A stretch of DNA of 64,000 bases from Clavelina lepadiformis. Its lineage: Eukaryota; Chordata; Ascidiacea; Aplousobranchia; Clavelinidae. This document shows positions 1 through 64,000 of the stretch, piece by piece (positions within the stretch are counted from its first letter, which is position 1; the number at the start of each line of letters is the position of its first letter). The notes below the pieces were generated by a model. The model saw nothing but the letters and a program-made list of their open reading frames with translations, ran no database searches and was not told the DNA's origin. The DNA is taken from the NCBI RefSeq assembly GCF_947623445.1, contig NC_135243.1, positions 22,452,479 to 22,516,478 of the forward strand, given 5' to 3'. The translations under genes and the position numbers were made by a program.

Positions 1-3000
1 CCGGGTTGGGTTGAATTACCGCAAAATCTAACTGAAGGATTCATCCACTGTGTTGGCGAAGCAACATCGGCTTCTCTGATCCAAATTACAGGTGATTGGT
101 GATAGTTCGTAGTTTTTATTGATGCCGGAAACATCAAGCATAAATATTGACAGCACCATACTTTAATCTTTTTGTTTTTATCGACGTTTCAAATCGATCA
201 ATCGATCGATAGAAAGGCCCATATTTAAGGTACACCCTCAAGCCGTATAGTTTTGTTAGGACTTTTCGTCAACAGCGACCAACACCATCTATTCAGGACA
301 CAAAGTTTAAATTTTCTACGTCAAATGTCATTTAAGCTTGCTGCTGTTTCCATTTCCTCATTCTTCATTGAACTTGAAGTTTGCACTCATATTAGTTCGC
401 CCGGGTTCTATAGGTCGATTCAATCCACTTACGACCACACCAAAAATGAATAAACCCAGGTAGACTCAACCAAGGTCTGTCAGTTGAACAGTCCCTGCGC
501 TAAAAATTCCTGAGTTTAATTAATCGTTGGTTGAACTGACCCGATCACCTTCTTATGCTCTGGCTTTTGTGTCATCGCCATACAGTAGTATGTTATGTTT
601 GCTTGAAGACTGTGATAAATATTTAACGTTATTGGTTCGTTTCACGAGTTGACGCAAGCTCGGAAATCAGAAATACCCAACAGTAGTTGTATGAGGAAAA
701 CCGAGCAACATTAATCCACGAATTTAAAGCTTAGTTCTTGTGATATTTTCTCATTTTGCTCCAATCTTGGTGTATATTTTCTCATGAATTGTTTTGAGTT
801 TAAGTTTCAAATAGAATAATTTTCGGCAGTTTTTTTACTGTTTTCAATTTGATTTGGGATGTTTGAAAGACGGAATCGCTGAATTATCTGTTGCGCTAAA
901 CATTTGAGATATAGATAAGATATAAATACTCATCCAATAATAAAACCTAGGTTATTGTAAAGCTTAAAAATGTTTTTTTATCTTTTTCCAAGTGCCAACA
1001 TCAAACGTAACATCGGTACATGTTGTGGACAAATCTCTGATAAAGGTAGAATCACTAAATTTTCCTGCCAATTATCCAAACGATTACATCCAGGAGACGG
1101 TGATAGAGAGCCGCCAATCAACCTCATATACCGTTACCTTCAATTCTACATTTGGACTTGGCCCTTTCCTTCCTCTTTTTGTGAGTACAACGAATGAAAT
1201 TGTTATAAAGTAAATTTAGGGACTTTGTAATTTACGTGGTTTATCTCATCTGATATTGGCGCAGATAACATCGGATGAAGGGACAGGATTTGTGTATATT
1301 AACACAATTGCTGCTCCTGATCCATTTGAAATCACCGGAAAAGAAATAAAAATACAATTTGTTTCAGACGCTTTCACCCCGGAAGCAGGATTTCAAATAA
1401 CATTTGAAAAAAGTAGGCATTTGTTGTTGAGATTTTTTCACTTTAACAAACTCACAAAATCTTTTTTGAATTTTTATTTCCAGAACAGCTTACTTGCAGC
1501 GACCAGGGTCAAGTTAAAATCAGGTGATTAAAAGTTAAAGCTTCATTAAAATTAATTCGACTAATAATTATTAATGATTATCTTCTATAGCTTTGGTCAT
1601 ACCGCTTGAAGCCCTTGTAAGATTAGTTTGACCGACATACTGTGCTATTGGTGTTTTTAGGTTATTAAACCAAACTGTGTACGATTTATGCGGAAATGAA
1701 GACGGTTACGTCATAATCAGCTCAACTCCTGTCGACGATGTGAACTTAGTTGACCCCGAGTGTAAAGCAAACGCAAATGATCCAAATTTCAACCTTGGTT
1801 TGTCCAATTGCTCGTTATTGGAGGTATTTTCCATCTCATTAAAAAATTAAGGCAAAACGAATTATTTTATCGGATGTTTGTTTCAGGCAGATTACGATAC
1901 TGTCAACTAAACATTTTTTGTGACGTACCACTTAGATCACAGACGACGTTCTCAAAGCGCACTTTCTTCTTCGATGTCTTCCTAAATTGAATGAGTCTGA
2001 ACCGATCCAGCGCTACATGGATGGATGCTTGAACCTTACGTGCGAGTACAACAGGACAGAACTGCTTGAAACTGGAGCGATTGTTCCCGAGATCAAGTGA
2101 GTATTAGACGTTTGTTGCAACATGTTGACGCTCGTTGCATTGATCAACTTTCAACAGGAAAGTGGAGCTGGATTCTGTTGAGCAAGAAGGAAGATTAGGA
2201 GTTAACATTTTCTTCACCACAAGTCAGTCTTATTCGATTGAACTCGATGGGGGTGCTGAGGTCACGGTTCCGGATCCCGTTTACACAAAATTAGAGCTGA
2301 GTACATCCGACGAAGCTTTTCACGTTCAGGTTTCAAATGATAAGCGCTTGAAATAACTGAAATGTTTCTATTTATGATTGCTGCCATACGTCAGAGATGA
2401 TGACGTCATTTTATGATAATGTTTTTGATTTAGTTAAAGGAATGCTGGGCGACACCGAGTGAAAACCCTAATGATGAAGGAACAAGATACAACATCATTG
2501 AAAACAGGTGATCTGGCTATAATGCAAGAATGACCCTTGTTACATATTTATTGACGTTTCTTTTGTAATCTAAAAGTTGTCCAGCTAATAACCCATTTGA
2601 ATCCGATGATTCAATCGAAATTGACCGGAACTACCTGGAAAAAAATGCTACCTTCAATTTTAAGTCCTTTGTGTGGTCAGAGAATGAAGAGCAAGCAATT
2701 TATGTTTATTGCCGCGTCACCATATGTCACGAGGATGTTGACTCTGGATGTCCGGCTGCTGTAAGCTTGCATGTATCTTCTATAAAAGGGTCACTTGTAT
2801 TAAAGGATTTTGGAACTTTAACTTCATTTGAAAATCGCTTGAACTTAATTACGTTCCTTAAAGGATTTTTTACTATTTTGTCATAATTTTATCAGCCTGG
2901 TTGTACTAAAAAAAGGAAACGTGACGTGTCATCACCTGATTCGCTCCTGGTTGCATCCGGACCTATCTTCATCAAAAATAGCAGGAAGAAGAGTTGTGAG

Positions 3001-3395
3001 CAGGTAACAACTCACGCGTCGTATTTGTTTTGTGCAACATATTTGAGGAAGATTTTTAATTTTTGTTTGTTACATTTTTTACAGTCAAACGGTGGCTGCA
3101 GTGATGTGTGTGAGATGCGTAACGATGATGTCATATGCATGTGTTATGATGGTAAATTTCTTGGAGAAGATGGAAAAACGTGTCAAGGTAAACTTAATGC
3201 GATTTCGCGTTTCTTTATACCATTATGACGACATTAATTACGTCAGGTGTTGAGAAGTATGAAGTTATTGAAGGGGGAAGCGATTCCTGGATCCTGGTTG
3301 GTGTCATCGCAGCTTTCTTCATCGTAGTTGGTTGTTTGTTTGTGTGGAGCAAGAAAGATGGAAAGAGCAGAGATGGCACCCGACCCCTTATTTGA
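1..3395 (+). CDS. CUB-ZP-EGF transmembrane protein, copy 1 (5' cut by window start)
   Basis: Spliced gene entering at the left edge. Coding exons read: 1-91, 993-1180, 1265-1412, 1484-1523, 1661-1823, 1936-2096, 2158-2329, 2434-2507, 2577-2760, 2896-3003, 3085-3187, 3247-3395 (TGA). All introns are GT-AG and the phases join without a break. In order the protein has a CUB domain (LNFPANYP ... GFQITFEK), a complete zona pellucida (ZP) domain with the hallmark ECWATPS, NSCPANNPF, FKSFVW and YVYCRVTICHED blocks, a dibasic KKRKR furin-type site, an EGF-like module (SNGGCSDVC ... CMCYDG), one transmembrane helix (WILVGVIAAFFIVVGCLFVW) and a short basic tail. ZP proteins are secreted, cleaved at such a site and polymerise into extracellular coats; that is family knowledge. 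The tandem partner at 8800-12441 supplies the missing first exon. The exact role is unknown; an egg-coat or epithelial-matrix protein is an inference. Confidence 0.9.
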
Positions 3396-5859
3396 AATCG
3401 ATGAAACAGACTAGATCCCTGCTACGTTGTTGTCTATTTTGTAAACAAGAATTGCTATCATTAGTGACGTCATTGATACAACCATATTATTACTTACGTC
3501 GAATGCTTTTTGCAGCAATCTGGATCTTCTGTTTATCGCGCCATATAGAAAAATGCGTATGACGTCATAATTTGCAAACTTTGCTCATAATATAAAATTG
3601 AACTCGTATGTGACATCAAGTTTTAACATATCTTCAGGTTTGACATGATCACAACCTAATTGTCGGCTTAATAAATTCTGACTTGTATCCTCTGTTCATG
3701 TAAATTTGCGATCTTACTTCAGAGTCGTGTCTTTGTGGTTATAGCTCATGACAAAATTGAACGTTGTTGAAATTGTTCGACATGGATGAGCAATGAGATG
3801 ATTTGTTAAAAATGTGTTTGTGAAACTTGTTCCAGTTAAGATATATACCTGTGCTTATTATTCAATACAACTCTATACTGCATGACATCCGCGTGTACAT
3901 TGTGGGGCAATACCATGCCAGGTTTAATACTTTGTTCAATCTAACAGGAAATGTCCTTTAAACAGCTTAAAATGTGGACAGGTGTTTAATTATCTAAGTG
4001 CCATATCTGCCACGACTATGGTCATCCAAGCCTCTCTGTTATTTAACTGTGACGCATTCAATTTCTTCAACGCTGAAAACGCAATAATTATTAATCCAAT
4101 TTATGTCTACTGTAGTAGTAAACTTCTTTGATCATACCTCTTCAGGAAAGCTGGTTTAGTGGTCGGCCTTGCTAGAAAAACAGGCTAAAAAAGTTAAGAA
4201 CTGCCGTTACGGACCAAAGCATGGAATTATGTCGGTGCCTGTCTCAACAACTCTGACTTATCGCTTCGTTATTATAAGCAGTTCATTTCTGCATTTGATA
4301 CAAAATATGTTTGCTTTATGCAGCCAAAGTGAGACCGCTTCATTAAAATCACTTGTACGCTGTGGAACGCTATTGAAACATTTTTGTACACTCGTTTTCT
4401 TGTTATGGAAAACGTGTCTTGTTTAAAGTAGCAAGTTTCCACCAAGCATTTGTGTTCCTTTTCTTCAGCAAAAACTTAATCAATTAATCTTAAGTTTAAT
4501 CAGTGAATATTTTGTAACGGTTTGTCGTCAGCGATATCACAGAAACTGGCTTAAATCAACTGCATATTAAGCAACAATAGCAAACCATGTTTTGCAGTGT
4601 CTTCTTTAGCGCATTGCTTCAACGCACACGTCATTTCCTTCTTTATCTAAATCCTCGATTAAATCGGAAGTAATTGAGAAAATCGATTGTTACACGATGA
4701 CTTCTTACAAAGCTGATTCTTCGAAACGCCTGGCGTGATTTCAGAGTTACTGAGGTTTTACAAAAATGTTTTATTATGGTTTAGAAAATAAGTGCACTTT
4801 AGCACTAAAGATTTTACGATTGCATTATACCAACATTTTTCCGCAATTTTAACCGTGTATATTAACGTAGACTTTATATACGCGCGCATAAATTCGATTT
4901 GAACCATAACTTGAATATTATACAGAACGTTAATATAAAGTTTAACTTTAAGCTTGACAAAGTTGTTAATCTCATTCAAACCGCTAGCAGATAATCAACC
5001 ATTTGTTGTTTTATATTAGATTCCAATACGATCTACAGCAACTCTTTTACGCCGTAGGAAATCGTTGCAGTCGTAGCTTGTCCTCATCTGTGCATTCAAT
5101 GTTTTTAGCACGTTTATTAGCTGTTCACATATACCACGAGACCTATAGCTAATTTTAAAGTTGCCATCTGTGTTCATGCACATTAACACGGCTCTATCAG
5201 TTACCGGATTGAGAATTCACAACCAGTGTCACCGGATTCTGTAATTTCGGACAATTTCCGTTTCTACATCAAACTCGGGATCATCAACAACGCCCTACAT
5301 TAGAGTTATGTCGACCAGAAACCGGGCTCCAGCCTGGGATGGCTTTTCTTGTACACCGGGTTTTCGTTTCCAATCCACTGACGTACAGCATTGAAACGAT
5401 GTTCAATCATCTGTTGCTTGAATACACCACCTAGTTGTCGGCTTATCTTCGCTTTTTATCTTTATCTTATCTTTTGTGGATTTAACTAATTATGGGCTTA
5501 TTGGCCGTGCTAGTTGTTACAAGCAATTATTACCTTAATTATTTTAGAGCACGTTTTAAGCACTTTCGGCTTTTTCATTTTATCCCGTTCATTAGCGCAT
5601 GCTATGGTTTGATGTTTTTCATCGCCACCGCGGTTTTGACGAAAAATAAAATGTTTGCTTGATCCATAATTAGCAATTACTTTTTTCGAGCTAAGTAAAT
5701 GATTACGCAACGAACAAAACAAAAATCGATGGCAATCAGAAAAAGAGAAATTTACGGTAACATGTCCATATATACTGTATTTTTTTGGCAACAAGTTTTC
5801 ATGTTGAAGTGGAGTCATATACATATTTTTTTAAATTCCGCAAAGTTACAGATTATGAC

Positions 5860-6858
5860 TAGGGCCATTTTTATTTTGACCTAAAAAAATTTTTTTTTGA
5901 CTTTATTTTTGTCAAATTTTGACTTTATTTTGACCTAACGAAATTGCTTATTTGTAGAGGCCACAGTTCTTCCTCCAGTTACCCAAACATAATATTTTGT
6001 CGATTTCAGACCCAAACGTAATATTTTGTCGAAAAGTCATGGTGTTTTATGGATTATAAAAAGTGCGTCGTGTTTTTTGGCGTTAGATTTAGGTAGCTTG
6101 TGTTATTTTGTCCTTGTGAAAAGGGCACTTTGCCTCGATTTTCTCCGCATAGTAAATTCTAATAAACAGCAAATTAAACAGGGAATGCTTGTTGTTGCTC
6201 CAATCCAGCTTGATGGCGTTTACTTTTCCTGTGGCTTTCAACAAAATACTTTTTATCGCACTTCACTATAACCTCGCAAAAATTGCACCTTAAATCACCC
6301 CCGGGAGTTGCATTAAATTCATCAGAAAAATCTCGACAAATCTGTCTAACTTTTGCTGAAGACGATTTAGCTTGCTTGGGCATTTTTGTATTACAGAATG
6401 TCAGTAGGCTATTCCTAAAATCCAAACTGTTGATCTTCGAAAAGACCACGTTTATGAAGAGGAAGTGTTCTATAAGAATTATTTAAATACGTAACAATGA
6501 ATAAACAATGCACAATTTGCGATAAAAGTTACTGCTGATCCAAGTGGGCATTGTGACTTATTTCCTGCTTTTATGGGTTAATATGGTTTAATTGTGTCGC
6601 AGTTCCTGATTTACAATGCTTCCACGAGGATTTTTACAAGAATTACAATCAAGAAACACAAAAACTTTGTAAAAAGCCATATTTTGACAAATTTTGACTT
6701 TATTGAAAATTTTGACTTTATTGTAAATTTTGACTTTATTTTGACCTATAAACTTCTTAGAAACAATCCCCTAGGTGCTGAAAACAACTTTATTCTTTGA
6801 TTCGTGGTCAGACGAGGTCCTTAAAAATTTTTGACTTTATTGACTTTTGCGGGCCTTA
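5860..6858. mobile_element. hAT-type DNA transposon inserted in unit copy 1
   Basis: A 999 bp insertion present here and absent from the homologous place in unit copy 2 (14939-14946). It is flanked by an exact 8 bp target duplication ATTATGAC (5852-5859 and 6859-6866), which the empty site carries once. The ends are TAGGGCC... and the reverse complement of ...GGGCCTTA, a short inverted repeat of hAT style. Both subterminal regions carry many copies of TTTTGACTTTATT, resembling transposase-binding repeats. No full transposase is present; the interior holds one short zinc-finger ORF on the minus strand. An 8 bp duplication is diagnostic for hAT-like integration. Confidence 0.85.
6174..6449 (-). 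CDS. CGGBP1-like / BED-type zinc-finger ORF inside the hAT element
   Basis: A 91-codon uninterrupted minus-strand ORF; a second in-frame ATG (MPKQAKSSSAK) 22 codons in is the likelier start and gives about 70 aa. The core ICRDFSDEF ... LRCNFC ... ESHRKSKRH carries C-x2-C followed by two histidines, the BED-like finger also seen in vertebrate CGGBP1, which is itself thought to derive from a hAT transposase. It resembles only the DNA-binding N-terminus of a transposase, so it may be a truncated transposase or a stand-alone binding protein. The element has no visible catalytic domain. Confidence 0.6.
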   Translation of the reverse strand: MVFSKINSLDFRNSLLTFCNTKMPKQAKSSSAKVRQICRDFSDEFNATPGGDLRCNFCEVIVKCDKKYFVESHRKSKRHQAGLEQQQAFPV

Positions 6859-7894
6859 ATTATGACTATACTTGAAATAATAAATAAGATGATTAATAAC
6901 TAGGCTAACAACGAAGGGTCAGGTCAGGGTTTATAGAGATAAGTAAATTCTTTTAACTCGAAGTGAAACTGTAAAGTTCATCTGCAACGTTTTCTGTCGC
7001 GTGCGCAATTATTTCTGGCTATATACAAATTTGTGGTATATGTGAGGAGCATATTAGTGAGATTTGTACAACTTGAAGTTGTTACTCTTTTACCATTTGT
7101 TATTGCTATATTGCATGATCAAAGAGCTACTTGTTGCAAGACATGTTTAAGTCGTTGAAATGATTTAAGTGAATTCATGAAGTATTGCTGTATCGTGCAT
7201 GAACCGCAAATCTAGGACAACATTATTTTATGTTACTGTATAGTACTATAGTACTATGTTAAAGTTTTGAATTGCAATGCTCAGTGTCTTGCAAGAAACA
7301 TCCAGAGTTGTCATCGTTGGAGCTGAGACGAGCAGTGATTCACCGATTGTAGAATGCAATTTTAATTGCGCTTTGTCAGCACCAAGTGGTTAAATATGAG
7401 TGTTTGCGCTATCTATTTTTTACTGCGTCATCGTCGCTAGGTTACAGCTAGCTGTGCTTTACTGATGATAATGTGAATATTAGCGAATCATTAGTTTATT
7501 TTAAGTCTTGCAACTACCACGATATATCCTAGAATCAATTTAGAGAAAAGGTTCATGTAATTACGCAATAAACCTTTTAATATAAATCAGTTAGTTCGGT
7601 AATATTCAGTCTTATGACGTACAATAGCTGTCACTTTACCGTATAAACTTTTGATACGCCGTGTCTAACAATTTTTGAGATACCTCAAATTACGATTTTG
7701 AAACGCAGGGTATTCGCCTATTATATGCTTTCCTATAGGTTGTAGCTAATAAATAGTCGCAAATGCAATGACAAACAAGAAATGAAATAAACCAAAAATA
7801 TAAAGTCTTAAAATTTCTTATGGCATGAAACGGTTGGGTTTGTGAGGGGTATCATGGCCCAATGGATTGTCCCTACCCTAAATACGCTGTCGTG

Positions 7895-8799
7895 AGTGGT
7901 AACCAAGTCATCGTAACCAGGTCACCAAGTCGTAACCAGGTTTGAAATTTTTATAAATTTCATTCTTTTCCCATTTTAAATTACATTTTGACGTTTATCG
8001 AGCAAAAAATGTTACAAAATGCAGAAACCTAATGGACAAGAACTGTCTCGAGTCAAGTCATAAATGCAATTTTATAAAATGAGACGCGAGTCGAGTCAAG
8101 GTTTTGCAAAAAAAAAATGACTCAAAAATGACTCTTAAGCTCATTTAAGTTACCTCCAAATAACAATCCCGGTTTTCCCGTTAAATAAAATAAAATCATG
8201 AAATTGAATCATAAAATTCCTGGTTCCCAGTTTTAGATTTATTCTGTCAATCCTTTATGCTGACAAGATTGATTATCATGTAGATAAGCTTCATGCCCAT
8301 ATAAGGAATGACGGGAACGATTTTGCAACAAACAAAATCTCCACTGGTTTTCAAATAGTCAAGTTTTGCATCAACAACATGTCATGCCACTTTATTGCAT
8401 TTGTTACTTTTCTGGAGCGGTAATTTGCTAACAACTAGATGGCGGTAAACCATTTAATTACGTAGCTTGACTGGACCTCCTTTGAAAACGGTGCACATCT
8501 ATACCATAACTGGATTCGCTTATTATTTGTTAGCGATTATACAGTATGTTGCTTAATATCCATGCAGTATACAAGCACTACATAATATACTGCGAATGAT
8601 ATTTAGAATGTTTAAGGTAATCATCGGATGTAGCACTCATTATTTTAATCGCATTGTTTCATCGCACAATCGTATTTCCGTAAACTGTCTTGCTTTGTTT
8701 GTTTCGTTGTGATGCATCCTGCCGCATGAGCCACGTTTTATGCCGCGTAAGATCTTTTATGATTTTAGTTGTATAACGAGGGAACCTGACGTTTGTAAA
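7895..8799. other. Junction between tandem units and upstream region of copy 2
   Basis: Non-coding by eye. It contains short repeats of GTAACCAGG-type words at 7899-7940 and a dispersed CTCGAGTCAAGTCA-type repeat at 8047-8140. The remainder should hold the promoter of the complete CUB-ZP gene, but I could not identify a core promoter motif with confidence. Confidence 0.4.
8046..8140. repeat. Dispersed CTCGAGTCAAGTCA repeat, copy A
   Basis: Contains CTCGAGTCAAGTCA and CGAGTCGAGTCAAGG followed by ATGACTC words. Related sequence recurs at 25739-25845 and 56455-56870 in this window, so this is one member of an interspersed non-coding family. No target duplication could be fixed. Confidence 0.5.
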
Positions 8800-11700
8800 A
8801 TGTTTGTCGGTTTCATATTTCTGTTACTGGTTGGATTGCTGAGAGCTGGAGCAGATGCGCAGTGTACATCAGTATTAGAGTTGAATGTGGTTGGAGATTT
8901 TGTAAATATACCATTGCCAAGCGACTGCCCTGTGACTAATACCACTATTAATCGGGACATAAATGGAACGACGGTCGTTTATATTCCAAAATATACAGGA
9001 ACAACCGTTTCTCCTGGATTCCGATGCTTGGTGATTTGAGTATAAATTGAGTTTCAATGATTAATCATCTCTTCTAAAGACGTAAAGTACAGTTTTTATT
9101 GTGAGCGTAATCGATAGACAGTTGTTACTTTACGGTAGACCCATTATTACGTTTGTATACAGACTTATTTTATTTGGTCATGATTTATGTATTTAGTTTT
9201 ACGAAGGAAGCTCTACGTCCGGCACGTTTCTGGGGGCAATTCCAGAATCATTGGCTGGTTGGGTTGAATTACCGCAAAATCTAACTGAAGGATTCATCCA
9301 CTGTGTTGGCGAAGCAACATCGGCTTTTCTGTTTCAAGTTACAGGTGATTGGTGATAGTTCGTAGTTTTTATTGATGCTGGAAACATCAAGCATAAATAT
9401 TGACAGCACCATACTTTAATCTTTTTGTTTTTATAATCGAACAATCAATCGATCGATGGAAAGGGCTATGTTTAAGGCACACCCTCAAGCCGTATAGTTT
9501 TGTCAGGACTATTCGTCAACAGCGACGAGTGAGTTTAATCAATCGTTGGTTGAACTGACCGATCACCTTCTTATGCTCGGGCTTTTGTGTCATCGCCATA
9601 CCGCAGTATGTTATGTTTGCTTGAAGACTGTGATCAAGTTTTAACGTTGTTGGTTCGTTTAACGATAAGACGCAAACTCGGAAATCAGAAATACCCAACA
9701 ATAGTTGTATGAGAAAAACCGAACGACATTAATCCACAACTTTAAGGCTTAGTTCATCGTGATATTTTCTCATTTTGCTGCAATCTTGGTGTATATTTTC
9801 TAATGAATTGTTTTGAGTTTAAGTTTCAAATAGAATAATTTTCGGCCGTTTTATTACTGTTTCCAATTTTCTTTGGGATGTTTGAAAGACGGAATCGCTG
9901 ATTTATCTTATTTGCTAAAGACTTGAGATAAAGATATAAATATAGATAAGATAGATAGATAAGATATAAATACTCATCCAATAATAAATATTAAAACCTA
10001 GGTTTTTAATGCTTAGAAATGCTTTTTATCTTTTTCCAAGTGCCAACATCAAATGTAACATCGGTAGCTGTTGTGGACAAATCTCTGATAAAGGTAGAAT
10101 CACTAAACTTTCCTGCCACTTATCCTGCCAATTACATCCAGGAGACGGTGATAGAGAGCAGTCAATCAACCACATATGCGGTTACCTTCAATTCTACGTT
10201 TGGACTAAACAATATCGATGCTCTTTACGTGAGTACAACGAATGAAATTGTTGTAAAGTAAATTTGGTGACTTGGTAATTTACGTGGTTTTATCTAATCT
10301 GGTATTGGCGCAGATAACGTCGGATGAAGGGACAGGATTTGGGTATAGTAGTACAATCACTGCTCCTGATCCATTTGAAATCACCGGAAAAGAAATAGAA
10401 ATACAATTTGTTTCAGACATTTTCAACTTGCAAGCAGGATTTCAAATAACATTTGAAAAAAGTAGGCATTTGTGTTTGAGATTTTTCACTTAAATAAACT
10501 CACAACATCTTTTTTCAACTTTTATTTCCAGAACAGCTTACTTGCAGCGACCAGGGCCAAGTTAAAATCCGGTGATTAAAATTTAAAGCTTCATTAAAAT
10601 TACTTCGACTGATACTCATTAGCTTTGATCATACCACTTGAAACCCTTGTAAGATTGGTTTGACCGATATACTGTGATGTCGTAATCATGCTATTGGTGT
10701 TTTTAGCTTATTAAACCATACAGTGTACGATTTATGCGGAAATGAAGACGGTTACGTCATAATCAGCTCAACTCCTGTCGAAGATGTGAACTCAGTTGAC
10801 CCCGAGTGTAAAGCAAATGCGAGTGATCCAAATTTCAACCTTGGTTTGTACGATTGCTCGATATTGGAGGTATTTTCCATCTCATCAAAGATTTAAGACA
10901 AAACGAATTATTTTATCGGACGTTTGTTTCAAACAAATTACGATACTGTAAACTAAACATTTTTTGTGACGTACCACTTACTGTAGATCACAGACGACGT
11001 TCTCAAAGCGCACTTTCTTCTTCGATGTCTTCCTAAATTGAATAAGTCTGAACCGATCCAGCGCTACATGGATGGATGCTTCAACTTGACGTGCGAGTAC
11101 AACAGGACAGAACTGCTTGAAACTGGAGCGATTGTTCCAGAGATCAAGTGAGTATTAGACGTTTGTTGCAACATGTTGACGCTCGTTGCATTGATCAACT
11201 TTCAACAGGAAAGTGGAGCTGGATTCCGTTGAGCAAGAAGGAAGATTAGGAGTTAGCATTACATTCACCACAGATCAGTCTTATTCGTTTGAACTCGATG
11301 GGGGTGCTGAGGTCACGGTCCCGGAACCCGTTTACACAAAAGTAGAGCTGAGTACAACCGACGGCGCTTTTTACGTTCAGGTTTCAAATGATAAGCACTT
11401 GAAATAATTGCAATTGCTCTCCTTACGATTGCTGCCATACGTCAGAGATAATGTCATTTTATGATAATGTTTTTGATTCAGTTAAAGGAATGCTGGGCGA
11501 CACCTAGTGAAAACCCTGATGATGTAGGAACAAGATACAACATCATTGAAAACAGGTGATCTAGCTACAATGAAAGAATGATCCTTGTTTCATATTTATT
11601 GACGTTTATTTTTTATTCTAAAAGTTGTCCAGCTAATAACCCATTTGAATCCGAGGACGCAATCGAAATTGACCGGAACTATATGGAAAAAAATGCTACT

Positions 11701-12441
11701 TTCAATTTTAAGTCCTTTGTGTGGTCAGAGAATGCAGAGGGAGCAATTTATGTTTATTGTCGCGTCACCATATGTCACGAGGATGTTGACTCTGGATGTC
11801 CGGCTGCTGTAAGCTCGGATGTATCTTGTATAAAAGGGTCACTTGTATTAAAGGATTTCGGAACTTTAATTTCATTTGAAAATTCTTGAACTTAATTAAG
11901 TTCCTTGATGAATTTTTTACTATTGTGTCATAATTTTATCAGCCTGGTTGTACCAAAAAAAGGAAACGTGAGGTGTCATCCCCTGATTCGCTCCTGGTTT
12001 CATCCGGACCTATCTTCATCAAAAATAGCAGGAAGAAGAGTTGTGAGCAGGTAACAACTCACGCGTCGTATTTGTTTTATGTAACATGTTTGAGGAAGAT
12101 TTTTAATTTTCTTTGTTAACTTTTTTACAGTCAAACGGTGGCTGCAGTGACGTGTGTGAGATGCGTAATGATGACGTCATATGCTTGTGTTATGATGGTA
12201 AATTTCTTGGAGAAGATGAAAAAACGTGTCAAGGTAAACTTAATGCAATTACGCGTTTCGTTATACCATTATGACGACATTAATTACGTCAGGTGTTGAG
12301 AAGTATGAAATTATTGACGGGGGAAGCGATTCCTGGACCCTGGTTGGTGTCATCGCAGCTTTCTTCATCGTAGTTGGTTGTTTGTTTGCGTGGAGCAAGA
12401 AAGATGGGAAAAGCGGAGATGGCTCCCGACACCTTATTTGA
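8800..12441 (+). CDS. CUB-ZP-EGF transmembrane protein, copy 2 (complete)
   Basis: Thirteen coding exons: 8800-9030, 9197-9344, 10041-10228, 10314-10461, 10532-10571, 10707-10869, 10987-11147, 11209-11380, 11482-11555, 11625-11808, 11943-12050, 12131-12233, 12293-12441. They sum to 1869 nt, or 622 aa. I chose the ATG at 8800 because it starts directly with a signal peptide (MFVGFIFLLLVGLLRAGADA); an in-frame ATG at 8740 would add a polar leader. Approximate residues: signal 1-20, N-terminal domain of unknown fold 21-125, CUB 140-240, ZP 242-510 (ECWATPS, SFVWSENAEGAIYVYC), furin-type KKRKR near 508-512, EGF-like 540-573, transmembrane about 585-607, cytoplasmic tail of about 15 residues. Several NXT/NXS glycosylation sites are visible. 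Exon lengths from exon 3 onward equal those of copy 1, so both copies look functional. The domain order suggests a membrane-tethered ZP precursor. Confidence 0.92.
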
Positions 12442-15400
12442 AACCGATGAAACGGACTAGATCCTTGCTACCTTGTTGTCTATTTTGTAAAGAAGATTTG
12501 CTATCATTAGTGACGTCATTGATATAACCTTATTATTACTCATGAACATTGCTTTTTGCAGCAATCTGGATATTCTGTTCATCGCGTCATATAGAAAAAT
12601 GCCTATGACGTAATAATTTGCAAACTTTGCTCATAATATTCAATCGAACTCGTTCGCTACATCAACTTTTTAACATATCTTCAGATTTGAAATTACCACA
12701 ACCTAATTGTCGACTTAATAAATTCTGACTTATATCCTCTATTTATGTGAGTTTGCGATCTTACTTCAGAGACGTGTTTTTGTGGTTATAGCTTATGACA
12801 AAATTGAATGTTGTTGAAACTGTTTGACATGGATGAGCAATGAGCATAGATGATTTGTTAAAAATGTGTTTGTGAAACTTGTTCCAGTTAAGATATATAC
12901 CTGTGCTTATTATTCAATATAAATCTATACTGCATGACATCCGCGTGTACATTGTGGGGCAATAACATGCCAGGTTTATTAGTTTGTTCAATTTAACAGG
13001 AAATGCCCTTAAAACAGCTTAAAATGTGGGCAGGTGTTTAATTATATAAGTGCCAGATCTGCGACCGACATCGGCGATCATGGTCATCCAAGCCTCTGTT
13101 ATTTAACTGTGACGCATTCAATTTCTTCAACGCTGAAAACGCAATTATTGTTAATCCAATTTATGTCTACTGTAGTAGTAAACTTCTTTGATCATACCTC
13201 TTTGGGAAAGCTGGTTTAGTGGTCGGCCTTGATAGAAAATCAGGCTAAAAAGGTTAAGAACCGCGGTAACAGACCAAAGTATGGACTTATGTCGGTGCCT
13301 GTCACAACAACTCTGACTTATCGCTTCGTTATTATAAGCAGTTCATTTCTGCATTTGATACAAAATATGTTTGCTTTAAGCAGCCAAAGTCGAGAGGACG
13401 CGACCGCTTCATGAAAATCACTTGTACGCTGTGGACCGCCATTGAAAAGATTTTGTAAACTCGTGTTGTTATTATAGAAAACGTTTCTTGTTTTAAGTAG
13501 CAAGTTTCCGCCAAGCATTTGTGTTCCCTTTTTTCAGCACAAAACTATATTCTAATCAATTAATCTTAAGCTTTATCAGTGAATATTTTGTGACGGTTCA
13601 TCGTCAGCGATATCACAGAAACTGGATTAATTCAACTGCATATTACGCAACAATAGCAAACCGTGTTTTGCAGTGTTGTCTTCAGCGCATTGCTTCAACG
13701 CACACGTCATTTCCTTCTTCATCTAAATCCTCGATTAAATCGGAAGTAATTGAGAAAATCGATTGTTACACGATGATTTCTTACAAAGCTGATTGTTCGG
13801 AACGCCTGGCGTGATTTCAGAGTTACTGAGGTTTGAAAAAAATGTTTTATTATGGTTTAGAAAATAAGTGCACTTTAGCACTATAAATTTTACGATTCTA
13901 TTATACCAATATTTTTTCGCAATTTTAACCGTGTATATTAACGTAGACTTTATATACACACGCATAAATTTGATCTGAAACATAATTTGAATACTATACA
14001 CAAGGTTAAAATAAAGCATAACTTTGAGCTTGACAAAGGTTTTAATCTCATTTAAACCGCCAGCAAATAATCAACCATTTCTTGTTTTAGATTACTTGCT
14101 AATACGATCTACAGCAGCTCTTTTACGCCGCACGCAAACGTTGCAGTCGTAGAATGTCCCCATCTGTGCATTCAATGTTTAGCACGTTTATTAGCTATTC
14201 TTATAACTTATTCCACGAGAACTATAGTTAATTTTAAAGTTGCCATCTGTCTTCATGCAGATTAACACTGCTTTATCAGTTCCCGGATTGAGAATTCACA
14301 ACCAGTGTCATCGCAGTCTTTAATTTCGGACATTTTCCGTTTCTACATCAATCTCGGGCTCATCAACAACGCCCTACATTAGTATTATGTCGACCAGAAA
14401 CCGGGCTCTTGCCTGGGATAGGGTTTGTTTTAAGCTGGGTTTTCTTTTCCAATCCACTGACGTACAGCATTGAAACGATGTTCAATCATCTTTTGCTTGA
14501 ATACACCACCTGCTTTTCGGCTTATCTTCGCTTTTTATCTTTATCTTATGTTTTGTCAGTTTAACTAATTATGGGCTTAGTGGCCGTGCTAGTTGTTACC
14601 AGCAATTATTACCTTACCTATTTTTGAGCAAGTTTTAAGCATTTTCGGTTTTGGCATTTTATCCCGTTCATTGGCGCATACTTGTAAAAATTGGCTTGGT
14701 GTTTTTCATCCCCACCGAAGTTTTGACGAAAAATAAAATGTTTGGTTGATCCATAATTAGCAATTATTTTTTTCGAGCTCAGTAAATGATCACGCAACGA
14801 ACAAAAGAAAAAGCGATGGCAATCAGAAAAAGAGAAATGTACAGTAACATGTTCGTATATACTGTATGTTTTTGGCAACAGGTTTTCATGTTGAAGTGGA
14901 ATCATATACATATTTTTTAAATTACTGCAAAGTTACAGATTATGACTATACTTGAAATAATAAATAAGACGCCTAATAAATAGGCTAACAACGAAGGGTC
15001 AGGCCAGGGCTTATAGCGGTAAGTAAATTATTTTAACTCGAAGTGAAACTGTAAAGTTCATCTGCAACGTTTTCCGTCGCGTGCGCAATTATTTCTGGCT
15101 ATAAAAATTTTGGTATATGTGAGGAGCATATTTGTGAGATATGTACAACTTGAAATTGTGACTCTTTTACCATTTGTTATTGCTATATTGCATGAACAAA
15201 GAGCTACTTGTTGCAAGACATGTTTAAATCGTTGAAATGATTTAAGTGTATTCATGAAGTATTTCTGTTTCACGCATGAACTGCAAATGCAGGACAGCAT
15301 TTCTTTATGTTACTATATGGTACTATAGTACTATGTTAAAGTTTTGAATTGCAATGCTCAGTGTCTTGCAAGAAACATCCAGAGTTGTCATCGGTGGAGC

Positions 15401-15971
15401 TGAGGCGAGCACTGATTCACCGACTGTAGAATGCAATCTAAATTGCGCTTTGTCAGCACCAAGTGGTTAAATATGAGTGCTTGTGCTATTCCTTTTTTAC
15501 TGTGTCATCGTCGCTAGGTTACAACTCGCTGTGCTTTGCTGATGACAAAGTGATTATTAACCAATCATTAGTTTAGTTTAAGTCATGCAAATGCCGAGGT
15601 ATATCCTACAATCAATTTAGAGAAAAGGTTAAGGTAGATTTAGGCAATAACCCATTTAATTTAAATCAGTTAGATCGGTAATATTCAGTTTTTGACGTAC
15701 AATAGCTGTCAATTTACCGTATAAACTTTTGACACGGGGTGTCTAACATTTTTGAGATACCGCATATAACGATCTTGAAACGCCGTGTATCCGCTTATTA
15801 TATGCTTTGCTATAGGTTGTAGCTAATAAGTAGTCGCAAATGCAATGACAAACAAGGAAATGAAATAAACCAAAATATAAAGTCTTAAAATTCCTATGGC
15901 ATAAAACGGTTGGGTTTGTGAGGGGGATCATTACCCAATGGATTGTCCCTCCCCTAAATACGCTGTAGTGA
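9254..15971 (+). repeat. Tandem segmental duplication, unit copy 2
   Basis: Partner of 1-7894; the true left boundary lies upstream of 9254 but cannot be placed because copy 1 is cut by the window edge. The 3.5 kb after the gene (12442-15971) is non-coding by eye and matches 3396-7894 apart from the transposon. That long similarity points to a fairly young duplication. Confidence 0.85.
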
Positions 15972-17411
15972 CTTAACGAGACAAAGCGACAAGCCTAGAG
16001 TCGAGTTGGACCATGGCCTTTGCGTTGTCAATCCATGTTGTTGTAGATAGGCTACGATATAAACTGGCCCACGCCATCCTAGTACAGGCCTCTTGGAAAT
16101 TGTATTGTGCCCTTCTCAGCGATATGAAACATGCTTTACAAGCTACACATGTAATTGGAAACATTTCAGCTTTAACCCTATTCTGCCAATGTGTGTGGCT
16201 AGGTTCCAGCTACATGGTAAATATTTCGTAGTTGTGCAAAAACTGCTTAAGATAGACTCATGGAACTTTGCAACTTTTTCTCTGATTTATCTACCATCAG
16301 ATGAGAGTAGTTTCATAAAAAATGTGCTTGTAGTTATGCCAGAAATGGCAAGTTTTGATAACCATATTAAGATTTTTCGGATTGATAAATTAATGACTTT
16401 TCAGTCGCTGTAGCGAAAAGGCTAAACAAAGGAGACAGTAATACGGTCAATTTTCGACGTTATGCCGCGTAACCGATTTTGTGACCTTTTTCTTCTGCAT
16501 TTACCCTGTTTAATTGCGATTACCAACATGTATCTGATGTCTTTACAAAGTGTGCAACAATATTCGTTCTGTTATTTCATACGTAAGTTATGACTGAGTC
16601 TTGCCTAACAAAATCAAATTTATTTCAAAAACCGCACATCCAGACGTTTACGTTGTTCACGTTTATGAGCAAGTTTATTTTCAAAATGTTAGTAGACTGT
16701 AGTAATTGTGCTGCATCAAAAAAGTAACAAATTGTGTCATACTGCAGTTACGTTGTCGAAGTAATTGCGTGGCGTACACGGATTTCCATTTAGCCTACTT
16801 AAAAGCGATTTCTATAGCATATCTTTCCTATACTGAGGATGCGGATGCCCCTTTCGAAAAACTAATCTTTCGTGATGATTTGTTGCATACCATGCATTAT
16901 TTAAAATATTTCATAACGTGTCATTGCTACCCCTATGTTGCTTCTTAACTAAACCAAACAAACATGTTCACCTTATTAGTAATATTGTGCGTATTATTGC
17001 ATACGAGAAGCGTACAAAGTTAAGCAAATGCATGAAAACTTGAACGTAGCTTTCTTCATATCTGTTACTATTCGTTTTTTAAGTCAACATATCAGAGAAA
17101 ATTCAAATTTGTCCCATTATGTAAAGCAAAATCGGCAAAACCAGAGCATTCGTAGCAGTTGTCATTATCCTGCTTGGCATGAAGCTATTGCCGCTATTAC
17201 GACTTCGACATTCTTCGGACAAATTGGATACCTTTATAATGAGCAATGAATCAGAATGCATATCATGCATAAGTGCATGGTTCATAGCAATATGAATGTT
17301 TACTTACTAGTAAGGCTGTATTACCAACTACAGTACAATTAGACTTTTTCATTTCTGATATACAGTATCCTACGTTCAAACGATAATGAAATACAAATGC
17401 TCTGAACTTAC
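12442..17411. other. Intergenic region, no gene recognised
   Basis: The first 3.5 kb is the duplicated flank of the tandem unit. From 15972 the sequence is unique. Short open frames at 16013-16413 and 17028-17249 have no recognisable family, no splice support and no biased composition, and I do not call them genes. The 3' exons of the minus-strand TSR gene should lie in the right part of this stretch. Confidence 0.5.
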
Positions 17412-19543
17412 TGTGCAATTTATCGGGCAGTCTTTTATTTGGCAGGTTTTGATTTCCATTAAGTCATCATAGTGAGGGCAAGGTGTTCCACCATATTGGG
17501 TATAGCGAGTAACGTTTCTGTGTCTTTCCTGAGTCCCGTTTCCACAATATCGGTCACAAGCAGACCAGCCAGACCAGGACGAAACCTGAACCGTAATAAT
17601 CACGTAATAAAACAAATTATTACACCATTATATATACCAATTAAAGTTCTTTACACAATTTGTTTTTGTTACGGGGTTTATGTAACAATTACGTTGCAAT
17701 ACACTGGACACTCGGCCTTGTTGCAAATTATCGATTCGTTTAATTCATCATCTGCCGGACAAGGGGATCCACCGTACTGTGCTTCTCGAAAAATGTATTT
17801 TTGACGCTCTTGTGTCCCATTTCCACATCTGTGGCTACAATTGGACCAGCCTGTCCAGTCCGAAATCTAAAGAAACAATAGTCATGTTTTCGTCCGTCAA
17901 TTGGCAATATACTATATTTGTACGGTTTCAAAGCCAATGTGTAAACCGAAAATATTTCTGTGCTGAAGTACACGGCAACGACCCATATGTAATAACACTA
18001 TATGAGGCTTCAACATTTTGAAAATATTATTCGCAGTTACACCGATGCTTTCAAGTACAGTATTCTATAGATTATGGTCAACAAGACAAAGGCAAGGAAA
18101 GGGTAGACACCGACAGATTGTTATGACTAACGGTAACACATCATGATATCATATGTCTGCAGACGTTCATTTGAACCGTCGCCCATGTCACTAATCACGT
18201 GATTCGAATGTCGATTACATCACAATTGACTGGACATCCCTCAGTTTGCAAAATGACGTTTTTGCACGTCTTCATTTGCATGCCCCAACCGCGTTAAGCA
18301 TCACGTACAATACACCTAGAGCTTTCCTGTGTACACTTTTCAAAAGTACAGCATTGCTCAAGTTGGACCAGGTTAACCACCCCCATACATGGTGATATTT
18401 AAATATAGGCTACTGACAGTATGTAGGCCTATTTGACAGCTGCATGGCCTAAACAGAGTATGGAACGTCTTATATGTTTGCCATTACATTGCAATCCACA
18501 GGACATTCCTTTAACTTGCACGTCGTATTTTCTGCCAATTCCTCATTTGTTGGACAAGGGGTACCACCGTGCAAAGATTCCTGGATAATGTATCTGGACC
18601 TCTCTCGTGTTCCGTTCCCACAACTGTGACTGCAATTGGACCAACTTGACCAGTCAGAAACCTAAACGATATATTGTAGCCTACTAAGTTGAAGTATGGC
18701 ATTAATTGTATACACGGCACAACGTCACGCTTTGTTTTTTTGTCATTAATTAGCATACATTGCAATCCACTTGGCATTCCATTAGCTTGCAACTTGTGTT
18801 TTCTTTTAACTCTTTCTCTGCTGGACAAGGTTTACCACCGTATTGGGCGTTGTGAATAATGTACCTGGATCGTGCATATGTTCCAACGCCGCAAGTCTGG
18901 CTACAATACGACCAGTTGGACCAGTCGGACAACTAAAAAATATAATTTGGTAAGAAAAAGTACTGTAATTAATGACTTGTTAATTTTTCAGAATACAACG
19001 CAGTATATGAAACAGAAAGGATCCTTGTTTCCATTACATTACACTCTATTGGGCACTCTTTCAGCAAACAAGTTGTGTTTTCTTTCAACTTTGACTCTGC
19101 CGGACAAGGTGTTCCACCGTGCTGGGCTAGATGAATGATAGTTCTATTCCTTGCTTGTGTTCCGTTACCACAACTATCGCTGCAGTTGAACCAGCCTGAC
19201 CATTTCGAGACCTAAAATCAATGATCAGGTTTTGCATATTTATCAACAAATCAACCAATTTTTCCATTTTAATTTATACTGTAATGTAGGCTTGCAATCC
19301 TATCGGAATGAACCCGAGAAATATTGTGTTCCGTATATTCTCATTCTTTTGTTAGTTGTCTTCCTACAATGTTAAATACCTTAATAGCGATTTGTACAAT
19401 ATCGTATAAAGTTTTTAGATCCTTACTTCGCAGTCGATTGGTCGCCCCAAAAAATACCACAAAAGGGATCCTCCAACTCCAATAACAATCAGCGCGGTTA
19501 CCAGTAAAATCATCATCAAAGCCAAGATTTTAGATTTCCTCAT
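17412..19543 (-). CDS. Signal-anchored protein with five thrombospondin type 1 repeats (3' end unresolved)
   Basis: Minus-strand gene. Exon 1 (19427-19543) encodes MRKSKILALMMILLVTALIV... followed by IDCE, a type II signal anchor with almost no cytoplasmic part. Five further exons, 19038-19211, 18759-18932, 18488-18661, 17693-17866 and 17412-17585, are each exactly 174 bp, phase 0 at both ends, and encode one TSR: W-x2-W-x2-C, CGxGxxxR, QYGGxPCP, then C...ECPxxCN. The W-x2-W motifs are typical C-mannosylation sites and NGT/NCS glycosylation sites recur. TSR proteins act in adhesion, matrix and guidance. The last visible module ends at a strong donor (gtaagt), so at least one more exon is expected below 17411; a weak candidate starts near 17230 and reads VSNLSEECRSRN with a hydrophobic end. 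About 329 aa are resolved. Confidence 0.85.
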
Positions 19544-21182
19544 TATTCACATTAATTTTCAAAAATCGTAGGTTTACAGGTAAAACAAATTCTTGCAATT
19601 TCTACAAAACAAACGTTTTCGTGCCGTACTCAAAATCTGATATCCGTTTTCAAATATTTCTAAACATTAGTGTATAAAGACAAGTTAATCAAGTCATACT
19701 AATATTTATAACATTCTTTGGGAATGCTTGAGGTATCATGCTTTTCTATTACTGTATACACCAAGCTGTTACTCATCATGTAGTAGACAATGAACACTTC
19801 AGCAGAAGAAATCATGCACATGCTAAGTATAGTTTGAAACCAACCTTTGCTGCTAACTAAAACCAGTCACCTTAAGCAAATCTGATAACATTTCTCTGGT
19901 ATACCAGTGAACCATTTCTTTCCTGGCGCGTTTGCAAATTTGTGAAATAAGTTTCGAACTGCACAAGTTTTGTATTAAATCCTATCGTATCCTAAGTATG
20001 GCATATATGTAGTGTTCCAGCAGTAGTCCAGTTTGGTACTTCCCCAGGTGACAGAAAATGTTATCGCGGACCACTACGCAAAACAGGAAATTGTTTAAGA
20101 GTCACGAAATTGAAGTTTATTACATTTTGTGTTCTTTTTTCTGCAATACCTATCATTGCAACACGAAAAGGTAAAAACAAGAAATTCTGCTAATATTGAT
20201 GTATTTATTATAAATTTGCAGATTTACAACTTACTATACTTTAGGAAAAGCCCTTGGCTTTAGTTTTAAAGGAGTTAACGGTGTGAATGGTAGACACTTA
20301 GCGTTTCAAGCCGGCATACAAGCATTTAAACAATGTCCAAATGTTTGTTTTTTGCTTTACTCAACAAAACAACTACAAAGTGATCAAGACACTGCTTTTA
20401 CGTTTCGAAAATTTGGATCGTGCGTTGTTTCAGATGCACGCCCAATTAAAGATGACAATTAAAGTTTCACTTCCTGTTTTTCATTGCGTTTGAACCCTCT
20501 TACACTTTATACTCTCACCTGATGTGCGGATAGAATACGCAAGAAAATCCTCTGTTTTTTTGCCTGATAGTATGTTGACGTGATGCCAACGAACATTAGC
20601 CGTTAAAGTGTTTTTGCGACTCATCGTTTCCTAATAAGTTTTCACATAAGTTCACGTTTGTCTTATTAGATGCGAACATGCGTTATATCTTAGGACTTAG
20701 AGCATGCAATGCCCAGTACTTGTTTTCCTTTGCCTTTAACCTGAGGGGGTCGACTGTGCTGTGTCACCATTTGATTTGACGTCATGTTATCATGACCTGA
20801 CTTTAAACAAAAAACCATCCCAAAATATTTTAAAAGATAGATGTCAAAAGTCAAATATATTTTTGAAATGTACAATAACTCATATTACCAAGTTATACAT
20901 AAACGAGCAAAGTCCGAGTTGGCGGTTACATTCGTTTTATCAGCAACAAAAATTAATGCTGCTAAATACTTAAAAAAACTTCGGGATTAATATTTATGTG
21001 CATATGAGCTTACATGTAAGTCCATCATGTCTGCAATTCTCAAGAAACATTTACAGATTTATACAATAAGTTTTACCATTTCCATGAGCTGCATTGACAT
21101 GTAAAATACAAAACATTTAATTACTAAACCCGAAATAACCTGGTACCTTTCCTGAAAGTTAATAATAGCCTAATTTCGGCAA
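19544..21182. other. Intergenic region between the two TSR genes
   Basis: Holds the presumed promoter of the five-repeat gene and the 3' flank of the two-repeat gene. Short open frames at 20690-20973 have no recognisable similarity. I saw no repeat or transposon ends here. Confidence 0.4.
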
Positions 21183-22030
21183 TCACGTTATCAAGGCTTC
21201 CTTCATCTTGGAATAAATATTTGGCGGATCTGTTTCTTTGGCAAGTTGTCCGGCAAGGAAAAGTTTGACCGCGACAAAAACAAGAACGCACACAACAACC
21301 GTGATTGACACAATGAGAGCAGCAATCATCTCAGGATCAGATATCCACAACAATTGGGATGGAATTTCACAACCTTGGACGTCACGTGATGGTGGGCAAG
21401 ACGTGTGATTGGTTCCTGGTAACACTTCAAATTTACGTTGACGTTCTCGTCTACCAGGCCTCCAAGCGCGGTTACATTCACTCCACAAAGACCACTCCAA
21501 AACCTGTTTAGGCAAAATAACGTAAAATTCAATCAATTGATCTTAGAAAAAAAAACGGACTAGTTTTTCGTGAAAAAGGTTTTGCTAAAAATTACTGTCT
21601 CGTTTGGAAGATAAGATAACCAAAAAACAAATACTGATTTCGCACTCTTTACTTTCTTCTTCGGTGTGTTCACTCATAAAGATAGTCTTACCTGGCAAGC
21701 GGGTGAGTAGTCAGTAACAACGCAAGCTCTTCCTTCTTTCAAGTTTCCCTCTGGTGGACAATCTATTCTTTTGACTTGCGGCCAAACCTTGATGCTCTGA
21801 AACCTCGTTTGCTTTTCGCTTGATTGGCTACAGCTACTCCAACTTGACCAATCAGACACCTGTTAAAAAGGTTGAAATAATATGCGCATGACGTCAGGCA
21901 ATACGTCATTCACGATGCTCACCTGGCATTTATGCGTTCTTTCTTTAAAATAGCACACTACCGCAATGCCAACACCGAAAACAAGCAAGATCGACAACAG
22001 AATGAAAAGGCAGCATTTTCCCCCTAGCAT
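21183..22030 (-). CDS. Two-pass membrane protein with two thrombospondin type 1 repeats
   Basis: Three coding exons on the minus strand: 21923-22030 (MLGGKCCLFILLSILLVFGV..., an N-terminal membrane anchor), 21692-21859 (first TSR, VSDWSSWSSCSQ) and 21183-21503 (second TSR, VLEWSLWSECN, then a membrane helix MIAALIVSITVVVCVLVFVAV and a tail ending MKEALIT). The total is 198 aa. With hydrophobic segments at both ends, the two divergent TSRs would form an outside loop with both termini inside. The TSRs are less regular than those of the downstream gene: the first lacks the CGxG motif (SSEKQT instead) and the second has AWRPGRRER. The 5' layout (anchor exon, then V-S-D-W exon in phase 0) matches the neighbour at 17412-19543, so the pair probably arose by duplication. 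Confidence 0.85.
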
Positions 22031-25000
22031 GTTTACAATAGTCTGTTTATCAAATTGTCGTTGTTTGACAATAAAGGTTAAACAAAGAAAACATTAGTCA
22101 AACTATTATAAACGTCAAGCTTCATCAATTCGTTGCAGATGTTTGAAACATTTTTTTGTACATTTAATGCTTTTGTACACTTAATGATTTTTCTGTTTTT
22201 TTGAAGTAATTACACTAAATAAGAAATTGTTGCTAATTTGTTGTTTCACTTTTGTTTTTAAAAGAAATTTAATTCATAAAATCTAAAATACAAACAGATC
22301 AAATGATACGGTAAATATTTAAGTTTCAATTAATGTTTTGCAGATAAACAATCGACAATCATTATTTAGCAGTCATTGAAATACTGTTAAGACATTTCAT
22401 TCCACAATGATATCATTGTTTGCATATGTCCATTATTTGTGAGTTAATTTTTTCCAACTCCTTCTATAATTCAGAAAACAATAATGACATTAAGCGTTTA
22501 AATATATAACACGGTGAAAGGTAGGTTCCTTGGTTTGTATTGATGGCTTATGAGGCAGTAGTTAGCTCTTCTAACTGCTGTGATGATAAAAATTACTGAC
22601 TAAAAGTACCGAACTGGTAGCACAAAACGTAGCTGACTTTTATGAATTGTGGATACTGACAAAGTTGACTGAAAACACGCGCAAAACAAATATCAATCTC
22701 ATGCCAGGTTTACGTAAATACCGAAAGCAAATTCAGGTATCACGTCGCAATGGGTCATAATTGTTGCATTTCACTTGTCACTGCCATGCTGATTGGCAAC
22801 AGAAATGAATTATTTCGTCATAACGCGACAAACTTGTCTGATCCTGCTTTTTGTTGCAACATTGTTCACCACCAAGGGTCATCGCTAAATAACGTAAGTT
22901 CAATAGCAAATATTTTCTAGCAATGCTATGTTTACCACCGGCATAATTTAATAACATAGGAAGCCCTCCTGGTGCTTAAATGTGTTGACCCCACGTTTCG
23001 CAAACCCATGCGGGTGAGTTTCGTAAGGATAGATTAAAATAATAGAACATCAGAAACTGTAATGTTATAAGTTCGAAAAAGCAATAAGTTTAAAATGCTT
23101 AACTTTTCATGCGGCCTGATAAAAACCATCGCGGAACGGTACGAAAATAGTGGTAAGTGATACCACTTCACTAATAATTAATTAATAAACACCTCTGAGA
23201 AGAGACACTTTGATCATAATAGAGCTTGACATAGTAGTTTGAACCATAAAATTTTTAGAAAGATTTTTCTTTTGGTTGGGCCGTTCACAAGATTTTACCT
23301 ATACTTCTGTAGTCCTGTCAAATACTCCTTCAGTAACCAAACCATTCTACGGTACTAATTTCCTGCTGGATATTATAATATTCTTTTTTCGTTCAATACA
23401 TATCCGGGTCGATATCTAAGATACGTATTTGGCCTTAAAGAAGTTAGTGTGGAGTGTTCGAACCCTCTATTACAAAATGGTACATTTTAACAAAGGAGCA
23501 TTTCAAATTTACGACTTAAGACTAAAAGAAGGCTAAAGTAATCATTTCCATTATGTATTTAACGATACTCTGAGCTATAAATGTATTGTTACGGTTCATC
23601 TCTTTGTTGGCTCATTAAACTTCTCAATACTATAAACTTTACAATGGCACTATATTCTCCAAAGTATTCCTAGAAATGCTTTTGCAATCACTGTTACAAA
23701 GTTGTAGAAAGATCGAACTTTAATAGAAAACTTTAGACATTACACACATTACTTTGGACATAACCGTTATAGAAATATTCGTCCTTTGTATGTGTCCAGT
23801 TCATAATAATCGAATGGTCTCTGTAACATTTTATTGATTTTACAGTAAAAACTACAATTAAGTTGATATTCACTGATAAAATGCTTTATTTTCTATTGGA
23901 AAGCTTTTTAGTTTGTTCTTGTCTGCAATTAATAACCTCATCCATTTACGAAACTGTTTTGGGAGTACTTCTACAGACGTTTATCAACGCCTTTCTACGT
24001 TAAAAACCAACAAAAAAGTCATACAAAGTCACAACTTCAAACTACTTTAAGCAATAGTGTACACGCAACCACAGTTACGTGCGAAGCGGCTCTCATAGCG
24101 CACAGCCTATGACTTCCTAGTTCCTTCTCTGTGTCAAATAAACAAAACATTTCAACATATCACTGTTTCAAGTGTATACGATGTTTGACGTCGGCAAAGT
24201 ACAATCTCGACCAACAACATACTAATTAAGTTTTCGCAAAATGGGTTGTTAAAGCTAGAAGCCATTGGTTCTAATAACATAAATCAGCTCCTACTGAAAT
24301 GCCGAATTAGCAGAAATATACCAAGCTTATTTGTTCGCAACCGAAAAAGGTTAATGACAGCTATAAGTACAGTCGAGAGCTTGCTAAACGCGACAAAGTA
24401 TGACTCTTATCAGGATGATGTTTTTGCAAACCACAGTCATTAAAACAACGGGAACCTTTCTCGGCCGTTAATTATGCGGTTGGTTTAGTCTTAAAGCAAG
24501 TACCCAGCGTATGTAGCAATATCGATGTAAGCTACATTGATTTTCAATAACCATGTTGTAGCCTATATTTACTGCATGCCTATTTTGTGTGACAAACCTA
24601 AATGGCAAAGTGCAAAGAGCATCAAAGTGTGTGAAGAAATTTGTGAAAAGCATAAAAGTGCAGCAGGCCTTGGCTAAATTAAGTGTGAACAAAATTATCG
24701 TCAACTCATTTGTTTACGGCAATGTTGTCTACGAAGTATCTGGTCCCAGCCTCTGGCGTTAACTTACGTCATTCACTTGTGACATATTAACATAGTTTTT
24801 TTGAAAACACTAATGTCAATAACTCGTAAACAAAAAAAACGATAAAGTTCGTTCACGTTTTCGGAATTCCAACGTATATCTATTCTTTTGCAGAAAATAA
24901 GTTGATTTCTGTTCCCTTTAATCTAACTTAAACCTAAAGCTTGTTAAGATCGAAAGCGAACCACGCGATACAACACTGATGCAACAGTTTAGTAACGAAG

Positions 25001-26408
25001 TGAGGGGCAACCCCCAAGATTACTTGACTGGAAGCAAAATAATAGTTGTCAGTGTGTGACGATTGAACCTCGATATAGTTAACGTCACACATTAGTGGCA
25101 GTTGGACGCATATCGCTAAGGCCTATTCTTCACAATTTTGCATTCATCCATTCATTCATTTTGCGCATTCACAGTGTTCACATAAATTGCCTTACCAAGT
25201 GCAGTATATAAACGAACGCACGATGTGTTCAACTCGCTTATTCAATTTTCCTTGATTTTACTTGACAATTTACTTGATTCACTTCGTTTTACTTTTGTTG
25301 AAAACAAGTTGTGGCTGTTTACGCTGTTGGCAACGTTGGTCTGTGCAAAGTGGTATCCGAAAACACTTGTAACTGATCCATTAGTCAGAATCCCAGAGTC
25401 TTAATGAAGGCTAATTGGGATCTTTCGCCGTCTCTTCCGACGTTAGGCGACGACTCTAACGTAAACTGTCTTCCTATACACAACCAATTAAGTCAAGTCC
25501 ACGTCTTAAAATATGCCAAGTCACAAATAATTCACCATTTATGATTAGTTTTTCGTTTTAGATCAATAATAAGCAGCTTTTTGAATACTCGTAACGTACA
25601 TATTAGCATAAATTCTGATTTTAATCGTTTTTGACGCTCTCGCACAAACAATACAATGCATAGCGCCGTGAATTGTGAATAAAACCTTTTAAAAGTATAA
25701 AAACCGATTTTACAGCGATTTGAAATATTTTGTTTTGGGACTCGAGTCAAGTCAATCAAAATTTTCTCGTTAACACGATCAAGCACTACTACTCAAGTCA
25801 AGTCTTTCCAAGAACATGATTTTATTCGAGTTTTTCCGTCTCTAATGGCTAATTATTATTTGACGTACGGTATGCTATATACAGTAAACTCTTGTATTAT
25901 GCGACATTAATGATAAAGACCTACCAAAAATCGATTTAAACAAAGTTATGGTTCCTAAGAACACGAGACAACGTTATCATTAACAACCATTCAAAAGTAT
26001 AACGAATAGTTTACACTTAAAATTCACTCAAATTTAGTTTATATTTAAAAATTATGATGATGAACAAAGGTGGGCAATAGGCACTTTGAAAGTACCGTTG
26101 ACAACACCATAAAGGTACCGGTACTTGGCACAAAATGTACCAACGCTAACAGCAGGCTATTCAGAACTGTTTCAAAAAAGTACTTCCGTAAACCTACTCT
26201 GTCAGTGCTCTCTACTGCTACTTTTTGTATAACGGATGTTGATGCATTTTATTCCTTTATTGTCAAATACCTACTGGTTACTGCAAGTCACATCTTGCGT
26301 GATCTCAATATCTTGTGACTTTTTTACACATTTATAGACTAAAAAAAACAGCAAACAGCAATATTGCTATAGACGTAATCAAAATGAATTCTTGAAAATC
26401 ATAGTCTA
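22031..26408. other. Gene-poor region with a dispersed repeat
   Basis: I see no supported gene here. Short open frames (24246-24443, 25532-25786, 26070-26318) lack recognisable similarity or splice structure. A CTCGAGTCAAGTCA repeat lies at 25739-25845. From about 26080 there are several GTACCG/GGTACC words (also at 27230-27320), suggesting an older repeat into which the 26409 element inserted. Confidence 0.4.
25739..25845. repeat. Dispersed CTCGAGTCAAGTCA repeat, copy B
   Basis: Starts ACTCGAGTCAAGTCAATC and has a second unit ACTCAAGTCAAGTC near 25792. Same family as 8046-8140 and 56455-56870. It is non-coding. Confidence 0.5.
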
Positions 26409-27197
26409 AGGTACCTGTACTGAATAAGGCCCACCTAACACTTTTTTGAAAATAACTCAAGAACCATAAATGAGAATAGACTGAAAAATCGTATTCTATT
26501 AGTGAGGGTATATGACTACAACATATTAAAACCACAATACCTGACATCCCCAAAAAATTTTTATAAAGAAATTAAAAATTCCAAAAAATGGGCCTTATTA
26601 GGAGCATAGGCCCACCAATTTTGTGAGTATTTTGATTCAAAACATAGTAATAGACAACATATAACATTATTAGAAATTTCACATTTTAAGTTGTACAAAC
26701 ATTTAAAAAGATTCCACTAGGCGCATCAAAGTAACTGCAACAATTTGCCAACTGATGACTGGAACCACTCTTGAAGTCTGGACATCAATTAGCCAAGCAT
26801 CTTGTATGGGCCTTATTAGGCGCATGTGGCATCCACGAAAAAAATTTCACATTTTTATCATCAGAAAAATTTTAGCAAAAAAAAGTGCATTATCCTTTTC
26901 AATACTAAGTTGGTTGTTACATGAAAACTTCAGCCGGCTGACAACAGTTCATTTAACCGGCCAAATCCTCACTTACTTTTTTTCTAAATTAACAAAATCA
27001 CCTTAACTGTAAATATCAAATTTTTGTTGTGCTCTAGCGAATCGGTTGATCACGTGAAAAGGATGAAATCTGGTAAACCATCATGAATTTATATTAGTTT
27101 TTATGTAGGGACAAAATCTTTCATTTATTTGCACGGGTTTGCGAAATATGAGCAATGGGCCTTATTAGGGACCGGGCCTTATTCGGTACAGGTACCT
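26409..27197. mobile_element. TA-flanked MITE with GGTACC-type inverted termini
   Basis: Left end AGGTACCTGTACTGAATAAG and the reverse complement of the right end AGGTACCTGTACCGAATAAG differ at one base in the first 20, and the match continues through GCCC. A TA lies immediately outside each end (26407-26408 and 27198-27199), consistent with TA target duplication as in Tc1/mariner-like elements. The interior has no ORF of note but repeats GGGCCTTATTAGG near 26591, 26809, 27155 and 27171. It is about 789 bp and non-autonomous. Confidence 0.75.
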
Positions 27198-27659
27198 TAC
27201 ATCTCAAAATATTGAAATAATCACCTTAAAAGTACCGGGACAGATTAGAAATCGAAAAAAAAAATTCATCACAGGTATTCGGTTATTTTTTCAGTAGTAC
27301 CGACGGTACCGTTACAGCGCAAAGAAAGACATTACGCGATATATATTTTGTTGACCTGTTCCTAATCTACGACTGCGGCTAACTAGATATTATTTTGTTG
27401 ACAGACAGCTTGTGGCAAAGCATAGGAATAACTTAAAGAAAAGAGATGTCTCAAAAGAGTGTCTTTGTGCCTCCTTGTCTAAAGTCGATTGAATTGAAAG
27501 TCATAGCAGGAAAAGACACCACAAATCTTTCGGCAAATTTACCTGGTTTACTGCTGTTCTCTCGCGGAGAGAGTGGCGAACGAACACTGGTATCGATACT
27601 GCGAAAGCCGCTTACAGCTGGACTTCCCATCTCCAATGATATTGCTTGCGTTGGTGCTG

Positions 27660-27820
27660 TTGAGGAGGTGGTCCTCGTCTGCCGCTGGCTACTTACAACC
27701 AGAGAGATGTGGCCAACTTATACCTCAAAAGCTGTAAGAAGTTGTGCGCTCATCAATGGTTCGCTGGAAATAAGTTATCATTTATGGTTCTAGTTACAGT
27801 GGTATCGACAAACGGAGGGC
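27660..27820. repeat. Diverged local repeat, copy 1
   Basis: Shares GGTC-TCGTCTGC-GCTGGCTA, ATGTGGCCAACT and a final GTGGT-CGACAA word with 28795-28950, about 1.1 kb away in the same orientation. The identity of the element is unknown. Confidence 0.45.
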
Positions 27821-27865
27821 TACACAACTTACCGCTTGCGTGGAAGAGATTGTGACGTTTTATAT

Positions 27866-27921
27866 TGTTTAGTCGTATATGACGTAAATATGACGTCACT
27901 ATAACTTATTACGACTAAACA
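27866..27921. repeat. 12 bp inverted repeat around TGACGT motifs
   Basis: TGTTTAGTCGTA (27866-27877) is the perfect reverse complement of TACGACTAAACA (27910-27921), with a 32 bp loop holding ATGACGTAA and ATGACGTCA. It could be a short hairpin or a transposon relic. Confidence 0.5.
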
Positions 27922-28663
27922 GTATCCTCAACTCGTCACGTTAGTTGGCTGTCTTGAGTTTGGCTATTGTCTTGGTCAGCTGATTAGTCTCTCTCTCTTC
28001 TATCCGATGAATTTGACTACTCGGTTTATAGCAATATGAAAATGCAAATTACCATACACTTACTTACTGATACGATCGCCTGAAAGAAAAAAACATCACT
28101 GCAGTAACTGCACATCACCTTTATTTACAGCGTCAGTCGCTCGTTGACAAGTCGAAGTACACCCGATTGTTTTAAATGCACTCGGCACTACTGCATAAAT
28201 TTTATGTTGCAAACTATCATAAGATAGTCGCTTCCTTTTTTGGCATAAATCGTCCCTCTAATCGCTTAAGTTACTTTTCGCTTCCTCTTTTGCTTCTCCT
28301 TTCTCCTTTTTAAAAATGGGATGCATTGCTTATTTATAGACCTATGGTTACTTAACTTCTTTGTAATGCATAAATCTTTATGCTATTCATTCCGTTGTTT
28401 ACGTCCAAAAGTTGCACGATTTTTTGCTAAATTTAACCTCGGAATTCTGACGTAGTTGTTTTTCCAAATTGTTGTAGCCTACCAGTTCAGGCGAGGTAAG
28501 GTCTCGTCTTTATTTTTAAACACGAGGTTTTCACATGATCGTTTCTGACGTAGTTGTTTTCGCATTAGGACGTAGCATAGAGTCACGTGGGTATGGCATC
28601 GGTACTGACTCTGTAAATTCCTGACGAGCTGCATCAGCCATTATGAGAGTGCTAGGAGTGAAT

Positions 28664-28664
<1 letters not shown>

Positions 28665-28699
<35 letters not shown>

Positions 28700-28700
28700 C
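28665..28700. repeat. (GA)n microsatellite
   Basis: Uninterrupted GA dinucleotides with one AA interruption near the left. The long open frames crossing it on the minus strand (SLSLSLSL runs) are artefacts of the repeat. Confidence 0.85.
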
Positions 28701-28794
28701 ATAGAGAGACAAGAACAACGAAGGATTGTCTCCGTGTATCAGCACCAGGCTGCGTGTGCATTTCAACTTGGGGTCGCCATGCACTGTGGCCGAG

Positions 28795-28950
28795 CTGGTC
28801 ATCGTCTGCTGCTGGCTAGTTAAAACCGAAAACATGTGGCCAACTCACACTAAAAGGTCGCAAGTAATTGTACGTTTATAAAGTGTTTTGTGGAAGTTAG
28901 TTCTCTATTTCTGGTACCAATTTTAGTGGTGGCGACAAGCAAGATGCTAC
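28795..28950. repeat. Diverged local repeat, copy 2
   Basis: Partner of 27660-27820, same strand. It ends near GTGGTGGCGACAAG. Confidence 0.45.
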
Positions 28951-30186
28951 CATACAAAATGTAACGAACGAAATAAAAACACAACGACCATTAAGTTATT
29001 GGATATTTAGTAGATGTTTCCTTTAGAATCAGGTGTCGAAACAGACATACCTACTTTATACATATAAACATTTAAGTGGAAATAAACATGTTTCTACACT
29101 TGCCTAAAGTAATGGCTTACGCAATTAAATCTAAAGGTATAAAGACAATTAAACTAATCTAGCTATACTAAAGATAATTAATGCTCGATGACTGGGGCTC
29201 AATCATTGAGGAATCATGGCCTGGTTAAGGTTGTGCCAAAACTTTTCTTACTGACCGGATGAAAAATCTGAAATTTGATACCATAAGTAGAAATCTAGTT
29301 TTCTTATTATCATGTGCTAATTGTGATAATTAGCACTTATTCCTACAGAATTCTCGTGCAGATCTGATGATATTATAATGTTATTTGTGCTTTATATCGT
29401 GTGTTTAACAATAAGCACTGTACTATATTTTGGCCATGTTTAGTATGCGCGATCCCGTTTTGATTACTTCCGAATTACGTCATTCGTACTACAGCGTTCA
29501 ACGTGTTAGTCTGACATTCACAGTCGGTAATTTACAGTCTATTGAACGCAGCTTTATTCTGTGCTCTGAAAACAGTAAACGTTTCGTTGAGAACCTATAA
29601 TAAATGATGATTCAAAGACATTGACAGTTTGGTTATGGTACTGTGATGTTAATCTGGTTATCAGGGATTAATGAATGCGCTATCTATGGAGTCAGATTAG
29701 CGAACAATCGATCAAACAATAATTAACAACTGTTCAACCAACAACAACCCAACAACACGCTCAGTTAGCACAATCACAAACTTTAGCAAAGAGAAACATT
29801 TTCGGCTACATCACGAATGTTAATTAAAAACCATTGAAATAAACTGGTGCCTTAGATTTAGATGGTTTTTGTGTTAACCTTTGTCCTACTGCATAATTTT
29901 ACACCGCTAAAAGGCGATATGGGTACAATTGTACCCAAATACATTTTATATTGAAATTCCCAAGTTGGTTGTACTTTTTGCGCGGTGTGCCGTATTTAAT
30001 GGTCCGAACGTTTAAATATTGTGCTCTACGGAAGTATCACACGTGTTGTTAGGCCACGTAGGCATTGGACAACGCTATATGATATGTTATCTTTGTGACC
30101 TCGGTTATACTCAGAAAAACAGCTCACTATGCCCCTGTACTCAACTCCCATAAATTTCCGCTGATATTGCATGGCATTTCACTGAT

Positions 30187-31460
30187 TTGAAATTTAGCAT
30201 AGATTTTTTAGCATTTATTGGCATCTTTATTGTTGCTGGTGTACGCAGAAATAACAAAGATAATCTGGAAAATATGTGGAAAGTAGATGTTTTGCCTCTT
30301 GTACGTGCAGCTATGTTTCGATACCGTTTCAAGATGATGCTCAGATTTATTAGATTTGACAAGGAAAATACCCGTGCAGAGCATGAGTAAAATGATAAAG
30401 CTGCACCAATACGAGATATTTGGCTCATGCTGAATAAAAATTAGGAGAGTGCCTACAAACCACATGAATGTATCACCATAGATGAACAATTGTTTCCACA
30501 TCGAGGACATACTCAATTTACACAGTATATAGCCCACCATCAAAACAGGCTAAATATGGCATCAAGGATTTCTGGGCTTGTGATGCATCAAACTCCTACC
30601 CGCTACATGGTCAGATTTATACTGGTAAGCCAGTAGATGGTCCCAGACAAGCTGAGCCTGGCCTGTTTGTATTAAGGCTCTGGAAGAAATGTCACCACTG
30701 ATAATAATTTCTTTCTTCGTCACAGGCACAGCTAGCTAATGTAATGAACACATGGGACATGACTTTAGTAGTTTAGTTGGAACAGTCAGAAAAAACAAAA
30801 GGTTTTTGCCTAGCAATATGCAGCCTGCCAAGAAAAGGGCTGTTTACTCGACCAATTTCGTCTACCATGCAAGAGTCTGTTCATATGTGCCAAAGAAAAA
30901 AAATCGGTCGTGCTCTTCTATCATCCATGCACATGACTGGAGAAGTCAAAGCGACGCAATCAAGCAAACCCTAGATAACCAAGTTTTATGTCAAAACCAA
31001 AGGTGGGTTGGACACGATGGACAAAATGCTGGGTGAGTAAACGACGGACATTGCGTAGGCCATTGAACTTTTTATGATCGACTTCACTGGCTTAGCGTCG
31101 TTTATCATCTACAGGGAGCAAAACCAAGAGTTCTGAAAAAAGGACCAACAGAGAAAGTTTCTGAAAGATCTTGCGAAACAGCTATGTATGCCTTCAGGGG
31201 AAGCTCGCTCTGCCAACCGGATGGTGATGAGAAATCGTTTCCTTCGAGCTGCAGTGGAAATGGTTCTAGGACGCACACTGCGACACCGCCAGAAGGCGAA
31301 CTAACTCCAGCAACTAACTCCAAAGAACCCCATGGAAGTAATGGAGCTACATCGATTGTTGGTAACTGCTATGTGGCAGACACCAGAAACGAAAACGACG
31401 AAAGACCAGGAAAAACTGCGTGGTTTGCGTTCAGCCTGTTGGCGACGAACACTCAGTAAC
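30187..31460 (+). pseudogene. piggyBac transposase pseudogene
   Basis: The longest intact stretch is 30187-30390 (GIFIVAGVRRNNKDN ... FDKENTRAEHE). Later pieces continue in other frames: the catalytic-region blocks CITIDEQLFPHRG and GRNVTTDN, then GTVRKNKRFLPS at 30785 and SMHMTGEVKATQSSKP near 30925, then RSANRMVMRNRFLRAAVEMVLGR-like sequence at 31200-31270. At least five disruptions separate them. No N-terminal portion is clearly recognisable upstream of 30180. Confidence 0.85.
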
Positions 31461-31849
31461 AAATACAAAGTGTATCACTTGTGAAACGGACTTAAACGGA
31501 CTTAAACCACCTCGATTAAGTTTTCTTTCATATTTCTGTATCAAATAAATCATTTCTGTAATCTGGGTCACTGAATATTCCAAAAATTGTCTTTGTTTTA
31601 TGCATTCCGGCGTCATTGCGATACAAAATGTGTAAGGGTACAATTGTACCCATGCCGCCTCTTAAGGGTGTAAAAACAATTCGATTCTCTATCTCGGTAA
31701 CGTGTAAAGATTTTTTTTTGAAATTTAGTCTACCTAATCTAACACAAAAATGTAGAGATGTCAGGAAATTTCAGGTCTCTCAGGTTTCTAGAAAAAATAC
31801 TGTCTTAATTTAAAATTGGAAAGGTTACAATTGTACCCATGCAGTAGGA

Positions 31850-32191
31850 CAGGGGTCGGCAACCTTTTTGAGCCGCGGGCCAATTTGATAAAATAAAATA
31901 TACTGGCGGGCCGTAACTGCCGGGACAGCTTTTCTGAAACGCGAATATCTTACCCTTAAATCAGGGGTCGGCAACCTTTTGCTAGTCACGGGCCAAATGT
32001 CGAGCGTACAACTCTTTGGCGGGCCGGAATTTTCATTAATACTATAATTGCTAAATGCTAACACTACAGTTTGAAACTCAATAAGACACGGCGGGCCGTA
32101 TTCTTGTGATAACTAATTAATATGTCTCGGGCCGGACGATTTCGCATGGCGGGCCGGATCCGGCCCGCGGGCCGTAGGTTGCCGACCCCTG
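31850..32191. mobile_element. hAT MITE (CAGGGGTCGGCAACC family) nested in the piggyBac
   Basis: Starts CAGGGGTCGGCAACCTTTTT and ends with its inverted form GGTTGCCGACCCCTG. An exact 8 bp duplication CAGTAGGA lies at 31842-31849 and 32192-32199, inside the right terminus of the piggyBac. The interior is rich in GGGCCGG-type words typical of this widespread family. A second left terminus CAGGGGTCGGCAACC at 31962 shows that a related copy inserted into, or duplicated within, this one. Confidence 0.88.
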
Positions 32192-32209
32192 CAGTAGGAC
32201 AAAGGTTAA

Positions 32210-33059
32210 ACTTGTGTTTATAAAATTTTTCCCTTTCTCGAAATAGTTCTTCAATCGAAACCGCTCTTCATGACAGGTGCTCACTTGTGCGGTACAAAAT
32301 CCGTCTTTTACCTGGTCCCTTGAGTACCGGTAACTTTTTAGCTAGGTCAGGGTACAAGCGTACTGTGTCAATGTAAACGCAAGAACCGGGCTGGCAGTGC
32401 TAGCCTGTAAAGTTTTACTATAACTATCAATTTGGTGAACTACAGGCGGAGCAATTGTAGGTTGGTTTCAGGCTTTTAGTTTAGACTTTAGCCCCTATAG
32501 GCAAGTGATAAATGTAGCATCTGCAAGCAGAACATTTACCGATATCAGGTGATCACTGAACAGGGTACACGCCGAAATTCTTTAGTTTCAAGCCAATTCA
32601 TCATGAATAAACAAATTAATCCAGCTTTAATCGCACTCCATCACGCTAAAAATTGTGTCTATGCACGCACATCCAAAACTTCCGTACCTTCCAGTTTGGA
32701 CTATGTTACAGTACGTCATTACGTATAGGCTTACAGTTGTAAACAGAAATACAAGCTTTGGGGTGACAAGTTTAACTAGGCCTAATAGCTTAAATCCGCA
32801 ATTTTTTGTTTATTACAAATTGTTGGCCTTTGGCTTGTTTGTTTATTATGACTTCGTAACAACACAAAATACGGATCTATAGGATTAGTGTAGATGTGCA
32901 CAACCAAATGACGTTGCAATTTAAGTAGCATTGGTCTAGAATACAAATGCATTACTCCTTAAATTGACGAAGCCTTGAACTCAAAATACTCTGTCGTGCA
33001 CATCAATGGAATCTCGTGCGTGCGTTTACCCCACTTCTTATTTGCTAGGATGTTGATAA
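32210..33059. other. Intergenic, nothing recognised
   Basis: AT-rich sequence between the piggyBac and the Tigger-like remnant. A 75-codon open frame at 32655-32882 has no recognisable similarity. Confidence 0.4.
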
Positions 33060-33612
33060 ACGGTTAAACGTATGCCTTTGTCCTCCTAAAGTGGAAGGTG
33101 TATCCTATTTGTATTAACGGATTGGCAACAGGCCTGTTTTTATCTGCATCACCAGCTTCTGCATTTTTTATTCTTTCAAAAACTTTAGCTGGCAGTTTCT
33201 CAACAGCAATGACGCTGCAAAATAGGATCAAATGAATTATTCCAGCATTTGCAAATACCTGCACCACGTGGGTAGCTTTAAATGCAGCATCATGCAAGCA
33301 TTTTAGAAACCTTAGAAAGACAGCTTTAGCAACAGCTTTTAAATAAAATTACGATTTGACACAATGTCGCTTTGTAGACGCCAAGGTCTAGATGATAGAG
33401 ACTGCAGCAAAATGTGAGCAAAGAGATGGCAAACACCGTATTGCTACTGAGTTATCTAATTGATGCTGTTTGAACAGTTTCCAGTGAGATATGGTTCATG
33501 TCACCTTCAAAAATAAGCAACACTGCCTTGGGGATATCTTTAAACCACTTAGCACGATGACTGAAATATTGTGTAAAAACTTGAGTCTCCATCCATTCAT
33601 TATCAGTAACAC
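33060..33612 (-). pseudogene. Tigger/pogo-like transposase remnant
   Basis: Read on the minus strand from 33612 downward: NEWMETQVFTQYF, then IPKAVLLIFEGDMNHISLET, then after decay LYHLDLGVYKATL. These match the order of pogo/Tigger/jerky DDE domains (WM...FL..., P.LLI.DGH..HIS, then HLLQPLDVGVF). The stretch 33064-33297 reads AFKATHVVQVFANAGI and AKVFERIKNAEAGDADKNR, like the following part of such transposases. The aspartate-glycine-histidine catalytic motif is degraded (EGDMNH). Several stops are present. It lies directly beside a younger element at 33658. Confidence 0.7.
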
Positions 33613-33657
33613 ACCTTACACTGCAACCTTAGGATCAATTTCCGTTTATTTTTGATA

Positions 33658-35860
33658 TAGTCAAGTGGGGCAAAAAAATGCAAAATTGACAAACTTTTGA
33701 TTTTCTCGCTAAAAAATGGCCAAAAAGTCAAGTTTTACCCTCTATTGATCAATATTAATATTCCATTGATGTATCCAAAAAATTGGAGCATTATGTTTAT
33801 TCTTTTTATTTTTATCGAATATTTTGTGTTGTTTTTTTTTCCCCAGTGTTTGGGGCAATAAAAACCATGCACTGGGTAAAAAAAAACAATCAATTTCGAC
33901 AGCAAATTTTGTTTATTAAAAGCAACACAAAGCAGAAGAAATAGCAATATATACAGATGAGGATGAAACTGTAACATCTTGTTCAAACAAACAAAGAAGT
34001 TTATGCATTATGAAGTCCATATTTGCTTAGGAACACAAATTTTTCTTTCACTTCCTCTTCTTCGGCAAAACCAAAGTATGATTTTGCACGTCCGACAGAA
34101 GTTAACACTGCGGTTGAAGGACCCCAAAAACAATTTTCAACGTTGACTATATCTATGTCATCCTTTGTTGGCCAGTCCCAATACACTGCATCTTCTGAAG
34201 TTGATTTCTTGTCCCAAAACTTAAATTCAGCTTGCTCAATTTTTCCATCAACCTCGTCTCTGAAGACCTTCAGAAGTTTTCCCTAATAATATGTTTTTGG
34301 CTTCTCCCAAAACACTGCAAAGTACTTTCCAACTTGATTTTTGTTTATTTCCAATTTAATGGTTCTCCTTTCTTTCTTCTGTTCATTTACACTTTCTTCA
34401 GTTACATCTCTTCTCTCTTCCTCTACATCTTCCATTCTAACAACTGTGTCTTCTCTTGTTTCGTCATTCATTTCTTCAGATTCATCGTCAGACTCTTCTA
34501 CCATCTCATCCTCTGTATCTACTCTCCTCATGTCTTCATCCATTTGTCTTTGAATTTCTCGCTCCATCCTTCTTTCTATTTCTTCCTCCTCCTCCAGGTC
34601 CAGTGAATTTATTTCTTCATCTTCGTCTGCGTTCCTTTTCCTTCTCCCAGCTTTTCTCTTTTTTGCAATTATTCCATTTGCTTCAAAGTTTTCAACTTGC
34701 TCGTTAAATTCTTCATTTGTTAAAATGCTTCCATTCATCTTCACTCTTTTCCTTTTTTTCTTCTTGTCATTTGTTTGTCGTCCCCTTGATTTTAACACAC
34801 TTTCTATCGAAACCGATTCATCTTTTGACACAAGCCGTATTTCATACTTCATCCCTTCGGGGTGTGAAGTTGCAACTCATTGATGATGTCCTTTGTTGTT
34901 CTGATCCGTGATTGTACTGTGGTGCTCGTCGACGGTGTGGAAACAGCTTAAATGTTGCAGATTGATGAGGTGGATGGCATTTGTTCCACATTACTTGACC
35001 ATTCAGTTTCCTGTGGACTGGTCTTTTCCAAAATTGGATTGCCTTCTTCATCTTTTGGAGAAACACAATGCTACCAGGACTGGTTAAACTAACACTGAAC
35101 AGAGACTTCTGAAACTGGTAAATGCTTACAAGAAGGTTAAGCTTTTGAATGGCTATTTGGCAGGAGTTCAACAAAGTGGAATGGTACATAAATCAATTAA
35201 CTACAAAGAACAACACAAAATGATTGGAGAGTGAAACTTCACGCTTAACTTCACTCGCTTAACTTAATTTCAAATGAATCATCAGTACATTAGGATTAAT
35301 GTATTTACTAGAGATCAGGAAACTGAGACAATGCAAGTAAAACATTAAAATGCTAGTTTAATTCCTTATAGCAACCGAAATCGTTTTAAAATGAAAGTTA
35401 TTAAAGATGGGTTAAAACAAACAAGCACAGGGAAAATAAAAACAACTGTCTTTTTTTGCCCCAACACATTGTGTAGTTTTGGGGTAAAAAAAGACAACAT
35501 AGAATAGAATGAAAGGTTAACAACAATCAAAATTGAAGTACTGGAGTACAATCATACTAAAATATCATGTAGATACACATAAAAAGATTGTGATTGTCAA
35601 CCATCGTTTTCGATCCACAAAAAGTTTAGTAAAGAGCAAAAAAAGTTTTTTTGGACCGTTTTTGGGTCAATTTAGTGATTTGCATAGTTCCTGAAGAGTA
35701 CTTACCTCTAGACCTGTATTGTATGTTAAAAAACTATGCAAATAAATGATGTTTCTAACCATGCAAAGCTTTTTCAAAAAAATCATTCTTAGGGGGAGTT
35801 GGGGGGGTTGTCCTTTTTTACCCCAAGTACCCCTATGTTTTTTTTTGCCCCAACTGACTA
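33658..35860. mobile_element. TA-flanked DNA element encoding an acidic/basic protein
   Basis: Left end TAGTCAAGTGGGGCAAAAAA and the reverse complement of the right end TAGTCAGTTGGGGCAAAAAA match at 18 of 20 bases. TA lies outside both ends (33656-33657 and 35861-35862). Both subterminal zones hold further GGGGCAA/GGGGTAAAAAA words (near 33850, 35480, 35820). The only substantial coding region is on the minus strand (34001-34852). No DDE transposase was recognised, so the element is non-autonomous or from a family I cannot name. Size 2203 bp. Confidence 0.75.
34001..34852 (-). CDS. Charged transposon-encoded protein, interrupted by one stop
   Basis: An open frame of 189 codons (34283-34852, MKYEIRLVSKDESVS...) is followed in the same frame, after a single TAG, by about 93 more codons ending at 34001. 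The N-terminal half is lysine-rich (NDKKKKRKRVK, AKKRKAGRRKR), the middle is a long Glu/Asp-rich stretch (LDLEEEEEIERRMER, ESDDESEEM) likely to be helical, and the C-terminal part (QVGKYFAVFWEKPKTYY, then WDWPTKDDIDIV, NCFWGPST and GRAKSYFGFAEEEEVKE) resembles a small Trp/Gly domain that recurs at the C-terminus of transposon-linked proteins in invertebrates. That last statement is recollection, not a search. The start at 34852 is simply the first ATG; exons upstream are possible. Confidence 0.55.
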
Positions 35861-36362
35861 TACTAATTTTGTCCTTTGTGTAAAATGAATAGAGGATAAT
35901 TTAAAGAAAAAACAAGTAGTTGAAACATAAAAGATTGGTACTCAGTGAGTTGGTAATAGACGTCTTTATGATAGTCCAAAGACAACGAATTTGAATATAA
36001 TGAAAATTGGTGAAAACTTCATGAAATCGAAGGTTTCACTTTCAAGACTACAAATTGTTGCCGTTTGTCTCTTTGAGAGTCAATGCAAGATCTGTTGCAC
36101 TCGCAGCAAAGCGTCTTGACTCTTGTGGACTAGTATGTTGGTGGCTGTTATGTTCATTAGAGTATAAAGTGCTGACTTTGTCGAATACCTAAACTTTTTT
36201 TGTTTTGTGGTTTTTGTTTGCAAAAGCATGACTAACATTCAACGTGCATAGGAATATGTTGGCTGAGTGTCATAGTTCCCAAGTGATGTTCTTGATTACT
36301 TCATCAAGATTCAGGAAACAGATATTTTGTACAATGTAAATGTGAAAATACTGGCATGTGTA

Positions 36363-37246
36363 CAGTGAGACCTCGTTAATCCGAACCACTTCGTTTCGTC
36401 AAAAAATGTCGGTTTAGCGGGGTATCCGGATTGTCGGAAAGTAAAAAATCAATAAGTCTTGCAAATGCAGTACCGTGTTCAAAACGCAGTATGCACCTTA
36501 CTCCAATTCTAAGTACCGAGTTTCTGGCTGGACAGCAACTAAAATTATATTTTTTGTATGATCCGACCCAGTGTCGAACCCCAGAACCACCGTATTAAAG
36601 ACGAATGCTCTAAGCCAGAAGTGACGAACATGCGGCCGCAAATTGGCTTTACAACCGCTCTTGCATGGCGAAGCATTCCGGCGGGACCAGCAGTCTTGAA
36701 CTTTCTTTGACCTGTTTCTAATCTTAGCGCAATGCGATATCAAAAGCTGATAGCACGATTGAGTTGGAGCAGCATGTCTTCAATAGATTGCCGCACTCAA
36801 ACGATGTACTGTACGTATTTTTTTGCGACCGCGGAAGCGTTGTTTGTTACTGTTGATGAACAATTTATTTTTTCGTTAAATTTTTAATTAAATTAAATTA
36901 AATTTTTTTACAAAGCGCAATGCTGTACAGTACTGTACTTTTGAATCAATAAAGACCGCAACGTTATTATGCGTAGATAATTAATCGGCTATTGTTTCGT
37001 CAACTAACTACATACTGTATTAGGACAATCGTGAATCATTTTCGCTTAACTGTTAATAATCCGGTTTATCGGATTTTATTGCTATTGATTTAGCACATTT
37101 GTTCCAAAACTTTTGTGTCGGAGTCGGACAGCGGGGTTTCCGGATTAAAGGGGTAAAATGCATAGGAAGAAATCCGTTCCCGGCAGTTTTGTGTCGGATA
37201 GCGGGGATTCCGGTTCATCGGGGTCCGGATTAACGAGGTCTCACTG
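36363..37246. mobile_element. pogo/Tigger-type MITE
   Basis: Left terminus CAGTGAGACCTCGTTAATCC and right terminus GGATTAACGAGGTCTCACTG are perfect inverted repeats over 20 bp, each bordered by TA (36361-36362 and 37247-37248). CAGTG...CCTCG termini and TA duplication are the pogo/Tigger signature. The subterminal zones repeat GTCGGxTAGCGGGGxxxCCGG (36410, 37125, 37190). There is no transposase; 884 bp. A tRNA-like sequence lies inside. Confidence 0.88.
36500..36640 (-). mobile_element. tRNA-like SINE inside the pogo MITE
   Basis: On the minus strand TGGCTTAGAGCATTCG (36602-36617) resembles a polymerase III A box and GGGGTTCGACACTGG (36568-36582) a B box, spaced as in a tRNA gene (about 35 bp). 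The tRNA cloverleaf is not intact and unrelated sequence follows, so a tRNA-derived SINE rather than a functional tRNA is likely. Ends and target duplication were not resolved. Confidence 0.5.
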
Positions 37247-37353
37247 TATATATCTTTTTTTAGGACGAACTATTTAGTAGTTTACTGTTGTAAATCATTG
37301 AAAACTACCAAACACCTAGAAGTCATCACCGCCATCACAGCAACATTTTTACG

Positions 37354-40300
37354 ATGAACTTGGAATTGCTGGGTAATAATGTTTCGTTGCTTTTTTGAAA
37401 TATATATTGTTTATGCTGTAGCTCTTTAGTATAAAAATAAAATTTCACTATTACATTACTAGACTAAGTCAAGTTAAGTTGCAATGTATGTGTATTGTAT
37501 AGATGACTAATAATTATTAAAAAAAATTTTTGTATCTAATACAAATAGTTTTTGATGGTATGAAAATTCTATCGCTGCATGCTTTTTTGTACATGTAGGT
37601 TTTTTATACTTCAATAATTCTGGATTTTCTTGTTTAATTTTTTGTAAGTGTTACAGACAATTTGAAGTTTTATGCATAGACGGAATAGTTAGTTTTTTCT
37701 TTAATGCACATGGTTTTTAACTTTATGTCTTTTCTGTGTGTTGTTTTATAGAATCATTTGGACAGAATTATCCCGAACAGTCTGATGGGACACTTGATAG
37801 CGGGTCGATGGCAGTAACGTGCACCTTTAATCGTCACGGAACTTTACTTGCTGTGGGGTGCACAGACGGTCGAATTGTTGTTTGGGATTTTTTAACAAGG
37901 GGAATCGCCAAAGTGTACAATGCACATGCGCACCCAGTTTGTTCGTTAAGGTTTGTTCAAATTTTGGCCTTGAATGAAATATGTACAGCCTGTATAACCC
38001 TTGGTTGGATTCATATTTATAACCTAAGCTACAGTGAAGTACACCGTATATATTTGGTTAGAATATGCTTGATTAAACTACAAGTTTGCAAATTGTGCGA
38101 GTGAAAATGACTGGTTTGTCGCTTTTATTTATGCAAAGTGAACAAGAGAATGGATAATTTAATTTTGTTCACATTAATTTATATACAGTTGGTCACGAAA
38201 TGGCAGACAACTCTTATCGGCTGGTACAGATAACCTGGTTTGCATATGGGATGTATTATCCGGCGAATGCCTTCACACATATCGCTTCTCAATGCCGATC
38301 ATGAAGGTACAATATGCTCCTCGTTCCTCCACAACTGCCCTTGTATGCCCTCTTAAACCTGCTCCAGTTCTACTTAGAGTTGGCGCAGAGCATCTTACCT
38401 TGCCGACTGTCGACGAGGTAACTGTACACCCTTTTTATATATAAACTGCCTTGTATGTTTTTACAATGTAGGCTGTTGTATTATTGTATTGCTATTGAGT
38501 CATTCCATGTATAATCAACCAGGCCCTGTAACCACTACTCTTGGATTTTGATAATTTCAATATATGTTATAGACCTTGGAAAAAGCCGAAGATTAAAAAA
38601 AAAATTTTGAAAATATCTCCAGGCGTTTTCGAGTTATTCAAGTTTGAAATTTTCGCCACACGATGGCTTTTGGCTAGTGAGCACTGGTCACGCTTTATGA
38701 TTTTCTTTAATATCTTTATTTCTGAAGGTAGAATAATAAAACAAATGTTGAATTTACCATTTTTGGGGTCAAGGAATTCATTTAAGCACATAAAAAACCT
38801 ATATCACACCTCCTTCATGGAGTAAATTAAGTTTTTTCATTGATGTCAAAGTTCAAGTTTACGACGCAATTACAAAAATAGCAATCGCATGGGAAACATA
38901 ATTTTTGCACTTTTGTGTAGCATGGTTCATGTATTTTCATGTATCCAAAAATTGGAAACTTGTTTTTTGTCCTTTAGGAATAAAGTTGGTTTTAACAGCA
39001 AGCACTATTTTTAAGATTCTTATAAGATGTAAAATGCAGATTTGAGCAATATCGTATAACTGGTCATGCATATATATGCAAGGTTGTAATTCCAAGGCAC
39101 CAACTGCTAGTGTTTAAAGATTATTCACCAAAAACATTAATTACTGCCTGCTAAAGGTGCACTCTGAGAGAGGTTACAGTAAATTTGAGTTCCTTTTTGA
39201 ACTTCAATTTTGCCTACTCCTATTTTGATTCTTATTATTTTATTATTATTATTCTTACTATTATTTTGATTTCATTTATGTATGAAAATGATGAATTTGC
39301 CCGCTTAACGCCTGGAATTAGAGATTATGTAAGTGTTTCCAAAAATTTTCATAAGCAAAAGAAGCTCATTTTGTGCAATTTGAAGGAATTATATGCCACA
39401 TTTTGTGAAAAATATCCCGAGCTGAAGATTGGATTCTCAAAGTTTTGTTCACTCCGTCCCAAATGGTGTGTCCCCGTATCGTCCAAAGGCACTCATTCTG
39501 TCTGTGTGTATCCAACATCAAAATGCAATCCTTCTGGTTGATGCTGCCAACAACAATGAAACATACAAAACATTGATTGACAAAATAGTGTGCAGCACGG
39601 AGAACAAAATGTGCATGTTGCATCGTTGTGAACAATGTCCTGGGTCTCAAGCACTAGAAGGCTTTTTGCTTGCACAGTATGATGAGGAACTTGATGATGA
39701 AGTCCAATGCCAATAATGGAAGTCTACAGACACGATGGATCTTATCACGGTGTTAATGATGAGATTTGAATGGATTCAAGAAATTATAAGAGTTTTGGAT
39801 GACCTTACAAAGCATTCATTCATAGCTAAATGCCAATCTAGATACTTAAACTCCAGAAAGAGTTCTTCCAGGTTCACGCTTCCAGGTTGAAATCACACTT
39901 GTGATGGAACAAATTCAGCATATTTTTATAATTTTTATACTGTCCAGCGCGACCGTCCGAGAAATATTCAACTTTAGTAATGGTGCTGGACAAGCTTGGA
40001 ATCAATGCAGTGAGTTTGTACAAAAGCCCATGCACAAAAGCTGTGTCATGTGTTAAGTCATCTGAAACAATGCAAAATGACTGCTGGTATCATCTGTTAA
40101 AGAACTCTTTCTGGAGTTTAAGTATCTAGATTGGCATTTAGCTATGAATGAATGCTTTGTAAGGTCATCCAAAACTCTTATAATTTCTTGAATCCATTCA
40201 AATCTCATCATTAACACCGTGATAAGATCCATCGTGTCTGTAGACTTCCATTATTGGCATTGGACTTCATCATCAAGTTCCTCATCATACTGTGCAAGCA

Positions 40301-43300
40301 AAAAGCCTTCTAGTGCTTGAGACCCAGGACATTGTTCACAACGATGCAACATGCACATTTTGTTCTCCGTGCTGCACACTATTTTGTCAATCAATGTTTT
40401 GTATGTTTCATTGTTGTTGGCAGCATCAACCAGAAGGATTGCATTTTGATGTTGGATACACACAGACAGAATGAGTGCCTTTGGACGATACGGGGACACA
40501 CCATTTGGGACGGAGTGAACAAAACTTTGAGAATCCAATCTTCAGCTCGGGATATTTTTCACAAAATGTGGCATATAATTCCTTCAAATTGCACAAAATG
40601 AGCTTCTTTTGCTTATGAAAATTTTTGGAAACACTTACATAATCTCTAATTCCAGGCGTTAAGCGGGCAAATTCATCATTTTCATACATAAATGAAATCA
40701 AAATAATAGTAAGAATAATAATAATAAAATAATAAGAATCAAAATAGGAGTAGGCAAAATTGAAGTTCAAAAAGGAACTCAAATTTACTGTAACCTCTCT
40801 CAGAGTGCACCTTTAGCAGGCAGTAATTAATGTTTTTGGTGAATAATCTTTAAACACTAGCAGTTGGTGCCTTGGAATTACAACCTTGCATATATATGCA
40901 TGACCAGTTATACGATATTGCTCAAATCTGCATTTTACATCTTATAAGAATCTTAAAAATAGTGCTTGCTGTTAAAACCAACTTTATTCCTAAAGGACAA
41001 AAAACAAGTTTCCAATTTTTGGATACATGAAAATACATGACCCATGCTACACAAAAGTGCAAAAATTATGTTTCCCATGCGATTGCTATTTTTGTAATTG
41101 CGTCGTAAACTTGAACTTTGACATCAATGAAAAAACTTAATTTACTCCATGAAGGAGGTGTGATATAGGTTTTTTATGTGCTTAAATGAATTCCTTGACC
41201 CCAAAAATGGTAAATTCAACATTTGTTTTATTATTCTACCTTCAGAAATAAAGATATTAAAGAAAATCATAAAGCGTGACCAGTGCTCACTAGCCAAAAG
41301 CCATCGTGTGGCGAAAATTTCAAACTTGAATAACTCGAAAACGCCTGGAGATATTTTCAAAATTTTTTTTTTAATCTTCGGCTTTTTCCAAGGTCTATAA
41401 CATATATTGAAATTATCAAAATCCAAGAGTAGTGGTTACAAATTTAAAAAAAATTGGTTGATTATACATGGAATGACTCTATTGTAAAAAGCCCGTTTTG
41501 TTCCCGCCATTTTACAAATCTCTTGGAAACAAATGTGGGTAATAGTTGGTGAGTTTTAGGTTGTAACTAGTGCTTTTGTGCTGTGTCATACATCTATTTC
41601 TGAAAATAGCTTTAAATTTCATAGAATGAACTTAGTGACCATGTTCAAGTTATAGATTTTACAAATCATTTGCCAAAATTTGATGGCTTCAAGGCATGAA
41701 ACCCTATGCTTAATTTGTATTATAACAGCTTGTCTCAGTAATAAATGTCACCAATTGGTTGTATAGGCGAAATACACACATGTAGCTGTCTTGCCTTAAT
41801 ATGTTTATAACGGTCGATTATGATTTTGCAATTGGCATTGTTCAGTTTCATCCAAATTACAGAACTTATACTAATCTCACTTGGTCACATCCATTTCATT
41901 ACTGTTTTTGGAAGTAAGCGTTTATGTTGTGCATACTTTCGTATTGTCTCAGGCCAGTGGTGGCGAAACATGTTTTTTTCTAAAAAGTTGACATTTTGTC
42001 ATGTCAATTTTACAAAAGTTTGCGAAAATGAAGCAGTTTTTCTCAATTTCACGCTAACAGCTGTTTTTGATTTGTTCATTTATTTGCATAACTTTTGCCT
42101 GTTCATAAGTTCTTTAATAAATATTTGTATCTTTTGCAGACTGATAATAATATTGTTGCCTCGTTTGATCGGAGAGGGGCACACATCTACACCGGCAACT
42201 CAAAGGGGAGAATAGCTGTGATTAGCACCAGCACATTAAAAGTTGTTGCATCATTTCGCGTTACCACGGGAACAGCAAATGTTGCAATTAAACAGATTGA
42301 ATTTGCAAGAAAGGGATCGTAAGTCATCGGGTTGTTTTAGCTTTTAATGTGTTACACATGTTAGCTTTTATACTTAATTGATGCTTTTTAACGGCTGCAA
42401 AAATTTGCAGCGTTTATTGTTTTGGTGGTTTACAAATGATAGTACACTAACTTCAATCAATCATCATTCATTTTATTTTTCACCAAAGCACGGTGGGGAC
42501 GATTCAAGCGCCAGTTGTTACTAGCAAGCGCCAATGAACAGGAAAAAATGACAACGCCGAAAAGGCTTAAAACGTGCTTATAAGAAATAACGTTGATATT
42601 TGCTGGTAACAACTTGCACGACCACTAAACCTATAATTAGTTAAATCCCTAAAACATAAGTTGAAAAAGCGAAAATTAAGCAGACGAGCAGGTGGTGTGT
42701 TCAAGCAACTGATGAATAAAAATTGCTTCAATGCTGTACATCAGTGGAACATCTTGTTGAACTTTACGTCATAAGTGTGGCGTAATAATGCTTGCCATGT
42801 TGTAGCAATGCTTTACTTTCATTGTGTGCTAGTATGTATTTCTATGGATCTGGTTTTTTTTAATCATCATCGTGCACTCTTGTGCTTAGGTGCTTTCTGG
42901 TGAACACGGCTGACAGAATCATTCGTGTTTATGACGGCAAGGAGGTGGTCATGTGTGGTAAAAGTGGTGAACCTGAACCAATTCAAAAACTACAGGACCT
43001 GGTCAACAGGTATCAGAGTTGTTTGACAAATTAATTTGACGACCAGAATAATACCACATTGAAATTAGCTCATGAATGGCATCTGACAAGGTACTGCCAT
43101 GTCCACATTGATCGAGCATATTGGCATATTTTTGCATTTGTTTATTATTGTCAAAGGAGCAAGCTCTCTTTAACCGTTCAGTCGAGTCAGACTCTCGGTC
43201 ACTCTATGAGTCGTCTTCCCCACAATATCGGTCACTCACTGCTTTCAAAGGAGCAAGCAGGCACCTAGGAGCTTATTAACTATCGTAAAATCCGCTCATG

Positions 43301-45798
43301 CAAATTTTCTTTGCCCTTCATAGATTACTCTAGGTAGACCAAGTTAGTTTTAAAATTACCGGGATTTGTCAATGTAAAACATGATTTCGCAGAACACCGT
43401 GGAAAAAATGCTGTTTTTCTGGCGATGGGGAATTCGTCTGCGCCGGATCTGCAAAGCAGCACCAACTTTATATTTGGGAGAAAAGTGTTGGCAATCTCGT
43501 AAAGATCTTACAAGGGATGAGAGGCGAACAGTTGTTAGATGTTGTGGTAAAAGACTTGCTGTAATATTTTATGTTAGAGTGAAGTTAACTTTGTTTATTG
43601 AATGTTGAACGCATGGACGTGCTGCCGTGCTACATTAACTAGATTTAAACCTGATTTTTTCCAGTGGCATCCAATTCGTCCTATGCTGTGTTCCATATCA
43701 AGTGGAGTGGTTTCAGTCTGGGCGCAGAATCAAGTTGTACGTTACCTCATATGCTGGCAATTGTGACGCAACAATTGCACGATTGCTCGTATTTAAACTG
43801 TTTGACTAAATATAAAATGCTGCCAAACTGAATCGGCCAAATCACAGTTTATCTTCAATTTTTTAGGAAAACTGGAGTGCATTTGCTCCGGACTTTTCAG
43901 AGCTTGATGAGAATGTAGAGTACGAGGAGCATGAGTCAGAGTTTGATGAAGAGGATGAAGATAAGAGCGAGAGTGAAAATGAAACGAAGCAGAAAGAGGA
44001 CGATCAGATCGAAGTTGATATCCTCACAATCGAACCTATTCGAGCGTTTTGCAGCAGGTGGTGGTGATTTTCGTTGGATTTTTACAAGTTTATTTATAAC
44101 GGAGTCAAAACATTAGATTTATCTCTGAAAGTACATTGTCAGAAATGCTGGCAGTTTGTTGGTTGTTTGTTGGTCTGGACACAATGTCCAGTTTTTGTTG
44201 CTTGCTTGCCTTCTAAAACAACAGATGCCAGATTTCAAATGTTTTCCACCGTAGATCAACATTAGGTTTCTGATCGGAAACCAGTTTTTCTTAGACTGGT
44301 CAAGTGTCTTCTTAAAAAGTCAAAATCTAACCACCTACTGGGATGACGTAGAGTTTCGGTAATTAATGCTCACATAAGTTAGAACACGAGACACATTTAC
44401 ACCGAGTTAAGAATGTCGGCATTTCCTGTGAATCTTATAATAAAGGAACTATTCAGTGAAAGCTCAAATACTTAATGCCTGATACTTCCAAATTTTTTGA
44501 TAATTTATAGTAACTTTGTTGGTTCCATTAAATTATAATTATCTATTAAACTGTTTGCTGCCTCAAAGCTCATTAACTTTAATTTTCAGTTTACTTCAAA
44601 TGTTTTTGTGGTATACAGAGCGTAATAGGGTAAAATGTTGTGAAAGCTCCTTGACTCGGCTTTCGAGACTACTCAAGTCAAAAATATCTGATAACTGCAA
44701 GCACTTAACTTGCCCATGCGAGACATTGCTGTTGAAGTACCAGTCATACCAACTTTTGTTAATTCATAGTAGATTCTTCGAAGTAGTTCAAATTGGTCTT
44801 TCCTGCATTGCTTTCGTGGGCTTCCACTGCCGTGTACTACAAGTGATGAAATGTGAAATAGATGTTGCGATTCGATGCATGTTTCTGTTTTTAACTTTCT
44901 TCGTTTTCAGTGATGAAGAAGACCAAGACCACGATTGCCTCGAATTCCTTCCAATATCTCCTGAAATCGATGAACCGGAAGAAAACATCTTGCTCCCTCC
45001 AGTGGATCCGACGAACCAGGTGAAGAATCCTTTAGTAATTATTTTCATTTGCGTGCATTTGTTGTGAAATCTATATTCACACCATTGCTATTATAACCGT
45101 GCTATCACCACTATTGTCATGGCTATAGAATTCTGGTTTAAGCTTATTAACAAAACTGTTATTATTATGATTTTATCATTAATTTGGAAATACTTAGATT
45201 ATTAATTGTTATTATTTACCATATTTAATTATTTATACTTGAAGGCACCAACCCCTGAGCCCGCTTCCAAAAAACAAAAGGTAAGTTGCCTGCTTCTAAA
45301 TACATCTCTCCTTGTATTTGAGAACAAAGTAATACCAGTCGCAACTTCATTTCCTCAAATATTTACAAAGGTTCACAACATTAAACTCGATGGCACCTCT
45401 GGTGGAGAAGAGCATCCTCTGATTTCCGGGAACAAAAAGAGCAAGAGAAGGAACACGGGAAGTCGAAATAAACCCGCGAAGTCTTTGAAAGATGGTAGGT
45501 TGTTTGTTGACGGCTTCTTGACTAAAACATGCAAGCCCCTTAATAACTCTTGGAAAGGAAAAGCATCAACACCTTATGTTGACGTCGAAATGATGAATAG
45601 TTTTATAAAAAGTGCTTGGGACTTGCAAATTTTCAAAGAAATACTTTGTTGAGCAGATTTTGGCGAAAAACTTATTTTTCTTACAATCATGAAACTTTGC
45701 AGACTCTTTTCTCAGGTAAAAGTCGCACCAAAGTCAAACAAAACAACAAAATTGGAGATGACGTAATAAGCATGGGAACCACTATCGCTGGATTATGA
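37354..45798 (+). CDS. RBBP5: RBBP5, WD40 subunit of COMPASS/MLL histone H3K4 methyltransferase complexes
   Basis: Twelve coding exons: 37354-37372, 37752-37950, 38189-38417, 42140-42318, 42890-43009, 43393-43546, 43665-43736, 43867-44057, 44911-45019, 45245-45280, 45371-45494, 45716-45798; 504 aa against 538 in human. The start MNLELLESFGQNYPE is the same as in vertebrates. WD40 blades fill residues 1-325 (TCTFNRHGTLLAVGCTDGRIVVWDFLTRG; ASFDRRGAHIYTGNSKG; FRVTTGTANVAIK; SSGVVSVWAQNQV). Exon 8 holds the activation segment and acidic Ash2L-binding stretch (AFAPDFSELDENVEYEEHES) and the WDR5-binding motif (IEVDILTIEP, about 369-382). RBBP5 bridges WDR5 and ASH2L and stimulates MLL/SET1 methyltransferases in the nucleus. 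The C-terminal tail is lysine-rich and poorly conserved. Intron 3 (3.7 kb, far longer than the rest) contains a 2983 bp palindromic transposon. Confidence 0.97.
39185..39716 (+). pseudogene. Transposon protein fragment, left arm
   Basis: Two overlapping frames encode FARLTPGIRDYVSVSKNFHK ... GFSKFCSLRPKWCV and NAILLVDAANNNETYKTLIDK ... MCMLHRCEQCPGSQALEGF. This family occurs as multi-copy transposon-linked genes in several animal groups (recollection). The coding run is interrupted and ends where the palindrome arm ends. Confidence 0.6.
39895..40782 (-). pseudogene. Transposon protein fragment, right arm continuing into the palindrome centre
   Basis: Mirror image of the left-arm fragment (40251-40782), but continuing into the single-copy centre on the minus strand, where SDDLTHDTAFVHGL and YFSDGRAGQYKNYKN follow. 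This matches the order of conserved blocks in the same protein family. The reading is interrupted; no intact protein. Confidence 0.6.
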
Positions 45799-47759
45799 TG
45801 CAATAATGGTCCGTCTTTGACGAATCAAATATCTTGGCCTGAGCCCAAGTGAGACGACCCTCGGTGCGGACAATGCCTCCATTGTTCTATATTGGGCGTG
45901 AAACTTACATTTGGACACAAACGTGTCATTTAATGTGTCATTTAATGTACACTTGAGGGATTAGTTTTGTATAATTCCAGGTCGATTCAACACAGAACCA
46001 ACATCTGTGTGTTGTAGACTTCTTGGCTTTAATCGAACGTTGTTGGAATCGTCCATGGATGGAGTTGACCGACTACCCTTATGTATTATTCCTTTAAAGG
46101 TTCTTAAGAAATTACAGATGATTATGTGTAAACTACTAGTTGTAGACGTTGATGTTGTTGCGAAGTTGGGCTGAGTCAGCACGTCTTGTCTGATTTATCA
46201 TGAATTTGGGAACTAGAGGCATTTAAATGTGCACAGTGCATTGTTGTGTTTTGCTTTTGGTGATAAAGTTTCTTCAGATTTTGTTACTGATATGTTTCAA
46301 TTAAGAACGTTTTTGCTACCGGTTTGTTTTCAGATTTCCTTTGAAACAGATAGTTTTTACGACCACTTAAATATTGAACTGTTTTTGAAGCGATTTGATT
46401 CAACACGCCCGATTACAAAAAGTTTTTTTAATAGAAATGTCAGAGTGAAAAATATTTTTTCCCGTACTTGGCATTGGCAGTGCTTTAGTTTTGTTCAATC
46501 TGACATAAATGCTTCAGTTAGTATAAGAAATATTTCTGTAAGAGTTAGGGCTACGCTGATTTTTGTGGTTTGAAGTAACAAATCAGAATGCCTTTCGTCA
46601 TTAGCTGCGATCACAGATTCTGCCTAATCTGCAAGACTGCAATTCGACTTATAAAAGCATTATTTATTATACTATTTTATCAAACCATCAAAAATGTTTA
46701 TGTAATGGTATTATTTTGTTCATAGAAATTTTTATACTGACATGTATAAAGTATCCACAATTATTATTATTACACAATTATTATCGTACGAAGTACTCAC
46801 AGTAAGCTTGACTGGTTTAAGCCAAACCTTTTGAATAGTTTAGTTTTCAACTTTCTCAAAGTGACCACTGAGATCGAACAATGACGACCTTCAAATGCGT
46901 ACAACGAAGTCTGAGACCGAGTCCTCACTGACATAATTCGGCAGATATTTCCGCTGAAAAAGGTTTTGCTTCATCGCGAGCCTGGCGCTCCGCTACTTGG
47001 CGCTACCGAGTCGTGAATTGCATTACACAAATGTGAAAATTAAAGTTCCTTCATTCACTATTCCACCAAAAAATCGTAAGTTGGAAGACATTTTTAACAG
47101 CTTCTTGTTAACACAACCGATATCTACCTTCTAATCTAAATCGAATTTCAGTTAAATCCGAAATAAAAAAGTATCTTTAACAATGGTGTTAGGTCAATAC
47201 TTAGAGTGAAATAGCTACTTTCTAAAATTAACTCCGTTAACTTGGTATGGCATTGACACATAATGAAATTGTCAGTTGACAACTTGCATTTGTGTAAGTG
47301 CTCAAGCGATATCTGCAATCGAACTTCACGTTTTTATTTATTATGTTAAAACTTTTTTATCAAAACCTTTCCTTGGTTTGTGTTCACATTTGTGAATTTG
47401 AAAAATAACACTGGTCAACACGATTTTTGGGGCAGACTGTGTTGGAGTCTTTTTTACCTAATTTTGGGGCGCTGAATCCGGATCTGGCATTTTTTTTTTC
47501 TATCACATCACGTTTTTGGATAATATATATGTTCATTATAAATAATAGGCCTATCGCAAATCAGAAACCGCCTCGAAATGTAGAGGTTGTTTTAATCAAA
47601 ACTGCTGGAACGCTTAATCATGCAAAACACGAACACAAAGCCTCGAAATCATTTAAAAAACATCACTAGAAACTAGCCGTTGAACAATCAATGTAATGAT
47701 ACAGAAATGCCACAATCTTTAAGAGCTTGAAAATTTTCGTTTTAATGGCTTTCGTTTAT
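45799..47759. other. Intergenic region downstream of RBBP5
   Basis: AT-rich; it includes the presumed RBBP5 3' UTR. Open frames at 46229-46573 and 47427-47669 have no recognisable similarity or splice context. No repeat ends seen. Confidence 0.4.
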
Positions 47760-48430
47760 GGGTAGTGGTGTAATTTTCTCTCTTCAAGTTCCAGCAGTAA
47801 TGTGCCATCATGTGGCAGTCCCATCGGCCTTGGTAGCGCTCTTTCATATAACTCTAATGTCTTAGTGAAAGCGCTCACCTTATTCTTCACTGAAGTCCCC
47901 AAGGTTTTCAGAAAAGTAATCTAAATGATTTTTCAGAAAATGTAGTTTTATGCTCATATTGCATTTCTTCTCTTGCATGCTGGATAACATTTCTTTTAAG
48001 AGGTCTGGATAGTTCTCTGTCTTTCTGTTGCCAAAGGAGTTACTAACAACTAAAGAAAAAGCATTCCAAGCCCTTGCTTCAACTGTGTTCATTGATGCTG
48101 CAAAGTTTGCCTACAGTTGTCATTGTTGTGTAACCTTTGTAGTGAAGTGGGTAAACCTTACAGGTTAAGGTACCATATACCACTTTTCATTACAGGTTCA
48201 TTATTTTTATGTCTACACATAATCTCCAACCATAATCACTGTACTTCAGTGTTTCCAGCACATTCTTAATGTTTTTATACGTTTCTTTGAGTGTCACAGA
48301 ATGTCCTACTGGAATCGATGCATATTTATTTCCATTGTGAAGTAACACGCACTTCAGGCTTCGTTTTGAGCTGTCAATTTTCTTTTACATTATACGAACA
48401 ATGTTATGTTTATTGTTGACAATATTTACG
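47760..48430 (-). pseudogene. Remnant of a transposon-type gene
   Basis: On the minus strand from 48390 downward: VLLHNGNKYASIPVGHSVTLKE and TYKNIKNVLETLKYSDYGWRL; after decay 47880-48092 reads EARAWNAFSLVVSNSFGNRKTENY and CNMSIKLHFLKNHLDYFSENLGDFSEE, and then GERFH and YQGRWD-like sequence near 47830. These blocks occur in this order in a protein family that is multi-copy in fish and insects and looks transposon-derived (recollection, no search). The coding frame is broken in several places. Confidence 0.6.
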
Positions 48431-49165
48431 TTTTACTAAAGAGCAGGGTGCTGTCACAAAAAGCATTTAAGTCTACCTTTTAAGTCTCCAGGGCAGATGC
48501 ATACAGATAAACACGGTAACTCAGTAATGAGCTACCAAACGTGATGTATAAACCAAGCGCGATGTATAAAGATGGTAACTAAGTAATGAGAAACGAAAGA
48601 AATAAATGAATGCGTCCGCATATATTTTCGAAATTTGAAAAGAGGTCCGTGATTGAAGAAAGATTGATAACCACTAGATTAAAGTTTACTGAAAACTCTG
48701 TCATTCTGTGCTACAACAAAACTTCCAGCCGAGGTTTCACCATAGGTGATTTCAATAACAATATTTGATTTGTTGCTGTTATACGCTCACCGTACCGTCG
48801 CTAATGAAAGTAAAAATTTGATCAATTTATGAAATTGGGGAAAATGCGCAGCGAAAAAACCTGACGTGATAGACGATAGAGCAATTCTGAGCTCAGAATT
48901 GGATTCTTGGCCAAAACTTAGCCTAAATCAATCATCAAAGTTCATGCAACAAAACTTTTTTGTTTTTGTAGACCAGTGATAATCAATTGCAAACCTGCAT
49001 AATCACGCTTTCAATCTTGCAACGGTTGAAACGCCGAATAAAATCGATTTTATTGAAACGATTACAGTAGGCCTATATAAGCAATCAAACTACGAAAAAA
49101 CCTTTCTAATATATCCAATCCTATCAGGCCACTCAAATACAACAAAGATACGACACAAATTTTCA
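48431..49165. other. 3' flank of SDR copy 1
   Basis: Non-coding. The part from about 48990 resembles 57640-57720 (CGCCGAATAAAATCGATTT versus CGACGAATAAAATCGGTTT), marking the 3' limit of the SDR tandem duplication. Confidence 0.45.
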
Positions 49166-49981
49166 CTATGACATTGGAGGTGGGCCAGCAAGAACGGCCC
49201 CTCTGTCCAAACACAAATTGCTACCGGTGATGGTTCGGGCAGAATCAGATGCCAGAAACAAGATGGCGTCTACCACGTCTTGCTTCTCTACAAGCACTCC
49301 TCCTAGAATACTACTTTTCTCCTCCATGCCAAAAAGTACATCTTCATCTAAACCAGGTCCAAGTAATCCCGGTCGTTTCAATATATTTGTCCTACAAGCT
49401 CCAGGACTGAAAGGAAACAAAATATAGTAACTGATGTAAAGCAAGATCAGTGACAAGTGAGATGATTGTAGTTTTAAGAGGTTTGCAATTGCTACAGCCA
49501 CCGTGGTAAGAAAGTAGTGATGAAAGAAATGTCCATGTCCACTGGACGACAGGTTATTTAATGTTGAAATGTACGCCATGAAACTTACCACACAGCATTC
49601 ACTCTAATTCCTTTCTCTGCCAAACCTGTCAAGACAAAAACGATAAAATTGTTACAACAGTATTTGGTAAACAGTTTTAAAAATTTTTTAATCAAAAAGT
49701 AGCCTTAAAATCTCTCTGTTGTTATTAATACATTGCACTTCCAAAGGCCTTAATTTTCTGTTTAATATAAAACAGTCAATCTTTGAGCAAGGCTCATAAC
49801 ATTTCACCTAATGCCGCTGTTTTGGTGAAGTAAGTCAATGCGGCCTTTGTCATTCCGTAAAAGACTGCGATCGGACTAAGTATTTCAGCAGCCGTGCTTG
49901 CCATGTTAATCACATTTCCTGGAATATTTACAAGTACTTCTTAGACAAGGCAACAGAATGGATAATGAGACGATACTGCAC

Positions 49982-50208
49982 ACAAACAAACAAACAAACA
50001 AACAAACAAACAAACAAACAAACAAACAAACAAACAAACAAACAAACAAACAAACAAACAAACAAACAAACAAACAAACAAACAAACAAACAAACAAACA
50101 AACAAACAAACAAACAAACAAACAAACAAACAAACAAACAAACAAACAAACAAACAAACAAACAAACAAACAAACAAACAAACAAACAAACAAACAAACA
50201 AACAAACA
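49982..50208. repeat. (CAAA)n microsatellite in SDR copy 1 intron
   Basis: About 56 uninterrupted CAAA units. Both strands are open in all frames across it (NKQT and CLFV runs), which are not genes. The matching intron of SDR copy 2 (58534-58707) lacks the repeat. Confidence 0.97.
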
Positions 50209-51322
50209 TTGCATTGCACAATGCACAACACAGGTTCTTGCAACCTTTTGTCTTTTCTAAATGAGGCACAGCAAGCTGGGTGAAGTGGAAATGAGCCTTC
50301 ACGTTCAGGTGGAAAATGGAATCAAATGATTCTACAGGAGCCTAAAAAGTTTGGCAAAGTTAAGCTCATCAACAACATATGACTGGACCCAGTCTTGTGG
50401 TTTGTAGCTTTTTAAAAAAGTAATTCATTAACTTACATCTTCTACTGAACCCAGTTGAATTATTCCTGCGTTATTGACAAGCACATCCAACCTGACGAAC
50501 GTTTCAATCGTTTCGTTCATTGCTCGAACTATGTCACCTTCGATTCGTAAATCGGCCACTACAGCCAACACCTAACATAATTTTCCAATTTCAAACCTAC
50601 AATTGTGCACATGAAGAATCGCTCTAAATTTAGATGCGTCCTACCTTAGTCGCGCCGGCCTTCTTGCATTGTTCGGTAACTTTTCCTAAATTTTCTTCAT
50701 CTCTGTCAACCAAACTCAACGAAGCTCCTTTCTTGGCAAATGCGTATGCAATCGCTTCTCCAAACCCACCCAGATAGCACGTAGTTGTCGGTCCGACAAC
50801 TACAACGAGCTATTCTCGCTATAGCGATTGTAGCTCCTCTGCCGCTAATGGGTAGCAAGCTAGACACGGTGTTTTTACGCTGTCCAAAAGATCTTTGTCG
50901 GGCCGACGGAGGTCCATTAGTGATGTTAGATGATGCCATAAAACCGTTTAGAACAAAATAATGATTAAACATACATAACTTAGTTTTATTTAATATTTTT
51001 AAAATATAAATGTTATTATTTAATGAGGTTCGTAACAGTCGGAAAGGTTTTTTCACTAAATGTTGGTAACAAACTAACAATTATAATAATTATAGTAATT
51101 CCTATAGTAATAACACCCCTGGCTTTTTTATTCAGATATTTTGAATATAATACGTATTATACTTCTTTGTTTATTCTGAGTTTTTGTTTAACAATTAAAT
51201 AAACATTTATTTCTAAGTTATCAAATCGATATCATTTTAATGTTTTTTTCTGCTTTGAGGCTATGGTCGTCAGCAAGTTTGATTGTCGCCGTCTAGTTTG
51301 AACAATGAGATAGGATATAGTC

Positions 51323-52160
51323 ATGGTTGCCAACTGGTATATTTATATACCAAATTCCAGAAACCTGGTATATTTCAAACCTGTATGGTATACGATTTTT
51401 TCGTTTGGTATATTTTGGAAAACTGGTATATTCTTGGTATATTTTTGAAATTAAAAAAAACTGTTTCTGAATTTCTACCACAGATTTACTTTACAATCTG
51501 GCAACCCTGCAGTAACAGACTAACAGTAAAGTGTAGGACTGAATTTACTGAAACTGAACTGCTGAGTGCTGACTGTCACTCACTGTTCTCAGCCGTCTTG
51601 AGAAAACGGTAGCTGGGCGCTAAATTTAGTTGGTTTATAAGGCGTTACACGATAAATTCAAAATTAAATAATAATGGCATCAAGGAAATGGAAACCACGT
51701 TATGATGGTCAACGAAAATTTCGTTCAGAATGGTGTCATGAATTTCCTTGAAAAACTTTGAAACTGTTGATATTTGTAAACCCTACAAAGAGTTAGCACA
51801 TTATGCTCTTGCTTGTTTGGCTACTCCAGTCAGTAACGCTATTGTTGAGAGAATGTTCAGCCATGTCACTTGTGTAAAAACTAAATTCCGAAATAGGCTT
51901 AAACTTCCAATGCTATAGAAGCAATTCTGAGGGTAAGGCATTGTTTAATTATGAAAGGAGAATGCTGTAAGAAATTTGATGTTACCCAACAAATGTTCGA
52001 AAACTTTAATTAAAGTATGTATGATTTACAAAATGAGGATGGAAATAAGTTTGAATTACTTGACTAAACTTTTTCATTCATATCAATGCATCGTCAAACA
52101 TGAGGATGTAACATTTAAAAGATATGAAGGCAGGCAAAAATTGTTTTCTGGTGGATTTTA
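51323..52160 (+). mobile_element. Internally deleted hAT element nested in the DUF4806 transposon
   Basis: Begins near CATGGTTGCCAACTGG followed by six or more TGGTATATTT-type subterminal repeats (51333-51446); a second inverted-like word CTGGCAACCCTG lies at 51498. From 51674 MASRKWKPRYDGQRKFRSEW resembles a hAT N-terminus. Soon after, 51765-51930 reads PYKELAHYALACLATPVSNA and IVERMFSHVTCVKTKFRNRLK, the hAT C-terminal dimerisation domain. The catalytic middle is missing. The right end and target duplication could not be placed. Confidence 0.7.
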
Positions 52161-52896
52161 AACCATAGTTCGGTTTATTATATAGTATTGCTGCTGATAA
52201 GTGGTTAGAGATTTGATACAAATCCAAATGTTATATGTACCAATTGTAGTTGGATTAGATCTTATGATAAAACATACACATGCACGAGACTCGTTGATTG
52301 GTTAATGTGCGTCTGTCTGCACGCTAGGCTACGTAAAGAGTTTGGTATAGGCTAATGGCCTTAGTCACGTAGCTTAGTACGTGTGTTTTTCGACTAGGCC
52401 TACTGCTGCGTCATTTGCTTAAGGCAGGTTGTTTTCCGTTTCAGGATTATAAATCAATATTCAACAAAAGTATAGCCTATATTTCAAACCATTTGGCATA
52501 TAAAAGACATCCACCAAATTTCGAATGAGGCAAAATCTCGAAATAAAATGTGCCCTATAAGAAAGAAATACGTACTAAGTCATGCAAGCAAAGTCAATAT
52601 CTGAAGAGGTCCAATAATAAACCTAGGCTAGGTGTCCAAGACTGCCAAGTTTTGTAACTTTATCATGAGCGAAACATGTATTTTAGACGGAGGATAAAAA
52701 AGCCCCCTCATGTGTATTTTGAGTCTCTCTGGAACTTGTGTAAAATAGAATTAAGGTGTGTAATTTTGCACTTGTAATGTATAATAGTTTCTAGTTTGAC
52801 TAATAAAAGTGTCATGTTTTTAGGTTAACCATGGCTTCAGCACAAAACATGCATACCAGTAATTATATTTTTAATTTAATTTTTAATTATTCCCAG

Positions 52897-54811
52897 ATAA
52901 TTATAAGAGTGCTAGAAAAAAGTGTGAAAAAGCAGTAAATGCAACTCATATCTGCTCAGAAGATTTAGACACTACCGACGTTGAAAGTAAAAGGAAGTAA
53001 GTCAGATAAAAAACCAATTATGTGGTTGGACACTTAGCAATTTAAGCAATGAAGATAGGTTTTCTGTGAGTAGCATTTGACAACTAAAAATATGTGACTA
53101 AATAAATTACATAATTTATTTGTAATGAAGTATTCAAACTCGCACATTTTTCAAATATTTTGTTGAAACAAAAACATATACATATTTTTTATCAGAATTC
53201 GACCTCCATCTCGACTTGAAGAATCAAATTCTGACAATGATGCCAGGTAAAGTAAACAGAATTGACCTTGGATGATGAAATAAACAAAGTGCAAATGCTT
53301 GATAAATTACCTGATTAATTATTATTATACATGTTATGACTGTCTAAAGTAGTGATTTGCACATTAGTGAACATATTTACTGCAGTAACCACTGGGAATC
53401 AGACCAATCCAAACCCAAAAGGAAAAAATTGTTTTCACAACATTCAACACCACCACCTGTTGTTCCAGAAATGCCTAACACCCAGGAAAGAAGGTATACA
53501 TTATTCTCGATATTGCTGTTATTATAAATAATATGTAATTTTTTAAATAAGTTATGGGCTACATATAAAAGTTACCAATCTTTACATTAATGTTCAAGGT
53601 AAAAAAATGAAAGTATTTTATCTTCAAGTAGAAGTGATAAGCTATGCTACCAATTTCTTTGTTTTGGCAGTGCAAATACTTCTTTTTCAACACCCATTTT
53701 AGTTGCAAGGTAAACAAATTTGACATGCAATGCCACAAGTTTTTCTTTGTAAACAGTTACGTAACAGCTGTAATCAGTGTGGTATGCTATGTGGTACGGT
53801 ATGCTCGTTTTTCGTACTTCCGGATTCTGTAAAATAATCCAAGTTTCTTCGGTGGAACACTTCAACTTGCCGATAGATTCATTTGAGGATTTTGATAGGG
53901 TGGAATCACTGCTAGCAGAGAAATCACAAGCGCATGTTTTTGTAAGTGCAACATGTAGGTTAATATGCAAGTTACTGATAATTAAATAATAATATGAATA
54001 TTGAGTATTTTCATCTCTTTTATCTAATTGCTATGGGGGACTACGTTGACATTTTTTTCAACTTTGATAATGCTTCCATGTAAAAGCATGACATGTAACC
54101 AGTAACATAATGCCGCCAAACAATTGATTCTTATCAGGATTTTTTTTTAGATTTCCTATCTAGAAACAATAGGTGGCATAACAGCAAAAGATGTTATCAG
54201 CATGATGTTGAGCAAATTGTTGACCTGTGAACTGGCAACCAATTGTAATTGGATGGGAAAGGGTCATAAGACAGGAATGCATTCATCACAACTCGCAAAA
54301 GCTGTTATAGGTGAATAAGTCAAAATTGAGTGTTGATGGTTTTGCTAAGTCATGTTTTGATTTTTTAGGTTGCTTACCGCTTCTTAATTGTTTTAAGATG
54401 TATTGTGAGTGTTATTTACTATTAGGCCTATCTGTCGATGATGTTTACTCCAGTATTTTGTTTTCATGTCATTATACTTTAGATGCTGCCAAGAAATTGG
54501 GTATTAAGGAAGCAGAGAGTATCTGCGAGATCAAGAAATGGTTAAAAAATGCTAGTGATAGGGAAGGGGGACGGCTAAAAAGAATGAAGAACAAAATGGG
54601 TAAGCTGTGTGGCATGCGTGTGTGATGTTCATATCATGTATTGCAGAACGTTTTACTTTGCATTTTTAATTTTGTAGATAGTAAAGAAACATTATGCAAT
54701 ATATTTCATTACAAAAATGTTTTAGATAAAGAGCGGAAAGATGAAGCCACGCGCAGACAATTGTATTTCATGAATTTCGACTCATCTTCTACAAGTGATG
54801 ATAGCGGATGA
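52897..54811 (+). CDS. DUF4806 protein carried by the transposon (5' end uncertain)
   Basis: Plus-strand exons read: 52897-52996 (NYKSARKKCEKA ... ESKRK), 53196-53246 (IRPPSRLEESNSDNDA), 53386-53493 (KPKRKKLFSQHSTPPPVVPE), 53671-53709, a block ending at 53941 (EHFNLPIDSFEDFDRVESLL), 54151-54310 (ISYLETIGGITAKDVISMML, then NWMGKGHKTGMHSSQLAKAV), 54483-54599 and 54726-54811 (stop TGA). The middle matches DUF4806 (LP...FEDFD..ES.L; IGG.....V..ML..L...ELA..NW.GK). The first exon(s), normally with a Trp-rich start, are not found and may have been lost to the nested hAT; the junction before the 53941 block is also unresolved. AATAAA at 54826 and 54868 are candidate poly(A) signals. Function unknown; proteins of this type are often transposon-linked. 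Confidence 0.7.
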
Positions 54812-55236
54812 TGATAGTGATTATAATAAAATATTGTGTTTGCTGGTAGAACTTTCAAATTTGAAAAAATAAACTTTTTGCTGAACTGCATAAAAACCCT
54901 GTGTGTTAGTGATTGTTGGTAGGCCCAAAGTCGGCTCGTAGGAGATCGTAGCTAACTTGCCGACCGAGGTCCGACAAAGATTTTGTTGCTCCCTACCCGA
55001 CCTAGGCCCGCTGGACAAAACGAAGTTGGCCCTTCAGCGATTATCGTTTGTGGGCCGCCAAAAGCAAGCTAGCGGCTCGACGTCGGCCCTCGAGCGACGT
55101 GCTATCTGGGCAGTGGCAGCACCTGTTAAAGAAATCAATCAACGCAAAAAATGAACTGTAAGCCCATTTTACACCGTAAGCCTAATCCCGCATGTTCACC
55201 TGTAATTAAGACGACTTTCGATGCAAACTCAGACAT

Positions 55237-57807
55237 TATACTGTATATTCCAATAAAATTACACGCTTTTCTTATTTTGCACAAAACGTTTTCTATTATA
55301 CCTTAACCTTCGCAGAGGAGTTTTCTTTTGAGATCACCGAGTTATGCGCCTATAGTTAACTGGCAATGGTAACTCGCGCAGTAGTTGATCTGGGACGTAC
55401 ATCAATCAATTTTAATTATTAACAAACAACAAACAATGTGCTAGTTTAATGTTTTTTTGTCTTCGCCAACTAGTCCTCCGATGTTATTGTTTACACGTGG
55501 ACTTTGTTATTCAAACAACTCGAAATAGGTTAATACCGGATTAAATTAATTATATTGCTCTTCTTATTGGTTGTTTTCAATTCATAAAATGCTTTTCTGA
55601 AAACGTTTAGTTAAGTGTTCGATGTGCGAGAAGTACAGCGACTATAATACTCTGCCATATAAATATTAATTGGTTAAGTAATTCATTTCAACTTCTCTAA
55701 ATATAAATTCAACACCATGAAGAACCAAAGCACTGACATGATTCTGTTAGACTAAAATAACTGAAGAAACGATAAATGAGTCCCCTTCTACATATGGAAT
55801 GAAACAAACGTGCACACTGTAAGAGTGAAAAGGATACGCCTACAGGATGCAGGAATATACAGGATGTAAAAATTTCCTCCTTTTAACGCAAAATGAGGTT
55901 TAATTTAGGCCGGTACGTGACAGGCTTTTTCTGCCGCCTATAAAGTGCCGGGGACGTTGTCCCGAAATAACGACCCGCCCGCAAAATCGACTCTGCTCAA
56001 TTTAATAGCCACAAACCAGCAGTTACAAAAAAACAGAGACATTGTTAAAAGCAGTGGAAAGGAGCACTACTTTGCACAATACGGACATATTCAATAACAA
56101 ACTTAAGCCGAAGGCATACCGAGAAAAATTGACAACATCTGTTTTATTCTGCGCCCGAATATGGAATGTTTCTACGACAACCTCGCAAAAAAATTGCTAC
56201 CCAAAGAAACAAACGTAATCAGCACTAAATTATAATAAACGTCGTTACTGCCCGAGGAAGAAGTAACGTGACAAAGCATTCTCAACACATTGAAACTTTG
56301 TAATGATATTTTTTTATAATTTTATTATATGTTTATGGCTAAATTTTATTTCATGAATATTAATTTTTCAATGTTGTTCAGTATAATTGAAATCTGTGTC
56401 ATATCAATATTTGATTTTGTGTTTATCACGATTATAAGTGGTAGTTAGAACCAGAGTCGAATAATATCTCGACTTGAGAAATTTTTTTTCAAAGACTCGA
56501 CTTAAACTCGATACCCTTTCCAAGAAAGTGCAAAACCACCTTCACCCGAGTCATCGTTTCAAATGACTGGACTTGACTCGAGTCACGTATTTTTGATTTA
56601 CGTTTCAGGATAAAAGCAAAACAAATCTCTATTCTTTGTTCGGAATACAGTACATTAAAGTATAACTTAAAATGATTTTATTCGGCTACGAACGCGTACG
56701 TTGCAGCCAAACGAAGCAAACTTTGTAATCATCCTAAACGTTTGTGGTTGATAGAAATGGTGTTTTTGCTTTATGTTTGGGTTGTTTTCGAACATTAATT
56801 GACTTAACTCGAGTCCGTTGTAATAAAAGACTCGGCCTGACTTGAGTTTTGAAAGGTAAATCACTTGACTGGCAACTGAAGTTTAATGACTTCCCCGTTG
56901 GAAGGTTTTGTGGGGCCCAAGCACAAGTTATACTTGACGTATACTAGGGCCTTCCTAAGGTTTCCTGAGATGTGCCATACATATATCGTAGTCTTTGGTA
57001 ACGAAAGGTAACTTTGGGCCTAGCCAGGGAAACCACCGATAAGCCATGTATGGCTCCCCCAGGTAAGTCAAAGATAAGTCCTACCAAAGCCTTTCATGGC
57101 CCTTATTTAGCTTTATCCCCTGACACTAAAAACAGGCAAGTATTACTCTTGAAAATGTATTATACCACCAGGTGTATGAATACAAGGTGAAAAGAACTCG
57201 TTGTACAAAAACGGACAGAAAATCATAGGAAATTAAAAAGTTCTTCGTCCACGAATAAAAAACGTTAAATTTAACAATAAAATTATATTATGACAATTCC
57301 CTCGGACCAAGGAAAATCTTTGACAAAATTCGCCAATGACTTCTCGTCGCTACGAGCCTCGTACGGGACGTCACAGAGAATAATTCTTCTAGCGGACTTA
57401 TGCGCAGGCTGGTTCCAAACAAGCACTGACTGTTTATGAAATATTAACTGGACATTTTCTCTCTCTGCATATAATCACCAATGTAGTGTCGTAGTGAAAT
57501 AATTAATCCTAATTTGAGTTTGTGCAAGTGTGGAAACAACAGCTACAGTCTTTACATTACTACTTATTGGCTCAAAAATCTTTATGTTAAATCTTTCATT
57601 CTAATGGCATTTGTTGTTTTGATAAATGACTGTATCCAGCTTCACCCGCTGACAATTAACAATGTAAAAGTCGAAACGACGAATAAAATCGGTTTATTGA
57701 AAACGCAGCAGTAGTTATTCGTAAATTAAACAAAACAAATTTGGTCAACTTCTCCAGGCAATATGATCTAAGCAGTTTATTCAATCACATCAATGGAAAA
57801 GTGCAGT
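55237..57807. other. 5' flank of SDR copy 1 and spacer between SDR copies
   Basis: 55237-55880 is similar to 59585-60310 (shared TTAATTATTAACAAACAACA, GGTTAATACCGGATTAAAT and GTAACTGAAGAAAC words), so the tandem duplication included the promoter side. 56455-56870 is a dispersed CGAGTC-rich repeat. Around 56940-57120 there are short self-complementary words (AGCCATGTATGGCT). No gene is recognised. Confidence 0.5.
56455..56870. repeat. Dispersed CTCGAGTCAAGTCA repeat, copy C
   Basis: Contains ATCTCGACTTGAG, GACTCGACTTAAACTCGA, GGACTTGACTCGAGTCA, TTAACTCGAGTCC and CCTGACTTGAG. It is the largest of three members of this family in the window and is non-coding. Confidence 0.5.
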
Positions 57808-59584
57808 TTATTCACCCTTATATAGTGGGCCAGCAAGAACGGCTCCTCTGTCCAAACACAAATTGCTACCGGTGATGGTTCGGGCAGAATCAGATGCCAG
57901 AAACAAGATGGAGTCCACCACGTCTTGCTTCTCTATGAGCACTCTTCCCAGTATATGGGTTTGTTCCTCCATGCCAAAAAGCATATCTTCGCTTAAGCCG
58001 GGAGCCATTGCTCCAGGCCGTTTCAGGATATTTGTCCTACAAGCCGCGGGACTGAAGAAAAAAAATATATATTTAAAACACGGAAAAACTAAACCTAAAA
58101 CAACTAAAATATAGTTGTTGTGTTCGGAACTCTACCACTGAACAACTTATGAGCAGCGTTCAGGATTGAATATTGTTTAGTATTGAAATTGATTCAGTGT
58201 TACTTACGCCACCGCGTTCACTCTTATTCCCTTTTCTGCCAAACCTACAAAACGACAAATAGTGTTGAATTAACTACAGGCCTTGATAAAAGTTGTATGC
58301 ACCCTTGTGGCAAAAATGACAAATAATACGCACGTTGGTAACAAATTACATCATTATAACATGATTCTCCAACTAAGTTAACCTATGCCGTCAAACTTTG
58401 AGCAAAAGTTGTAAAATCCAACCTAAGGCCGCCGTTTTGGTGAAGTAATTCATTGCGGCCTTTGTCATTCCGTAAAAGATTCCATGTGGTGTGAGCAGTT
58501 CGCCAGATACGCTTGTTATGTTAACCACGTTTCCTGTAATGTATAGAAGTACTTCTTACAAGACACCAGACTTTGGGTAATAAGAAGATACTGCATATTT
58601 ATCTCGCTACTATCTCACTTTGAAAGTTTGAATGATAAAAACATCATCGCATTACACAAAGTGTATAGTTGGTGAACATAAGTTTTTACAAATTAGGTTC
58701 TTGCAACCTTTTGTCTTTTCTAAATGAGGCACAGCAAGCTGGGTGAAGTGGAAATGAGCCTTCACGTTCAGATGGAATATGGAATCAAATGATTCTACCG
58801 GAGTCTATAAAGTGTGGAAAAGTTAAGTTTATCAAGAACGTATGACTGGACTCAGTCTTGTGGATTGCAAATGACGGAAAGACAGAATGTTTAAAGTGAA
58901 CTTACATTTACTACATTTACACTTGCATTTACAACTTACGTCTTCTACTGAACCCATTTGCACCATTCCTGCGTTGTTGACAAGCACATCCAACCTGTCG
59001 AACGTTTCAATCGTTTCGTTCATTGCTCGAACTATGTCACCTTCGGCACGTAAATCGGCGACTACAGCCAACACCTATAGTAATTTCCCAACATCAAAAA
59101 TTTGTCTAAATGAAGATTTAAAGAAAATCAGTGCGTCCTACCTTAGTTGCACCGGCCTTCTTGCATTGTTCGGTAACTTTTCCTAAGTTTTCTTCATCTT
59201 TGTCAATCAAACTCAACGAAGCTCCTTTCTTGGCAAATGCGTATGCAGTCGCTTCTCCAAACCCAGAAGCAGCACCTGTTAAGGAAATCAATCAATGCAA
59301 AGATTGAATTGACAGGCTAAAATACAGGGTAGACCAGAAGCAGGTTTACAGTTATCACGTACACACTTTAAATTTCAAGTATGTTTTTTATTATAGTCAC
59401 GTATACTCTGAATAATTTTTGTGTTTGTGGTACTTAGCAAGCGATGTGAATTGTTTTGCAGTGTGCTCAGCGAGTAGCTTCAAGCTTATAAAAGATAGTT
59501 TAATAACTGTAAACGTACTTTGAGGCCGACCTGTACATTCCATTTACCTGTTATCAAGACGATTTTCGAAGCAAATTCAGACAT
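57808..59584 (-). CDS. Short-chain dehydrogenase/reductase, copy 2 (intact)
   Basis: Seven coding exons on the minus strand: 59548-59584, 59142-59275, 58940-59074, 58708-58804, 58423-58533, 58208-58244, 57808-58051; 795 nt, 264 aa. Start MSEFASKIVLITG places the cofactor motif TGAASGFG at residues 12-19. NNAG is at 90-93, catalytic Ser142 in NITS, Tyr155 and Lys159 in YGMTK. The length is normal for a classical SDR. The usual PG motif after the catalytic lysine region reads APAACRTN here but CPGACRTN in copy 1, so cofactor loop or substrate may differ. No organelle signal seen; probably cytosolic. The substrate cannot be told from sequence. Exon lengths match copy 1 except the last. Confidence 0.93.
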
Positions 59585-62500
59585 TATATAAAAGTTAAAT
59601 CACTCGCGCTTCTTAGATTGCACAAAACGTTTTCTGATGCCGCGTAAACTTCGAGTACAAAATTAAGCCTTTCGCTGTGATCTCAATGCTCAGTGCCTGG
59701 TTAACTGACGATGGCAACTCAAGAAGTGGTTTATCTGGCACGTATACCTATCAGCTTTAATTATTAACAAACAACAAATAACGTCTGTGCTAATTTAATG
59801 TTTGTTTTGCCTCTTTTTTAGACCTCTCATATCACTGGTTTCATGTGAACCTTGCTAAACAAACAATTTCAAATAGGTTAATACCGGATTAAATCGGTTT
59901 TAATTATTGTTTAAGTTGTCGCTTTCATTCCAAAGACATGTTTTTTTAATTATACATTTGCTTGAGTTTTAGGCTAATAACTATAATTTGCCCTGACTCC
60001 CAAACACTTTTCCATGTAAATGTTTATTTCATCGCTATCTCAAGTCATTCTAATTTCACTGAAGATTTTATTTCAACACGAGGCAGAGTTTAGTACCACA
60101 ACGTCAAACACAATGAGATTTTTTGGTTATAGACTATAAAGTAACTGAAGAAACAATGCATCTGCACGCCTCAACATATGGAATTTAAAACGTGCACGCT
60201 GTAAGATTAAAGAGGAAGGTGTTATTACAGGATATACCACAGTAAAACGGAGAGACTGTGCACGTGACGCAGTAATGCACAGGATGCAAAACTTTTCTCT
60301 CTTTTCGACCGATATAATGTTTATAGAGACTGAGAAATATTGATCATGACTTTCGTGTACTATAGTTATTATCAAACACATGTATATTGCAAATATAAAA
60401 AAATAAAACATATACACTGTACTTCAAACGATCTGGAATAATATACTGTTTACATTTCAGGTCTTTTAATATTATGTCTATTCGGAGAGAAATCATGTAG
60501 CTTTATTGGCTTGGAATGAAATCAACAGGCTTTATACGAGAGATTTGTTGTTGTCTAATCTCATTGCATATTATAACAGATTGAATTATCCTGATTAAAC
60601 TGATTTAACTGATTAAATTATTATTATATTATAAAGTTCTCTGTACCTTTAAAACGTAATGCAATATACCGTGTATCATGTCTCGTCTCTATTGGTTTAT
60701 TAGTGCCAACATGTAACGATTTAAATTTTGAAACCTTTTTAAAGCTTCTGAGATCAAAATTACGCTGTTTCTGCTCGCGACAGTAATGTCTTAAACCTGA
60801 TGCAAAAGGATAAATATAAACGAAACAAATATAAACGAAACAAAAGTTTGTCTCCATCGTTTTTACTCAAACAAATAAATATTTCTGTATAAATAGTCGT
60901 TGGATTGTCGTAAATACACGTTGCGACAAAAAATATAAACGCTTTCGACAGCAGACAACGTTCGGCAAATGAAAATGGATAGTTTCCAATAAGCTGAATT
61001 CTAAAAACATTTTTCATTTTTTTACGTATATGTGTGAATAAAAGCTGCTTGGCTGTCACTGCTATATACGATTTGAATATATAAAATCCTGTTATTTTAA
61101 AAACAGAATTGATTTCATTACTGTAGAAACAAATACATTTTTATGGTCAAATTAATTGTATTGGAGTTTATAAAGGCTCATGGGCCAAAAAGTATCACTA
61201 TCTCTGTGTATTTCGTTTATGATTAGGAGTTATGTATCATTGTCTCACTACTGCGTTTACATTTATTGCTGGGCTATATTTGCAGAGTTATAAACACAAG
61301 AAAAATTTTTGTGTATAAAAACATCGATTGCAACGTTTGATTTTTGAAAATAATTGCGTATATCCCTCAATGGTTTGACGATCTACTATATAAGTATCCA
61401 GTTAACTGTCTATTATAGTTTTTACTACCATTTACACAAAAAATGCATTTCTGCATCGGTTAAATGTGTCGACTGCGCAGTCAGCAAAAATATCGGCCTT
61501 TAGACTTCGGCTTCATCGAAATGAAGCGCAAGTAAGTGCTTAAGTTGATCAGACAATACTTTAATCTGTAAATGTTCATCGAACATACCCTGGTCGACAA
61601 GTAAATCTTTAACTACACCCAGTGTACTCATTTAACTTTTGAACTTAGTGCCTTTGTTCTAAAATTGAACACAAGTGTTTGCTAATGCATTGCACAATTC
61701 TCTACGTAGCCTTAGGGCTGTGAAATTACAAAACAAATTATGAATTGGAAAAAAGGACAAACGAAATTAAACATTAGTTTCTGGAAGCAAGTGGAATGCT
61801 GTCATATGCGTTATTTGCTTCCATTATAATTTTGCGAAAAACAGATTCAAAACCTATTTGGTACGCGATTACAGCCAAGTTTATTTTTCAACATTACGGT
61901 ATCAAATGCTTTTTAAGCCTGATTCTTCAAACTACTGTTTACCTATATGGCGGGCATAAACAAAGAATGTTGTTAATTTTACGTAAACCACAAAATCAAC
62001 TTTAATAGATAAAAAAAGTTCTTCTAAATTTACGGCAAACACAGAACAAATAACAAAACAAGTGGCATCAGCAGCATTTCGTTAAGGTTGGCGCCATTCA
62101 ATAGGCTGACTGAGGCTGATACGCCGACTGAGGCTTTAAAGCTTGACCTTGCATGGGGCTATTTTTAACTACTTGTCTTGTATTTAACTGGATTCGTCCA
62201 AACACGTTTTATTTACTGTAATTATTGCATTTCAACCGTTTAATAAAACCTTTAGCTTCTTTTTTGTGACACACAAAACAATTTTGTGTTCTATTGTCGA
62301 TTTACTCAGTGACACTTTTTTTCGAAACTTTCGGTCTGAATAAATCGAACTTGATTAAGTATGCTTCGTGCTTCGACCTGAAACTCGTCTCTATGAACAT
62401 TAACCGATTTCTTTACTTTCTTTGTTGAGATTATGTTTTTACTGTCATGTAAGATTTACTTTTATAGAGAAATGCAAGAAACTGTACTGAAATTAGAAGC

Positions 62501-63153
62501 TGTAGATCAAACTGATGTCATTTTGATCTTTAGATTAGGTTTATCGAAGTAACGTTTGCGTTTGTTACATATACTATAGCGCAAAAAAAAATTTTTGCTG
62601 TTTAATTACAGAAGCTGTTAATTGTGGAAAGAAATTACAGATACATACGTAACCGAAAATTCTTGCCTTCTGGTGCCAGGCTGTTTTCTCACATTCACGG
62701 TGAATGGCGACATCATCAATAAAACCCAAGAAAGCAATTTATTTCATTAAACAGCCCCCACAATCAAAACCAAACCGACCTCCTTAAATCACTTAACAAC
62801 GGATTTTACAGAATGCAAAAGGTGAGGTGCCAAACTATTGATAGGATAAGAGCGCACTAAACGTGAGAGCAACGATAATTAATCGCAGGTAATCAGCTAA
62901 AACCAAAACACCGTGAAGTAATCATCGCACATCAAGCAGAAAATTAACGCACCATAAAAACGGTAAAATATAAGATACTATAAATAACACGTGACATATT
63001 TTCGTCACACATATACAGTAAAATTGTTTTGTGCAAGATGGAACATGATGGCAGTTATACAGTTACATCTTATCCATTTTTCGAACAAGTATTACAATCT
63101 CTATAACATGAAATTAACAACAACTGCCAACATTAAAATACAAGCATACAAAT
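59585..63153. other. Intergenic region between the SDR and XDH genes
   Basis: The first 0.7 kb matches the 5' flank of SDR copy 1. The rest (60310-63153) is AT-rich with no recognisable gene, repeat end or RNA. Open frames at 60127-61059 and 61796-62005 lack similarity. Confidence 0.4.
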
Positions 63154-64000
63154 TTATGCTTGGATAGACCATGGGGTCAGTTTCTCTTCATTTGTTGAAT
63201 GTGACGCGTGCTGAAAGCCAAAAATATTGGTTAATCGAGAAATGTCAAGAAGGTGATATTACTATAGTTCTTACAAAATCATTAAATGTGTTCCTATGTT
63301 GAGTTATGATTAAGTTTGCTTTGAACAAACCTGTTTGGTGAAGCGGTCAGCGCAAGACATTCTAATACGTTCTGCTGACGCGGGAGAATCCAGTCGGAAC
63401 TCTCTTGGCAATCCCGAGTCTTCTCTGGCGTAACCAATCGCGTCTTTTATCGCAAAGAGAACCGATGACGCTAAAAAAAGTGGCGGTTCACCGACGGCCT
63501 AAGAATATATGGAAGTATGCAGTTTAAGGTCTTATTAAGTTAATGTACTTCAACTACATTACTGCTAACTGCAAACAGTTGTACCTTCGATGAAAATATT
63601 GCTTGCTTGTTGGATACATCTCTCAGCAAATGTACGTTGAACTCTTTAGGGCAATCCCCGAAACCGGGAATCTTGTAAGTTCCTGGTCCTCTTGTGAGCA
63701 TTTCTCCTTTTGGCGAGTAAAGCGGTTCTTCCAAAGTCATCATTCCATACCCTTGAGTAAAAGCTCCTTCGATCTAAGAACAAATAGTTCTTTTTCTTTC
63801 TAGTCGTCTGAATGTTTCACACACGATATATTTTGACTTAATTTATTGATATCAAAAACATCTTTTAGGTCAGTTATAAATGATAACCAGTACCAGTATT
63901 AAGCTATCACGACAAAATACCTCACCTGTCCAATGTCGATGCTTGGATTAAGACTTCTTCCCAAATCCATGACGATGTCAGTTCTGAGCACGATGTGATC
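63154..64000 (-). CDS. Xanthine dehydrogenase/aldehyde oxidase, C-terminal exons (5' part beyond window)
   Basis: Four minus-strand exons: 63926-64000 ([20 protein letters not shown]), 63585-63773 ([35 protein letters not shown]), 63331-63498 ([20 protein letters not shown]) and 63154-63210 (ending LTPWSIQA, stop). All junctions are in phase; 162 residues are visible. These are the last blocks of the molybdopterin domain of the xanthine oxidoreductase family. The Glu in AVGEPPLF is the conserved active-site glutamate. The enzyme hydroxylates hypoxanthine and xanthine in purine breakdown. A C-terminal PWS-x-x-like ending is usual for XDH, but aldehyde oxidase cannot be excluded without the substrate-pocket residues upstream. 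Confidence 0.92.

Follow-up and report, generated by a model that had tools for sequence, protein, structure and literature searches.

We analysed a window of 64,000 nucleotides on chromosome 4 of the tunicate Clavelina lepadiformis (C4 bases 22,452,479-22,516,478), taken from an assembly of 209 Mb in 95 contigs. The window carries a seven-exon SDR gene on the minus strand (49166-55236), with a transposon sitting in its exon 2, and an intact tandem paralogue of the same gene. Pfam searches with eight further open frames from the window yielded a single match above the cut-off. The features, in window positions, are the following:

55200..55236, minus strand: SDR exon 1, 37 nt, with the start codon and a GT donor
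55111..55122, minus strand: 5' piece of SDR exon 2, 12 nt, including one CA of the TSD (55111-55112)
50769..55110, plus strand: non-autonomous DNA transposon, provisionally TRC/CACTA-like, 4342 bp, with TIRs and a 2 bp TSD, CA
54151..54315, plus strand: DUF4806-like open segment of the transposon (E 1.9e-4, below the curated cut-off)
51322..52101, plus strand: nested hAT-like insertion, right limit approximate, complete in the sister copy L039
50645..50768, minus strand: 3' piece of SDR exon 2, 124 nt with the duplicated CA (50767-50768), 122 nt without it
50437..50571, minus strand: SDR exon 3, 135 nt
50245..50341, minus strand: SDR exon 4, 97 nt
49808..49918, minus strand: SDR exon 5, 111 nt, catalytic Ser/Tyr/Lys region
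49589..49625, minus strand: SDR exon 6, 37 nt
49166..49406, minus strand: SDR exon 7, 241 nt, with the stop codon
57808..59584, minus strand: intact tandem paralogue, 264 aa, seven exons, exon 2 of 134 nt (span calculated from exon offsets)

An earlier note on this DNA had claimed that the empty site is exactly recoverable, that the restored exon 2 equals that of the paralogue in length, and that the gene has suffered no other damage. All three claims were borne out. When 50769-55110 and one CA are taken out, the insertion site of exon 2 reads CCAAACCCAGTGGCAG, the seven exons measure 37, 134, 135, 97, 111, 37 and 241 nt, with exon 2 at the same 134 nt as in the paralogue, and the reading of 792 nt encodes 263 aa plus the stop, with no internal stop. 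The six introns are all bounded by GT..AG, and no further damage was found in the coding sequence or the splice sites of the seven exons and six introns. The restored protein matches the Pfam families adh_short_C2 (E 1e-52) and adh_short (E 2.2e-51), and it keeps the catalytic N-S-Y-K residues (N115, S142, Y155 and K159) together with TGxxxGxG at residue 12 and NNAG at residue 90.

The element in exon 2 is bounded by perfect TIRs of 14 bp, CCCAGATAGCACGT and ACGTGCTATCTGGG, and is flanked by CA on both sides. Within it lies the nested hAT-like insertion, which is shortened on its right side by a deletion of 201 bp seen in no other copy. It contains a fragment of the hAT dimerisation domain at 51742-51915 (Pfam E 6.2e-4, below the curated cut-off). 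Terminal inverted repeats of hAT elements are expected to be CAGGGTTGCCA-like. The ends of the nested insertion, read by eye, are CATGGTTGCCAACTGG and CTGGCAACCCTG, and its 8 bp TSD, GATATAGT, also read by eye, is present on both sides in L039 and as a single copy in L041, so that both the target duplication and the termini of a hAT element are seen.

Relatives of the element were searched for in the whole genome. The search returned 91 matching pieces with 40 of 259 candidates scored, for which reason all copy numbers are lower bounds, and 20 places were fetched. Together with the window copy, 21 copies were thus examined, and 18 of them have both ends, by the criterion of CCC..GGG termini. 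A 2 bp TSD of varied sequence flanks 17 of these 18, the exception being L057 (1591 bp). The element seen in the SDR gene is thus no chance pattern, given this duplication in 17 of 18 copies and the near-identical relatives elsewhere.

Seven of the copies examined are long (6.6-8.3 kb, L047-L053). Three of them, L048, L049 and L050, hold an open frame of 645 aa, which is shorter or was not found in the other four and which the window copy lacks. This frame contains LDYMHLVCLG (box A), CDYC (CxxC) and DGLPLFKSSTESFWPI (the core of motif I). Box A occurs in the open frame of six of the seven long copies (L047-L050, L052 and L053; not L051), compared with 1 of 5000 shuffled frames, and its region is absent from the window copy. 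CDYC, a CxxC and as such a weak motif when taken alone, lies at residue 260 of 645 in L048-L050 and also occurs in the frame of L052; in the shorter frames of L047 and L053 a different CxxC, CSKC, is the only one present, and for L051 none was scored. The DG..WPI part of motif I is present in three of the seven (L048-L050; 0 of 5000 shuffles), and the full motif with its hydrophobic positions in none of the seven.

Passages of PMC1636069 describe the animal TRCs of the CACTA superfamily as having CCC termini, a 2 bp TSD, box A, CxxC and motif I, the last of these "in most of the elements", and report high-similarity matches to TRC ORFs in Ciona intestinalis. In its eumetazoan form box A reads [LVI]Dx[LM]Hx3LG, the CxxC belongs to conserved domain 3, and motif I consists of hydrophobic positions followed by DGx3[FY]x7-9WP[ILV]. 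In an excerpt of PMC4298943, a Hydra element is assigned to the TRC/CACTA group by its CCC termini and 2 bp duplications. The profile of Transposase_21 (PF02992) matched neither the 645 aa ORF, searched at E<=1, nor a stretch of 200 aa taken from it, searched at E<=10. The sole match of that stretch was Desulfoferrodox (E 0.031, below the cut-off), and a whole-genome search with PF02992 returned two sub-threshold places, neither among the fetched copies. DUF4218, which according to part of PMC8978399 accompanies Transposase_21 in plant CACTA elements, matches the 645 aa ORF weakly (E 0.0011, below the cut-off). Since the Transposase_21 profile is not reached, we term the element TRC/CACTA-like, a family name to be taken as provisional.

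We hold with high confidence that a non-autonomous TRC/CACTA-like transposon, presumably moved in trans, was recently cut and pasted into exon 2 of one member of a tandem pair of SDR genes. The transposase would have come from longer copies that the genome still contains and acted in trans on the non-autonomous element; the insertion duplicated CA and split the TGxxxGxG motif after codon 16.

The recency of the insertion, which the earlier note had argued from the undamaged gene, gains independent support from the element itself. The window copy shows no mismatch to L040 over 2826 bp. Compared with L039 (C7:8,622,392-8,626,934), it has 4 mismatched bases out of 4342 and an indel of 201 bp. At element positions 2603, 3305 and 4320, L039 alone deviates, the window copy agreeing with L040 and with the other readable copies (14, 15 and 9, respectively), and at position 3730 a base common to the window copy and L040 sets these two apart from L039 and 13 further copies. 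From the bases at these four positions, no substitution peculiar to the window copy is seen. The 95% upper bound of its private divergence is about 0.07% over 4342 positions, a bound that presupposes substitution at ordinary rates, with the copies free of gene conversion, and that depends over element positions 554-1332 on L039 alone. Additionally, L048 and L050, which lie on different chromosomes, match each other perfectly across 6594 bp, and L049 differs by 5. This near-zero divergence among copies indicates that the family moved very recently. The junction of the nested hAT (<=2 mismatches) occurs at two places in the genome, the window copy and L039, and the junction of the 201 bp deletion once, in the window copy, so the exact donor is not seen.

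Gene conversion could also yield kilobase-long identity among some of the copies, and the insertion might then be older and fixed, its pristine look being due to conversion that keeps the family uniform. Against this, the window copy has retained both its unique 201 bp deletion and a nested hAT that only one other copy carries, a diverged relative (L058, about 81-93% over its pieces) shows that the family is not uniform, and the exons of the host SDR gene, too, are free of decay. We therefore regard an old, converted insertion as very unlikely.

On the reading of a recent cut-and-paste insertion, the SDR insertion probably still segregates in the species, as would be expected of one so young. 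The kaClaLepa1.1 assembly represents one haplotype according to the relevant part of PMC10884593, which also lists as deposited the contigs of the second haplotype (GCA_947623165.1), together with HiFi reads, accession ERR10499356, and RNA-seq of a different individual, kaClaLepa9, accession ERR10908613. Within the one-haplotype assembly, no alternate-haplotype contig was found, and no empty site was found elsewhere with up to 3 mismatches, the only match being the paralogue, with 2 mismatches. A limited literature search returned no published heterozygosity value for Clavelina; an excerpt of PMC12373286 names Clavelina lepadiformis only in an orthology list.

The insertion point lies after codon 16, inside the cofactor-binding motif (TGAAT|GFG, for TGxxxGxG). 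The earlier note's claim of a transposon knock-out of the SDR gene was likewise borne out by the exact boundaries and the TSD, and a message that reads from exon 1 and exon 2 into the element is predicted to stop after 41 aa. Skipping of exon 2 would give a predicted product of 24 aa. At the protein level, the insertion allele would thus be null.

It could be supposed that the element is tolerated, the SDR protein still being made because splicing removes the greater part of the element or turns it into exon. Plant CACTA elements are known to be spliced out of transcripts, and in the present element an in-frame acceptor at 50799 would permit a reading of nearly full-length type. However, a script search for AG dinucleotides across the final 600 nt of the element, which covers the acceptor side, returned this single site as one that keeps the frame to the SDR stop codon, and its use would cost the first half of the glycine motif (GAAT of TGAATGFG). 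An exact excision by splicing is not expected either, because the element ends in CCC..GGG and the flanks have no GT-AG at the borders. Such tolerance is, in our estimation, likewise very unlikely.

The interrupted copy shares 222 of 263 residues with the tandem paralogue (position by position, ungapped), and contig C6 holds 12 further matches to its DNA. At a threshold of E<=1e-40, which was too strict, no PDB relatives of the tandem paralogue were found. Over 250 codons, dN/dS between the interrupted copy and the paralogue is 0.31 (NG86) or 0.39 (YN00). When changes were polarised with all six C6 paralogues, the ratio of nonsynonymous to synonymous changes was 6:4 in the interrupted copy and 7:3 in the paralogue (Fisher p 1.0); with three of the six, leaving out the C6 loci L004, L007 and L008, it was 11:6 and 9:8 (p 0.73). 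Both tests omit the first 13 codons, because exon 1 of the C6 paralogue L003 is probably mis-modelled. These ratios together with dN/dS indicate that the interrupted copy has no excess of amino-acid changes, and, as far as its sequence can tell, it bears no sign of long decay. It is also very unlikely that the SDR gene had become a pseudogene before the element arrived, the insertion then hitting dead DNA: the C6 paralogue L005, with Asn at the expected YxxxK lysine in an automatic gene model, does suggest that loss of function may be tolerated in this SDR group, but the 263 aa frame, all splice sites and the catalytic residues are intact, dN/dS against the paralogue is 0.31-0.39 and the change ratio on the branch resembles that of the paralogue. 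The loss of the interrupted SDR would probably be buffered by its paralogues.

The copy L040 (C4:21.33 Mb) lacks the left 1516 bp of the element and, from position 1517 of the element, adjoins a fused kinase segment, which we take to be CHK1-like. This kinase segment is all but identical to a segment on C3, with a single mismatch over 1637 bp and none over 3147 bp. The kinase exon on C3 extends upstream to an AG, a possible splice acceptor, and the C4 version is cut. We considered L040 as a gene capture between two TIRs and rejected it, since no left TIR (<=3 substitutions) was found in the 5.0 kb upstream. The fusion could be a break in the element that was repaired from a distant template.

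A broader proposal, that transposition of the TRC/CACTA-like family is ongoing in Clavelina lepadiformis, with the SDR disruption segregating and element breaks repaired with host DNA, is put forward tentatively, as falling somewhat short of probable. If it is true, the family both disables and duplicates genes in natural tunicate populations. The SDR insertion itself is a clean and datable chordate case of a duplicated gene in which a cut-and-paste transposon has produced a putative null allele, and it marks very recent activity of a TRC/CACTA-like family in a tunicate.

Compared with known systems, the restored protein has the TGxxxGxG, NNAG and N-S-YxxxK layout of a classical SDR, and the window gene differs from one by the transposon interruption in exon 2. 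The CCC start of the TIR and the 2 bp TSD are those of the TRCs SmTRC1 of Schistosoma mansoni and the Tribolium and Aedes elements, as given in passages of PMC1636069, and of Spongebob of Hydra, as given in an excerpt of PMC4298943. The long Clavelina copies also share the LDxMHxxxLG box, the CxxC and the DG..F..WP box with the TRCs in the former source, whereas their ORF differs in that Transposase_21 is not reached and the full motif I is unmatched. The window copy differs from TRCs in having no transposase region and in its nested hAT and DUF4806-like segment. The event is of a well-known kind, an ordinary insertional mutation by which one copy of a duplicated gene acquired a young, presumably null transposon allele. 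It shares with the null alleles that inserted DNA transposons have produced in other duplicated genes the exonic insertion, the TSD, a gene otherwise intact and an intact paralogue beside it, and it differs from them in nothing of kind.

The transposon family that split exon 2 of the interrupted SDR gene has been active very recently: two 6594 bp copies (L048 and L050, on C7 and C2) are identical despite lying on different chromosomes, and a third copy, L049, differs from them at only 5 positions. Other copies of the element, a kinase-gene segment on C3 and a repeat in the SDR gene are located as follows.

C4:21329072-21337400, truncated element copy with a fused kinase-gene segment (L040 and L059)
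C3:14.98-14.99 Mb, matching kinase-gene segment (L060, L062)
C5:13049179-13051769, element copy of 1591 bp with an internal deletion (L057)
Window 49982-50208, perfect (ACAA)57 microsatellite in the interrupted SDR gene, intron 4

In L040, a sister of the copy in the window, the CHK1-like kinase-gene segment is joined to the truncated element at element position 1517. This segment is nearly identical to its C3 counterpart, with 1/1637 and 0/3147 mismatches, and the fusion reads as a recent chimeric duplication, perhaps originating from break repair. The L057 copy has kept both TIRs and is flanked by the dinucleotides CA and GC, with no matching 2 bp duplication.

Within the window, the open frame 11578-11889 encodes a ZP-C (zona pellucida) domain (Pfam, E = 8.4e-8). 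Intron 4 of the interrupted gene is 326 nt long, 227 nt of which are the microsatellite, and a tandem-repeat search of 48000-64000 listed no such repeat within the intact SDR paralogue.

One of the six C6 SDR paralogues examined, L005 (C6:828349-831674), presents, in an automatic gene model, an Asn at the expected catalytic Lys of the YxxxK motif. In the exon comparison, which took in 49166-55236, 57808-59584 and the C6 loci L003-L008, exons 2-4 of the paralogues scored 0.83-0.96 against the interrupted copy and exons 5-7 lower, 0.57-0.86, a sequence pattern as though exons 2-4 had been homogenised or were more constrained.
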